DNA of 64,000 nucleotides from Dysgonamonadaceae bacterium (GTDB lineage Bacteria > Bacteroidota > Bacteroidia > Bacteroidales > Dysgonomonadaceae), in the NCBI GenBank assembly GCA_031272205.1, contig JAISUH010000090.1, forward strand, positions 1-64,000. Direction: 5' to 3'. Positions 1 through 64,000 of the stretch are shown piece by piece. Position 1 is the stretch's first letter. Every line of letters starts with the position of its first letter. The position numbers were made by a program, and so were the translations under genes. The notes under the pieces were generated by a model, which saw only the letters and a list, made by a program, of their open reading frames with translations, did no database searches and was not told where the DNA came from.

Positions 1-348
1 TTTGGCGTTATCCCAGGGCTTGACGACAAAATCGCTCGCTCCCTGCTTTAATGCATTGACAGCAAGTTCGATATCGGCATAAGCGGTAAAAAGCACGACC
101 TGAATGTCGGGGTCGTACTGTTTTATTTCCGAAAGCCAGAACAGTCCTTCGTTTCCGGAGTTTATTCCGGCGGAAAAATTCATATCGAGCAGAGCCACAT
201 CGGGTTTAAATTCACGCAGAGCGGAATTTATCCGGTTTGGCGTTGAAAGCAGCGTTATCTGCTCGAAATAGTTTGAAAGCAGCATCCGCAGCGCAGTCAG
301 CACATTTCGGTTATCATCGACTATCAATATTGAGCCTTGTTTCATCAT
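1..348 (-). CDS. Response regulator receiver domain, N-terminal part of a probable NtrC-type regulator (truncated by window edge)
   Basis: Minus-strand reading gives MMKQGSILIVDDNRNVLTALRMLLSNYFEQITLLSTPNRINSALREFKPDVALLDMNFSAG...ALKQGASDFVVKPWDNAK: acidic DD pocket, phospho-Asp LLDMNF, conserved KPW. Not in the ORF track because it runs off the window. Confidence 0.85.
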   Translation of the reverse strand, partial: MMKQGSILIVDDNRNVLTALRMLLSNYFEQITLLSTPNRINSALREFKPDVALLDMNFSAGINSGNEGLFWLSEIKQYDPDIQVVLFTAYADIELAVNALKQGASDFVVKPWDNAK

Positions 349-582
349 CAAAAACAAATCCCTGTTTTTCGGTTTGTAATGAATCGGTTAGACGCTTTTA
401 TGCGTTTATTTTGCAAAGTAACACTATTTTGCGGTTTTTTAGGGAAAATTCGACAGAAAAAAGTCCTGTTTTTTTAACGATCAAAACAATTTGTAGCACA
501 ACAAAAAAAGAAAACGCGCCCTACACAACCAAATTCTCCTTAAATTGTTAATAAAGAACACGCAATCCAAAAGTTTAAACGT

Positions 583-3500
583 ATGAAGAAACTGATCTTT
601 TTATTTCTCGCCGCATGTTGCGCTTCATCTTTATATCCACAAAAAAAATCACCCGTGAAATCGAACGATTACAAGCAATCGTGGGACCTTGTCTCCTCTT
701 TTGAAGAGCAATCCCTTCCCAAATCGGCCACCGCAGAAGTTGATAAAATCCTGCGGCAAGCCCTCGCGGATAAAAACAGCCCGCAAGTCATCAAAGCGCT
801 GATTCATCAGGGGAAATACAATTTAGCCATCGACGCAGAAAACGATACAATTATCTTTCACAACCTCAACGAGATGCTGCAAAAAAGCGCCGACAAGACG
901 GAGAGCGCCGTTCTCCATTCCATGCTCGGCGAGTTGTACCTTCAATATTACCAAATAGATCGCTGGCAGATTGACCAACGCACGGAACTCGGCGATTTCA
1001 TTCCGGCTGACATGAAAGAATGGACAAAAAATATTTTTTACGACAAAATAACCGCGCAGTTCAACGCCTCCTTGCAAGCACAAAGCGAATTGGAGAAAGC
1101 GTCGGTGGAAACATACTCCGCTGTGGTGGAACTGAGAACAGACTCGCGGCGATTTTACCCGTCGATGTACGATTTCCTTGCGCTCCGCGCCATAGACTGC
1201 TTCTCCCAACTAAACGCCGGTGAAGATTTGAGCCGAACCTTGGCGAAAAAAGAGATTTCGGAAGAATCGCTGTTCGAACCCATCAGCCGCTTCGTTAATT
1301 TGCCCTTCAATCCCACTCCGGAAGATTATAACCTCTGGACGCTTGAAACCTACCGAAAACTGCTATCTTCGCTGCAAGCGCGGAAAATGAACGAATCAAC
1401 CCTTTTAGTCGATTTACAGAAATTGGATTATTTGCAAAAACTTTCTTCCGCTTACAACAAATTTGCCCTTCCTTCTTTGCAAGCGATGTTAGAGCAATGG
1501 AAAGGGAAGGCGCTTAGCGTTGAAATTATAAGTAAAATATCTGATTTACAACAACTTCCTAAGGAAAGTGATACTCCCGCGCAAATCGAAAAGACGAAAC
1601 AGTTGTACGAATTGTTGAACAAGACGATTGAAAAATACCCCGATTATGAACGCATCAATCTACTCAAAAGCCGTTTGGCGCAAATCACGCAGGCTTCGCT
1701 TTGGATAGAAGGGAAGAACACGTTTTCCTTGAACGGGGAAAAAAAGGTAGAACTTGTCTATAAAAACCTGTCGAAACTCAGGCTGAAAATCTACCGGGTC
1801 GATACAAAATCATTGGCTCTTGATTATACGAAACTTCCGAAGCAATTGGTGAAAACACAAGAAGTAGCGCTTCAACAAAAACCTCCTTATGTTTTCGCGA
1901 GTGATACTACAACCCTCGACATCAACGAGTATGGAGCTTATATTGTGGAGGTTGAAACCGATAAGGACATTGAAAAACAGTACCGGTACCGGTCCAACTA
2001 CGATTTTTCCGTCTCCGACCTTTCCGCTTTTGCCCGCTCTCCGGAAAAAAACAAATACGAAATTGCAGTTGTCAATCGCATATCTGGAAAACCGATCGAA
2101 AATGCAAAAATCATTGTCTATCAACGTACAAGCACTTCGGACAACCCAAAATTAGAAGTCTTGCAGGAAACCGTAACCGACAAAAACGGAGTGGCTCAAG
2201 CAAGCGGGTTCGAACCGAATCCATCTCTATATTATCAGGTTATTAACGGAAAAGATACGGGTTCGCAACTGAGCCATTTTCCTGTACCCAATTACCCTTA
2301 TTTCAACAATTCATCGAATAACCGAGAACAAATATCCATCTTCACCGACCGGGGCATCTACCGGCCGGGGCAAACGGTTTATTTCAAGGCTGTTTCGACC
2401 ATATTGCAGGACGATAAACCCAAACTCGTTACGGCAAAAAAATATACCGTGGAACTGTTTGATGCCAACCATCAAAAAATTTCCGAAAAACAACTTACCA
2501 CAAACGAATTTGGTTCGCTTGCGGGCGAGTTTGTATTGCCGCAAAACATACTTTCGGGCAAATTCTTTCTCAAAATAGACGACGAGAGCTACGCTTCCCG
2601 CGTGGAAGAATACAAACGGCCGACGTTTGAAATCAGCTTCGATAAGATTGAAAAGACCTACAAATTCGGTGAAGTAATCAGCGTGAAGGGAAAAGCCGAG
2701 AATTTTTCGGGAATCAAACTGCAAAATACGGTCGTTTCATACACCATCAGCCGAATGCAAATTTTGCGGTGGGGATACGGGAGAGGCTACACCGGTTCAT
2801 TTGCGCAAGGCGAAACCCTTAGCGATGAAAACGGATGTTTTCAAATCAACTTCACGCCGGAAAAAGACGATAGCTCGTCCGATGTTTCGCCACTCCGCTT
2901 TCCATCGGCATTTGTGTTTAGCATCGAGGCTACCGTTACCGACCTGAACGGCGAAACACAAACCGCTTCATACGCCGTCTCCGTGGGCGATGTATCGATG
3001 TTGTTGAACGTGGATGCGGGAGACCGCATCGAAAAATCGTCGGCAATACCCATCTCCTTTTCGGCGAAAAACTTGGACGGAGCCGATATTTCCGCATCGG
3101 GAACCTATACGCTCTCATCCTTGCAAGACAACGATTCTGTCCGCACACAAATTTCACAGGGAAATTTCACGACGGGCGAACAAAAAGCGCTGCAAGCCAA
3201 ATTGAAAACGCTGCCTTCGGGAAAATACCGCATTGAACTTCAGTCGAAAGACGACTACGGAAATCCGGTAAACGCTCAAAAAGACTTCGTCCTGTATGCT
3301 TACGACGACAAAAAACCACCCCTGAAAACCAACGACTGGTATATCGAAAAAAACCTTTATTTTTCGCCCGACAATCCCGCCGAAGTCATCCTCGGCGTTT
3401 CTGACAAAGACGTGCATGTTTTGTACGAAATATGGCAGGAAACCACCCTGATAGAGCGCAAATGGATGACCTTGTCCGAAGAAAACAAATCTTTCAAAAT

Positions 3501-6477
3501 AGCTTACAAACCCGAATACAAAAACATCGTTTTTCTTTGCCTGTCCTACGTAAAAGACGAAAAATTTTTTTCGCAAAGCTCTTTCCTGAATCTCAAAACC
3601 GAGCAGAAAGACCTTGTCCTGAAATTAGATGTTTTCCGCGATAAACTGCTGCCCGGCGCAAAAGAAGAATGGCGACTGTCGATAAAAGACGCTCTGGGGA
3701 AACCCGCTTTGACAGAAGTTCTTGCCTCAATGTACGATTGGTCGCTCGATAAAATTTACAAATCGCCATTGTGGAGTTTAACAGTACCCGCCGCGAAACT
3801 CTATTTCCCCGTTATTTCGCTTAATTGCGGTTCATTCTTCGGGGACAATGAAACGTGGTATGTATCTAAAATACAAGATTATCCCACGCAAGGATTTTCT
3901 TATGATCATTTTAATTGGTATGAATTTTCTCTTTCCAATCGGATATTGACACGAGGTGCTTTGATACGAGGTTTATCAAAATCCACATCCGTCGCCAATG
4001 CAGCATCAAACAGTGTAGATGTAGCTGAATTAGAAAGCGATAAAGTGATTGTTGATGAATCAGAAGTATTCCATTCCTTCGGTGGCATTCTTCCGGCTCG
4101 CTCACAAAAATCCAATTTTGTCAGCGCAGAAGATATCACAGAAACCTCCGCCCCCCAAATCCGCCGCAATTTCAACGAAACAGCCTTCTTCTACCCGCAA
4201 CTGCGCACCAACGAAAACGGCGAGCTGCAAATCGCTTTCACCGTTCCGGAAAGCAATACGCAGTGGAAATTCCGCGTGCTGGCGCACGACAAAAACTTAA
4301 ATTCGGTACAAAACGAAGCCGTCGCCGTTTCGCGAAAAGAATTGATGGTTACGCCCAATATCCCGCGCTTCTTGCGCCATGGCGATGTTGCAACGGTCTC
4401 GGCCAAAATATCCAACCTGTCCGACACAACCGCGATCGGCACGGTTCGCTTTGTCCTCTTCAACCCCCTCACCGATGAAACAATTCCGTCGGGAGCGCTG
4501 CAACCGCAACCCTTTTCGCTGAAAGCGGGCGCATCGGGCAATGCAAGCTGGACATTCAACGTGCCCGACGGCCTCGATTTGCTGGGCCTGCGCGTCATCG
4601 CCGAAAGCGCGTTGTTTTCCGATGGCGAGCAACACGCGATAGCCATACTTCCCAAACGGATGATGCTTACCGAAAGCCTTCCGATGGATCTGAACGGGAA
4701 ACAAACCAAGCAATTCACGTTCGATCGGCTCACTGAAAACGAAAAATCAACATCGGCTGAAAATTACCGGCTAACCTTGGAATTTGCTTCCAATCCGGCT
4801 TGGTATGCCATACAGGCATTGCCCGTGTTGAGCAATCCCGACAACGAAAACGCCGTGAATTGGTTTGCTTCCTATTACGCCAACACGCTGGGACTGGTCA
4901 TTGGTCAAACCCATCCGAAAGTCTCCGCAATGATCGACGCATGGAAAAAACAGGGCGGCGATGAAGAATCATTGCTCTCGAACCTCGAAAAAAACGAAGA
5001 ACTCAAAAACGTGCTGCTCGAAGAAACCCCTTGGGTTTTGGAAGCCAAAAACGAATCGGAACAAAAACAAAAATTGTCTTTGATCTTCGACCTGAACCGC
5101 AACCAAAACCTTACATCCGCGGCAATCGCCAAATTAAAGGAATTGCAAACCGAAAACGGCGGATGGTCGTGGTTCAAAGGTTTTTATCCGAGCCGGAGCA
5201 TTACGCAATACATCCTGTACGGCTTCAACCGCCTGAACGAGCTGAAAGCCGCCCAACCCGACAACAACATTCTTTCGATGCAAAAAAAAGCCGTCGCCTA
5301 TATCGACAGTGAAGCCTTGCGCGGTTTTGAACAACTGAAAAAATACAACGGAGACTGGGAAAACATCAAAACGATTTCGACCGGCGATTTGGAATACCTT
5401 TACGTCCGTTCCGCATATACCTATCCGATGAGCAAAGAAACCTCGGAAATGTTTGATTTCTATACTTCCGTCATGATGACAAACTGGACGCAATACGGTC
5501 TGTACGAACGCTCGCTCATCGCGGCGCTTGCGCAACGAAAAGGACAAACGGCCGTCGCGCAGAGTATCCTGCAATCCTACCGCGAACATGCTACCGTTTC
5601 GGACGAAATGGGAATGTTTTGGGGCAACAACCGTTCTCACGTGTTTATGTCGCAATCGGCCGTTTCGGTACATACCTTCATTATGGATGCCTTCCTGAAA
5701 AACGGCGCGAGCACAACAGAAATGAACGATATGAAACGCTGGCTGCTGAAACAAAAACAAACGCAGTTGTGGGAATCCACACACGCCAGCATTGACGCCG
5801 TTTACGCCTTGCTGAGCACGGGAAGCGACTGGTTATCCACCGAAGGCAACACCAAAATAACCTTGGGGAAACAGATTGTTGAACCCGAAAAAGCGACGTC
5901 GGGAACGGGATATTTCAAAGAAACGTGGCAAAAGCCGGAAATTGAGGCTTCGATGGCCCGCGTCGAAGTACAAAACAATGCCGACGTACCGGCTTGGGGC
6001 GCATTGTACCTGCAATATTTCGAAGATTTGTCCCGAATCAATAAAACAGACGCTTCGCTCGACATCGAAAAAATGCTGTTCGTGGAACAAGCTGACAAAT
6101 CGGGTAAAAAACTCGTGCAGATCACCGAAAACAGCCCGTTGAAAACAGGCGACAAAGTGATTGTCCGTCTGACCGTCCGCAGCGACCGCGATCTGGATTT
6201 CGTCCATTTGAAAGATATGCGGGCTGCCTGTTTCGAGCCGGTAGAGCAAATTTCGGGCATTAAATGGCGAAACGCCGCTCCGTATTACCAGTCATCGAAA
6301 GATGCGGCCACCCATTTCTATTTCGATGTCCTGCCGCGCGGGACCTACGTTTTCGAATACGCTGTTTATGTAACCCGCACCGGCTGCTATTCCAACGGAA
6401 TCACTTCGCTGCAATGCCTCTATGCCCCGCAATTTACGTCGCACACAGCCGGAAGTATAATTAATGTTAAACAATAG
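583..6477 (+). CDS. Alpha-2-macroglobulin family protein (MG2 / YfaS-like), predicted exported or lipoprotein
   Basis: 1964 aa ORF; signal peptide MKKLIFLFLAACCASS; MG2-type region FTDRGIYRPGQTVYFKA; bait-domain-adjacent FYPQLRTNENGELQIAFTVPESNTQWKF; C-terminal terpenoid-cyclase-like region. Confidence 0.93.
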   Translation: MKKLIFLFLAACCASSLYPQKKSPVKSNDYKQSWDLVSSFEEQSLPKSATAEVDKILRQALADKNSPQVIKALIHQGKYNLAIDAENDTIIFHNLNEMLQKSADKTESAVLHSMLGELYLQYYQIDRWQIDQRTELGDFIPADMKEWTKNIFYDKITAQFNASLQAQSELEKASVETYSAVVELRTDSRRFYPSMYDFLALRAIDCFSQLNAGEDLSRTLAKKEISEESLFEPISRFVNLPFNPTPEDYNLWTLETYRKLLSSLQARKMNESTLLVDLQKLDYLQKLSSAYNKFALPSLQAMLEQWKGKALSVEIISKISDLQQLPKESDTPAQIEKTKQLYELLNKTIEKYPDYERINLLKSRLAQITQASLWIEGKNTFSLNGEKKVELVYKNLSKLRLKIYRVDTKSLALDYTKLPKQLVKTQEVALQQKPPYVFASDTTTLDINEYGAYIVEVETDKDIEKQYRYRSNYDFSVSDLSAFARSPEKNKYEIAVVNRISGKPIENAKIIVYQRTSTSDNPKLEVLQETVTDKNGVAQASGFEPNPSLYYQVINGKDTGSQLSHFPVPNYPYFNNSSNNREQISIFTDRGIYRPGQTVYFKAVSTILQDDKPKLVTAKKYTVELFDANHQKISEKQLTTNEFGSLAGEFVLPQNILSGKFFLKIDDESYASRVEEYKRPTFEISFDKIEKTYKFGEVISVKGKAENFSGIKLQNTVVSYTISRMQILRWGYGRGYTGSFAQGETLSDENGCFQINFTPEKDDSSSDVSPLRFPSAFVFSIEATVTDLNGETQTASYAVSVGDVSMLLNVDAGDRIEKSSAIPISFSAKNLDGADISASGTYTLSSLQDNDSVRTQISQGNFTTGEQKALQAKLKTLPSGKYRIELQSKDDYGNPVNAQKDFVLYAYDDKKPPLKTNDWYIEKNLYFSPDNPAEVILGVSDKDVHVLYEIWQETTLIERKWMTLSEENKSFKIAYKPEYKNIVFLCLSYVKDEKFFSQSSFLNLKTEQKDLVLKLDVFRDKLLPGAKEEWRLSIKDALGKPALTEVLASMYDWSLDKIYKSPLWSLTVPAAKLYFPVISLNCGSFFGDNETWYVSKIQDYPTQGFSYDHFNWYEFSLSNRILTRGALIRGLSKSTSVANAASNSVDVAELESDKVIVDESEVFHSFGGILPARSQKSNFVSAEDITETSAPQIRRNFNETAFFYPQLRTNENGELQIAFTVPESNTQWKFRVLAHDKNLNSVQNEAVAVSRKELMVTPNIPRFLRHGDVATVSAKISNLSDTTAIGTVRFVLFNPLTDETIPSGALQPQPFSLKAGASGNASWTFNVPDGLDLLGLRVIAESALFSDGEQHAIAILPKRMMLTESLPMDLNGKQTKQFTFDRLTENEKSTSAENYRLTLEFASNPAWYAIQALPVLSNPDNENAVNWFASYYANTLGLVIGQTHPKVSAMIDAWKKQGGDEESLLSNLEKNEELKNVLLEETPWVLEAKNESEQKQKLSLIFDLNRNQNLTSAAIAKLKELQTENGGWSWFKGFYPSRSITQYILYGFNRLNELKAAQPDNNILSMQKKAVAYIDSEALRGFEQLKKYNGDWENIKTISTGDLEYLYVRSAYTYPMSKETSEMFDFYTSVMMTNWTQYGLYERSLIAALAQRKGQTAVAQSILQSYREHATVSDEMGMFWGNNRSHVFMSQSAVSVHTFIMDAFLKNGASTTEMNDMKRWLLKQKQTQLWESTHASIDAVYALLSTGSDWLSTEGNTKITLGKQIVEPEKATSGTGYFKETWQKPEIEASMARVEVQNNADVPAWGALYLQYFEDLSRINKTDASLDIEKMLFVEQADKSGKKLVQITENSPLKTGDKVIVRLTVRSDRDLDFVHLKDMRAACFEPVEQISGIKWRNAAPYYQSSKDAATHFYFDVLPRGTYVFEYAVYVTRTGCYSNGITSLQCLYAPQFTSHTAGSIINVKQ

Positions 6478-6498
6478 CCGTATTTTAAACGGATAACG

Positions 6499-6506
6499 TA
6501 ATTTTG
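6499..6506 (+). promoter_or_regulatory. Putative Bacteroidetes -7 box (TAATTTTG) for the DUF1573 gene
   Basis: TAnnTTTG match 48 nt upstream of the ATG at 6554. Confidence 0.45.
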
Positions 6507-6553
6507 TATCATAAAATTGAACTTGATAAAAACAACAAAAAATATATCGTAAA

Positions 6554-6940
6554 ATGAAAAAATCTATTTTAACTTTGATATTCAGCATCCTGCTGAGCGG
6601 AGCCTTGTTCGCCCAAAATAAGGCCGAAGCAATGTTCAAGACAACCCAATACAATTTCGGCACTGTGAAAGAAGACGGTAAAATCAATTGTGTGTTCGAA
6701 TTTGCAAACATAGGAACAGCTCCCTTAGTCGTTACCCGCGTTGGCACTTCCTGCGGATGCACAACTTCGGCTTATACGGCATCGCCTGTATTGCCGGGTA
6801 AAAGCGGGAGAATCGACATTTCATACAATACGGATAATCGTCCGGGAAGTTTCACCAAAACAATACGGGTTTATACGAATATTCCCGACACCATATATAC
6901 GCTGACCATAAAAGGTGTCGTAACGCCTAAACAGCGATAA
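6554..6940 (+). CDS. DUF1573 domain-containing protein
   Basis: 128 aa; signal peptide plus TTQYNFGTVKEDGKINCVFEFANIGTAPLVVTRVGTSCGCTT, the DUF1573 core. Confidence 0.93.
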   Translation: MKKSILTLIFSILLSGALFAQNKAEAMFKTTQYNFGTVKEDGKINCVFEFANIGTAPLVVTRVGTSCGCTTSAYTASPVLPGKSGRIDISYNTDNRPGSFTKTIRVYTNIPDTIYTLTIKGVVTPKQR

Positions 6941-6979
6941 AGTGGCGTTCATGTTCAAAAAGAAAAAAGAAAGTTATTT

Positions 6980-8080
6980 ATGATCCACCCCGAAAACGAT
7001 GCCCACTATAAAGGACTGTCGGTCAGCAAAGGCATTTCCCAACCGCCAACTGTCAACCCCTATCTGAATACCCTCCGGCGTGCAAGACGCAAAATGTACT
7101 CGGTAGAAGAATACGTCGATGAAATCCTTCAAGGGAACATCACCGTGCTCAGTCAGGCCGTTACGCTGGTGGAGAGTTCCCGACCCGAACATCAGGAAAT
7201 CGCGCAACAAATCATTGAAAAATGCCTTCCCCACTCCGGAAAATCCATCCGAATCGGGTTCACAGGTGTACCGGGCGCAGGAAAAAGCACCTCCATCGAT
7301 GCTTTCGGGATGTACTTGGTGAAAGAGGGGAACAAATTAGCCGTTTTGGCGATTGACCCTTCCAGCGAACGGTCAGGCGGCAGCATTTTGGGCGATAAAA
7401 CCCGCATGGAACGCTTATCGATGGAGCATAACGCCTTTATCCGCCCTTCCCCAACCGCAGGATCGCTGGGCGGCGTTGCACGAAAAACCCGCGAAACAAT
7501 TATCTTATGCGAAGCAGCCGGTTTCGATTACATCTTCGTGGAAACTGTGGGGGTTGGACAATCGGAAACAGCCGTACATTCTATGGTGGACTTCTTTCTC
7601 CTGATCCAGCTTGCAGGCACGGGCGACGAACTGCAAGGCATCAAACGGGGCATTATGGAGATGGCCGACGGAATTGTTATTAATAAAGCCGACGGCGACA
7701 ATATCGAAAAGGCTAAATTAGCCCAAAGCCACTTCAGGAACGCACTGCACCTGTTTCCCGTTCCCGATTCGGGATGGACGCCCGAAGTGCTCACTTATTC
7801 GGGATATTACGGTTACGGCATCGCCGAAGTGTGGGACATGATTCACCGATATATCGATTTCGTGAAAGAGAGCGGCTACTTCATCCGCAAACGCGACGAG
7901 CAATCGAAATACCGCATGTATGAAACCATCAACGAACACTTGCGCAACGACTTTTACCAAAATCCCGAAATCGAAAAACTGATGCCTAAATTGGAACGCG
8001 ACTTGGCGGCTCACAGGAAAAGTTCGTACATTGCGGCAACGGAAGCTTTGGACAAATATTACGGAAATAAACACGTTTGA
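6980..8080 (+). CDS. meaB: Methylmalonyl-CoA mutase-associated GTPase MeaB
   Basis: Walker A GFTGVPGAGKSTSIDAFG, plus LAVLAIDPSSERSGGSILGDKTRM and VETVGVGQSE; full length 366 aa. Confidence 0.95.
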   Translation: MIHPENDAHYKGLSVSKGISQPPTVNPYLNTLRRARRKMYSVEEYVDEILQGNITVLSQAVTLVESSRPEHQEIAQQIIEKCLPHSGKSIRIGFTGVPGAGKSTSIDAFGMYLVKEGNKLAVLAIDPSSERSGGSILGDKTRMERLSMEHNAFIRPSPTAGSLGGVARKTRETIILCEAAGFDYIFVETVGVGQSETAVHSMVDFFLLIQLAGTGDELQGIKRGIMEMADGIVINKADGDNIEKAKLAQSHFRNALHLFPVPDSGWTPEVLTYSGYYGYGIAEVWDMIHRYIDFVKESGYFIRKRDEQSKYRMYETINEHLRNDFYQNPEIEKLMPKLERDLAAHRKSSYIAATEALDKYYGNKHV

Positions 8081-8190
8081 GGTTCAAGGTTTGACGTTTG
8101 CCGTGTCGCTTTATGGCAATAGGGTGGAATGGACTGCAAAACCAAGAAACCTCATAAAAACCGCATTATTTTAACTTTTTTTACTAAATA

Positions 8191-8198
8191 GGGGGGGG
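8191..8198. repeat. G8 homopolymer tract in a promoter region
   Basis: ctaaataGGGGGGGGtaattttg; abuts a TAATTTTG -7-like box. Confidence 0.9.
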
Positions 8199-8216
8199 TA
8201 ATTTTGAAATACTGTT

Positions 8217-8224
8217 TAACTTTG
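8217..8224 (+). promoter_or_regulatory. Putative -7 box (TAACTTTG) for the small lipoprotein gene
   Basis: TAnnTTTG match 64 nt upstream of the ATG at 8288; its -33 position coincides with the G8 tract. Confidence 0.4.
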
Positions 8225-8287
8225 TGGCAATTTTAAAATAAACTATTTCAAAAACAGTTTCAAATCATTTAAAAAAACAATTTAGTT

Positions 8288-8647
8288 ATGAAAAAACTTG
8301 GTTTTATGTTATTGGCCATGAGCCTGATTATGCTTTCGTGCTCGAAAGACGACAACGATTCTAACGATTCTAACGATTCTTTGGTAGGAACAAAGTGGGC
8401 ATCTACTTATGAAGGTATGACCTTCGAACTCGAATTTATGACAGAAAAAGATGTTATAGCCTCAATCACTGAGGGTTCTGCTAAGTACCAATATTCTACT
8501 ACTTATACCTATAATTCGGACAAAAAAAAGGGAGTAATCTTTTCTCCGGAAGAGGGAGCATCCGATGCTGAATTTAGCATTGACGGGAACAAATTAACCA
8601 TCTATGATGAGGATGAAGAGGACTATATTATCTTAACGAAACAATAA
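8288..8647 (+). CDS. Small lipoprotein, lipocalin-like
   Basis: 119 aa; lipobox LIMLSC; SLVGTKWASTYEGMTFELEF...KLTIYDEDEEDYIILTKQ resembles small lipocalin-like lipoproteins. Confidence 0.75.
   Translation: MKKLGFMLLAMSLIMLSCSKDDNDSNDSNDSLVGTKWASTYEGMTFELEFMTEKDVIASITEGSAKYQYSTTYTYNSDKKKGVIFSPEEGASDAEFSIDGNKLTIYDEDEEDYIILTKQ
8354..8380 (+). repeat. In-frame 9-bp tandem repeat (AACGATTCT)x3 encoding NDS-NDS-NDS
   Basis: Three perfect copies just after the lipidation cysteine. Confidence 0.95.
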
Positions 8648-8671
8648 AAACCTCTACCCGACCGACATTTA

Positions 8672-8718
8672 CAAATCCGCCTGAACAAAGGGATACCCCT
8701 CTCGTTCAGGCGGATTTG
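8672..8718. terminator. Bidirectional intrinsic terminator hairpin (15-bp stem)
   Basis: CAAATCCGCCTGAAC (8672-8686) / GTTCAGGCGGATTTG (8704-8718) between convergent genes. Confidence 0.85.
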
Positions 8719-8738
8719 CAATTCAATCTGATACTGTT

Positions 8739-9695
8739 TTAAATCTTCCTGATTCGCACCCCTCTTGCAAAATGCTGCTCTCCTTTTTCGAGGATCAGGT
8801 CAGCTCTGAAGCGTGTCGGGAGGATGTTTTCTTCGAGGTTCGGCAAATTGATTTCTTCCCACACCTCATTGGCGAATTGCATCAGTTCTTCTTCGGTATA
8901 AGAAACGTAGCGGTGAAAAAACGATTCGGGATTTTGAAACGCCGTCTTCTGCAATTCCTTGAAACGGTCGAGGTACCATTGCCGCAAATCTTTTTCGCCG
9001 GCATCCACATAAATGGAATAATCGAAGAAATCGGAGACAAATACCCGACGTTGCGGCTTCTTGTCTGCCGGAACCTGCAACACGTTGATTCCCTCCACAA
9101 TAAGAATATCGGGATTCTCTATCGTATGCAACTCTCCGGGCATGATGTCGTAATAAAGGTGCGAATAAACGGGCGACTCCAAGGTCTCGCGCCCCGATTT
9201 GGCTCCGGCCAAAAAAGCGAGTAGGCGCTTCGCATCGTAACTTTCGGGAAAACCTTTCCTGTTGAATAATCCGCGGCGTTCCAATTCGGCATTGGGATAC
9301 AAAAAACCGTCGGTGGTAATCAACTCCACTTTGGGTTTTTCGGGCAGCATCGACAGCAATTTCTGCAACACACGCGCCGTGGTGCTTTTCCCCACAGCCA
9401 CACTTCCGGCAATCCCGATGATGTAGGGGATACGGAGGCTCGTGTTGTGAAAAAACTGATCGCGCTCGTTATGGAGGTTGTTGTAATGCGTGAGGTGAAT
9501 TTGCAGAAGGCTGACCATCGGAAGATACACATCGTTGATCTCTTCGAGAGTCAAAGGTTCATTCATCGCCTGCAATTTCGACAGGTCGATATCTTCGGAA
9601 ATGGGGAAAAGCGGATGCTCTTCGAGCTTGCTCCATTCTTCGCGCGTGAAACTGCGGAACGGAGAGAACGTTACCTTATATGACGATTGTTCCAT
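8739..9695 (-). CDS. coaA: Type I pantothenate kinase
   Basis: P-loop GIAGSVAVGKSTTARVLQ; VELITTDGFLYPN; 318 aa. Confidence 0.96.
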   Translation of the reverse strand: MEQSSYKVTFSPFRSFTREEWSKLEEHPLFPISEDIDLSKLQAMNEPLTLEEINDVYLPMVSLLQIHLTHYNNLHNERDQFFHNTSLRIPYIIGIAGSVAVGKSTTARVLQKLLSMLPEKPKVELITTDGFLYPNAELERRGLFNRKGFPESYDAKRLLAFLAGAKSGRETLESPVYSHLYYDIMPGELHTIENPDILIVEGINVLQVPADKKPQRRVFVSDFFDYSIYVDAGEKDLRQWYLDRFKELQKTAFQNPESFFHRYVSYTEEELMQFANEVWEEINLPNLEENILPTRFRADLILEKGEQHFARGVRIRKI

Positions 9696-9844
9696 TTGTC
9701 CTGAAATTTACAGACTGCAAAGATACGACGTTGCAAAAAACAAGCCAACAAAAACCGAATTTATTGTTCGAGCATTGAAAAAAAGGAAAAATTCTTGTTT
9801 GAATTTTTCCTTTTTTCACGATTCCTTTTTGAGGAGTGTTTTTT

Positions 9845-10189
9845 CTACTTCACCTTATCTACAATCGCTTTGAAAGCTTCGGGATGGTTCATTGCCAAAT
9901 CGGCAAGGACTTTGCGGTTGATTTCGATTTCGTTTTTGTGCAAAGCGCCCATCAGACGCGAATAAGACAAGCCGTAAATACGGGCGGCGGCGTTGATACG
10001 CTGAATCCAGAGAGCGCGGAAATTGCGCTTTTTGTTCTTGCGGTCGCGGTAAGCATAGGTCAAACCCTTTTCCCAAGTGTTTTTCGCTACCGTCCACACA
10101 TTTTTGCGTGCGCCGTAATAACCCCTTGTTAATTTTAATACTTTTTTTCTGCGGTTGCGCGATGCAACATGATTGACTGACCTTGGCAT
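9845..10189 (-). CDS. rplT: 50S ribosomal protein L20
   Basis: [32 protein letters not shown]...[16 protein letters not shown]. Confidence 0.98.
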
Positions 10190-10298
10190 AATTGCTTTTT
10201 GTTTTTGAATGTTAGCGTCCCCGCCTGCGCGAGATTCTTTTGAGCATACATCCGGTTAATAAATCTGTTTCTGAAAAAACTCGCTCGAATGTGATTGA

Positions 10299-10496
10299 TT
10301 ATTTCAATCCCAATAATACTTTCACATTCTTTTCATCTACTTTGTGAACAAGACCCGTATGCGTGAGATTTCTCTTCTGCTTTTTGGTCTTTTTCGTCAA
10401 AATATGACTTTTAAAAGCGTGCTTCCTCTTGATTTTTCCTGATCCGGTAAGGGCGAACCTCTTTTTGGCACCGGAATTAGTCTTAATTTTTGGCAT
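10299..10496 (-). CDS. rpmI: 50S ribosomal protein L35
   Basis: [44 protein letters not shown]. Confidence 0.98.
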
Positions 10497-10558
10497 TTTA
10501 CAGTCTTTTTTTATTGAATAATTGGATTAAAAATCCGCTCTTTTTCGAAAAGAGTTTG

Positions 10559-10566
10559 CAAAGATA
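10559..10566 (-). promoter_or_regulatory. Putative -7 box TATCTTTG for rpmI-rplT
   Basis: CAAAGATA on the + strand; about 60 nt upstream of rpmI; a CTCTTTT-TCG-AAAAGAG hairpin (10538-10554) lies just downstream. Confidence 0.6.
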
Positions 10567-10656
10567 TACATTTTATTTTGAATTGCGAAGAAATTCTCGA
10601 AGGATTCTCAAAATATCTTGCATTTTTTTTCTTTCTCACCTTCGTACCTTCGCGCT

Positions 10657-12573
10657 TTACGGCATTTTTACGCAACGTACCGACTCTCCAATTCCGCGGG
10701 TGTCGCATATATCTGCTTCCACGATGTTATCGCTGTCAAAGTACAAGGCATACGATTGACCGCGGTCATTCGCATTGCCGGTATCGCCGACCGTACTGCT
10801 CCAATAGTAGCCGCCGCCGCCGACGTCATGGGTCTGGGGAATACCCCCGCAGAGCCGGTATCCGGCCGCGGGCAGGAACATCAGAGGGTTGGGGGCGGCG
10901 CTTTCGGTAAGGGGACTGTTACCGTTCTTGTAACCTTGGGCAGCAGCGTTCCACACCGAGGTCGCGTATAAAGCCCAGCCGTTCATTTTACCCATTACCC
11001 ATGTCGAGGCCGCCTTTCCGTCCGAAACGCGAACCCATACAAAACCCGCATTGTGGGCATAGACTGACGCGCTTGTAAGAGTAAAACGGTCGGAGGCTGT
11101 AGCGGATACCGAACCGTCGCTGTTTACAATCAAAGACCACTCGTATTGTGTAGGTACGCGGTAACCGGACGGGCAGGGATTGTTGATGTTCTGGCCGTTC
11201 GTGTAACTGATATTGGCCTGATTTGCAGGGCCACCACCATTGCCCCACATCGACGAATTATCTTTACTGGGGTTTACCCAATCGCCGGGGAGTGTCCGTA
11301 TATCATACACAAATTTGGTGTCGGTGAGCGGATTATAGGTTGCTTCGGTGTATGGGGTCGTGGTAAAGAAACTTGAGGCATCGGCCATCTCATCGCGGAG
11401 GGAATGTTTCACATCTTTGCGTCCCCATTGATAGCATCCGCCATAGACGCGGATATTTTTGTTATCGGTGTGCGGGTAGGCCATTTGCTGCTTGGGTGTG
11501 AGATCGGGGTCGCCGCCAAGGTTATAGGTCAGAAAGGTTAGGGTTGTCTTGCCATTATAGGTCGTACCTATCGGGATAACGGCTTCGTAGGACGCCCCCG
11601 TTTTTGTGGAAAATGGATAGTAATCGCCCTTACTGGCCTCTATGCGGGCAGTCAGCGTGTATTTGTAGCTCGGCAGCAGCGCCTTGACGAAAGTTACCGT
11701 GGGGCTGATGGATCTCAGTCCCGACGGAGCGTTCACCGTCAGATTTGTGAAGGCTATAGTAACGGGACTTTCTCCATTGGTAAACACGGGGCGTTGGTTG
11801 CTCGGAGTCGATGGTGCATTGGGCGCTGTCCACGAGAAGGTCTGCGCGGCAGCCGTCGCGCCCTTGGCAGGATTGGCATCGGCGGGCAACGCGAGTACGC
11901 CTTTGTATCCCGGCGTTACGGCAGCATGGGCCACGGTCGAGATATTATTGCCCGTCAGCGAAGCATCGGCAATAACCGTAAGCAGCGGGAAGCGGTGCTT
12001 AAAAATGATATTCACCATCGCCGCACCCGAACTCAGATTCACGCTTCCCACCCAATGAAGCAGGTCGTTTGACGGATCGACGGTAAGAGTCGTAGCCGGA
12101 GAACCTGCCGCACCGGGGTCAACCGTGGTATTGCAGGAATAGGCGGCTAATTTGTACTGCGCTTTCGGCAGTCCGGTGAGGGTTCCCGCCGTTCCCGCGG
12201 AAAACAGTTGTTCGGTAACGTAACTGCCGTCGGAATCTTTATAAACAACGATACGGTATTTGGTGTTAGCCGCCATCGGCGTAGTAGAGCGGGTAGCCGA
12301 CAGAGGGTCGGCCGACAGGGTACACACCAAGAAAAGGCCGTCGCCCAAGTCCTGCGTTACCGTTTCGGGATCTAAGGCCGCGCGTGTCATAAATTCCTCT
12401 CCGCCCTGCGCGATGCCACCCACAGTAAAGGTAATGCTTCCGGGGTTCAATGAAGCCCCATCACCGTCTTCCTCCGAGCAGGAGGCAAGACCATAAATCA
12501 ACGAGCCAACTAAGCAGCAAAGCCGCAAGCGGCGGTAATTTTCGCCCATAATTTGGAAAAATGTACTGTTCAT
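10657..12573 (-). CDS. Fimbrillin-like lipoprotein with C-terminal FISUMP domain
   Basis: Lipobox YGLASC; fimbrillin-type FMTRAALDPET and KYRIVVYKDSDGSYV; C-terminal NPCPSGYRVPTQYEWSLI...AAGYR...GYYWSST...ESVRCVKMP is the Fibrobacter succinogenes major paralogous (FISUMP) domain pattern. Confidence 0.85.
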   Translation of the reverse strand: MNSTFFQIMGENYRRLRLCCLVGSLIYGLASCSEEDGDGASLNPGSITFTVGGIAQGGEEFMTRAALDPETVTQDLGDGLFLVCTLSADPLSATRSTTPMAANTKYRIVVYKDSDGSYVTEQLFSAGTAGTLTGLPKAQYKLAAYSCNTTVDPGAAGSPATTLTVDPSNDLLHWVGSVNLSSGAAMVNIIFKHRFPLLTVIADASLTGNNISTVAHAAVTPGYKGVLALPADANPAKGATAAAQTFSWTAPNAPSTPSNQRPVFTNGESPVTIAFTNLTVNAPSGLRSISPTVTFVKALLPSYKYTLTARIEASKGDYYPFSTKTGASYEAVIPIGTTYNGKTTLTFLTYNLGGDPDLTPKQQMAYPHTDNKNIRVYGGCYQWGRKDVKHSLRDEMADASSFFTTTPYTEATYNPLTDTKFVYDIRTLPGDWVNPSKDNSSMWGNGGGPANQANISYTNGQNINNPCPSGYRVPTQYEWSLIVNSDGSVSATASDRFTLTSASVYAHNAGFVWVRVSDGKAASTWVMGKMNGWALYATSVWNAAAQGYKNGNSPLTESAAPNPLMFLPAAGYRLCGGIPQTHDVGGGGYYWSSTVGDTGNANDRGQSYALYFDSDNIVEADICDTRGIGESVRCVKMP

Positions 12574-12599
12574 AATCTTAAATTTTTAAATCTTTGAAT

Positions 12600-12627
12600 T
12601 TCTAACTTCTAATTTCTAACTTCTACC
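12600..12627. repeat. Heptanucleotide tandem repeat (TTCTAAC/TTCTAAT/TTCTACC), 4 units
   Basis: ttctaac ttctaat ttctaac ttctacc read directly. Confidence 0.85.
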
Positions 12628-12631
12628 TTTC

Positions 12632-12808
12632 TCAAAGTCCGTAAATCACATCGCTGTCCACGTTGCCTCCATCCTCAGGTTCTTCTATCAGAGGCTCGTT
12701 GTTAAAGTTGAGTGAAGCCGATAAGAAACCGCCTTCGAGTTCCACGTAAGTTACTCCGATAACCGGCGTTGCGTAAAGTTTGTTTCTTTCATTTGTTTCT
12801 TTGCTCAT
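12632..12808 (-). CDS. 58-aa small acidic protein upstream of the fimbrillin-like gene (not in supplied ORF track)
   Basis: Minus-strand translation MSKETNERNKLYATPVIGVTYVELEGGFLSASLNFNNEPLIEEPEDGGNVDSDVIYGL*; co-directional with the fimbrillin gene. Confidence 0.7.
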   Translation of the reverse strand: MSKETNERNKLYATPVIGVTYVELEGGFLSASLNFNNEPLIEEPEDGGNVDSDVIYGL

Positions 12809-12830
12809 AAGTTCTTCTGTTTTTAAATGT

Positions 12831-12848
12831 TTAGTTCTTAGTTCTTAG
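12831..12848. repeat. Heptanucleotide tandem repeat (TTAGTTC), about 2.6 units
   Basis: ttagttc ttagttc ttag. Confidence 0.7.
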
Positions 12849-13348
12849 CTTATTATACGAGTTTCCATTGCATTTTTCGCCGATTCGAAAACCGAAAAAA
12901 AACACGAACATGTATCAATTTGATTTTTTTTGAAGAGTACAGTTTTGTCGGTTTGAGCCGACGAAAAAAATTCAAGTCTATCTCTGGCTTTTCAATTTTA
13001 TTTCATTCGTCAAAAATAAGGGCTTTTTTTAAGGTTTGTATGGCAAAAACCGAAAAAAAAATCCACATTTCTGACACACAAGCACAATTTGTTTGGCTAT
13101 TTTTGCAACACTTTTGCGGAAAATTTTCAAATTGTGGATTTTTTTGCAACAAAACAGCCTGTTCGCCCAAAAAAGTTGCAATTTGCGCAACTTTTAACGC
13201 TAACGGGGGAAAACCGAGCATTGAAAAAATCACGAAACACGAAACAACATTCGACGGCTGTTAACCGAGAATCGGATTTTTTCATGTTTTATCGATTTTT
13301 TTTCCTATTTTTACCACCGATTATAAAACAGCCCCATAAGATCTGCCG

Positions 13349-15421
13349 ATGAATCATTATCTGAACGACTTGTTGCATGAGTTTTCCACGCCTTTCAGCA
13401 ATCCGGTGCTTATTTTCACCGTGTTGCTCTCTATTGTGCTGGCGGTTCCGATTATGCTGCGGCGAATCAATGTGCCGGGCATTATCGGACTGATTGTGGC
13501 GGGAGTGATTATCGGCCCGCACGGTTTGAATATAGTGGACAACGCGAACGCCGGAGTGGAAATGTTCTCCACCATCGGGCTGCTCTACATTATGTTTATT
13601 GTGGGGTTGGAACTCGATTTGAAAGAGTTTGCCGAGAACAAGAACAAGAGTCTGATATTCGGCCTTTTCACGTTTCTTTGCCCTTTCATCCTCAGCTATC
13701 CCATTTGTCGGTATTTTTTGGAGTACAGCCACTTCACGAGCCTTATCATCGCCGATATGCTTGCGGCACACACACTCGTTACATATCCTATTATCAGCCG
13801 ATTGGGCGTTTCAAAAAATCAAGCCGTAGCCGTTACCATCGGCGGCACCATTTTGGTGGATACCACCGTATTTGTATTTTTCGCGCTTGCTCAGTCAAAC
13901 AATCGGGGAAGTCTCGAATTTTCGTATCTTATCAAGTTAGCTGCGTCCCTTGTCGTCTTTTCGTTCATCGTTTTCTTTGTCGTCCCGCGCATAGCCAAAT
14001 GGTTTTTCCAAAAAACCGAAAGCGAGAGGTATTCCACGTTTATTTTCACCTTGTTGATTGTCTTTCTCTGCGGTTTTTTGGCCAGCTTGAGCGGTATAGA
14101 GCCCATTATTGGCGCATTTGCCGCGGGATTGACCCTGAACCATCTGATTCCACATTCATCGGCATTGATGAACCGCATCGAGTTTTTCGGAAACGCGCTG
14201 TTTATCCCCATCTTCCTCATCTCGGTGGGGATGCTTGTGGATGTTTCCATCGTGTTCAACGGGACACGAACGCTTGTGGTAGCGCTGACCTTGTCTTCCA
14301 TCGCACTTTTAGGAAAATGGTTAGCCGCATTTTTCACGCAGATTACGTTTAAATACAGCCGGACACAGGGCAATCTGATTTTCGGGTTGAGCGGTTCGCG
14401 TGCAGCGGCCACGCTCGCGATCGTCATTATCGCCTACAAAGAGCATTTGGTAGGCGAACACGTGCTCAACGGCGCTATCATCCTCATTCTGATTACCTGC
14501 ATTGTGGCTTCGTTTGTAACACAAAAATCGGCAAGGAAAATCGCTATCAGCGAAGAAAACACCCCTTTACCCTCTTCGACAACAGGGCATCTTGCGCAGG
14601 AAAGAATACTTGTCCCGATAGCCAATCCGTCCCATATCGGGTTTCACGTAGAGTTGGCTCTACTGTTGAAAAACAAAAAATCGGAAAATCCCATCTCGTT
14701 GCTTGGAGTAATGCCTAATAATAAAGAGGCTGAACGAAACATCATCGGTTTCCGCAAAAAATTGCAAGAATTTGTGAACACGGCCACAGCAGCAGACGTA
14801 CAAGTGGAAATCATCACGGCCATCGACCATAATCCTGCCGGCGGCATCATCCGCATCGCCCGCGAAACCATGTCGGATATCGTCATTCTGGGATGGCCCG
14901 GCAAAGTGGGGATGATCGAACGGCTGCTGGGCGAAACGTCAGAGTCTATTATCAAGAATATGGACAAAAATCTCTTTGTTTGCCACCTCGAACATAAACT
15001 GAACACCCACAAACGCATCGTAGTCGTTTCGCCCCCGTTAGCTGAAAAAGAGGGCGGATTTGAGTTGTGGGTAAACAAAATCATCAAATTGTCGAGCGAA
15101 TTGTCGTTGCCCGTATTGCATTTGGGACATCCCGATACCAATAAAGCCATTGGGGCGACGCGGAAAAACGGAAGCCCATTTTCTTTCGTTCCTTTCGACA
15201 ATTGGATTAATCCACTGACCTGCAAAGATTTCATAAAGAAGGACGATATAATCATTCTCGTATCGGCACATGCGGGATACATTTCCCATATATCGGTGTT
15301 AGACAACCTCCCGACACGGTTTGAACGCCTCTTTCCCAATTACAGCCGCATCGTGATTTATCCGAAACAACATCTTCCCGACGTTTTGTTAGAGAGCGAC
15401 GACTACATTTTTGTACCCTGA
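13349..15421 (+). CDS. CPA2-type cation:proton antiporter with C-terminal universal-stress-like domain
   Basis: About 12 TM segments, GIIGLIVAGVIIGPHGLN, IGAFAAGLTLNHLIP; C-terminal USP-like region ERILVPIANPSHIGFHVELA. Confidence 0.92.
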   Translation: MNHYLNDLLHEFSTPFSNPVLIFTVLLSIVLAVPIMLRRINVPGIIGLIVAGVIIGPHGLNIVDNANAGVEMFSTIGLLYIMFIVGLELDLKEFAENKNKSLIFGLFTFLCPFILSYPICRYFLEYSHFTSLIIADMLAAHTLVTYPIISRLGVSKNQAVAVTIGGTILVDTTVFVFFALAQSNNRGSLEFSYLIKLAASLVVFSFIVFFVVPRIAKWFFQKTESERYSTFIFTLLIVFLCGFLASLSGIEPIIGAFAAGLTLNHLIPHSSALMNRIEFFGNALFIPIFLISVGMLVDVSIVFNGTRTLVVALTLSSIALLGKWLAAFFTQITFKYSRTQGNLIFGLSGSRAAATLAIVIIAYKEHLVGEHVLNGAIILILITCIVASFVTQKSARKIAISEENTPLPSSTTGHLAQERILVPIANPSHIGFHVELALLLKNKKSENPISLLGVMPNNKEAERNIIGFRKKLQEFVNTATAADVQVEIITAIDHNPAGGIIRIARETMSDIVILGWPGKVGMIERLLGETSESIIKNMDKNLFVCHLEHKLNTHKRIVVVSPPLAEKEGGFELWVNKIIKLSSELSLPVLHLGHPDTNKAIGATRKNGSPFSFVPFDNWINPLTCKDFIKKDDIIILVSAHAGYISHISVLDNLPTRFERLFPNYSRIVIYPKQHLPDVLLESDDYIFVP

Positions 15422-15437
15422 TTTGAAAATATAAAAC

Positions 15438-16991
15438 ATGATCACCGATATGATTACGAATTGGAAAAAACTTTTTTATCCCCTTTCTCTCATTATCTCG
15501 ATGGCTTTATTGCCGAGTTGCGGTTCTTCGAAATACACATCGCTAACACGCGTCCCCGACCCCACGCCCAAACGCGAATTTCGTGGCGCGTGGGTGCAAA
15601 CCGTCGGTCAGTCGCGTTACCGTCAGATGAACAGCGCAGAAATGAAAAATTATTTCTCGGAAATGGTGCGCAAATTCGACGAAGCAGGCATCAACGCGCT
15701 GATTTTCCAGATACGTCCCGAAGCCGACGCTTTTTATAAATCAAGCCTCGAACCATGGAGCCGCTTCCTGACCGGAAGTCAGGGGCTTGCACCCAACGAC
15801 CCGTCGTTTGACCCGCTGACTTACCTCATCGACGAGTGCCACAAGCGCGGCATGGAATTGCACGCATGGATGAATCCTTACCGCGTGAAAACCGATGTGA
15901 GCATCACGCTGGCGCCGCAGCACATCTATTGGAAGTATCCCGAACGCTTCCTTCAATACGGCAGCCAGCTCTATTTCGACCCCGGACTACCCGAAAACAG
16001 AGGGTTTATCTGCGACGTGGTGCGCGACATCGTGTCGCGTTATGACGTGGACGCTATCCACATGGACGATTATTTTTACCCCTACCCCATCGCCGGAACC
16101 CCTTTCCCCGACGACAACAGTTTTGCAACATACTCCGCATCGCAAGGCTTTGCGGCGAATCAACGCGACGACTGGCGGCGCAATAATGTGAACCTGCTCA
16201 TCCAACAAATCAAATACGCCATTGCCGGAACAAAACCATGGGTGCGCTTCGGCATCAGTCCTTTCGGTATCTACCGGAACAAACGCAGCACTCCCGACGG
16301 TTCGGGCAGCGAAACCTCAGGCTTGCAAAATTACGACGACCTGTACGCCGATATTAAGCTTTGGGTGGAAAAGGGATGGATCGACTATACCCTGCCGCAA
16401 CTCTATTGGGAAACAGGGCACAAAGCAGCCGACTACACCACACTGCTCAAATGGTGGAACGCCAATAATTACCGGAAGCCGCTGTACATCGGACAGGATT
16501 TGAAACGTAGCATCGACAAGAACGAATTGTGGGAAAAAATCCGACAGTCGCGCAACATGACCTTTGTTAACGGCAACTGTTACTGGTACGGATACCAAAT
16601 TCTCGACAACTTCGAAGGTGTGGCCGACATGATGAGAAACGACCTTCACCGCACAAAAGCGCTGATTCCCGCCTACGAAAACATGTCTGTCAAACGGCCG
16701 AAAGCCGTTAAGAAGGCCAAGGAGATTTTTACGGAAGACATGCACTTCCTGACCTGGGAATCGGACAGGCAAAACGGAAACCCCGAGTCGGCGCACTATT
16801 TTGTCGTTTACCGTTTCCACAAAGGAGAAACCGTGGACATCAACCGTTCGGAAAACATCATAGCGGTAACGCCCGACAACTTTTTTGTTCTTCCATACGA
16901 AGGCGGCAACCGGACTTACACTTACGCGGTAACAGCTTTGGACGCTTTTAAAAACGAATCGAAAGAGAAGAAAATAAAAGTAAAATTATAA
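15438..16991 (+). CDS. Family 10 glycosylhydrolase (GHL10/DUF187), lipoprotein
   Basis: Lipobox LLPSCGSS; PKREFRGAWVQTVGQSRY, INALIFQIRPEADAFYKSSLEPWSRFLTG, VDAIHMDDYFYPYP. Confidence 0.92.
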   Translation: MITDMITNWKKLFYPLSLIISMALLPSCGSSKYTSLTRVPDPTPKREFRGAWVQTVGQSRYRQMNSAEMKNYFSEMVRKFDEAGINALIFQIRPEADAFYKSSLEPWSRFLTGSQGLAPNDPSFDPLTYLIDECHKRGMELHAWMNPYRVKTDVSITLAPQHIYWKYPERFLQYGSQLYFDPGLPENRGFICDVVRDIVSRYDVDAIHMDDYFYPYPIAGTPFPDDNSFATYSASQGFAANQRDDWRRNNVNLLIQQIKYAIAGTKPWVRFGISPFGIYRNKRSTPDGSGSETSGLQNYDDLYADIKLWVEKGWIDYTLPQLYWETGHKAADYTTLLKWWNANNYRKPLYIGQDLKRSIDKNELWEKIRQSRNMTFVNGNCYWYGYQILDNFEGVADMMRNDLHRTKALIPAYENMSVKRPKAVKKAKEIFTEDMHFLTWESDRQNGNPESAHYFVVYRFHKGETVDINRSENIIAVTPDNFFVLPYEGGNRTYTYAVTALDAFKNESKEKKIKVKL

Positions 16992-16993
16992 CG

Positions 16994-17968
16994 TCATTTT
17001 GTAACCCATCTTTCGTCGTGCACCTTTATTTTCTCTCCTTTGCGGTAATAAAGGTCATCTTTCTTGGGGATGAGAAGGGTGTAGCTTTTTCCGGTTTTAT
17101 TGGTCAGTTTGCGGTCGCGGAGCCAAGAGTTGAAATCTTTTAGCTGGGCGTAAGTTATGCCGTGCTGCCGGGCAAACGTAGCCAGATCGGGAATCGCATC
17201 CGATATTTCAACTTTCTTAAATTCAATGGGTTTATACAATTGGTCGGGACGGATAATGAAACCGTACTTCTGTGGATTTTCGAAAATCAACTTTGCCGCA
17301 AGCATCCGAAAATAGTATCGCGAAGTTTCTTCCACTAACCAGAGGTCGAGGGCATCATCGACATTCTGCTTTTCGAGCTCGGTAGAAATCCGCCCTTGTC
17401 CGCCGTTATACGAAAGCGCCGAGGCGCTCCACGAACCGTATTTATTGTAAGACCCGCGCAGGTATCGGCAAGCGGCAAGGGTCGATTTCTCCATATCAAA
17501 GCGTTCATCTACTTCCGTCCCCACTTCCAAACCGTATTGCGGCGCCGAACTCGCCATAAACTGCCACAAACCCGCCGCACGAGCAGGCGATAAAGCGCGG
17601 GAATCGAGACTGCTCTCGATAACGGCAAGGTATTTCAAATCATCCGGCAATCCCTGTTTTTTCAGGATAGGCTCGATAATCGGGAAAATGCGGTTTGCCC
17701 GCTTGAACAGGAGCAGGGTCGTGGAATGAAAATACGTAAAGCTGTTCAGCTCCCGGTCCATCCTCTCGTGAAAATCGTAGCGGTCAAAGGTGATTTTTTC
17801 TCCCGCGAAAACCATTTCTTCCGGCACATCCACCGAAGCGGTCATCGCCATCACAAGCGGGCGACCGTTTTCCTCTTCTTCAATTTTATGGCTCGATAAA
17901 AACACGACCACAACGGTTGTCGCGATAAAAATCAGCAAGGTAAAAAGAATGTATTTTTTCATTTTCAA
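16994..17968 (-). CDS. Lytic transglycosylase domain-containing protein (MltD-like)
   Basis: LPDDLKYLAVIESSLDSRALSPARAAGLWQFMASSAPQYGL, the SLT/MltD catalytic motif; C-terminal LysM-like end. Confidence 0.92.
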   Translation of the reverse strand: MKMKKYILFTLLIFIATTVVVVFLSSHKIEEEENGRPLVMAMTASVDVPEEMVFAGEKITFDRYDFHERMDRELNSFTYFHSTTLLLFKRANRIFPIIEPILKKQGLPDDLKYLAVIESSLDSRALSPARAAGLWQFMASSAPQYGLEVGTEVDERFDMEKSTLAACRYLRGSYNKYGSWSASALSYNGGQGRISTELEKQNVDDALDLWLVEETSRYYFRMLAAKLIFENPQKYGFIIRPDQLYKPIEFKKVEISDAIPDLATFARQHGITYAQLKDFNSWLRDRKLTNKTGKSYTLLIPKKDDLYYRKGEKIKVHDERWVTK

Positions 17969-18107
17969 ATTCTTTTAAGGATTTCCGGCTTTCAAATGTA
18001 GGTATTTTTCCGCAAAAGAAAAAATTCTTGACAGCAAAATCAGGGCAAAGGGGCGGACGGCGGCGCTTTGTGGCTACGAAGGGCGCTTTGATAGATAAGG
18101 GTTTCCC

Positions 18108-18140
18108 TTCTTAATTCTTAATTCTTAATTCTTAATTCTC
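18108..18140. repeat. Heptanucleotide tandem repeat (TTCTTAA), 4.7 units
   Basis: ttcttaa x4 followed by ttctc. Confidence 0.95.
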
Positions 18141-18145
18141 AACTA

Positions 18146-18192
18146 CCCCCCCCTTTTTCGTGCATTCGCGCATTCATATCTTCACGGCAAAA
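18146..18192. repeat. Dispersed GCCACGAAGG-type repeat with C8/G8 end (copy B)
   Basis: Minus strand TTTTGCCGTGAAGATATGAATGCGCGAATGCACGAAAAAGGGGGGGG; similar in layout to 30545-30581. Confidence 0.5.
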
Positions 18193-18259
18193 TAATCGAA
18201 ATTTGAATGTTGCCCCAATGTTAAAGGATGTCGGCGGGGAAAAATACGTTGAATATTGT

Positions 18260-18267
18260 TATCTTTG
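18260..18267 (+). promoter_or_regulatory. Putative -7 box TATCTTTG for the THUMP methyltransferase gene
   Basis: TAnnTTTG match about 75 nt upstream of the likely ATG at 18341. Confidence 0.55.
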
Positions 18268-18340
18268 TCGTCTGTTTTACCGAAGTAACAAGCGTTGTCT
18301 TTCAGCGCCTGAAACATTCAAAAAAAATACTTCAAAAAAA

Positions 18341-19681
18341 ATGAAGACGACGGAAGAATTTCCCATGATTGCCAAAACGATGGCCGAACTCGAAGACGTA
18401 TTGGCCGAAGAACTTGTCGGGCTGGGGGCAAATAACATACAAATCGGCACACGAATGGTATCGTTCACCGGCGATAAAACATTGATGTACAAAGCCAACC
18501 TGCATTGCCGGACAGCATTGCACATCCTGAAACCGATACACTCGTTCAAGGCAGAGAATGCCGACGAAGTATATGAAGCCGTAAAACAGCTCGATTGGGA
18601 TAACTATTTGTCCATCGACAAAACTTTTGCAGTGGATTCCGTGGTTTTCTCCCATATTTTCCACCACTCCAAATTTGTGGCTTACCGCGTGAAAGACGCC
18701 ATTGCCGATTATTTCACCGAAAAATACGGAAAACGGCCGTCGGTAAGCGTTTCGAATCCCGATTTGGTGTTCAATATTCACGTGGCGCACAACAAATGCA
18801 CCTTGTCGCTCGACAGTTCGGGCGAATCGCTTCACAAGCGGGGCTATCGCGTGGCGCAAACCGAAGCGCCCCTCAACGAGGTGCTGGCAGCCGGGATGGT
18901 GCTGAAATCGGGATGGCGAGGCGAAAGCGTCTTCTTCGATCCGATGTGCGGTTCCGGCACACTGATTATCGAAGCGGCGATGGTTGCTCTGGGAATCCCT
19001 CCGGGAATTCATCGGGAACATTTTGCGTTTGAAAACTGGCCTGATTTCGATCGTGAATTGTTCAGCGCCATTTACAACGACGATTCCGGTTCGCGCGAAT
19101 GTTCACAGCGTATCATCGGATCCGATATATCTCCCAAAGCCATCGCGATAGCCGAACGAAACATCAAAAGCGCCGGATTGACAAAATACATTGACTTGCA
19201 AGTAAAACCCTTCCAGCAATATACCGAAGCTCCAGCCTCAAAAGGCGTACTGATGACCAATCCTCCTTACGGAGAACGCATTAAGATAGAGGAACTTGAA
19301 CCCCTGTACGCCATGATTGGCGAGCGTTTAAAACACGTTTTTACCGGATACGAGGCTTACATTTTGAGCTACAAAAAAGAATGTTTCGACAGCATCGGCC
19401 TAAAACCGACAAGACGGTTTTTCCTTTTCAACGGCGCATTGGAATGTGAAATGCGGGAATACGAAATTTTTGCGGGAAAACGCAATCTGCGACCAAGGGA
19501 AGAAAAGCATGAACAACACCCAAGGGATGACAAACGGGAACGTTACCCGCGTGAAGACCGAATATTTGCTACAAGCAAACCGGAAGAAAAGAGAACGCGC
19601 CCTCCTTTCAAACCCAAGAGCGACAAGCGCGACGAAACGCCGAAAAAACGCTTTTTCCGTTCCGACAGAAAGGATTCATAA
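18341..19681 (+). CDS. THUMP-domain class I SAM-dependent RNA methyltransferase (RlmL N-half-like)
   Basis: FDPMCGSGTLIIEAAM and MTNPPYGERI motifs; the ORF opens at 18203 but the promoter at 18260 favours the in-frame ATG at 18341; charged C-terminal tail. Confidence 0.92.
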   Translation: MKTTEEFPMIAKTMAELEDVLAEELVGLGANNIQIGTRMVSFTGDKTLMYKANLHCRTALHILKPIHSFKAENADEVYEAVKQLDWDNYLSIDKTFAVDSVVFSHIFHHSKFVAYRVKDAIADYFTEKYGKRPSVSVSNPDLVFNIHVAHNKCTLSLDSSGESLHKRGYRVAQTEAPLNEVLAAGMVLKSGWRGESVFFDPMCGSGTLIIEAAMVALGIPPGIHREHFAFENWPDFDRELFSAIYNDDSGSRECSQRIIGSDISPKAIAIAERNIKSAGLTKYIDLQVKPFQQYTEAPASKGVLMTNPPYGERIKIEELEPLYAMIGERLKHVFTGYEAYILSYKKECFDSIGLKPTRRFFLFNGALECEMREYEIFAGKRNLRPREEKHEQHPRDDKRERYPREDRIFATSKPEEKRTRPPFKPKSDKRDETPKKRFFRSDRKDS

Positions 19682-19720
19682 TTTTTTTACACAGATAACC
19701 CATCGTTAAAAACAACAATC

Positions 19721-20026
19721 ATGGTTAAACATATCGTATTATTCAAATTGGCCGACGAAGCCGAAGGCAATACCAAATTGCGCAATGCCGAAATCATCAA
19801 AGAGCGGTTAGAAAACCTGAGAAACAGTATTCCGCAAATCCGAAAGATTTGTGTTCGCATCAATTCGCAAGATTCACCCGAAGGCAATTACGATCTGATG
19901 CTTGACTCGGAGTTTGACAATATGGATGACGCCAAATCATACTCCGTTCACCCAAACCACTTGAAGGTTGTGGAATTTATCACAAAAGTCCGCACGTCGC
20001 GGGCTGCCATCGACTACGAGTTCTGA
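19721..20026 (+). CDS. Dabb (stress-responsive alpha/beta barrel) family protein
   Basis: MVKHIVLFKLADEAEG...YDLMLDSEFDNMDDAKSYSVHPNHLKVVEFI. Confidence 0.9.
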   Translation: MVKHIVLFKLADEAEGNTKLRNAEIIKERLENLRNSIPQIRKICVRINSQDSPEGNYDLMLDSEFDNMDDAKSYSVHPNHLKVVEFITKVRTSRAAIDYEF

Positions 20027-22470
20027 TTGAGAAAATCGGTTTTTATCCACTGCACAAAGGCCTCCAAATCCGACTTGAAAAGGCGCACATCTTTCTCCCA
20101 TTCGGGATAGGCTTGTTCATCCCCGTCTTTCAATGCGTTCATTTTTTGGGGAGTTTCGAGGGATATTCGGGACGAACCCAGTTGCAGCAGAAAGGGAAGT
20201 ATTTTGTGGCAAAGGCGGCGCGTCTGTGCAAAATCGGAGGCATTCACAGAACGTTGCAAACCTTGCAAATCCTCTTCGACCGTATCTGTAAACTGCTGAA
20301 GGACTTCGTTTATGCTTTCCCGATCGCCATCGAACATGGCAAATAAGGCAGGAAATTCGTCGTCGGGGTTTTCCAAAACATCCTTTTTATCTTCTCCCCC
20401 ATCGTTTTGGGTTTGCAGCGCAATATCCAAAGCCGAAAGCGTTACCGGTTTGGAAATCAATCCCGAAAAACCGGACTCTTTTGCACTCGATTCGGTAATA
20501 TCGCCATGAGCTGTGAGCAGCCACACCGGAATCTGTTCGTTTGTTTTCCGGATTGCCTTCAACACATCGTTTCCGGAAACTTTACCCATCTCCATATCGG
20601 TGAAGACGATATCGAATGCCGATGTGTCAATCGTCTCCGTATCGCATTTTTCGCACAACTCAACGCTGTGCCCCATGCGCTGCATGATTTCCACAAGGAC
20701 ATTCCCGAACGAATTATCATCTTCGAAAACAAGTATTTTTTTTGATTTTCGGGAAAGGATGTTCGTTGCTTTCAGCTTGTCCGGCGCAACCGCCCTATCG
20801 AGCGGCAATGCAACATTTACCACCGTACCTTTCCCCAGCTCCGACTCCACATTGATACTTCCTCCCATCGCAAGCGTAAGCCCTTTCGTAACATACAATC
20901 CAAAACCCGAACCCTCAACGAACACGGAATTATCCATCCGCAAAAACGGCCGGAACACATTTTCTATTTTACTCATATCCATTCCCACACCGGTGTCGGA
21001 TATCCGGAATTTAAATTTCTTCCTCCCATCTTCCACCGTCAACTCAACAGCGCCTTCCTCCGTATATTTGATGGCGTTAGAGATGATATTCGACAAAATT
21101 TGCTTAACGCCCGTATGGTCGGCACAAACAAAACATTCGCCACCGATACGGCAATCATAACGCAATTCGAGATTTTTCTCATCGGCAATCGGACGAAACA
21201 TCTCGATAATTTCGGCGCACAATTCCGGCAAATTGAAAACACTTTCCTTGGGACGATAGGCGCGTTTTTCCAAACGCGAATATTCGAGCAGATTCGACAA
21301 CATATTCAAAATGTGCCCGCCCGAATTTAATGCCGACTGCAACTGCCGTTTTTTCTCCGGATCGGGTTCTTCCACACGCCACAAATCCATATATCCTATC
21401 ATCGAGCTCAGCGGCGTTTTTATATCGTGCGATACGGAAAGAAGCAGCTTATGGCGGCTTTCCATCAATTCATCGGTCAGCTGCTTTTCTTTGATGAGAT
21501 CGTGCCTTGCTCTCCGCCCTCTAATCAAATCACCGGCGATAAGCAAGATGATGAACAATATCAGCAAAAGCGACAATCCGCCCGAATTGACGGCGAACTG
21601 AAAAATTTCGCGTGTCAATTGTTCATTGGCATAAGTCCGGGAAAAAACAGACTGCAGGGTCTCCTCGTGAAAGCGTGTGAGGAGTTGCGATATCTGGGTA
21701 AAGATATCGGCGTCGGCCACAATGAGCTGCCGCACACGCTGCTCGATCTCTGTAATTTTGCGCTGGTAATCGACTGATACCTGGTTGGTTGTAACCCTTA
21801 AATCGCGAAACATCCCCACCGTATCGATTGCTGTTTTGTGGGTAGTGCCGACATCTACTATGTGAATGGCTGTGTCGGTAGGTTGTTCGGTGGGCACGAA
21901 CACATTTTTCACCCTGTCCCAAAAACTTTTCTTTTTTACGGGTTTTTCCTGTGCCGGCAAAATGAGGCTGTCTTTTCTGATAGTAACCTCCACCGTTTCT
22001 GTATTTTTGACGTTCCCCTGGATGCTGTCGATTTTCACCTTCAAATTCCTTATCGGGTTTCTTTTACGATTGAATTGCAAAGAAAGGCGTTTCACGATGT
22101 CTTTTTTCTTTTCGAGAAGCTCGCTCACTTCTTTCAGTATGTCCTCAGGATGACCTTGGCCGGACAATATCGTTCCCAATTCTTGAATCTGGATGTCAAT
22201 ATTTTCGATGACAGCCTCATAACGCTCCAAATCGCTTTTTTTCTGGGAAAATAAATATTCGTTGGTTATGTTTTGGGCTTCCTGTATGCCGGAAATGAGG
22301 ACATTGGTTTTTCCCACAATTAACGAGAGGTCTTCCACCTCTTGCCGCTGTCCGTCGATAGCTGCGTTCATCCGTTCCAAATAAAAGAACAAGCCATAAA
22401 AATAGGCGGCGACAACAAGGAAAATCAGTATTATTTTTATCGATATTTTATGTTCGAAAGAATTTGCCAT
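20014..22470 (-). CDS. Hybrid sensor histidine kinase (HisKA-HATPase-REC-HPt)
   Basis: H-box SVSHDIKTPLSSMIGY, N-box NIISNAIKYTEEG, DTGVGMD, GSGFGLYVTKGL; REC Asp in DIVFTDMEMG; C-terminal HPt-like RRLCHKILPFLLQLG. Confidence 0.94.
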   Translation of the reverse strand: MANSFEHKISIKIILIFLVVAAYFYGLFFYLERMNAAIDGQRQEVEDLSLIVGKTNVLISGIQEAQNITNEYLFSQKKSDLERYEAVIENIDIQIQELGTILSGQGHPEDILKEVSELLEKKKDIVKRLSLQFNRKRNPIRNLKVKIDSIQGNVKNTETVEVTIRKDSLILPAQEKPVKKKSFWDRVKNVFVPTEQPTDTAIHIVDVGTTHKTAIDTVGMFRDLRVTTNQVSVDYQRKITEIEQRVRQLIVADADIFTQISQLLTRFHEETLQSVFSRTYANEQLTREIFQFAVNSGGLSLLLILFIILLIAGDLIRGRRARHDLIKEKQLTDELMESRHKLLLSVSHDIKTPLSSMIGYMDLWRVEEPDPEKKRQLQSALNSGGHILNMLSNLLEYSRLEKRAYRPKESVFNLPELCAEIIEMFRPIADEKNLELRYDCRIGGECFVCADHTGVKQILSNIISNAIKYTEEGAVELTVEDGRKKFKFRISDTGVGMDMSKIENVFRPFLRMDNSVFVEGSGFGLYVTKGLTLAMGGSINVESELGKGTVVNVALPLDRAVAPDKLKATNILSRKSKKILVFEDDNSFGNVLVEIMQRMGHSVELCEKCDTETIDTSAFDIVFTDMEMGKVSGNDVLKAIRKTNEQIPVWLLTAHGDITESSAKESGFSGLISKPVTLSALDIALQTQNDGGEDKKDVLENPDDEFPALFAMFDGDRESINEVLQQFTDTVEEDLQGLQRSVNASDFAQTRRLCHKILPFLLQLGSSRISLETPQKMNALKDGDEQAYPEWEKDVRLFKSDLEAFVQWIKTDFLNQNS

Positions 22471-22578
22471 ACCGTATTATATTCTATTTCAGACGCTCAA
22501 AGATAAGAAACTTTATCCATGAATCCGCTTTTATTGAAAATTTATCTTTCGATTTGATTGTTATTGACGCTTCGGCAG

Positions 22579-23706
22579 TTACACCCACATCAATTCGCTC
22601 ATGATTCCGTCGGAGATAAAGAGGCCTTCACGCGACAATTTCAGCACGTTTTTTTCAACAGTCAGCAATCCTGCATCGATAAACTTTTGGGCGTTATCTA
22701 TAGCATATCGCCGCAGTTCTTGGCCGAAGCGCTTTTCCAAAAGCTGCAAATCCACCCCCCAAACAGTTCTCAATCCGGTCAGTATAAACTCGTTGTATCG
22801 TTCTTCTTTCGACAAGGATTCTGTTTCACGGTAAAGCGTTCCGCTTGCCATTGCCTCAATGTATCTTTTCAACGAAGCCGGGTTCCACGACCGCTCCTGC
22901 CTTGTGAAGGAATGTGCCGCAGGCCCCAGTCCGAGATAGTCTTTTCCTTGCCAGTACGATAAATTGTGGCGCGAAAACCATCCGTCACGGGCAAAATTGG
23001 ATATTTCGTAATGTGTGAATCCGTTTTTAGTCAGGTTTTCAATCAGCAGCGAAAACATGCAGTTGCTCGTTTCCTCATCCACGGGCTGTATTTTTCCCGC
23101 TTTGCGCATCAGGTAGAGCCGGGTTTTTTCTTCATAAATCAGATGGTAAGCCGAAATATGAGGAATGTTCAGTTCGATGGCTTTATCGATATTGCGCTGC
23201 CATAGTTCGAGGCTTTGCCGGGGCAGACCATACATCAAGTCGATGGATATATTCTCAAATCCGGCTTTCCGGCACGCTTTCACTGCATTTTCGGCTTGTC
23301 CGGCAGTGTGCCGCCGACTTAAAAATTTCAGTTCGTCGTCGTCGAAACTTTGTATGCCGATACTGATACGATTGAAGGGAAGGGTGCGAAGCTCGCCGAT
23401 AGTATTGTCGGATAAATCATCGGGGTTCGCCTCCAAGGTAATTTCCGCATCGGGGGCAATTTGATATTCCGAAGACAAGGCTTCGAAGATTTGCACGAAA
23501 TGCTTTTTCTGCAACCTCGACGGTGTGCCGCCTCCAAAATAAATGGTTTCCACACGCTCATCCCCTATCTCTTTTTTTCGTAGCGCGGCTTCAACGCACA
23601 AGGCATCCGTAAAAGCGTCGATTTCACGCTCGTTGGTTCCCGAGTAGAAATCGCAATAAATGCAGCGCGTTTTGCAAAAGGGGATATGAAGGTAAATGCC
23701 TGCCAA
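22579..23706 (-). CDS. hemW: Radical SAM heme chaperone HemW
   Basis: MAGIYLHIPFCKTRCIYCDFYSG with CxxxCxxC; 375 aa. Confidence 0.93.
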   Translation of the reverse strand: MAGIYLHIPFCKTRCIYCDFYSGTNEREIDAFTDALCVEAALRKKEIGDERVETIYFGGGTPSRLQKKHFVQIFEALSSEYQIAPDAEITLEANPDDLSDNTIGELRTLPFNRISIGIQSFDDDELKFLSRRHTAGQAENAVKACRKAGFENISIDLMYGLPRQSLELWQRNIDKAIELNIPHISAYHLIYEEKTRLYLMRKAGKIQPVDEETSNCMFSLLIENLTKNGFTHYEISNFARDGWFSRHNLSYWQGKDYLGLGPAAHSFTRQERSWNPASLKRYIEAMASGTLYRETESLSKEERYNEFILTGLRTVWGVDLQLLEKRFGQELRRYAIDNAQKFIDAGLLTVEKNVLKLSREGLFISDGIMSELMWV

Positions 23707-24159
23707 TTATTCTGTTTCGGTAAGTTGTTTGTATGCTTTCAGGTATTTGCGCAACCGGACAAATTCGAAGTCGGGAATGTTGTCCCACCGGCGGATGTCC
23801 ATGTTGTCCGACAGGTCGTTGAGTTTTACGCGAACCGCCAAGGGTATGGGTTTCACACGATCCAAATAATCATCGTAGCTTTCATCGTTGCGCCGCGTCA
23901 AAGCGTCTATGGCTGCGAGTATATCGTCGGAAAAGCCTTCGCATGCGAGATCGTCAATTGTCCAAGGGGTATCTTCCACCACGTCGTGCAGAATACCCAC
24001 TATTTTTTCGGGCAAAGTTTGTCCGGCATTCATCACCCGAAACGGATGTTCGATATAGGGACGCCCGTTATTGGTGTCCAACTGTCCGGTGTGCGCTTCG
24101 ATTGCTATCAGTATAGCTCTGTTGAGTTGTTCTTTAAGGGTAATCGCCGTTTTGTTCAT
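23707..24159 (-). CDS. HD-domain phosphohydrolase / GTP pyrophosphokinase-like protein
   Basis: AIEAHTGQLDTNNGRPYIEHPFRVM...IVGILHDVVEDTPWTIDDL; start placed at MNKTAITLKEQ instead of the longer ORF start at 24261. Confidence 0.85.
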   Translation of the reverse strand: MNKTAITLKEQLNRAILIAIEAHTGQLDTNNGRPYIEHPFRVMNAGQTLPEKIVGILHDVVEDTPWTIDDLACEGFSDDILAAIDALTRRNDESYDDYLDRVKPIPLAVRVKLNDLSDNMDIRRWDNIPDFEFVRLRKYLKAYKQLTETE

Positions 24160-24262
24160 TATTTTCTTCGATTTTATACCAGAAATAACAAAATATAAGG
24201 ATAAAATGTTGAGGCTATTCGGAGAAAAACAACCGATGGAGAAGAACAGCGTTTGTATCAAA

Positions 24263-24293
24263 AAAACGCCGTCCTGAAAAAGGGCGGCGTTTT
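24263..24293 (-). terminator. Intrinsic terminator-like hairpin with terminal T-run
   Basis: AAAACGCCGTCCT / AGGGCGGCGTTTT (one G-T pair), upstream of gap on the minus strand. Confidence 0.7.
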
Positions 24294-24316
24294 ACTATCG
24301 TTGTCGGAACTTTTAT

Positions 24317-25339
<1,023 letters not shown>

Positions 25340-25382
25340 TTAAATTAATTCCTGAAATTTTTCTTTAATATTTACCGAGTTG

Positions 25383-25390
25383 CAAAGGTA
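25383..25390 (-). promoter_or_regulatory. Putative -7 box TACCTTTG for gap
   Basis: CAAAGGTA on the + strand upstream of the gap start. Confidence 0.6.
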
Positions 25391-25486
25391 CATTTTTTTT
25401 TCTGTTTTAATGAAATTATTCGTGTCAAAAACTCTAAAAATTAAGGACAAATATTCATTTTTCATTGAGTTGTTTATCGACGACTG

Positions 25487-27013
25487 TTATTCATTCTCCG
25501 GTTTGCCTTTATCAGCCGCCCCTCTCCTCACGAACGAGTGCTTGCGGCTATATACAAAATAAATTACAATTCCGATTGCCATCCAGATGATCAACCGTTC
25601 CCAACTTGCCTTGGGCAGCGATAACATCATGGCGAGGCAGACAACAATACCCAAAATGGGAACCGTCGGCACGAACGGAGTTTTGAATTTGCGCGGCACT
25701 TCCGGCATCGTCTTACGCATGATAATTACGCCGATGCAGACAAGGATAAAAGCAAACAGTGTGCCGATTGAAACCATGTGTCCCAAATCGGAGACAGGCA
25801 CAAATCCGGCAAACAGGCTGACAAAAATCATGAAGAACAAGTTGGTTTTATACGGGGTACGGAATTTCGAATGTACCTTCGAAAAGAAACGGGGCAGCAA
25901 GCCGTCGTGCGACATGGCGTAGAAAACGCGGCTTTGTCCCAAAAGCATCACCAATATCACGGATGTATATCCCGCCAAAATGGCGATGATTATGCCGTCT
26001 TGCAACCACAAGTAAGGCGTGTGGGCTATAGCCGTGGCGACGGGTTTGGCATCGTTGATAAATTCTTTGTAGTTGGCAAGGCCTGTCATTACAAAAGAGA
26101 AAACCACATAGAGCAGCGTACACACCAACAACGAGCCGAGAATACCCACCGGCATGTCCCGCTTAGGATTTTTCGCCTCTTGCGCCGCCGTGGACACGGC
26201 ATCGAAACCGATGAAAGAGAAGAAAACGACTGCCGCACCGCGCAAGATACCCGAAATGCCGTAATGTCCGAAATGTTCACTTCCCAAAAAAGACCAAAAA
26301 CCTGTTTCCCCCTCCATCAAAGCCGTTTCTCCCGGATTGGGAATGATAAACGGATTGTGATTGGCGGGATTGATGTATTTCCATCCGGCGACGATAAAAA
26401 CGAAAACCACACTCAACTTCAATATTACCAATATATTATTCATCACGGCGCTCTTCCGCGTCCCGTTAATCAAGACGAACGAAAGAAGCATGACAATAAA
26501 TATGGCGGGAAGATTTATCACGCCGTTATCGATAACCACGCCGTTCGACAGCGACAGGGTCTCGAAGGGCGAAGACAATAGTTCGTAGGGTATAAAGCCC
26601 AAATCGTGGTTAATAAGGAATTCAACCAAATACCGCGACCAACTCACCGAAACCGTTGCCGCGCCAAGCGCATACTCCAAAACAAGATCCCAACCGATAA
26701 TCCAGGCAATAAACTCGCCCATAGTGGCATAAGAATAGGTGTAGGCGCTGCCCGCCACGGGAATCATCGAAGAAAACTCCGCGTAACACAAGCCGGCAAA
26801 CATGCACCCAATGGCGGCCACCACAAAAGAAACGGTTACCGCCGGACCGGCATTGTCGGCGGCGGCAATCCCCGTCAGGGAAAACAACCCGGCGCCGATA
26901 ATCGCCCCAACGCCTAAGGCTATCAGTGATGCGTAATTCAACGACCGCTTCAATTCCTTGCCGTTATCAGCCTCGGAAATTAATTGGGTTATCGGTTTTT
27001 TTACAAATAACAT
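25487..27013 (-). CDS. APC family amino acid permease
   Basis: SLIALGVGAIIGAGLFSLTGIAAADNAGPAVTVSFV and 12+ TM segments; start placed at MLFVKKPITQ. Confidence 0.93.
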   Translation of the reverse strand: MLFVKKPITQLISEADNGKELKRSLNYASLIALGVGAIIGAGLFSLTGIAAADNAGPAVTVSFVVAAIGCMFAGLCYAEFSSMIPVAGSAYTYSYATMGEFIAWIIGWDLVLEYALGAATVSVSWSRYLVEFLINHDLGFIPYELLSSPFETLSLSNGVVIDNGVINLPAIFIVMLLSFVLINGTRKSAVMNNILVILKLSVVFVFIVAGWKYINPANHNPFIIPNPGETALMEGETGFWSFLGSEHFGHYGISGILRGAAVVFFSFIGFDAVSTAAQEAKNPKRDMPVGILGSLLVCTLLYVVFSFVMTGLANYKEFINDAKPVATAIAHTPYLWLQDGIIIAILAGYTSVILVMLLGQSRVFYAMSHDGLLPRFFSKVHSKFRTPYKTNLFFMIFVSLFAGFVPVSDLGHMVSIGTLFAFILVCIGVIIMRKTMPEVPRKFKTPFVPTVPILGIVVCLAMMLSLPKASWERLIIWMAIGIVIYFVYSRKHSFVRRGAADKGKPENE

Positions 27014-27189
27014 AGCTTTTTGATTACATTTCAGGCTGCAAATATACAAATTTGAAAACAAACGACGGCAAAAATAAAACAATAAGTCGCTTTTTATTCG
27101 AAAAAACATTGCAATCGACAGATTTCGTCGGCTTTTCGTAATATTTTTCCACAAACGGCTACTCTTTTCTGAAATTGAAATATAATTCG

Positions 27190-27197
27190 TACTTTTG
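27190..27197 (+). promoter_or_regulatory. Putative -7 box TACTTTTG for ettA
   Basis: 33 nt upstream of the ATG at 27230. Confidence 0.6.
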
Positions 27198-27229
27198 CGG
27201 AAAGAAACCACTCATAAATTCAATTATAT

Positions 27230-28912
27230 ATGTCGGACGATAAGAAAATCATTTTCTCTATGGTGGGCGTCAACAAGACCTACCCTCCCCACAAACAAGT
27301 GCTTAAAAACATCTACCTTTCGTTTTTTTACGGCGCCAAAATCGGCATCATCGGATTAAACGGTTCCGGTAAATCAACGCTGTTGAAAATCATTGCCGGA
27401 ATAGACAAGGATTTCCAAGGCGAAATTGTGTCCGATAAAAGCTTCTCTGTCGGTTATTTGGAACAAGACCCCAAATTAGACAACGACAAAACGGTCATCG
27501 AAATCGTTCGCGAAGGGGTGCAACCCATCATGGATTTGCTGAGCGAATACGAAGAAATCAACCAAAAATTCGGCCTGCCGGAGTATTACGAAAACGAAGA
27601 CAAGATGAACTCGCTCTTCGCACGGCAAGCCGAACTGCAAGACAAACTCGATGCGGTGGATGCATGGACGATTGACAACCGTCTCGAACGTGCCATGGAC
27701 GCTCTCCGTTGCCCGCCCGAAGACCAATTGGTGAAACACCTGTCGGGGGGCGAACGCCGTCGCGTGGCTCTTTGCCGTCTGCTGCTCCAAGAACCCGACG
27801 TTCTGCTGCTCGACGAGCCGACCAACCACTTGGATGCAGAATCCATCGACTGGCTCGAACAACACCTCCAGCAATACAAAGGGACGGTTATCTGCATCAC
27901 GCACGACCGTTATTTTCTCGACCACGTAGCGGGATGGATTTTGGAACTCGATCGGGGCGAAGGCATCCCGTGGAAAGGCAATTACACCTCATGGCTCGAA
28001 CAGAAAACCAAACGCATGGAGCAGGAAGAAAAACAGGCCAGCAAACGCCGCAAAACATTGGAACGCGAGCTGGAATGGATAAACATGGCTCCCAAAGCGC
28101 GGCAAGCGAAAGGAAAAGCCCGCCTCAACTCTTACGAAAGGATGCTCAACGAAGATACGCGCGAACGCGAGGATAAATTGGAGATTTTCATCCCTAACGG
28201 CCCGCGACTGGGTAATAAAGTCATTGAAGCGCACAGCGTAGCCAAAGCTTTCGGCGATAAATTGCTGTTCGACGACCTCAATTTTGCGCTTCCTCCAAAC
28301 GGAATCGTCGGGGTTATCGGGCCTAACGGCGCGGGAAAAACCACCTTATTCCGCCTTATCCAAGGCATGGAAAAAATCGATAAAGGCTCGTTTGAAGTGG
28401 GCGAAACCGTCGCAACCGCATACGTCGATCAATCGCACGAAGCCATCGACCCCGACAAAACCGTTTACCAAGTGGTTTCGGGCGGTTCTGAATTTATTCG
28501 CGTGGGAGGCAAAGAAATCAATGCCCGCGCCTATTTGGCCCGTTTCAACTTCACGGGCGCCGATCAGGAAAAGCTTTGCGGCGTGCTGTCGGGTGGTGAG
28601 CGTAACCGCCTCCATTTGGCGCTGACACTGAAAGCCGAAGCCAATGTCCTGCTGCTTGACGAGCCAACAAACGACATCGATGTGAACACGCTCCGCGCAT
28701 TGGAGGAAGGCCTCGAAAACTTCGCCGGATGCGCCGTGGTCATCTCACACGACCGCTGGTTCCTCGACCGCATTTGCACGCACATTCTCGCCTTCGAAGG
28801 GAACAGCGAAGTCTTCTATTTCGAAGGCTCATACAGCGACTATGAGGAAAACAAAAGGATGCGACTCGGCAACGAAGAACCCAAACGGGTGAGATACCGC
28901 AAACTGCAATAG
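27230..28912 (+). CDS. ettA: Energy-dependent translational throttle protein EttA (ABC-F)
   Basis: Two ABC cassettes (GLNGSGKST, GPNGAGKTT), two LSGGE signatures, ABC-F linker; 560 aa. Confidence 0.96.
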   Translation: MSDDKKIIFSMVGVNKTYPPHKQVLKNIYLSFFYGAKIGIIGLNGSGKSTLLKIIAGIDKDFQGEIVSDKSFSVGYLEQDPKLDNDKTVIEIVREGVQPIMDLLSEYEEINQKFGLPEYYENEDKMNSLFARQAELQDKLDAVDAWTIDNRLERAMDALRCPPEDQLVKHLSGGERRRVALCRLLLQEPDVLLLDEPTNHLDAESIDWLEQHLQQYKGTVICITHDRYFLDHVAGWILELDRGEGIPWKGNYTSWLEQKTKRMEQEEKQASKRRKTLERELEWINMAPKARQAKGKARLNSYERMLNEDTREREDKLEIFIPNGPRLGNKVIEAHSVAKAFGDKLLFDDLNFALPPNGIVGVIGPNGAGKTTLFRLIQGMEKIDKGSFEVGETVATAYVDQSHEAIDPDKTVYQVVSGGSEFIRVGGKEINARAYLARFNFTGADQEKLCGVLSGGERNRLHLALTLKAEANVLLLDEPTNDIDVNTLRALEEGLENFAGCAVVISHDRWFLDRICTHILAFEGNSEVFYFEGSYSDYEENKRMRLGNEEPKRVRYRKLQ

Positions 28913-28932
28913 AAAGCCTATTTTTACGCTCC

Positions 28933-30510
28933 GTGATTAGAAAAACCGGTTTTACCCTGCTGATTTTGTGGCTTTGTCTCGCCGCCGCCGCGCAAACCAC
29001 AACGGTCGAAGGCATCGTGATGGATTCCCTTTCGCAAATGCCTTTGCCCTACGCAGCTGTCTATTTCGGAAACACCACAACAGGAACGCTGAGCGATAAC
29101 GGCGGACACTTCTCGATTTCCATCCCAAACGACAGCAACTCTGTCCGAGACGTAATCATCGCCCTGTCGGATTACAAATTGCAGAAAAAAACGGTCGAGG
29201 GAGGCAAAACTTCCATTTTGACCGTGCAAATGCAGCCTTTCGACTTGCAAGAGCGTTTTGACTCTTTCGGTATGAAACCGAAATGGAAACGGTTCTACGA
29301 CTGGCTTTACAAAGCGGCAAAAATCACATCGGACGATTATATCCCCTTAGGAAACCCGAACAGCAATAAATTCGATTTTGGGCGCATCCGGACAGCCGCC
29401 AGCTACAACCACATCGAAGGGATACGTTTGCGCGGCGGCTTGGCCAGCACATCCCGCTTTCATCCGCATTTGTTTTTGCGCGGTTATGCGGCTTACGGCT
29501 TTTCGGATCAGAGACTTAAATATCGCGGCGAAGCGGTCTGGGCTTTCAACAAACCCAAATACCACGAGGACGAGTTCCCGGCCAATAACCTGCGTCTGAT
29601 TCACGAATACGACATCTACTCCTTGGGCGAAATCCACCCACATTCGCAAAACGACCAGCTGTTGTATTCGTTCCGCCATGCAAAAGGAAGTTTGGCTTAC
29701 CGCCGTTTCACGGAAATCAATTACGAAAAAGAATCCTACTCCGGTTTTTCTTATATCATCTGGCTAAACATGCGCGAGCTGAATCCGACAGGGCAACTCT
29801 CCTTCGTCTATAACGGATCGGGAGGAACAACAGACTACCTGAAAACCGCAGAAACAGGGTTCCGGTTGCGTTATTCGCCAAAAGAGGCCTTCCGGCAGAA
29901 TCGCCGCAAGAAAACACTGCTGACAACGGAAAGTCCTGTCTTCCAATTCTCCTATTCATTAGGATTGAGCATATTGGGAGGGGAATACCCTTATCACCGC
30001 ACCGAATTTTCGGCGCAAAAACAATTCCTGATGGGAGCCTTCGGTCGTATCGAAGCTACCGCTGAAATGCAGCATCTGTGGTCGAAAGCGCCCTTCCCCT
30101 TGCTCCTCTACCCCAACGCCAACCCGTCGTACCTGATCGAAAACGAGTCGTTTTCGCTATTGAGCGCCATGGAATTTATCAACGACAGCCAATACGCCGT
30201 CAAAGCTACCTACACGGCCAATAACCTGCTGCTCGCCCAAATTCCGTATCTCGACATGCTTCACGAAGTCTTTTCCATCCGCGGTATTTACGGCCGACTG
30301 AGCGATAAAAACAACCCCGCTCTCAGCGCCGGCCTGTTTGAACTTCCCCCCAACTCCCGCCTGATGGATCGCGGCTCTCCCTATTGGGAAGGCGGCGTCG
30401 GCATAGCCAATATTGCAGGCATGCTCCGCATCGACTACGTGTTCCGCCTCAGCTACCGAAACACGGAAGGGTCGCCAAATAACGGGATTCGTGTGGGCTT
30501 TACACTGTAA
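28933..30510 (+). CDS. Carboxypeptidase-like regulatory domain / DUF5686-type outer membrane protein
   Basis: N-terminal TTVEGIVMDSLSQMPLPYAAVYFGNTTTGTLSDNGGHFSIS, then beta-barrel-like C-terminus; apparent GTG start. Confidence 0.8.
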   Translation: MIRKTGFTLLILWLCLAAAAQTTTVEGIVMDSLSQMPLPYAAVYFGNTTTGTLSDNGGHFSISIPNDSNSVRDVIIALSDYKLQKKTVEGGKTSILTVQMQPFDLQERFDSFGMKPKWKRFYDWLYKAAKITSDDYIPLGNPNSNKFDFGRIRTAASYNHIEGIRLRGGLASTSRFHPHLFLRGYAAYGFSDQRLKYRGEAVWAFNKPKYHEDEFPANNLRLIHEYDIYSLGEIHPHSQNDQLLYSFRHAKGSLAYRRFTEINYEKESYSGFSYIIWLNMRELNPTGQLSFVYNGSGGTTDYLKTAETGFRLRYSPKEAFRQNRRKKTLLTTESPVFQFSYSLGLSILGGEYPYHRTEFSAQKQFLMGAFGRIEATAEMQHLWSKAPFPLLLYPNANPSYLIENESFSLLSAMEFINDSQYAVKATYTANNLLLAQIPYLDMLHEVFSIRGIYGRLSDKNNPALSAGLFELPPNSRLMDRGSPYWEGGVGIANIAGMLRIDYVFRLSYRNTEGSPNNGIRVGFTL

Positions 30511-30544
30511 TAACTGAAAGATGTTGTTTTGTTTAATCCAAAAG

Positions 30545-30581
30545 GTTTTGCCACGAAGGTGCGAGGGTGCGAAAGGGGGGG
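30545..30581. repeat. Dispersed GCCACGAAGGTGCGAGGGTGCGAAA repeat ending in G8 (copy A)
   Basis: TTTTGCCACGAAGGTGCGAGGGTGCGAAAGGGGGGGG. Confidence 0.6.
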
Positions 30582-30702
30582 CTGCTAAATTTTTTCCCCT
30601 TGTGACAAAAACATCTTTCGGCTGTCGCGCGATTCTATCGTATGGTAAGCAAAAATGCGGAACTTTTATTTCAGGAAGTTTCGCACGTTGAAAAAATCGA
30701 AT

Positions 30703-30710
30703 TATATTTG
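30703..30710 (+). promoter_or_regulatory. Putative -7 box TATATTTG for the alpha/beta hydrolase gene
   Basis: 22 nt upstream of the ATG at 30732. Confidence 0.55.
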
Positions 30711-30731
30711 TAGATAGAAAAAATCAAAAAG

Positions 30732-31574
30732 ATGAAACAAATAATTTTAAGCATTATTCTATGTGTTTTTGTGTTTACATCTGCCAATGCACAGACCGCC
30801 GCGTTTACCCATACAACGGGGACATGTCTTGAAATTGACGGTGCAAGTATTTATTACGAAGAGATTGGAACTTCGGACAAACCGACTTTACTCTTGCTGC
30901 ACGGCGGCTTTGGCAATATTGAAGATATGAATTCCATTGCGCAAATGTTTGCCGACGATTACCGCATTATAGGCATCGACAGTAGAGGGCAAGGTAAATC
31001 CACTCTTGGCACAAACAAGCTGTCATACAAACGTTTACAACTTGACGTAGAAGCTGTCATAAATTATTTGCAATTGAAAGACATTGACATTATCGGATTT
31101 AGCGACGGTGGGATTATCGCCCTCCGGCTTGCCGCCGCCAACAACATTTCAATCCGAAAAATTGTTACCATTGGCGTAACATGGAGCTTGTCGGATGCCG
31201 AACTCATGGAGAAATTAATGGCAAACACAAGCCCCGAAGATTGCAGAAAAAACTTCAAGAAGAGTTTCGATTTCCACCAAAAATACAACCCACAACCCGA
31301 TTTCGACCAATTGGCCAAATGTATGCTTGAGATGTGGACAGACAAAACCGAAGACGGGTATCCGCAAGCGAACGTAGAGAAAATCAATGTTCCACTGTTG
31401 ATTATCCGAGGTAACGACGATTATATGTTCCCTCTCGAAAGCGCTTTCGAGCTGACGACAAAAGTGAAAAACTCGCTGCTGCTCAACATTCCTTTCGCTC
31501 CGCATGGAGCATTCCGAAAATATCCGCAAATTTTCGAAATCGTTACAAAAGAATTTTTGAATCATCCGGAATAA
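30732..31574 (+). CDS. Alpha/beta hydrolase, exported
   Basis: Signal peptide; KPTLLLLHGGFGNIEDM; nucleophile elbow GFSDGG. Confidence 0.92.
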   Translation: MKQIILSIILCVFVFTSANAQTAAFTHTTGTCLEIDGASIYYEEIGTSDKPTLLLLHGGFGNIEDMNSIAQMFADDYRIIGIDSRGQGKSTLGTNKLSYKRLQLDVEAVINYLQLKDIDIIGFSDGGIIALRLAAANNISIRKIVTIGVTWSLSDAELMEKLMANTSPEDCRKNFKKSFDFHQKYNPQPDFDQLAKCMLEMWTDKTEDGYPQANVEKINVPLLIIRGNDDYMFPLESAFELTTKVKNSLLLNIPFAPHGAFRKYPQIFEIVTKEFLNHPE

Positions 31575-31582
31575 GACTAAAA

Positions 31583-31609
31583 AAGCGGATCCATTTTTCG
31601 AATCCGCTT
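31583..31609. terminator. Intrinsic terminator between convergent genes
   Basis: AAGCGGAT...ATCCGCTT stem flanked by an A-run on the 5' side. Confidence 0.6.
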
Positions 31610-31630
31610 CTCAATATCTGTTTCCGATCA

Positions 31631-32041
31631 TCATTTCACATTCCCCCTTATCGCCTCCGCAATTTTTTCAAACTCGTCGGATGAGAGTTTCACGCGCGGA
31701 TTGGTCAGGATCAAGTCGGTCTCTTTTTGTATCGGTATCAGATGGATGTGCGCGTGCGGCACCTCCAACCCGATGACCATCACGCCAACCCGTTTGCACG
31801 GAATGGCTTTTTCGATGGCTTGCACCACTTTTTTGGAGAAAAGCGTCATTTCGGCCAGCAAATCGTCGTCCAAATCAAAAATGTAATCGGTTTCCTGCTT
31901 CGGAACAACCAAGGTATGGCCTTTCGCCATCGGGTTGATGTCGAGGAAGGCATAAAACTTATCGTTTTCCGCCACCTTATACGACGGAATTTCACCTGCG
32001 ATAATCCTGCTGAAAATACTTGCCATAATAGTATCGGTCAA
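31631..32041 (-). CDS. HIT family protein
   Basis: HAHIHLIP histidine triad; SIFSRIIAGEIPSYKVAE. Confidence 0.95.
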   Translation of the reverse strand: MTDTIMASIFSRIIAGEIPSYKVAENDKFYAFLDINPMAKGHTLVVPKQETDYIFDLDDDLLAEMTLFSKKVVQAIEKAIPCKRVGVMVIGLEVPHAHIHLIPIQKETDLILTNPRVKLSSDEFEKIAEAIRGNVK

Positions 32042-32512
32042 TTAGATTGATATTTCCAAAATTTTGAATGTCAATTCACCCGAAGGCACTTTGATTTCAA
32101 CCTCGTCGCCTACTTTCTTACCCATCAAACCCTGTGCGATAGGGGTGTTCACGGCAATTTTGCCGCTCTTCAAATCGGCTTCGCTTTCCGACACCAAGGT
32201 GTAAGTCATCTCTTTGTTGGTTTTCAGGTTCTTGATCGTAACCTTATTCATAATCTGCACGCTGTCGGTACCGATAGCATTTTCATCGATCATGCGGGCA
32301 GAAGCCAACAAGGATTTCAATTGGGCTATTTTGGCCTCCAAGAGGCCTTGAGCTTCTTTCGCGGCATCATATTCCGCATTTTCCGACAAATCGCCTTTGT
32401 CGCGAGCCTCGGCTATCTGCCGAGAGATCTCCGGGCGTTTTACCGATTCCAAAAGGGTTATCTCCTCTTTCAGTTTACGAAACCCTTCTTCGGTCATGTA
32501 TGTTACCGCCAT
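32042..32512 (-). CDS. greA: Transcription elongation factor GreA
   Basis: MAVTYMTEEGFRKLKEEI...RDKGDLSENAEYDAAKEAQG; start placed at MAVTYM. Confidence 0.97.
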   Translation of the reverse strand: MAVTYMTEEGFRKLKEEITLLESVKRPEISRQIAEARDKGDLSENAEYDAAKEAQGLLEAKIAQLKSLLASARMIDENAIGTDSVQIMNKVTIKNLKTNKEMTYTLVSESEADLKSGKIAVNTPIAQGLMGKKVGDEVEIKVPSGELTFKILEISI

Positions 32513-32628
32513 AATAAAAATCTCCTTGTTTTTTAACGAGTTAGTATTTCTTTTTGTTCCATACAAAGCGAAAGAAAAAGAATCCCGGCCATCGTTAATT
32601 GACCGGAACCCTCTTCCTTCAATAACTG

Positions 32629-32660
32629 CAAAGATATGTTTTTGTTGTTATCCTGCAAAA
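32629..32660 (-). promoter_or_regulatory. Promoter for greA: TTTTG-N19-TATCTTTG
   Basis: Reads on the minus strand as TTTTG CAGGATAACAACAAAAACA TATCTTTG. Confidence 0.75.
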
Positions 32661-32675
32661 TTTAACAGGTATGTT

Positions 32676-33851
32676 TTACAACACTTTGTTTATTTCGGCC
32701 TGCAATTTCGAATAATCTTCCACACGTGCAACTACATCGCCGTTTCGATTCAAGACGAATACCGTAGGGAGGTTGCGCACGTTGTAAAGGCCAAACAACG
32801 TCGAATAGACCGTTTGCGGGTCGCGAACGGCAATCCAAGGTACGTTGAGTGCGGCATTTTTCCAAAAATGCTCGTCGGAATCGAAAGAAATTTGGTAAAT
32901 TTCCAAGCCTTTCGATTTTTGGGCGCTGTATATTTTGTTCAGCGCAAGATTATGTTCCGGCGAAAATTCCGATTTATACACCGTGAAATCCAATATCACC
33001 GCTTTACCTTTCAGAGAAGAAAGGGCTATTTTCCCGTTGTTGACATCCGGTAACTCGATATCGGGCAGCGAATTGGATTCTCTGACGGGAACATTTTTCA
33101 GGAGCTCCTGCTGTCTGCGCGATTTAAGAGCGGCTATCGTGAAATTACAGAGGTGCTTCGTGCGGGGCGTTTCGGGATAATATTGACTCCACGACGTGGC
33201 TACCGCGCCAAACATCGAATAATCCCGACGGTCATACGGGTCGAAAATCAGATAGTTATCCACCTTTTGGAAGAGTGCATAATAGGCTGCCGCACTCGAA
33301 GGATTTTCCAATATCAGCTTCGAAGCGAACGATTTATAGACGTTCAAAGCCGAATCCACATCGTTCAGATAAGTGAGGTCATCTATTGCTTTGCTCCGGT
33401 GAGCGGCGTCGATGTCCTTTATCTTTTGCGACACGAGACGCTGTTGCTCATTCACCTGCCTGATCCGGTCGTTTACCGGAGATTCTTCAACGGTAAACGA
33501 AGGGATAAAATCAGCTGCATCGGCTTTCACCTGCAACGTTTCATTGGAGTCAACGGCAAAAACGGCCGGTTGGTCGTCGATGCGAAGCTGGTAAAAATCC
33601 GGATTTTCGGGCGCCGGAGCCGAAAAGGAAAAGGCGCCTTTCTCATTCAATTGGGCAGAATCGAGCAATTGGATTCCCGCCAAATCGCGTTTTTCGAGAT
33701 AGACGGTTTTCCCGTCGGCCGATGCGAAATCGCCCTTGATTTTGAACTTCTTCCCGTCGGATTTACAAGCCGACAAGACACACAAGCCTGCAAGGCCGAG
33801 CATTAAACTGTACGATACCGATTTCATGGGTTTATGATTCAATTTATCCAT
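32676..33851 (-). CDS. TlpA-like thiol-disulfide/peroxiredoxin-fold lipoprotein with DUF4369 N-terminal domain
   Basis: FKIKGDFASADGKTVYLEKRD (DUF4369); redoxin-like SLKGKAVILDFTVYKSEFSPEHNLALNKIY, in which the usual CxxC is absent. Confidence 0.85.
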   Translation of the reverse strand: MDKLNHKPMKSVSYSLMLGLAGLCVLSACKSDGKKFKIKGDFASADGKTVYLEKRDLAGIQLLDSAQLNEKGAFSFSAPAPENPDFYQLRIDDQPAVFAVDSNETLQVKADAADFIPSFTVEESPVNDRIRQVNEQQRLVSQKIKDIDAAHRSKAIDDLTYLNDVDSALNVYKSFASKLILENPSSAAAYYALFQKVDNYLIFDPYDRRDYSMFGAVATSWSQYYPETPRTKHLCNFTIAALKSRRQQELLKNVPVRESNSLPDIELPDVNNGKIALSSLKGKAVILDFTVYKSEFSPEHNLALNKIYSAQKSKGLEIYQISFDSDEHFWKNAALNVPWIAVRDPQTVYSTLFGLYNVRNLPTVFVLNRNGDVVARVEDYSKLQAEINKVL

Positions 33852-33860
33852 TGCCGGAAC

Positions 33861-35366
33861 TTACTTTTTCAGGTAACGCCCCAAATCGGCATTCTTCATA
33901 TCTCCTGTTTCCAAAAATGCCTGATGGAAGGCATAACAGGCATACAGGTTCTGAGGCGTATGTCCTTTTTTCGTCAAGGAAACGTATTCGTGAAGCAATG
34001 GCCTGTAATCGGGATGGGCGCATTTTTCGATAATTTCAGCCGCACGGGCATACGGGCCTTTACCGCGCAAATCGGCCACGCCGTATTCGGTAACCAAAAT
34101 TTTCACCGAGTGTTCGCTGTGGTCTTCGTGCGTAACTTTGGGTACGATCGCGCTGATCAGCCCGCCTTTTGCCGTGGATGGCGTTACAAACACCGAAAGA
34201 TAGGCGCTGCGCGTGAAGTCGCCCGAACCGCCGATGCCGTTCATCATGTTTGTCCCCATCACGTGCGTGGAATTGATGTTCCCGAAAATATCGGCTTCGA
34301 TAGCCGTATTGATGCCGATAACCCCCAATCGGCGCACAACTTCGGGGTTGTTGGATATTTCCGAAGGGCGAAGCACCAATTTGTTTTTAAAGAAATCGAG
34401 ATCGAGGTAGAATTTCTCCATCGCTTCGTTGCTCAACGTGAGCGAACAACCGCTCGCAAAAGAGATGTTCCCTTGCCGCATCATATCGAGTACGGCATCC
34501 TGTATCACTTCGGTATATACCTCGAAGCGGGGGATGTTCTTATTGCCTCCCATAGCTCCCAGCACGGCATTGGCGATATTCCCCACGCCCGATTGTATCG
34601 GCAAAAATGTTGCTGGAATATCTCCTTTTCTCATTTCGGAAACGAAGAGATTGGCCACATTTTCCCCTATTTTAGAGGTGATTTCATCAACGGGAGAGAA
34701 ATGTCCGCCTTCGTTTTCGGCATTCGTTTCAACAACAAAAATTTTCTGGGGATCAACCTTCACATATTCGAGACCTATGCGGCTCTGCACTTCAAAAATA
34801 TTGATGTGCCGGCGTTTGGGGGGATCCTGCAATTCATAAATGTCGTGTATTCCTCGCAATTTCCGCGGCACCCTGCTGTTTAGTTCTACAATGACGGTTT
34901 TTGCCAATCGGCATATAGTGGGCGTGATACCCACCCCGCTCGTTGGAACAATCTCGCCCGATTCGGTAACTTCGCAGGCTTCCACAACTGCGATATCGAC
35001 CCCGCCCAAAAAACCGTAGCGGATTTCCTGCGCGAGTTGCGAAAGGTGTATATCGAAATAAACGATGGGATCGTGATCCAAATTGTTGATCGCATTCCGC
35101 ATATCTTTGTTTGTTTGGTAGGGTGTCCTGAATTTCACAGCATTAGCCCTTGCTAAAGATCCATCCAAGCTGTCGCCGGTGGACGCGCCGGTAAAGATCC
35201 CTATCTTAAATGGATTTCCCTTAGCATGTTCTTCTTCGGCACGTTTTGCCAATTCTTTGGGGACAACTTTCGGACTGCCTGCATGTGTAAAACCACTGAA
35301 TCCCACATTGTCATCGTGATTGATGAGCGCAGCGGCTTCTTTTGCACTAATATAATTTAACGCCAT
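33861..35366 (-). CDS. Acetyl-CoA hydrolase/transferase family protein (succinate CoA-transferase-like)
   Basis: 501 aa; HEDHSEHSVKILVTEYGVADLRGKGPYARAAEIIEKCAHPDYR. Confidence 0.93.
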   Translation of the reverse strand: MALNYISAKEAAALINHDDNVGFSGFTHAGSPKVVPKELAKRAEEEHAKGNPFKIGIFTGASTGDSLDGSLARANAVKFRTPYQTNKDMRNAINNLDHDPIVYFDIHLSQLAQEIRYGFLGGVDIAVVEACEVTESGEIVPTSGVGITPTICRLAKTVIVELNSRVPRKLRGIHDIYELQDPPKRRHINIFEVQSRIGLEYVKVDPQKIFVVETNAENEGGHFSPVDEITSKIGENVANLFVSEMRKGDIPATFLPIQSGVGNIANAVLGAMGGNKNIPRFEVYTEVIQDAVLDMMRQGNISFASGCSLTLSNEAMEKFYLDLDFFKNKLVLRPSEISNNPEVVRRLGVIGINTAIEADIFGNINSTHVMGTNMMNGIGGSGDFTRSAYLSVFVTPSTAKGGLISAIVPKVTHEDHSEHSVKILVTEYGVADLRGKGPYARAAEIIEKCAHPDYRPLLHEYVSLTKKGHTPQNLYACYAFHQAFLETGDMKNADLGRYLKK

Positions 35367-35414
35367 AATAGAAAAATGAATTTTTATTGATTATTATTAA
35401 GATGAGTTTTTTCT

Positions 35415-35885
35415 TCAATATCTTCTGTTTAATATTTCCGCATACAAAACAGCTTTTCGCAATTCGCCTTGCAAGCCGTCTCCGGCTAAATCGGCAATCA
35501 ATGGATGCGAGGGGCGCGTTTCTTTCGGCGACTGTTCTCCGATGCGGTCTCCGTCGAAAGGAGAATCGTCCACATACAAAGACCCTTTCAACGACGATTG
35601 ACCCTCTATGCTTGAAGTAATTGTTGAAACCGAAGGCGCAAAATTCTTTTGTTTGGGAGCCGCTTCCGCAACGGGTACAGGCTGACGCCTCCCCTTAATT
35701 TCTTTAAGTTCCCTTGCATCCTGTATCTTTCTCACAATATCGGGTATCGTGGAAGGGAAAACCGGAGACTCAGGTGCGCCTTTGTCTTGATCTTTGGTCT
35801 GCTGTTCTTTCTTCGATTTATTAAAGAAACCCAATATCGCAACAAACAAAATAACGATGAAGTAAATTATAGTCCCTGCATCCAT
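35415..35885 (-). CDS. Hypothetical protein with N-terminal TM segment
   Basis: MDAGTIIYFIVILFVAILGFFNKSKKEQQTKD; a single TM helix followed by a disordered tail. Confidence 0.8.
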   Translation of the reverse strand: MDAGTIIYFIVILFVAILGFFNKSKKEQQTKDQDKGAPESPVFPSTIPDIVRKIQDARELKEIKGRRQPVPVAEAAPKQKNFAPSVSTITSSIEGQSSLKGSLYVDDSPFDGDRIGEQSPKETRPSHPLIADLAGDGLQGELRKAVLYAEILNRRY

Positions 35886-35891
35886 TTTTTT

Positions 35892-35923
35892 TGATTACTT
35901 TTGTGTCTCGACAAAAGTAATCA
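35892..35923. promoter_or_regulatory. Perfect 12-bp inverted repeat overlapping the -7 box (TACTTTTG) of the 35415-35885 gene
   Basis: TGATTACTTTTG-tgtctcga-CAAAAGTAATCA; both arms contain TACTTTTG or its complement. Confidence 0.8.
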
Positions 35924-35981
35924 TTTTTTGTGAATTGGAAAATAAGAATATGGAGAAATCAAGTTTTGGCAATACGGTTAT

Positions 35982-36017
35982 AAAAAAAATCGAGAGCAAC
36001 TTCACAGCTTCTCTCGA
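35982..36017 (-). terminator. Intrinsic terminator (stem TCGAGAG/CTCTCGA, T8)
   Basis: 7-bp perfect stem (35990-35996 / 36011-36017) followed on the minus strand by T8 (35982-35989). Confidence 0.75.
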
Positions 36018-36063
36018 CTACTTAACCAAAACCTTAACTATGAAAAAATTTTCATTTTTTCCT
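35982..36063 (-). ncRNA. Candidate stand-alone small RNA (~80 nt) with own promoter and intrinsic terminator
   Basis: Minus-strand sequence ...AAGGAAAAAATGAAAATTTTTTCATAGTTAAGGTTTTGGTTAAGTAGTCGAGAGAAGCTGTGAAGTTGCTCTCGATTTTTTTT; TCGAGAG/CTCTCGA stem followed by T8; promoter at 36069-36099. Confidence 0.6.
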
Positions 36064-36068
36064 TGCCA

Positions 36069-36099
36069 CAAAGATAATACGTTTTCATCGCCTACGCAA
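36069..36099 (-). promoter_or_regulatory. Promoter of the candidate sRNA: TTG-N20-TATCTTTG
   Basis: Minus strand TTG CGTAGGCGATGAAAACGTAT TATCTTTG; matches the Bacteroidetes -33/-7 pattern. Confidence 0.7.
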
Positions 36100-36171
36100 T
36101 TTTTTTCATATAAAAATTGAGGTAAAACGAAAAATTAACTTTAATTAAGATTATCTTTACACGTTTTTAAA

Positions 36172-37527
36172 ATGAATATAAATACTCAACACTCGACAAA
36201 CGACAAAAAACTATTCATGGAAACTTATGGTTGTCAGATGAATGTGGCCGATTCGGAAGTCGTTGCCGCCATTATGGAGATGGATGGATACACGCTTACG
36301 GACAACGACCGCGAAGCCGACGCCATTTTTGTAAACACTTGTTCCGTCCGCGACAATGCCGAACAGCGCGTCGTGCAGCGCTTGGAATATTTCAACGCAC
36401 TAAAAAGAAAACGCAAGGGAAAGCTTGTCGTGGGAGTTTTGGGCTGTATGGCCGAACGCCTGAAATCAGACCTCATTGAAAACCACAACGTGGATTTGGT
36501 GGTAGGCCCCGACGCTTATCTCGACCTCCCCAATCTGATGGGTTTTGCCGAACAGGGAGAAAAAGCCATCAACGTGGAATTATCGAAAACCGAAACATAC
36601 AAGGACGTTATTCCCCTGAAAATCGGAGGCGTGAATATCTCCGGATTTATCTCCATCATGCGCGGGTGTGACAAGTTTTGTACCTATTGTATCGTGCCGT
36701 TCACACGGGGACGGGAACGCAGCCGCGAACCCGAAAGCATCTTAAACGAATTACGAGAGCTGCGTCGCAAAGGCTTCCGCGAGGTTACCCTGCTCGGTCA
36801 AAACGTAAATTCGTACCGCTACACCGACGGCGACAGAATGATTGACTTCCCTACCCTGCTCGAAAAAGCAGCCAATGAAGCGCCCGACATGCGCATCCGG
36901 TTCACCACATCGCATCCGAAAGACATGACGGACGAAACGCTCGAAACGATTGCTGCACACAAAAACATTTGTAACTACATCCATCTACCCGTACAAGCGG
37001 GCAGCTCGCGCATGTTGAAAATAATGAACCGCAAATACACCCGCGAATGGTATTTGGATCGCATCGCAGCCATCAAACGAATCATCCCCGACTGCGGAAT
37101 ATCGACCGATATCATGTGTGGATTTCATTCCGAAACCGAGGAAGACCATCAGGAAACACTGTCGCTGATGCGCGAAGTTGGCTTCGACTCGGCATTCATG
37201 TTCAAATATTCCGAACGGCCGGGAACCCGCGCCGCCAAGAATTTGGAAGACGACGTGCCGGAAGATGTTAAGATACGCCGACTGCAAGAAATCATCGAAT
37301 TGCAATTGGAACTTTCGCAAAAAAGCAACGAACGCGACCTCGGCAAAACCGTAGAGGCTTTGGTAGAAGGCTTTTCCAAACGTTCACGGGAACAATTTTT
37401 CGGACGGACGGATCAAAACAAAGTCATCATCTTCGATAAGAAAGGGCACAAAATAGGCGATTTGGTAAAGCTCCGCGTTACAGGATACACTGCGGCAACA
37501 TTATTCGGCGAAGAGCTGAGTGAATAA
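36172..37527 (+). CDS. miaB: tRNA-2-methylthio-N6-dimethylallyladenosine synthase MiaB
   Basis: METYGCQMNVADSEVV; radical SAM GCDKFCTYCIVPFTRGRERSR. Confidence 0.97.
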   Translation: MNINTQHSTNDKKLFMETYGCQMNVADSEVVAAIMEMDGYTLTDNDREADAIFVNTCSVRDNAEQRVVQRLEYFNALKRKRKGKLVVGVLGCMAERLKSDLIENHNVDLVVGPDAYLDLPNLMGFAEQGEKAINVELSKTETYKDVIPLKIGGVNISGFISIMRGCDKFCTYCIVPFTRGRERSREPESILNELRELRRKGFREVTLLGQNVNSYRYTDGDRMIDFPTLLEKAANEAPDMRIRFTTSHPKDMTDETLETIAAHKNICNYIHLPVQAGSSRMLKIMNRKYTREWYLDRIAAIKRIIPDCGISTDIMCGFHSETEEDHQETLSLMREVGFDSAFMFKYSERPGTRAAKNLEDDVPEDVKIRRLQEIIELQLELSQKSNERDLGKTVEALVEGFSKRSREQFFGRTDQNKVIIFDKKGHKIGDLVKLRVTGYTAATLFGEELSE

Positions 37528-37539
37528 CCGCCGAAATTT

Positions 37540-38925
37540 TCAAATCTGCCGGATCATTTTTTCGGCAAAACGCAGCCCCTGTTCCATGCGGTTAGCCATA
37601 CCGATGCCGTCGCGGAGATTTCCCAAGATGTGCAGCCCCGAAAAACGCGATTCTGCGATAGAGACAGCTTCCAAGCGTTCATCCGTAGATATTTCATATT
37701 GGGGGATAGCGTGTTTGTGGCGGAACAGACGGATAAAATCGGGATTTTTCGCAGCCGGAAATTTCAACATTCGGTGAAACTCGCGGACAACAATGTTTTC
37801 GAGTTGCGCATCGTCCCGATCAAAAATATCCGGCCTTTGAATTCCGCCCATAAAAAAGGAGAACAGCGCTCCTTTTTCGGGCGCACGCCCGTCGAAACAA
37901 GCCGACGGGAAGAGAATGCCAAGCACATCCTCGCCGTCTTTCGATGAAACCAATCCACCAAAAGCCTTGAAATCAAGCCTGTCTCTGTCATCGATGCCAA
38001 CTGCCGCCTGCACAATGGGAGCATAGCGGATATTCGTTATTTTCCGCATTATCGCTTCGTCGATGAAAGGCATTAAATCGGGTAGTGCATAAGCTCCGAC
38101 TGTAAATACTACGTGTTGTGATTGAAGGGTTTTTTTCTCTCCGTTTTCTGCGAAAATTGTTATCCACGAATGGTTTTCGTCTTTCGGCAATATGGATATA
38201 CCGTTTACAGACAAAAAAACATTTTCACTCCCAATGCGTTTCGCCAAGGCTTCGGGCAGTCGCGACAAACCGCTTTTTATCGAAAAAATACCTTTTTTGA
38301 ATGTTTTTTCTCCATTTTTCAATGCCGCTTTTTTTTCTTTCGCTTTCGCGATGGAACCGCCGATGAAACTGCCGTAGTTCTGCTCCAAATTGTAGAGTTT
38401 AGGCAAGGCATGGCGGGTAATCAACATATTGGGATCGCCTGCATAAATGCCCGAAAGGAACGGATTCACGGCATAATCGACAAAGGATTTTCCCAATCGC
38501 CGCGCCGCCAACGAAGCGACCGACTCGTCGGGATTCGTCCCCTTAGCCCGAAAAGGCTCACCCAAGATACGGAATTTATCCGAAAAAGTAAACAAAGGCG
38601 TTGTGATGCCTCCCCACAGACCATTGGGCAGCGGATGAAATTTACCGTCCTTCCAAATCCGGCGGGATTCGGCTTCCGGCTTGGCGAATTCCACTTCGCA
38701 ATCGGGCTGCAATTCATCGAAAAGATCGGATACCTCTATCGAGGAAATAACGCCCGTATTAGGCCCCGACTCAAACAGAAAACCCCGCTCGGCAAGCGTG
38801 CGGATTTGTCCGCCGACGTAATCGTTTTTCTCCAAAACGGCAACCGAAAAACCTTTTTGTTTCAAGGCGAAAGCCGTTGTTAATCCGGTCAATCCCGCAC
38901 CGATAATCAAAAAATCTTTTTCCAT
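37540..38925 (-). CDS. hemG: Protoporphyrinogen oxidase
   Basis: FAD motif DFLIIGAGLTGLTTAFALKQKG; overall PPOX layout; adjacent to hemN. The symbol hemG/hemY is convention-dependent. Confidence 0.9.
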   Translation of the reverse strand: MEKDFLIIGAGLTGLTTAFALKQKGFSVAVLEKNDYVGGQIRTLAERGFLFESGPNTGVISSIEVSDLFDELQPDCEVEFAKPEAESRRIWKDGKFHPLPNGLWGGITTPLFTFSDKFRILGEPFRAKGTNPDESVASLAARRLGKSFVDYAVNPFLSGIYAGDPNMLITRHALPKLYNLEQNYGSFIGGSIAKAKEKKAALKNGEKTFKKGIFSIKSGLSRLPEALAKRIGSENVFLSVNGISILPKDENHSWITIFAENGEKKTLQSQHVVFTVGAYALPDLMPFIDEAIMRKITNIRYAPIVQAAVGIDDRDRLDFKAFGGLVSSKDGEDVLGILFPSACFDGRAPEKGALFSFFMGGIQRPDIFDRDDAQLENIVVREFHRMLKFPAAKNPDFIRLFRHKHAIPQYEISTDERLEAVSIAESRFSGLHILGNLRDGIGMANRMEQGLRFAEKMIRQI

Positions 38926-38939
38926 TTCAACATTTATTT

Positions 38940-40307
38940 TTAGACGGGGGTGGAAAACAATTTGTTTGCTCCCTGCAACAACACATCGAGCGAAGCCGCC
39001 ACATTGCGGATAAAAGGCGAGCCTTTTTCCAACATGACAAGGCCTTCTTCGTCCAAGCGAATGATTCCGTCATCCGCAAATCCCTGCATTTTTTGTTCGG
39101 AAAAAGCCGTGGCTTGCTTCACATCGGCAACGGAAATATTCATCCGCGAAGCGATTTGCCGCCAATTGATCCTCTCGTTACACATAAGGTCGGTAATCAC
39201 TTCGCGCACAATCTGTTCACGTTCCGTCAGCGCATAACCTTTCTCAACGGGAAGATGTCCGCTTTCCAGCGTTTCGATGTACTGAGCCATATTTTTTGTG
39301 TTTTGCGTATAGGCCATCGACAGTTGCGAAATGCCCGTAACGCCGAAGGCGTAAACCTGACCGGTCGTCCGGCGCGTGCAATACCCCTGAAAATTGCGAT
39401 GGAGCTCGCCCTTTTGCAAGGCGGCGTACAGTTCGTCGTCCTCGCGTACAAAGTGGTCGAGCCCAACGGCTTTATACCCGCTTTCGAACAGCAATATCCG
39501 GGCTTTTTCGAACATCCGTTCTTTTTCTTCGCGTTCCGGCAAACCCCGCTTGTCCAATACAAGTTGTCTGGGAAAGAGCGACGGGAGGTGTGCGTAAGAA
39601 AAGGTAACCAAACGGTCGGGCGACAGGTCTATCGCTTTTCCGATGGTCTTGGAAAAACGTTCTGCCGTTTGCAGCGGCAAGCCGTAAATAAAATCGAGAT
39701 TGATACGGATCTTGTTTTGCCTCAAAAATTTAAAAATCCGCTCAATGGGAAGCAATGCCGATTTGCGATTAACAGCCTTCAGCACGTTATTATCGAAATC
39801 CTGAATACCGAGGCTCATACGGTTGAATCCTGCGCCAACTAACGAAGCGAAACCGGATTCGTCCATATATCCCGGATGGCACTCGATAGCTATTTCGGGG
39901 TTCGCGATACGGTCGAAACGCGACAACAATGCTCGGTTTATTTTTTCAATAAAAGCCGCAGGGATAGCCGTCGGCGTCCCGCCGCCGTAGTGGATCTGCG
40001 CAATTTTGCGATTGGAACGGATATACCCGCAAACGAGATCGATCTCTTTCAACACCGCATCTACATAACGAGACACTTCGTCGGTCTTCGCCATCGGGTA
40101 AGAATTGCAGCCGCAATAAAAACACATTTGCCTGCAATATGGGATGTGGATGTAGAACGACAGGTGCGGCGGGTCGGTCTCGTTAGAACGGACTATCGCC
40201 TTGTGCAAATCCTCTTCCGAAAAACCCGACCTGAAAAAATTTGCCGGAGGGTAACTCGTGTAACGAGGAACGGGTACGTTGTATTTTTGTAACAAACCGG
40301 TATTCAT
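38940..40307 (-). CDS. hemN: Oxygen-independent coproporphyrinogen III oxidase HemN
   Basis: YIHIPYCRQMCFYCGCNSY (CxxxCxxCxC); start MNTGLLQKYNVPVPRYTSYPPA overlaps the upstream MFS stop by 4 nt. Confidence 0.95.
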   Translation of the reverse strand: MNTGLLQKYNVPVPRYTSYPPANFFRSGFSEEDLHKAIVRSNETDPPHLSFYIHIPYCRQMCFYCGCNSYPMAKTDEVSRYVDAVLKEIDLVCGYIRSNRKIAQIHYGGGTPTAIPAAFIEKINRALLSRFDRIANPEIAIECHPGYMDESGFASLVGAGFNRMSLGIQDFDNNVLKAVNRKSALLPIERIFKFLRQNKIRINLDFIYGLPLQTAERFSKTIGKAIDLSPDRLVTFSYAHLPSLFPRQLVLDKRGLPEREEKERMFEKARILLFESGYKAVGLDHFVREDDELYAALQKGELHRNFQGYCTRRTTGQVYAFGVTGISQLSMAYTQNTKNMAQYIETLESGHLPVEKGYALTEREQIVREVITDLMCNERINWRQIASRMNISVADVKQATAFSEQKMQGFADDGIIRLDEEGLVMLEKGSPFIRNVAASLDVLLQGANKLFSTPV

Positions 40308-41563
40308 TCGCCTTCTCCTTTCTCGCTTTTCAACGCATAAACCTTCGATTGGTAAATCCAAACGTAAATGCACGAAACAAGGGCTAATAGCAATTCAAAA
40401 GCGAACAACCCGACAAAGCCGAACATATCGCCAAAACGTGAACAGCCAAAGGCTACGATCATGGAACTGAGCTGAGCGATAACGATTTGCATCGTAAAAT
40501 CAGTGCCTTCGCGGCCATCGCGCACAATATCCATCGACGCCGTATAAACCATGGTGGAAGCCATGCCGTAAGTCCCCCAAACCAATACGATGCCTATTAT
40601 CATTATCAGTCGCGTGAATCCGCCTGCAAGCGTAAAACAGAGGAAATAAGCCGCTACAAAAACAATGACGACTGAGATGATTCTCCTCGCCCGGTCTTTT
40701 CCAATCCTACGAATCAGCAAACCCGACAAAAACGAACAGACAATACCGACCGCCGAACCAAAAATACCAACCATCACGCCAATTTGCGCCATCGAGTATT
40801 TTAAATCGACCATGAGAGAGGTTAGCGTGGACAAGATACCTATTAATCCCGAATAAAACAAAAACAAAAACACAACGTGTTTCCAAATGCCTTTCTGAGC
40901 AAAAAACCGGAATGAATCCTTCCAATTAGCGCGGTTCTTGGTTTCGCGTTTGCGAAGTTTCAAATTGCGATTCAAAACCAAGGGTACAAGAGCTGCAAGA
41001 ACAAACAGGGCTACAAAAGGCAACAATTTTCCCCAGCCGACCCGATGAAAAAGCATCAGCAAAAAACCGCCGCCCACCATTCTTCCGGTAAACAAACCCA
41101 TGGTCTGCATGCTGTTCAGGAGACTGCTGTCTTTCCGTTCGAAGGAACGGGCTGCCATAGCGTCGGTAGCGATGTCTTGCGTGGCGGAAGCAACAAAGGC
41201 AAAAACCACCAGCCCGATGATAAGTGCAAACTCCGTTCTGAGGTTCAAAAATGCCACGCCAAAAATGATAAGCGCGTAAATGATCTCCGACCCGATAATC
41301 CACCGTTTGTAATCGCGAACCGAATCGGTGCGACTATCAACCCAAGGCGACCACAAGAACTTAAATATCCACGGCAATTTGATGAGTTTCAGCAAAGCGA
41401 TGGCCAATAGCGAATATTCGCCTTGACGCATCAATACCGGCAGCACCGTAGCAAAAAAACTCATGGGAATGGCCTGTGCTATATATAGCGAAAAGAAGGT
41501 GAAAAGATGATATGTTTTTTCTGTTTTCATTTTCCTGATGTAAAGTCGTCGATTTGCAAACAA
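40304..41563 (-). CDS. MFS transporter, AmpG / RhtX-FptX-like
   Basis: 12 TM helices; FKFLWSPWVDSRTDSVRDYKRWI typical of the AmpG/RhtX type. Confidence 0.88.
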   Translation of the reverse strand: MFANRRLYIRKMKTEKTYHLFTFFSLYIAQAIPMSFFATVLPVLMRQGEYSLLAIALLKLIKLPWIFKFLWSPWVDSRTDSVRDYKRWIIGSEIIYALIIFGVAFLNLRTEFALIIGLVVFAFVASATQDIATDAMAARSFERKDSSLLNSMQTMGLFTGRMVGGGFLLMLFHRVGWGKLLPFVALFVLAALVPLVLNRNLKLRKRETKNRANWKDSFRFFAQKGIWKHVVFLFLFYSGLIGILSTLTSLMVDLKYSMAQIGVMVGIFGSAVGIVCSFLSGLLIRRIGKDRARRIISVVIVFVAAYFLCFTLAGGFTRLIMIIGIVLVWGTYGMASTMVYTASMDIVRDGREGTDFTMQIVIAQLSSMIVAFGCSRFGDMFGFVGLFAFELLLALVSCIYVWIYQSKVYALKSEKGEGE

Positions 41564-41570
41564 TTGAATA

Positions 41571-43742
41571 TCAGAATCGATAAGCGATACTTCCTCCTAT
41601 CGATAAGGGTTTACTCGGTTTGCCCAACTTCCGTCCCGATACTTCGTAATAATACCCCAAATACTGGGTATCTGTAAGGTTACGTCCCCATAACGAAACT
41701 TCAATCTGTTTTTTCACGGCCGCGATTTGCGCGTTAAGCAAGCCGTAAAAGGGTTGGGCGACATCGTTTTTTTCGTTCCAATACAGGGTTCCCAAACCTT
41801 TGTAATTGCAGCTAAGTGACAATTTATCGGCAAGAGCGCTGCGACGGAAGAAAAAATCATAACGTGCTCCTACCGACACGGTGTTTCGGGGAACGAAGGG
41901 CGTAAATTTTCCGGCAAAATCGTCATTGACGCCTGTGGATGAATTATAGAGCGAATATTCTTTGAATTTAGCGTGTGTGTAGCCGTAAGCAGCCGACAGA
42001 TGCAGATTTTTCCACGGATTCGCAGATACCGACAGTTCCAAACCCTTGTTCGCGCTCTTTCCCGCATTAACCATCCGAATGCCGGTTTCGGGAATCAACT
42101 GGCGAATCTGCTGGTTCTTCAAGTCGATGTAGAACAGTGCAAATTCGGTTTGCAGTCGGTTTTCAAAAAATGCCGATTTCCCGCCGATTTCATAGTTCCA
42201 ACTGCTTTCAGGGCCAAACGAGCGGTCTTTTTCGCTATCAAAAACCGTATTGAATCCGCCTGTTTTATAGCCTTTCGAAACGGTAACATAGAATTGTCCG
42301 TCCCGCATAAAATGATATTGCAACGACATTTTGGGCGTCCATTGCGAGAAAGTCATCGGGGCATCAAAATCTCCTACCGGAACGGGTGTTCCGTTGGTGA
42401 TTTTCTGCTCGCGATAGACCGAATTAGCCTTTTCCAAATCGTAGCGGATACCCGCCTCCAAAGTGAACAGTCTCCCGAATTTCAGCGTGGACTGGTGGTA
42501 GGCGGCAATGCCCCGATTGTAGTCGTCATAGCGTTTTTCCAATTTGTAGGGCGGATTGGTCATGTTCATCCATACATCCGTACTGCGGTTGATGTCGTGG
42601 TTGAACGCAAAAAAGCCAAAATGCCAGCTATACACGTCGGAATAGAGGTTTTTCAGGTTTATTTCTTGCGAAACAAGCCTCTGGGTTTCAGACTGAACAG
42701 CGTAATACTTATCATCCGGAGAAGCATCCTGATCAACATCGTAACGGTCGTCGAGCCATTGAAACGATGTGAGCGCGTATAACCAGAGTAAATCGTTGTG
42801 ATAATCCACGCGAAAACCGCTATCGTAAAGCTTGCGACGGTATTTGCTTCCGTGATCCAAGCTCACGGAATCCACCGCATTTTTCTTCTCGTTTACGTCG
42901 CCATAGGCGAAAGCTCCCTGTTCGGTATATTCAAAATTATTGGTCAATCGAAGATTCAGGTTGATTTGCGGACGCCATTCCAAACGTGTGTTCATCGAAG
43001 CGTTGTCGAGCCCGTCGGCTTTCTTTCCGGTATGTTCGTTCTTAATGAATCCGCCATAATGATTGTAATCGGCCGAAACGGTGTAACCCAGCTTGTCATT
43101 GATTTTATCGGAACGCGAAAACAAAACGTAACGCTCGTTATACGACCCGAAACGCAGGTTTACTCTCGAACCTTGGTACTTCAACGGCGATTTTGTATGC
43201 ACAAGGATAATCCCGCCCAAGGCGTTCCGCCCGTAGAGCGTACCTTGCGGGCCACGAAGAAACTCCACCTTTTCCACATCGGCAAGGTTGATATCGAAAG
43301 ACGATTTTTCGAAATGGGGGATGCCGTCCACATACATGGCCACACCCGGAGCATTCACTAACGAGCCGATGCCGCGTACAAAAACCGACGAGGTGAGGCG
43401 TGTGTCGCGGTCGATCATAATAAAATTGGGGACAAAGGCCGAAAAATCCTTTATCGTGTTCAACTGTGCCGATTGCATCTCGCTTTGCGAAACGGAGGTG
43501 GCTGAGATCGGCCGTTTCAGCTGGTTATTGGTATATTTCACCCCCAAAACGATAATGGAGTCGAGGCTGACTTGCCGCAACGAATCGACCTCATTTGCCG
43601 AAACGGCAAACGAGGGGATTAAAAGAGTGCAGGCCAATACCGTCCTGAGAAACACGTTTCGATGCCATTGTTCACCGAAACAACACTGCCGATAATTCTT
43701 CATGTATTTTAAAAAAATTGCCGCAAGGACAAACAATACCAT
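41571..43742 (-). CDS. TonB-dependent outer membrane receptor
   Basis: Plug-domain FVRGIGSLVNAPGVAMYVDGIP, VEKVEFLRGPQGTLYGRNALGG; C-terminal barrel ending AYRF. Confidence 0.95.
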   Translation of the reverse strand: MVLFVLAAIFLKYMKNYRQCCFGEQWHRNVFLRTVLACTLLIPSFAVSANEVDSLRQVSLDSIIVLGVKYTNNQLKRPISATSVSQSEMQSAQLNTIKDFSAFVPNFIMIDRDTRLTSSVFVRGIGSLVNAPGVAMYVDGIPHFEKSSFDINLADVEKVEFLRGPQGTLYGRNALGGIILVHTKSPLKYQGSRVNLRFGSYNERYVLFSRSDKINDKLGYTVSADYNHYGGFIKNEHTGKKADGLDNASMNTRLEWRPQINLNLRLTNNFEYTEQGAFAYGDVNEKKNAVDSVSLDHGSKYRRKLYDSGFRVDYHNDLLWLYALTSFQWLDDRYDVDQDASPDDKYYAVQSETQRLVSQEINLKNLYSDVYSWHFGFFAFNHDINRSTDVWMNMTNPPYKLEKRYDDYNRGIAAYHQSTLKFGRLFTLEAGIRYDLEKANSVYREQKITNGTPVPVGDFDAPMTFSQWTPKMSLQYHFMRDGQFYVTVSKGYKTGGFNTVFDSEKDRSFGPESSWNYEIGGKSAFFENRLQTEFALFYIDLKNQQIRQLIPETGIRMVNAGKSANKGLELSVSANPWKNLHLSAAYGYTHAKFKEYSLYNSSTGVNDDFAGKFTPFVPRNTVSVGARYDFFFRRSALADKLSLSCNYKGLGTLYWNEKNDVAQPFYGLLNAQIAAVKKQIEVSLWGRNLTDTQYLGYYYEVSGRKLGKPSKPLSIGGSIAYRF

Positions 43743-43805
43743 TCATTAATCGGATACAAAATTAATGGTTACAAACGAATTAAAAATCACTACTTATAGT
43801 GATTT

Positions 43806-44729
43806 TCACGGCCAAAGCCGTCCTTGAACCGTGTTTCGTTCGATAAAACGCTTGATGATTTTTTCGGTCAGTTCATAATTCTTCAATCCCCAATCGGGAG
43901 CGACGAGCAGTTCCTTGGGCGATTGCGAGGCAAAGCGCTCGATGAAAAAATCGGGATTCAGCCGCTCGGCAAAATCCACACACAAATCGACGTACTCATT
44001 AAGTTCGAAGATATAAAAAGATTCGGACAGCAACTCAAACTCCTTTGCCATTGCCGTTCCACGAATAATTTGCAATTGGTGTAATTTTAGGGTTGTGAGC
44101 GGCAGCTTAGACAGTTCCGCGGCATGGTTCAACAGGTCGTCGTAAGTCTCGCCCGGCAAACCCAAAATCACATGAGCGCCGACGGGAATACCGCATGCCG
44201 CCGTCTTGATGATCGCTTCGGACGAATCCTCGAAGGTATGCTGTCGGTTGATCCGTTCCAAAGTTTTGTTGAGCGTCGATTCCACGCCGTATTCAATCAG
44301 CACAAAAGTTTTTTTGCTCAATTTCTCAAAATAATCGAGCAGCGCGTCTGGCATACAGTCGGGGCGCGTGCTGACGACTAATCCCACAACACCGGGAAAG
44401 GCTAAGGCCTCCTCGTATTTGGCAATCAGCACATCAAGGGTTTCATAGGTGTTGGTGTAAGATTGGAAATAAGCCAAGTATTTCATTTCCGGATATTTCC
44501 GCGAGAAAAAGCGGAGTCCGTCAGCCATCTGTTCCGAAACCGTTTTTTGCGGCTTTCCATACCCCGGACTGAAACTCCGGTTGTTGCAATAAGTGCAGCC
44601 GCCACGCCCCTTACTGCCGTCGCGATTGGGACAGGTAAAACCGGCGTTCACCGATATTTTCTGCACTTTATACGGAAAACGAGCGGCAAGGAACAGGGAG
44701 AAATCGCGGTATGGCTTGATGAAATTCAT
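43806..44729 (-). CDS. TIGR01212-type radical SAM protein
   Basis: KISVNAGFTCPNRDGSKGRGGCTYCNNRSFSPGYG. Confidence 0.94.
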   Translation of the reverse strand: MNFIKPYRDFSLFLAARFPYKVQKISVNAGFTCPNRDGSKGRGGCTYCNNRSFSPGYGKPQKTVSEQMADGLRFFSRKYPEMKYLAYFQSYTNTYETLDVLIAKYEEALAFPGVVGLVVSTRPDCMPDALLDYFEKLSKKTFVLIEYGVESTLNKTLERINRQHTFEDSSEAIIKTAACGIPVGAHVILGLPGETYDDLLNHAAELSKLPLTTLKLHQLQIIRGTAMAKEFELLSESFYIFELNEYVDLCVDFAERLNPDFFIERFASQSPKELLVAPDWGLKNYELTEKIIKRFIERNTVQGRLWP

Positions 44730-44796
44730 TGTAGCGAATCAACGTTTTTTTTGAGAACAGGTAACAAGTGGAAAAATGAAGCCATACGGATATTTC

Positions 44797-45393
44797 TTAG
44801 ATACTTTTGTTGATTTCCTCAATATAATCCAACAACTCATCCCTCCCCTTTTTTGTTTCGGACGAAGTAACAAAAATGGGCGGCAGCTCTTCCCATGTTT
44901 CGAGCAATTTTTGCTTATAGGCCTCCACTTGCAAGCCTAATTTACCCGAACCTTGTTTGTCGGCTTTGGTGAAAACAACAGCAAAAGGAACGCCGTTTTC
45001 GCCCAGCCATTCAATAAATTCCATATCGATTTTTTGGGGTTCATGGCGGCTATCGACCAACACAAAAAGCGAAGTCATGGTCTCGCGGTGCAGCACATAG
45101 CTGTCGATTAACTTCCGAAGCTGTTCGCGGCTTTCCTTCCCGCGGCGGGCGTATCCGTAGCCCGGCAAATCCACCAAATACCACTCTCCATTGATGAGGA
45201 AATGGTTGATAAGCATGGTTTTCCCCGGCCGTGCAGAGGTCAGCGCCAATCCTTTCCGGTTGGTCAACATATTGATCAGGGATGACTTCCCCACATTGGA
45301 GCGTCCGATAAAAGCATATTCGGGTTTTCCGTCTTGGGGACATTTGCGGTAATCGCTGTTGCTGACTATAAATTCGGCTGTTTTTATATTCAT
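44797..45393 (-). CDS. engB: Ribosome biogenesis GTP-binding protein YihA/YsxC (EngB)
   Basis: [53 protein letters not shown]. Confidence 0.96.
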
Positions 45394-45415
45394 CTTTCTT
45401 CAAACTTCAAAAAAA

Positions 45416-46900
45416 TCATAATCTCCGTTGCAAGGGCGCATCACTGTTCGTTTTGCGCGACAGCGCCCACAAGCCCACGCCGGTCAGTGCGCCGTTGATG
45501 AGCAGCAGCTCATAGCCCACTTTGTAGGAGAAGAAGTGCAGCATCGCATATTCAAAGGCGAAACAGATGACAGGCACAGCAATAGCCACGTAAGGTACGT
45601 ATTTGTCTATCGGTTTCAATTGGGTATAAAGGCCGCAGAAATACAGTCCGAGCAGCGGCCCATAGGTATAAGACGCGAGTTTGTAGATGGCGTCGATAAT
45701 GCTGTCTGACCCGATTGCTTCGATGATCATAATGATCGCCAAGAAAGCCGCGCTCATCCCGATATGCACCAATCGGCGCGTATGGACGTTCTTTTTCTGT
45801 TGTCCGGTGTCGGAAGTGTTTTTCATTTCGAGGATATCGACGCAATAGGATGTGGTCAGCGCGGTGAGGGCCGAATCGGCGCTCGAAAAGGCGGCAGCCA
45901 CAATCCCCATGATAAAAATAGAGAACACCACCGGTCCCAGATACTGCATGGCGATAAACGGAAGGATGTTATCGGAAACTTCGGGCAGTACAATACCGTT
46001 TTGATCGGCAAAAATAAGCAACAATACGCCAAGCGAAAGGAAGAGCAGATTGATGGGCGCGAAAGCAAATCCGTAGGACACCACGTTTTTTTGCGCATCT
46101 TTCAGCGTGCGGATGGTCAGGTTTTTCTGCATCATGTCCTGATCGAGCCCCGTCATCACAATAGTGATAAACATACCACTGAAAAACTGTTTCCAGAAAA
46201 ATTGCTTGCTCGCCCAGTCATCGAACACGAAAATCCGCGAATGGGGATTGTTGGCAATCGCCGAAACCATTTCTCCCACATTCATATTCATCCGTTGACC
46301 GACCTGCCACAAAATAAGGATGAGCGCCGTAATAAACATTGTGGATTGTATGGTATCGGTCCATATAATGGTCTTGATACCGCTCTTGTGGCTGTACAGC
46401 CATATAACCAAAATAATTCCCGTAACGGTTACGGCAAACGGAACATGCCATGTATTGAAAACCAATTTCTGAAGAATGAAGGCCACAAGGTACAACCGCG
46501 CTGCTGCTCCCACAATCTTCGACAAAAGGAAAAACCACGCCCCCGTCTTATACGATTTATTACCGTAGCGCCGGTCAAGAAAACCGTAAATCGTGGACAG
46601 ATTCAACCGATAATAGAGCGGCAACAGGATATAGGCGATAACCAAATAACCGGCAAAAAAACCCAGCACCATCTGCATATAGGTCATGTCGGTATGCCTC
46701 ACCCAGCCCGGTACGGAGATAAATGTAACGCCCGATATGGATGTTCCCACCATGGCAAAGGCCACCAAATACCATGGCGATTGCTTGTTAGCGCGAAAAA
46801 AAGTATCGTTGTCCGAACTTTTACGGCTGGTCAGGTAAGAAATCAGCATCAATACGCCGAAATAAACGGCAATGATAATCAATATAAAGCTACTTTGCAT
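45416..46900 (-). CDS. Sodium:solute symporter (SSS family)
   Basis: 13-14 TM; SSDNDTFFRANKQSPWYLVAFAMVGTSISGVTFISVPG. Confidence 0.93.
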   Translation of the reverse strand: MQSSFILIIIAVYFGVLMLISYLTSRKSSDNDTFFRANKQSPWYLVAFAMVGTSISGVTFISVPGWVRHTDMTYMQMVLGFFAGYLVIAYILLPLYYRLNLSTIYGFLDRRYGNKSYKTGAWFFLLSKIVGAAARLYLVAFILQKLVFNTWHVPFAVTVTGIILVIWLYSHKSGIKTIIWTDTIQSTMFITALILILWQVGQRMNMNVGEMVSAIANNPHSRIFVFDDWASKQFFWKQFFSGMFITIVMTGLDQDMMQKNLTIRTLKDAQKNVVSYGFAFAPINLLFLSLGVLLLIFADQNGIVLPEVSDNILPFIAMQYLGPVVFSIFIMGIVAAAFSSADSALTALTTSYCVDILEMKNTSDTGQQKKNVHTRRLVHIGMSAAFLAIIMIIEAIGSDSIIDAIYKLASYTYGPLLGLYFCGLYTQLKPIDKYVPYVAIAVPVICFAFEYAMLHFFSYKVGYELLLINGALTGVGLWALSRKTNSDAPLQRRL

Positions 46901-46909
46901 ATAAAGTAA

Positions 46910-47623
46910 TTATAAACCAAGGAAATATTCTGTCAGTTCAGGAAACGAATCGAATTTCAACCAATAATCTCTCGTCGTCCCGAAACCGTAAGTTACCAGC
47001 ACAAAAGGCAGTCCGGCTTTCTTGGCGGACTGCGCATCGGAATCGGTATCACCCACGTAAATCGGCAGTGTCAAATGATTGCGGTCTTTCAGCAAATTCA
47101 TATTGAATTCCTTCGGCTTGAAATTCTGTCCAAATTCCATGTAATCGGTAATGAAAGGGCGCGTGCGAGTATGGTTCATAAAATTCACCAAACCGTCTTT
47201 CTCGCAATTGCTCAACAAAAGTATTTTGTACTTTTCCGATAAAAATTCCAATCCGTCGTAAACGCCTTCGAATATACGAGGCTTCATGTCGGGCACGTAT
47301 TGCTGATATTGGGCAACCACTTCGTCGAACAACTCCATTTGCCGTTCTCGCGACGCTCCGGGCACAATCGTGTCGAGCATGACGTCGGGCGCTTTCCCCA
47401 TCAAACCCTTAAGCTCGTTACGAGTTACCTGTTTATCAAAACCTTTCACGGTCAATCCCCTGTTCCAAACCACTACATAACTATCGACATTGTCCCACAG
47501 GGTGCCGTCCATATCAAAAATTAAACTGTCGGGCTTCAATACGCTTACTTTTTTTATTTCACGATACAAAAATACGCAACAATGGGGGAAAGGACAAATA
47601 ATTACCCGAATATTCCGAGACAA
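46910..47623 (-). CDS. HAD family hydrolase (true start uncertain, probably near 47540)
   Basis: DSLIFDMDGTLWDN...ILLLSNCEKD...PIYVGDTDSDAQSAKKAGLPFVLVTYGFG. Confidence 0.88.
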   Translation of the reverse strand: MSRNIRVIICPFPHCCVFLYREIKKVSVLKPDSLIFDMDGTLWDNVDSYVVVWNRGLTVKGFDKQVTRNELKGLMGKAPDVMLDTIVPGASRERQMELFDEVVAQYQQYVPDMKPRIFEGVYDGLEFLSEKYKILLLSNCEKDGLVNFMNHTRTRPFITDYMEFGQNFKPKEFNMNLLKDRNHLTLPIYVGDTDSDAQSAKKAGLPFVLVTYGFGTTRDYWLKFDSFPELTEYFLGL

Positions 47624-47657
47624 AGACCTTTAATTTTCGATAAGCTATGAATAAGTT

Positions 47658-47919
47658 CTGCCCCTTCGGGCAGGTTATCGGTGCGTTGTCTGTCCGTGGG
47701 CAACGCTTCGCTCGCCCACGGTTATGGAAATATTGCCCTTCGGACAAGTAGAGACGGGGCATGCCCCGTCTCTATTATCGACGACACCGTATTTATATGA
47801 AAATGGCATTTGTGTGCTATCGCTGTTCTCTATGGGATATGTATCCCCGAACGGGGATATTCAGGCAGCCCGGTCCCTGCAAGGGGCACACTTTATGAAC
47901 CGTATGCTTCAGCTTACGG
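47658..47919. repeat. Intergenic hairpin/palindrome array including a 26-bp perfect palindrome
   Basis: CTGCCC-CTTC-GGGCAG (47658-47673); CCGTGGGC/GCCCACGG (47694-47721); TAGAGACGGGGCATGCCCCGTCTCTA (47749-47774); TATCCCC-GAAC-GGGGATA (47842-47859); CCGTA/TACGG (47900-47919). Confidence 0.85.
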
Positions 47920-48089
47920 ACAGAACATTCCTCACCACCCAAAAGCCCCGCACGAGACGGCACTTACAAACCCTTATTCCCTTCCGTTCCCCTCGCCGCA
48001 TGGATTTTACCGCGAAAATAAAAATTTATAGTCCCAAAGGAGCCCGTCTTTCCGTTTTTCGTGTTATTTTTGTAAAGTAGAATCGAATC

Positions 48090-49037
48090 ATGGAAAAAGA
48101 GAAAATCTGCGTCATCATCAATCCCGTATCCGGAAACGAATCCAAACACAACATTCCGGATAAAGTAGCTGCGGCTTTCGACCAAAAGAATTTCGACGTT
48201 TTTTTCCGAATTACGGGGTACCCCGGCCACGCTACCGAGATCGCAAAAGACGCCGTCCGCAAAAAATACAAATACGTGATCACCGTCGGTGGCGACGGTA
48301 CAGTGAACGAAGTGGCAAAAGCGTTGATCGGCACCGACTGCACAATGGGTATCATCCCCTTCGGTTCGGGAAACGGCTTGGCACGCGACCTGCACATACC
48401 GCTCAATTCAAAAAACGCCATCAAAATCATCCTCGACGGCAACATCCGCACCATCGATTACGGCATTGCCAACGACCACGTCTTCTTCTGCACCTGCGGT
48501 GTAGGATTCGACGCTTTCATCAGCGGAAAATTCGCCGAAGAAAAATTGCGCGGCCCCTTAGGATACCTGCGTCAGGTGCTTGAAGGCGTTATCGATTTCA
48601 AATCAGACGAATACGATATTGCTTACGACGGCGGCTCGCTGAAAGAACGCGCGTTTGTGGTTACCTGCGCCAATGCCTCGCAATACGGGAATGACGCTTT
48701 TATCGCCCCCGAAGCCGATATGGAAGACGGAAAAATGAACGTTTCCATCCTGAAACCGCTCAACGCCATAGAAATCCCGCAAACCACGCTGCAGCTTTTC
48801 ACGAAAAACATCGACAAAAACAGCAAAATGATTTCGCTGCTCACCGCCGACCTCACCATTCGCCGCTCGCGCGAAGGCGTGATGCACGTGGATGGCGAAC
48901 CCATACAAACCGGAAAAGACATCCGCGTGAAAATCGTCCCGAAAGGATTGAAGATATTGGCTCCGAAAAACCCAAAAAGAGAGAAAAACAGCAAGGAAAA
49001 TATCTTCAATTCGCTGACGAGATGGCTTGGTGTATAA
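48090..49037 (+). CDS. Diacylglycerol kinase family lipid kinase (YegS/BmrU)
   Basis: VGGDGTVNEVAKALIGT, GIIPFGSGNGLARDL. Confidence 0.95.
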   Translation: MEKEKICVIINPVSGNESKHNIPDKVAAAFDQKNFDVFFRITGYPGHATEIAKDAVRKKYKYVITVGGDGTVNEVAKALIGTDCTMGIIPFGSGNGLARDLHIPLNSKNAIKIILDGNIRTIDYGIANDHVFFCTCGVGFDAFISGKFAEEKLRGPLGYLRQVLEGVIDFKSDEYDIAYDGGSLKERAFVVTCANASQYGNDAFIAPEADMEDGKMNVSILKPLNAIEIPQTTLQLFTKNIDKNSKMISLLTADLTIRRSREGVMHVDGEPIQTGKDIRVKIVPKGLKILAPKNPKREKNSKENIFNSLTRWLGV

Positions 49038-49090
49038 TCCGTTTTTTCAACAAAAAAACGGTTTTTGCAGCATCGCCCGATTATATTTTC

Positions 49091-49098
49091 TATCTTTG
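49091..49098 (+). promoter_or_regulatory. Putative -7 box TATCTTTG for the GH2 gene
   Basis: 33 nt upstream of the ATG at 49131. Confidence 0.6.
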
Positions 49099-49118
49099 TA
49101 AAAACGCTTATTTATTAA

Positions 49119-52340
<3,222 letters not shown>

Positions 52341-52400
52341 CAGATGGTTTGTAGAGACCTGTCGTGCTATGTCTTTACGATTAGCAATGCCGTATCAGTA

Positions 52401-52460
52401 TGGCTGAAAGCCATTGAGCATCAGCACAGGGCGCCTGTCTGCCGACAGGCAGGGCGCCTT
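52401..52460. repeat. Intergenic palindrome cluster with 10-bp direct repeat
   Basis: ATGGCT-GAA-AGCCAT (52401-52415); GCCTGTC-TGCC-GACAGGC (52434-52451) flanked by CAGGGCGCCT direct repeats (52428-52437, 52451-52460). Confidence 0.8.
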
Positions 52461-52631
52461 GTGTAAACGAACACCCCCTCACCCAAAGAGCTGAAAATGA
52501 ACTAAAAAGAATAAGGATTTATAAGTAAGGTCTTCCGCTATGGCGGAACAGGCTCTGCGAAACTTGCACGACATTCCCCCTGCATTGTACCTGCGGCAGA
52601 TCATTCTCAGGGTTTTATTATTTCCTGCAAA

Positions 52632-53117
52632 TCATTTTTTATTTTTTAGCAGTACTTCGTCGATAGCTTTTTTCAGGATGTCTTTTGGGAGTGCGCCCTG
52701 CGCTATTTGAGGCGTTTCGCCCATCGGGCAGAAAAGCAAGGAAGGGATGCTGCGGATTCCAAAGACGGCGGCCAACTCCGTCTCTTTCTCCGTATCGATT
52801 TTATAGATGTAGATTTGACCCTCATATTCTTTAGCCAAATCTTCCAAAACGGGAGCGATAGCTTTGCAGGGGCCGCACCAGTCGGCGTAGAAATCAATCA
52901 AGCAGGGCTTGTCGCCAAGGTATTCCCATTGGTCTGGATTTTTCTCGTAATCAGCCACTTTAGATATAAATCCGGCTTTTGTCAAGTGGATTGTTTTCAT
53001 CGTATTTTCGCTTTTTGTTGTCCCATTACTGCTTGATTCTTTGGTATTTCGTTGTCCGCAGGCCGCCAGCACAACCATTATACCTGCCATCAATAAAATG
53101 ATTCTGATTGAGTTCAT
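52632..53117 (-). CDS. Thioredoxin-like lipoprotein
   Basis: Lipobox MVVLAAC; FYADWCGPCKAIAPVLEDLA. Confidence 0.94.
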   Translation of the reverse strand: MNSIRIILLMAGIMVVLAACGQRNTKESSSNGTTKSENTMKTIHLTKAGFISKVADYEKNPDQWEYLGDKPCLIDFYADWCGPCKAIAPVLEDLAKEYEGQIYIYKIDTEKETELAAVFGIRSIPSLLFCPMGETPQIAQGALPKDILKKAIDEVLLKNKK

Positions 53118-53128
53118 GCTTTTCCGAT

Positions 53129-53827
53129 TTATTTGAATGGGATATAATACGTTAATTTTCCGTACATTACCCGGTGTGCGGCACGGCTGAACGGATCTTT
53201 ATTGGCGATGCTCGTATCGAACATGTCGCCCAGCCCGAAATAATAACGTCCTTCGAGGTTGAACGCACCGATTCCGGTATTAAATTCCAAGCCAAGACCG
53301 CCGATTATTCCGTAGTCGAAATTTTTCTGTATCTCTTTGTATTGAGGCCCGATTTGCTTTTTATCTTCGTCCGTCGTGGCGGCGTTTTCCGCCGCTGCGA
53401 TGTTTTCCGCCAAGGCCGGGCTCATATCGGCCGAATTGCCCAGCAGGAAAGCGACCTGCGGCCCAATGTTGATGATAAATCGAACGGCGCGACCCATATA
53501 AATATGCGTCATCAAGGGTATTTCCAAATAATTGAGCGTGCGGTTGTAACTGTAATCCGCATGATCTTCAAAGCTTTCTTTCCATCCGCGCTGTGTATAG
53601 TTGATTTCTGCAATCAAGCCCAAGTATTTTTCGGAAATATATTTGGCCGAAATGCCGCCCGAAATGCCCTGTTGCCGCGATTGTTGCACCTTCGGCAAAA
53701 AATCAACCGTCGAAAAGACAGCGCCGCCTCCCGCCCCAATGTACAATTGCTTCTTAAACTCGTTGTTTTGGGCGCTCAGCGAAAGCCCGAACAAAGCAAC
53801 CACGGCAAGTGCAAGAATTTTTTTCAT
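53129..53827 (-). CDS. Outer membrane beta-barrel / porin family protein
   Basis: Signal peptide, IGAGGGAVFSTVDF...LEIPLMTHIYMG...INIGPQVAFLLG. Confidence 0.88.
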   Translation of the reverse strand: MKKILALAVVALFGLSLSAQNNEFKKQLYIGAGGGAVFSTVDFLPKVQQSRQQGISGGISAKYISEKYLGLIAEINYTQRGWKESFEDHADYSYNRTLNYLEIPLMTHIYMGRAVRFIINIGPQVAFLLGNSADMSPALAENIAAAENAATTDEDKKQIGPQYKEIQKNFDYGIIGGLGLEFNTGIGAFNLEGRYYFGLGDMFDTSIANKDPFSRAAHRVMYGKLTYYIPFK

Positions 53828-55884
53828 CGACTTTTATCCACTTTGGTTATAATCTCGCTGTCGGGTTCGTAACAGACCAAATAAAGGCCGGTATTGATGA
53901 ATCCGCCCCAATTATTGACCCGGTCGAAGTGAAAAGCGAATTGCAGCGTGTTTACATTGACCTGATCGATGTTTTCTTCAAAATTCACCCCATATCGCCG
54001 TATCGCCGTCAGGAAGAAAAGCGCAGTGTCGTAACCTAACATTCCGTATTTCGGGTAGGTGTTGAGGGGCGTCCTTTTGTACCATTTTTTGAAATCGTCG
54101 TTGAAATTCTGCACGGCGGAAGATTTCTCATCGACAAAAAAGTAAGAATAGAAATATGTCCCAAACTGGTGATAATCAGTCTGAAAATGCGAATTATAGG
54201 ATTGCCATTCGGGATAACCGAACAACCGCGTAACGTATTCGGGATGGTCGCGCTGCACCGGAACCATCCCTTCGATTATCTTCCGCAAAGGAGCCGATTT
54301 TCCGGTCGTGGGGATAATCACATTATCCTTGTACTGTGTCAGGAACGGCAAAACGGCTGTCGAAAAATCGTCGCCGACAGTTACGGAGCTGTATTTGATT
54401 TTCTTCTGCTGCAAATCGTTTTTCAGAATTCCGATAAAATCATCCTTATCGTTTTCTCCTTTGGCCGACGCGATGATGACGTTGGCGTTCTTAAATGCCT
54501 GCACAAATACGTTCGACGCTTTCGTGTAAAAATACGATTGCGGCGTTACCACCTGATAGATTTGCCCGTTGTTGAGAACTTCGTTGCTTTTCGTCGGCAA
54601 GGGGATGACGTATTTGATGTTCTGTGCCTTCGCAAAATCAGACATAACTTTGATTTCCTTCTCGGAAAAACCGCCGATAATGAGGTTCAAGGACTGCATT
54701 TCCATCGTCCCAAGCAGGCTTTCCAACTTTTTCGTATCATTTACAGAGCCGATATCGAACGTGTAAAGCTCAATGCTCAAACCCTCGTTTTTCAATTTGA
54801 GCAAGGCCATCAGAAAACCTTCGTAATATTCCTGTATGCGGATGTGGTTGTTATCGCTTTTATCCAAAAACGGCATCAAAAAACCGACTTTAATCACATC
54901 GACCGAAGGGGATGTCTTTGTTTGTTGCAACAGCAAGTTGGCCTTGCTTTCTTGAGCCAGATTGTTTTGCGCCACGCTTTGAGGGCTGACCTTCACCGGA
55001 ATAACAAGGGTCATACCTGTTTTTAATTTTGAGTCCGAAATCGAAGGATTGACCTTCCGAATATCGTCCTGAGACACGTCGTATTTTTGCGCAAGGCTGA
55101 AAAGCGTTTCTTTGCGCCGGACGGTATGCAGCACGTTTTTCGTCTGCTCCACCTCTCCGGTGTATGGTGTAAAAATCTCGTTCGATTCGAAGAATGGGAT
55201 GCGAATGGTTTTCCCTGCTTGAAAAGTTTCGACCGATAATCCCGGATTGGCGACAATCACATCTTCGGGCTTCAGCTTATAGGTGCGGGAGACCGCATAG
55301 AGCGTTTCCCCCGCCGAAATGGTGTGAAAACGGTAGTTTTCCTCCTTGACCGAGCTGATGATCTTGCGCTGCGGAATTACAATCACCTGTCCCTCAACAA
55401 TTTTATCCTGAGAACCGGGATTGTATCGGTAAATTTCCGTTACCGAGGTGTTATACATCTGGGCAATGGAAAAAACGGTTTCGCCCCGCGACACGGTATG
55501 CTGAAAAGTATTGTTCTGATCAACAGGCGCTTGTTGGGATGATGACGAAGATACCGGAGTTTGCAAAGAAGTTTTATTGGCCGGAACCAGCAATTCTTGC
55601 CCGTTTTTTAACCCGTCTTTGGCTGCAGGGTTGTATTTCAGCAGTTCGCTCACCGGTACAGAAAAGGCGCGGGAAACGGCATAAAGCCCTTCTCCCGACT
55701 TCACGCTATACTTGTAAAATGTCTGTCCGTTTAGCGACACCATTTCATAAGGTATATTTTGCGCGGCAAGTGTAGTCAATGAGTGTAAGCCGAGAAAAAT
55801 CCAAACGGATAACAATACGCCCACAGTATGTCGATTTCGCATATTATCGAATTTAAAGGTTGGTCCTATCAAATATTTTGACAA
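53824..55884 (-). CDS. LysM-repeat protein fused to periplasmic-binding-protein type 1-like domain
   Basis: Four LysM units (YKYSVKSGEGLYAVSRAFSV; FQHTVSRGETVFSIAQMYNT; RFHTISAGETLYAVSRTYKL; VLHTVRRKETLFSLAQKYDV) followed by IKVGFLMPFLDKSDNNHIRIQEYYEGFLMALLKLKNEG. Confidence 0.88.
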   Translation of the reverse strand: MSKYLIGPTFKFDNMRNRHTVGVLLSVWIFLGLHSLTTLAAQNIPYEMVSLNGQTFYKYSVKSGEGLYAVSRAFSVPVSELLKYNPAAKDGLKNGQELLVPANKTSLQTPVSSSSSQQAPVDQNNTFQHTVSRGETVFSIAQMYNTSVTEIYRYNPGSQDKIVEGQVIVIPQRKIISSVKEENYRFHTISAGETLYAVSRTYKLKPEDVIVANPGLSVETFQAGKTIRIPFFESNEIFTPYTGEVEQTKNVLHTVRRKETLFSLAQKYDVSQDDIRKVNPSISDSKLKTGMTLVIPVKVSPQSVAQNNLAQESKANLLLQQTKTSPSVDVIKVGFLMPFLDKSDNNHIRIQEYYEGFLMALLKLKNEGLSIELYTFDIGSVNDTKKLESLLGTMEMQSLNLIIGGFSEKEIKVMSDFAKAQNIKYVIPLPTKSNEVLNNGQIYQVVTPQSYFYTKASNVFVQAFKNANVIIASAKGENDKDDFIGILKNDLQQKKIKYSSVTVGDDFSTAVLPFLTQYKDNVIIPTTGKSAPLRKIIEGMVPVQRDHPEYVTRLFGYPEWQSYNSHFQTDYHQFGTYFYSYFFVDEKSSAVQNFNDDFKKWYKRTPLNTYPKYGMLGYDTALFFLTAIRRYGVNFEENIDQVNVNTLQFAFHFDRVNNWGGFINTGLYLVCYEPDSEIITKVDKSR

Positions 55885-55959
55885 AAATACAAATATTATT
55901 TGGGACTGAAACTATTTTTATTTGTTCTTTAAAAAAATTTAAAGGCATGACGTTGTAGC

Positions 55960-56241
55960 TTATTCGCCCCTCAACGGCAATTTACCTTTATCTCTGTACT
56001 CTTGATAACGCTTGCCAAAGGCTTCCGATTTCTTATGTTTCTTGTATTTTCCTATAATTTTTTGGGCTTGACGATAGGTTTTCCGAGCTTCGTCCAATCG
56101 CATTTCCTGCGTTTGTTCGATGGATTTGTTCGTCAATACGGCCGCCTTTCTTGCATCGGAATCAACACCGGAGCAAGATGCTAATAACAAAGCTATTATC
56201 CCAAAAATAAGCCCTCTATTTTTGTACATTTTTTTTCTCAT
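55960..56241 (-). CDS. Small lipoprotein, unknown function
   Basis: 93 aa; lipobox LLLASC. Confidence 0.7.
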   Translation of the reverse strand: MRKKMYKNRGLIFGIIALLLASCSGVDSDARKAAVLTNKSIEQTQEMRLDEARKTYRQAQKIIGKYKKHKKSEAFGKRYQEYRDKGKLPLRGE

Positions 56242-56253
56242 TTGGCATCGCGT

Positions 56254-57798
56254 TTAAAAAGGGAGGGGCTCTTTATTGCCTTCGTTCAGGAAATCGGACG
56301 AGGAAGTTGTCGGTGGCAGCGATTTTCCGCTTCCGTTTTTGTTGTTCATGCGCGAACCCCTCTCTACATAATTTTTATTGGCCACAACATTTTCATCCGC
56401 ATTTTGGAATCGGGCGTATTCGTTATCAAACCTCATCGTCGCAATTCCCGTGGGGCCATTGCGGTGCTTTGCCACGATGATTTCGGCCATCCCGATCAGC
56501 GAATTGCCTTTGTCGTCTTCAGTAATCCGGTAATACTCAGGCCTGTGTATAAAACAAACGATGTCGGCATCCTGTTCTATCGCTCCCGATTCACGCAAAT
56601 CGGCCAATTGCGGACGTTTCCCTTCGTTGCCCTGTCGGTTTTCCACACCACGATTCAGCTGTGAAAGCGCGATGATGGGGATATTGAGCTCCTTGGCCAA
56701 GCCTTTCAAAGAACGAGAAATGATACTGACCTCCTGCTCGCGGCTGCCAAAGTTCATCCCGCTGGCATTCATCAACTGCAAATAGTCTATTATCAATACT
56801 TTAACATTTTTCTCGCGTACCAAGCGTCGTGCTTTGGTTCGCAGTTCAAACACCGACAAACTGGGAGTGTCGTCGATATAGATGGGTGCGTCGTAGAGCA
56901 ACTTCACATTTTTGTCCAAGCGTTCCCATTCATCGTCGGACAGCCGTCCGCTTTTGATGCTTTCACCTCGAATCTGGCACACATTCACAATCAGACGATT
57001 TACCACCTGCACATTAGACATTTCCAAAGAGAAAACGCCAACCGGATTTCCGCAGTCAACGGCGATGTTTTTCGCCATAGAAAGCACAAACGCCGTTTTA
57101 CCCATAGCCGGACGCGCCGCAAGAATCACCAAATCGGATTTTTGCCAACCCGACGTGAGCTGGTCTAATTCTTTGAATCTCGTCTCCAAACCGCTCATCC
57201 CGTCTTTCCTGTTGGCTGCTGCTTGAATGTTATCCATCGCCTCCTTGATGACGGAATTGATCTGAATGACCTCTTTTTTTACGTTGCGTTGCGATATTTC
57301 AAACAGGCGTCCTTCGGTATCCTGCATCAAATCGTCCACATCGATGGTCTCATCAAAGGCTTGTTGCGTAACATCGGAAGAAAAAGTGATCAGTTCGCGG
57401 GCTAAAAATTTTTGAGCAATGATGCGTGCATGATACTCGATATGCGCTGCCGAAGCCACTTTGTCTGTCAGTTCGGCAACGTATAGTGCGCCGCCCGCCG
57501 ATTCCAATTCGCCCCGGCTTTTCAGTTCTTCCACCACCGTCAGCACATCCACAGGCTTCTGTTGCATCGCCAACCCTTGGATAGCGCCAAAAATCAATTG
57601 GTGGACAGGATCATAAAAACTTTCGGGTTTCAAGATGTCACTGACGACTGAATAGGCATCTTTTTCGAGCATCAAGGCTCCCAGCACCGCCTCTTCCAAC
57701 TCACGCGCCTGCGGAGGGAGTTTACCCACATCGGGGGCGATAACGGTCTTCTCTACGATTTTTACGTTGTGTTGTTGTCTTTGATTTTTCTTTTCCAT
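56254..57798 (-). CDS. dnaB: Replicative DNA helicase DnaB
   Basis: KSDLVILAARPAMGKTAFVLSMAKN; LIIDYLQLM; 514 aa. Confidence 0.97.
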   Translation of the reverse strand: MEKKNQRQQHNVKIVEKTVIAPDVGKLPPQARELEEAVLGALMLEKDAYSVVSDILKPESFYDPVHQLIFGAIQGLAMQQKPVDVLTVVEELKSRGELESAGGALYVAELTDKVASAAHIEYHARIIAQKFLARELITFSSDVTQQAFDETIDVDDLMQDTEGRLFEISQRNVKKEVIQINSVIKEAMDNIQAAANRKDGMSGLETRFKELDQLTSGWQKSDLVILAARPAMGKTAFVLSMAKNIAVDCGNPVGVFSLEMSNVQVVNRLIVNVCQIRGESIKSGRLSDDEWERLDKNVKLLYDAPIYIDDTPSLSVFELRTKARRLVREKNVKVLIIDYLQLMNASGMNFGSREQEVSIISRSLKGLAKELNIPIIALSQLNRGVENRQGNEGKRPQLADLRESGAIEQDADIVCFIHRPEYYRITEDDKGNSLIGMAEIIVAKHRNGPTGIATMRFDNEYARFQNADENVVANKNYVERGSRMNNKNGSGKSLPPTTSSSDFLNEGNKEPLPF

Positions 57799-57918
57799 GA
57801 ATCTTTTTTCCCAAAAACGAAATGAGGATGTGAAGATACCAATTTTCCCTCAAAGATATCCGTATTGGGGGGTATATTCTTATCAACAATTTATGAAGGG
57901 GATTTGTCGATAACTCTG

Positions 57919-57993
57919 TAAAAAGAAAGCGCTACGAATCACTCGCAACGCTTTCCGAATGTTTAACATTTTAAAAATCACAGCTTCGCTGTG
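57919..57993 (-). terminator. Tandem terminator-like hairpins after rplQ
   Basis: GAAAGCG...CGCTTTC (57925-57931/57949-57955) then T-run; CACAGC-TTC-GCTGTG (57979-57993) followed on the minus strand by ATTTTT. Confidence 0.65.
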
Positions 57994-58013
57994 GTTCCAC
58001 ATCTTGACGTAAA

Positions 58014-58667
58014 TTATTGGACCCCGTCTTCCGATGCGGTTTCCGCAGCGATTTCTTGATCCTCTTGTTGAGGAGTTTCTTTTACTTCTTCGGCTTGTTT
58101 TTCAGGCTTTTCGGCTTTGGGTTCTTCAACCTTTGCCTCTTCAACCTTCACTTCTTCAACCTTTGTCTCCTCCGCCTTTGTTTCTTCTACTTTTGCTTTT
58201 GGAGTTTTTTCTGTTTTGGGGGTTGTTTCCGCAACTTCTGATCCTGTCGCTTTTCTACGCGAGCGGCGAGTTTTGGCTTTCTTTGCCCCGGCCTCTTTCA
58301 ACATGTTTTCGTTGAAATCCACCAATTCGATGAAGCACATTGCAGCGTTATCGCCCAAACGATAGCCGGTTTTGAGTATCCGGGTATATCCGCCGGGACG
58401 ATCGCCCACTTTCTGCGAAACCGTCTGGAACAACTCCGTAACGGCTTGCTTATTTTGGAGCGCACTGAAAACAACGCGACGCGAATGGGTGGTGTCATCC
58501 TTCGATTTCGTGATGATGGGTTCAACAAATTTTCTTAATTCCTTGGCTTTAGGAACAGTCGTAAAAATACGCTTGTGCATGATGAGCGATATGGCCATGT
58601 TGGATAACATTGCTCCGCGATGCGCAGTTTTGCGTCCTAAATGATTGTTCTTTTTATTATGTCTCAT
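58014..58667 (-). CDS. rplQ: 50S ribosomal protein L17 with acidic/KEA-rich C-terminal extension
   Basis: [29 protein letters not shown]; tail [33 protein letters not shown]. Confidence 0.97.
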
Positions 58668-58672
58668 TGCTG

Positions 58673-59674
58673 TTAGTCTTTATCTAATTTATATTTCGAA
58701 ATATCCATGCCGAACGAAAGCGAAAGGCTGTCGAGCAATTCTTCAAGCTCTGTAAGCGATTTTTTTCCGAAGTTGCGGAATTTCAGCAAATCGTTCTTTT
58801 TGTGCCCTACCAATTGCCCGAGGGTCTCCACATCGGCCGCCTTCAAACAGTTGAGGGCGCGAACCGAAAGATTGAGGTCTGACAGTTTGCGTTTGAGCAT
58901 CTGCCGCATGTGCAATACTTCCTCATCGAACTCCTCGATGCTTTCGGCATCGGAAGCCTCGATCATGATTTTATTGTCGTCCGAGAACAACACAAAATGC
59001 TGGATGAGTATTTTGGCGGCTTCTTTCAGCGCTTCTTTCGGCGGTATAGAACCGTCGGTAACTATTTCGATAATTAATTTTTCGTAATCCGTCTTCTGTT
59101 CGATACGGTAATTTTCTATTTCATACTTCACATTCCGGATGGGCGTATAAATAGAGTCGATAGCTATCGTACTCACATCGTCGGGAGACAGCATAGCCCG
59201 ATTTTCATCGGCAGGGACGTAACCGCGGCCTTTGTTAATCGTGAGGTCGAGGTGTATTGAAGCCTTCTTTTCCAAATGGCAAATCTCCAATTCGGGGTTC
59301 AAAACCTCAAACCCTGTCAGTAATTTGCCAATGTCTTCGGCTTTGAACACATCCGTGCCCGAAATGCTGAGGCTTACTTTTTCGCTGTCAAATTCTTCTA
59401 CGATTCGTTTAAACCGCACCTTTTTCAGGTTAAGAATGATAGCTGTTACGTCTTCTATTACGCCCGGGATAGTGGCAAATTCATGCTCAACCCCCTCTAT
59501 TTTTACCGATGTAATTGCAAATCCTTCGAGCGAAGACAGCAGGATACGGCGTAAAGCGTTACCTACGGTAATGCCGTAACCGGGTTCAAGGGGACGAAAT
59601 TCAAATTTTCCGAAGAAAACGTCCTCTTGCAACATGATTACTTTGTCGGGTTTTTGAAATGCTAATATTGCCAT
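58673..59674 (-). CDS. rpoA: DNA-directed RNA polymerase subunit alpha
   Basis: [29 protein letters not shown]-terminal [12 protein letters not shown]-type region ([17 protein letters not shown]). Confidence 0.98.
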
Positions 59675-59678
59675 GAAA

Positions 59679-60287
59679 TTATTGTTTAGAATATAATTCT
59701 ACGATCAATTGTTCTTTAATGTTTTCGGGGATATCGGCTCTTTCGGGCAAATGCAGTAATTTACCAACGTAGCTTCCTTTATCCCACTCCAACCAAGGAT
59801 ATTTGCTGTGGTTAAAACCATCGAGCGCATTCACAATCACTTCCAGTGATTTCGATTTTTCCCTCACGCCAACCAGCTGTCCCGCTTTCACGGTGTAGGA
59901 CGGGATGTTTACCACTTTCCCATCAACCGTAATGTGACGGTGCGTTACAAGCTGACGGGCAGCTGCTCTTGTGGGCGCGACGCCCAAACGGTAAACAATG
60001 TTGTCGAGACGCGATTCGAGCAATTGGAGCAACACTTCGCCGGTGATACCGCGCGAGCGTGCAGCCCGTTCGAACGTAAGGCGGAATTGTTTTTCCAATA
60101 CGCCGTAAGTGTATTTCGCACGTTGTTTTTCACGTAACTGAATACCGTATTCCGAGGTTTTTTTCCTGCGCGAATTACCGTGCTGTCCCGGAGGATAGTT
60201 CTTTTTGGAAAGAACCTTATCGGGACCGAAAATGGGTTCGCCGAACTTGCGGGCGATTTTTGATTTTGGACCAGTATATCTTGCCAT
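59679..60287 (-). CDS. rpsD: 30S ribosomal protein S4
   Basis: [21 protein letters not shown]...[34 protein letters not shown]. Confidence 0.98.
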
Positions 60288-60321
60288 TTTACAAATTAAA
60301 CTTTTAGAACTGAAGCCTAAA

Positions 60322-60396
60322 CTGTGCAGCCGCGATTACAGAGAAGTTGCGTTGTAATCAAATCACAGCTCAAGTTTCAATGTTGAAATGAAACTT
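60322..60396 (-). promoter_or_regulatory. Structured intergenic leader upstream of rpsD
   Basis: Nested stems CTGTG/CACAG (60322-60326 / 60364-60368) enclosing GATTAC/GTAATC (60334-60339 / 60354-60359), plus AAGTTTCA/TGAAACTT (60372-60396). Confidence 0.45.
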
Positions 60397-60410
60397 AAAT
60401 TATTTTCTGA

Positions 60411-60800
60411 TTAAACTCTTCTTGCTTTCGGAGGACGACAGCCGTTGTGGGGCAGTGGAGTAACATCAACAATTTCAGTTACTTCTATCCCTGCGCCGTG
60501 GATGGTCCGGATAGCCGATTCGCGACCGTTACCCGGTCCTTTCACATAAGCTTTCACTTTTCTCAGGCCAAGGTCAAAAGCCACCTTCGCACAATCTTGC
60601 GCTACCATCTGGGCGGCGTAAGGCGTGTTCTTTTTTGAGCTTCTGAAACCCATTTTTCCGGCCGACGACCAACTGATTACTTCTCCGTTTTCGTTGGTCA
60701 GCGAAACGATGATGTTGTTGAACGATGACGAAATGTGAGCTTGTCCTATCGCACTCACTTTCACGTTCCTTTTTTTTGCTGCAACTGTTCTTTTTGCCAT
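60411..60800 (-). CDS. rpsK: 30S ribosomal protein S11
   Basis: [46 protein letters not shown]. Confidence 0.98.
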
Positions 60801-60812
60801 ATCTCTTACCTA

Positions 60813-61193
60813 TTATTTAGTAGCTTTTTTCTTGTTAGCAACGGTTTTCTTTTTCCCTTTACGTGTGCGGGCGTTGTTTTTTGTACTTTGTCCGCGCACG
60901 GGCAACCCGATACGGTGACGGATTCCTCGATAACAACCGATGTCCATCAGTCGTTTGATGTTCAGTTGTACTTCGGAACGAAGGTCCCCTTCTACTTTGT
61001 ATTCGCTGGAAATAATCTCGCGAATGCGTGCAGCCTGGTCGTCTGTCCAGTCTTTCACTTTGATATCTCTATCAATTTCAGCTTTTTCTAAAATGGAGTT
61101 TGCCGAGCTGCGGCCAATGCCATAGATATAAGTGAGCGCTATTTCGCCCCGCTTATTTTGCGGCAAATCGACCCCTACAATTCTTATAGCCAT
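60813..61193 (-). CDS. rpsM: 30S ribosomal protein S13
   Basis: [56 protein letters not shown]. Confidence 0.98.
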
Positions 61194-61238
61194 ATATGTT
61201 CTTTATTATTTGATTACAAAATATGAATAATTTACCCG

Positions 61239-61355
61239 TTATCCCTGACGTTGTTTGTACTTGGGATTCTTTTTGTTGATGATATACAACCGGCCTTTTC
61301 TCCTTACAATCTTGCAGTCGGCCGTACGTTTCTTTAAGGATGCTCTTACTTTCAT
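61239..61355 (-). CDS. rpmJ: 50S ribosomal protein L36 (below ORF-track length cutoff)
   Basis: Minus-strand translation [38 protein letters not shown]. Confidence 0.97.
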
Positions 61356-61369
61356 TATCGTTATGTTTT

Positions 61370-61588
61370 TTATTTGTATCTGAATGAAATTCTGCCTTTC
61401 GACAGATCATAAGGCGACATCTCCACGCGCACTCTGTCTCCCGGAAGGATACGGATATAGTGCATCCGCATTTTTCCCGAAATATGAGCCGTGATTTCGT
61501 GCCCGTTTTCCAATTCTACACGGAACATCGCGTTAGACAATGCTTCAACGATGGTGCCGTCTTGTTCTATTGCTGTTTGTTTAGCCAT
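61370..61588 (-). CDS. infA: Translation initiation factor IF-1
   Basis: [53 protein letters not shown]. Confidence 0.98.
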
Positions 61589-61608
61589 TAATACCGGTTT
61601 TATTCTTT

Positions 61609-62394
61609 TTAGTTACTTGTTTCTTGAATAAATTCAAAGGTAGATAAGATATCTGCTTTCCCGTTGCGTATAGCAATCGTATGTTCGAAGTGGGCAGATG
61701 GTTTACGGTCTTTTGTGCGTACCGTCCATCCGTCGTTCTCAAACACAACATTTTTGCTTCCCATGTTAATCATCGGCTCTATGGCGATGCACAGGCCATT
61801 TTTGATTAACGGACCCGTACCGCGACGACCATAATTGGGAACTTCGGGGGCTTCGTGCATGTTGCGCCCGATGCCGTGTCCCACAAGTTCGCGCACCACC
61901 GAAAATCCTTTCGATTCGCAATAGGTCTGAACGGTCGAACCAATATCGCCTATCCGGTGTCCTTCTACCGCTTGTGCGATCCCGAGATAAAGAGACTCTT
62001 CGGTAACTTGGAGTAACTTTTTCACTTCGGGACTTACCTCGCCCACGCAAAACGTGTAGGCAGAATCGCCGCAATAACCGCGTTTGGTCGTTGTTCCGCA
62101 ATCAACGGATACAACATCGCCTTCTTTCAACGGCGTCTTGTTGGGAATGCCATGAACCACATTCTCGTTAACGGATGTGCAGATGGATTTTGGGAAACCG
62201 CCGTATCCCAAAAAAGTCGGAACAGCTCCATGATCTCTAATGAATGTTTCCGCGATTTTATCGAGTTCAAGTGTGGTAACACCCGGTTTTATGTGTTTCG
62301 ACACTTCGCCAAGGGTCATCCCCACCAGGCGATTGGCTTCGCGCATATACTCAATTTCTTCGTCGGTTTTCAATATGATCGTATTGCTATTCAT
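61609..62394 (-). CDS. map: Type I methionyl aminopeptidase
   Basis: [24 protein letters not shown]; 261 aa. Confidence 0.97.
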
Positions 62395-62435
62395 TCTTAT
62401 CTATATCCTCTTCAAAATCTATTCTCGTGCAACGT

Positions 62436-63770
62436 TCAATAAGCGGCCATAGAACCGGTACGTCCCTTAATTTTTGCACCCGACTTCAGGAAGCCGTCGT
62501 AATGGCGCATCAATAAATGGCTTTCTATTTGCTGCAAGGTATCAAGCACCACGCCCACAAGAATCAACAACGACGTTCCCCCAAAGAAATGGGCAAACTG
62601 GTTATTGATATCAAAAAGACTGGCTATTGCGGGCAAGATTGCTATAATGGCAAGCAATATCGATCCCGGAAGCGTAATCCGCGACATGATGGTATCGATA
62701 TATTCAGCCGTTCTCTTTCCGGGTTTCACGCCGGGAATGAATCCGTTGTTTCGCTTCAAATCTTCCGCCATTTGGGTTGGATTTACCGTAATCGCCGTAT
62801 AGAAATACGTGAAAGCGATAATCAGCAGGGCGAATACCAAATTGTATGCAAAACTGTTTGAATTCATCAACGGGGCAAAAAGCTGAGCGAAAAATCCGCC
62901 GCCTTCCTTTGCCGTAAACTGGGCAAGGGTAATGGGGATAAACATGATAGCCTGTGCAAAAATGATCGGCATCACGTTTGCCGCATTCACTTTAAGCGGG
63001 ATGTACTGACGAACGCCGCCGTACTGTTTATTTCCCACGATGCGTTTTGCATACTGCACCGGCACCTTGCGCGTTCCCTGCACCAGCATGATGGCGAATC
63101 CGGTAACGAACAGCAGAAATACGATTTCAATCAAGAAAAGGATCAGTCCGCCGGGCGCGTTGAACAAGCGGTCAATCTCACCAACCAATGCGTCCGGAAG
63201 ACGGGCTATAATACCAATCAGGATGATGAACGAGATTCCATTACCCACACCTTTATCGGTGATGCGTTCTCCCAGCCAGAGTACAAACATGCTACCCGCA
63301 GCCAAAATAATGGTTGCCGGCAATACCCAGTCCCAGAAACCTCCGGGAATGGCTTGACGGATGGCTCCATAAAGATATGCAGGACCCTGCATAAGCAATA
63401 TGGCAACGGTAAGATAACGGGTGTACTGGTTCATTTTTGTTCTGCCGCTCTCTCCTTCACGCTGTAATTTCTGGAAATAGGGAATAGCTATACCCAACAA
63501 CTGCATCACGATGGATGCGGAAATATAGGGCATGATTCCCAATGCAAAAATAGATGCGTTGGAAAAAGCGCCTCCCGAAAACATGTCCAACAAGCCCAAC
63601 AGTCCTCCGCTGGCGCTGTTGCGCAATGCCACGAGATGTTCGGGGTTTACCCCCGGGAGAATCACAAACGAACCAAACCGATATACGGCCACGAAACCGA
63701 TGGTTATCAGAATCCGGGTACGGAGGTCGTCAATCTTCCAAATGTTTTTCAGTGTCTGTATGAATCTCAT
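62436..63770 (-). CDS. secY: Preprotein translocase subunit SecY
   Basis: 10 TM; NQYTRYLTVAILLMQ, GNGISFIILIGIIARLP, GKRTAEYIDTIMSRITLPGSI. Confidence 0.98.
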   Translation of the reverse strand: MRFIQTLKNIWKIDDLRTRILITIGFVAVYRFGSFVILPGVNPEHLVALRNSASGGLLGLLDMFSGGAFSNASIFALGIMPYISASIVMQLLGIAIPYFQKLQREGESGRTKMNQYTRYLTVAILLMQGPAYLYGAIRQAIPGGFWDWVLPATIILAAGSMFVLWLGERITDKGVGNGISFIILIGIIARLPDALVGEIDRLFNAPGGLILFLIEIVFLLFVTGFAIMLVQGTRKVPVQYAKRIVGNKQYGGVRQYIPLKVNAANVMPIIFAQAIMFIPITLAQFTAKEGGGFFAQLFAPLMNSNSFAYNLVFALLIIAFTYFYTAITVNPTQMAEDLKRNNGFIPGVKPGKRTAEYIDTIMSRITLPGSILLAIIAILPAIASLFDINNQFAHFFGGTSLLILVGVVLDTLQQIESHLLMRHYDGFLKSGAKIKGRTGSMAAY

Positions 63771-63771
63771 C

Positions 63772-64000
63772 TTATTTGAGTTTTACTGCGGTTCCACCTA
63801 CCGAGGTTATTGCGGCTTCGGCTGTTTTGGAGAAAGCATGAGCTTCCACTTTCAACTTTGCCGAGAGGGTGCCTTTACCCAGAATTTTTACTAAGTGCTT
63901 CGGAGAGACAAGCCCTGCTTCCACCAGCACTGCCGGCGTAATTTCTGTTACTTTGCGGGCTTCGGCTATCTCTTGAAGTTTTTCAAGGTTGATGGCCTTA
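63772..64000 (-). CDS. rplO: 50S ribosomal protein L15 (C-terminal part, truncated by window edge)
   Basis: Minus-strand reading ends ...KVEAHAFSKTAEAAITSVGGTAVKLK*, located immediately upstream of secY. Confidence 0.9.
   Translation of the reverse strand, partial: KAINLEKLQEIAEARKVTEITPAVLVEAGLVSPKHLVKILGKGTLSAKLKVEAHAFSKTAEAAITSVGGTAVKLK

Follow-up and report, generated by a model that had tools for sequence, protein, structure and literature searches.

The interval between miaB and the next minus-strand gene in the genome of Dysgonamonadaceae bacterium raises two questions, namely whether it holds a small RNA (sRNA) gene of its own and, if so, what kind of regulator such a gene would encode. 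A sequence-only reading of the window (here, the whole stretch of 64,000 nucleotides that was analysed) had proposed a stand-alone sRNA gene with its own promoter and terminator, and had named an attenuated leader of the downstream gene as the alternative.

Anatomy of the locus

The features on which the argument rests are the following.

36069..36099, minus strand: sigma-ABfr-type promoter, with TTG at 36099-36097, N20, and TATCTTTG at 36076-36069
35982..36063, minus strand: predicted sRNA transcript of ~82 nt, its 5' end being inferred from the promoter box
36049..36063, minus strand: A-rich 5' leader, carrying the non-conserved AUG of a 5-codon ORF
36022..36048, minus strand: near-invariant core UUUUUUCAUAGUUAAGGUUUUGGUUAA, from the similarity-selected loci, the family alignment and the FopS alignment
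35982..36017, minus strand: intrinsic terminator, with the stem at 36017-35990 and then T8 at 35989-35982
36172..37527, plus strand: miaB, tRNA methylthiotransferase (Pfam Radical_SAM, UPF0004, TRAM), the divergent neighbour at most homologous loci
35415..35885, minus strand: orf156, a short protein of unassigned function with a N-terminal hydrophobic stretch and its own TACTTTTG box, outside the sRNA gene

The promoter proposed earlier, TTG-N20-TATCTTTG, can be read directly in the sequence, and the expected transcript of about 80 nt corresponds to the ~82 nt predicted from the promoter-inferred start. Regarding the terminator, which had been described as a 7-bp stem-loop followed by T8, the T8 stands while the stem length does not: the stem consists of 7 bp, one mismatch and 4 bp with a GUGA cap, and the loop is a GNRA (GUGA) tetraloop with CU/AG closing pairs. 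RNAfold gives -26.6 kcal/mol for the 96 nt from 35975 to 36070 (z = -3.9, 0 of 200 shuffles as good) and -21.6 for the predicted 82-nt transcript (z = -3.1, 2 of 200 shuffles as good). In the predicted fold of the Dysgonamonadaceae bacterium RNA, AAAAAAUGAAAA of the leader is able to base-pair with the U-tract in the core. In the average fold, this U-tract is predicted to be mostly paired (unpaired probability 0.16-0.6). The locus combines what is looked for in a stand-alone sRNA gene, i.e., its own promoter, its own terminator and a conserved non-coding region.

An AAGGA is found at ~36064-36060 on the minus strand, followed by AUGAAAAUUUUUUCAUAG and then by the block that the earlier reading had quoted. 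Both this AAGGA and the 5-codon ORF MKIFS are indeed present, but they are not conserved, an in-frame AUG occurring in 6 of 135 loci (among the matches listed), and the MKIFS peptide hypothesis is ruled out on this ground. The broader explanation, in which the locus would encode a small protein or a peptide (MKIFS or an opposite-strand ORF) or would be a chance encounter of promoter and terminator, draws on the existence of AUG AAA AUU UUU UCA UAG in Dysgonamonadaceae bacterium; however, conservation lies on nucleotides and paired bases, the core contains stops, and Bacteroidota mRNAs would not be expected to rely on Shine-Dalgarno sites (PMC7366714). Chance is excluded because the arrangement is conserved over the order, and the probability left to this explanation as a whole is close to negligible.

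Distribution, neighbourhood and selection

The impression that similar sequence exists in other Bacteroidales genomes is borne out, homologues that share the promoter, core and terminator being found across the order. Regarding conservation beyond the species, a DNA search of 100 relatives finds the RNA in the same family, namely in 31 of 60 Dysgonomonadaceae genomes at E < 1e-10 with one more added through synteny, and in three further Bacteroidales families. A scan with the core in one genome per species returns at least 119 stretches; among the matches listed, the Bacteroides carriers include B. fragilis, B. gallinarum and B. fluxus, and other carriers are found in Phocaeicola, Mediterranea, Parabacteroides, Porphyromonas, Barnesiella, Paludibacteraceae and Prevotellaceae records. 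A covariance model, at a score of at least 54 bits, detects the RNA in 32 of the 101 Bacteroidaceae genomes covered, the many-genome covariance searches having been run with strict filters under which copies may be missed. The genome of Dysgonamonadaceae bacterium holds a single strong copy, beside miaB, and in the sampled Dysgonomonadaceae genera g5, g6 and g14 the RNA is not found at miaB.

The same genome also holds a second RNA-like element (L191, at G000:C2:38-143) with UUUUUUCAU...GUUAAAGUUU, a GUGA-loop terminator and a T-run, which scores 38 bits with model R2 and probably belongs to the same superfamily. Outside the Bacteroidales, four RNA-like loci (L208, L212, L213 and L215) carry UUUUCAUAGUUUAGGUUUUAGG or a similar sequence with a terminator hairpin and reach 44-48 bits. 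These may be taken as hints of a wider Bacteroidota superfamily, and weak class-wide matches outside the Bacteroidales are excluded from membership.

The start of miaB at 36172 on the plus strand, divergent from the sRNA gene, is confirmed from the sequence, as is the claim of a separate promoter for the gene at 35885-35415, for which a TACTTTTG box is found. No Pfam match is obtained for the conserved protein orf156, whose position between the sRNA and an acetyl-CoA hydrolase/transferase gene is conserved at Dysgonomonadaceae loci. Nearly all of the 30 Dysgonomonadaceae loci examined are flanked by divergent miaB and by orf156/acetyl-CoA hydrolase-transferase, the exceptions being one truncated on one side and one without detectable orf156. 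Around the orf156 promoter box, a perfect 13-bp inverted repeat, TGATTACTTTTGT-GTCTCG-ACAAAAGTAATCA at 35892-35923, is possibly an operator, and imperfect versions of it can be found in relatives. Among the 121 pattern-found copies (among the matches listed), 62 are divergent from miaB at a distance of 700 nt or less, a further 12 follow miaB directly on the same strand, 4 have it at some other place in the stretch, and for 43 the retrieved DNA, some of which ends at contig or tile edges, contains no miaB. The best 17 new Bacteroidaceae loci from the covariance model all adjoin miaB (17/17).

Such a persistent address raises the possibility of a role in cis, either as an attenuated leader (5' UTR) of 35415-35885 or as a regulator of the divergent miaB. 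The same-strand downstream gene is indeed ~100 nt away in Dysgonomonadaceae, and miaB adjacency is maintained across the order even where the RNA lies on the opposite side of miaB. However, the TACTTTTG promoter box of the downstream gene is located between the terminator and the gene start, the start of miaB lies outside the predicted transcript, and not all copies adjoin miaB, none being found in the retrieved DNA of the 43 given above, in part cut at contig or tile edges (e.g., L079 and L153 in the Parabacteroides species P. gordonii and P. goldsteinii). Moreover, one metagenome bin (L097) harbors a tandem duplicate ~390 bp apart upstream of miaB. The attenuated-leader alternative of the sequence-only reading is disfavoured by the separate downstream promoter, the loci with other neighbours and the duplicate, and a role in cis appears quite improbable.

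Conservation within the gene was assessed in two sets of loci, one of 60 picked by similarity without the core pattern as a criterion, and one of ~135 selected on the core pattern (among the matches listed), for which promoter, stem and loop were not selection criteria. Because the pattern scan selected on the core, core identity is quoted from the similarity-selected set, where the 23-nt core UUUUCAUAGUUAAGGUUUUGGUU shows 96% identity over 60 loci vs ~32% in the outer flanks, the 5' leader, linker and stem reaching 53%, 52% and 45%, respectively. In the pattern-selected set (among the matches listed throughout), the TTTG promoter box occurs in 97% of the 135 distinct loci vs 16% in shuffles, the TTG-to-TTTG spacing of these loci has a single clear mode at 24 (N20 + TAnn), and a GNRA apical loop is found in 98.5% of 137 loci. 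The two arms of the terminator stem, for which a covariation check had been suggested, display compensatory changes at 11 of 13 pairs (29 sequences). Stem pairing amounts to 96% in 134 loop-aligned loci, vs 71% for randomly assigned partners and 41-61% for slid arms, so that the stem sequence varies freely while its pairing is maintained. Since terminators require a stem, this pairing points to a conserved terminator and does not imply an unusual fold. With promoter, core and covarying terminator conserved order-wide, including at loci with other neighbours and in a tandem duplicate, the claim of a stand-alone sRNA gene is strongly supported, and the existence of such a gene at 36099-35982 can be considered nearly certain.

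Relationship with FopS, BTnc231 and GibS

The Rfam scan that had been recommended gives no family at the gathering threshold on the window RNA, nor on the RNA in eight 8-kb homologue-carrying records, the recurrent sub-threshold matches being those to FopS and BTnc231. Over 13 loci, such matches place FopS on the RNA in 8 and BTnc231 in 8. FopS (RF04319) scores 19.0 bits for the window RNA and 29-35 for Bacteroidaceae homologues, below its cut-off of 56, and BTnc231 (RF04180) scores 10-31 bits, below a cut-off of 80.4 for a 154-nt structure. GibS (RF04182) reaches 21 bits in one Bacteroides locus, the cut-off being 115, and gives no match for the window. Elsewhere in the window, at 60327-60359 on the minus strand, a S4-Bacteroidia ribosomal protein leader (RF03139) scores above the gathering threshold.

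A full-text search of the literature with the core sequence found no paper. Two published RNAs considered as candidates for the same RNA are ruled out: PG_RS02100 of P. gingivalis (PMC6231650), which is ~429 nt long and has queG and a PLP-dependent lyase as neighbours, and SnoA/BTnc284 (PMC13370916), which lies antisense to the hcp promoter. In B. thetaiotaomicron, the homologue may already figure among the uncharacterised BTnc entries.

FopS and the new RNA have in common a size class of 65-85 nt, a sigma-ABfr promoter, an intrinsic terminator and a GUGA (GNRA-type) loop, as well as a 5' part of the form UUUUUCAU(G/A)GU ... GGUUAA, and the alignment of the new RNA to the FopS model is collinear and full-length. 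In contrast, the middle segment reads AGUUAAGGUUU(U/A)GGUUAA in the new RNA and GGUAUUAGAUUUAAGGUUAA in FopS; the FopS seed R1' UUUUUCAUGGUAUUAGAUUUAAGGUUAA is absent, UUUUUCAU and GGUUAA being shared while the new family has its own, different near-invariant middle. The new RNA is usually present as one copy fixed beside miaB, whereas FopS has 12-15 scattered copies (Bacteroides). With regards to BTnc231, the likeness concerns a start with a U-tract and CAUAG and a GUGA-loop hairpin, but the BTnc231 model spans 154 nt and carries further hairpins. GibS has a 5' seed region partly common with FopS and acts at translation initiation regions (PMC7366714), yet it is ~145 nt long, has a PM2-type promoter where the new RNA has a sigma-ABfr-type one, and is reported as conserved within Bacteroides.

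Considering the full-length collinear alignment with UUUUUCAU, GGUUAA and the GUGA loop, and that FopS is the commonest Rfam match, the new RNA could be one more FopS paralogue and an ordinary member of RF04319. Nevertheless, its scores (19 bits in the window and 30-35 at best elsewhere) stay below the cut-off of 56, its locus is fixed and its copies mostly single, the segment between UUUUUCAU and GGUUAA is unlike that of FopS, and two true FopS genes, at 78 bits, stand alongside it in the same genome. In the reciprocal scoring, model R2 gives these two genes 28-30 bits. FopS is found in all 61 of the Dysgonomonadaceae genomes sampled (1-8 copies each), with mostly 4-8 copies in g5 and g6, where the RNA is absent, and mostly 2-4 in carriers, a difference for which genome size is a confounder. 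Since the FopS threshold is missed, the new RNA is not filed under FopS, and the paralogue explanation is very improbable. It is concluded that the RNA forms an sRNA family in its own right, inherited vertically and of the FopS/GibS/BTnc231 kind.

Proposed mode of action and meaning

In B. thetaiotaomicron, FopS and GibS repress mRNAs through pairing around the start codon, and the RRM_1 protein RbpB acts as a FopS-binding antagonist (PMC11697453, PMC7366714). The known action of FopS is the repression of susC-type mRNAs via start-codon pairing, and RbpB recognises the FopS RNAs through a motif of 41 nt located towards the 5' end (PMC11697453). A FopS-like mode of action is the best-supported model for the new RNA. 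The housekeeping sigma factor would transcribe ~82 nt from the TTG/TAnnTTTG promoter, and the GNRA-capped hairpin with its U-tract would terminate the transcript. The conserved UUUUUUCAU-AGUUAAGGUUUUGGUUAA segment would most likely serve as an imperfect multi-target seed, the 5' part of which would anneal to AUGAAA(AAA) translation starts and thereby prevent translation, as with FopS and GibS; a RbpB-type RRM protein is a possible partner. A trans-acting translational repressor is favoured because of the FopS/GibS precedent, of the shared anti-start element UUUUUUCAU (the complement of AUGAAAAAA) and of the RRM_1 protein encoded in the Dysgonamonadaceae bacterium genome. That the 5' part of the core UUUUUUCAUAGUUAAGGUUUUGGUUAA is complementary to the AUGAAAAAA start can be read from the sequence, and the core is proposed to act as a seed and/or as a protein-binding segment. 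Taken as a whole, the reading of an independently transcribed, usually single-copy trans-acting sRNA, belonging to its own family of the FopS/GibS/BTnc231 kind, spread across the Bacteroidales, and repressing translation by start-codon pairing, is held to be moderately probable.

The target searches gave no signal. The core complement (20 nt, up to 3 mismatches) occurs in the Dysgonamonadaceae bacterium genome at the sRNA itself only, and CCTTAACTATGAAAA (up to 1 mismatch) occurs in 11 genomes almost exclusively at sRNA genes. The SusC start regions of the Dysgonamonadaceae bacterium genome show no strong pairing with the sRNA and, over 322 start regions of this genome, pairing does not exceed that of shuffled seeds; target prediction drew on a sample of stretches from the genome, and the 322-region test is weak because the FopS control was equally silent there. 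These results leave room for the chief rival of the pairing model, in which the core of a stand-alone RNA would mainly bind protein (of the RRM/RbpB type or other), the RNA acting as a sponge or sequestering RNA and not by mRNA pairing. This rival is consistent with a near-invariant 23-nt core across the whole order, which exceeds the needs of a multi-target seed, and with the silent target tests; the RbpB-binding motif of FopS and the RRM_1 protein of the genome also argue for it. However, the core has in common with FopS, whose relatives pair with mRNAs, the UUUUUCAU anti-start element, and a function mainly in protein binding is judged unlikely.

With regards to its history, the new RNA looks like an old regulator common to many Bacteroidales relatives. 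It is possible, albeit doubtful, that it represents an ancestral core regulator of the Bacteroidales, a syntenic sRNA predating the split of Bacteroidaceae, Porphyromonadaceae, Tannerellaceae, Dysgonomonadaceae and Paludibacteraceae. As such, it would be the source or a sibling of the multicopy FopS, of GibS, of BTnc231 and of weaker relatives in other Bacteroidota orders, all within one superfamily of start-codon-targeting RNAs in a phylum for which neither Hfq nor ProQ is known.

To our knowledge, few Bacteroidota sRNAs have been described outside one genus, and we know of no obvious Hfq or ProQ in this phylum. The family described here is absent from the Rfam catalogue, where it would form a new family, and it is similar to RNAs for which the silencing of nutrient-uptake genes is known. 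Being usually single-copy, with a fixed genomic position and a core that hardly varies in Bacteroides fragilis, Parabacteroides, Porphyromonas and many uncultured relatives, it is a candidate for deletion and target mapping, and the question of how sRNAs act without an obvious Hfq or ProQ becomes askable across an order, beyond one species.
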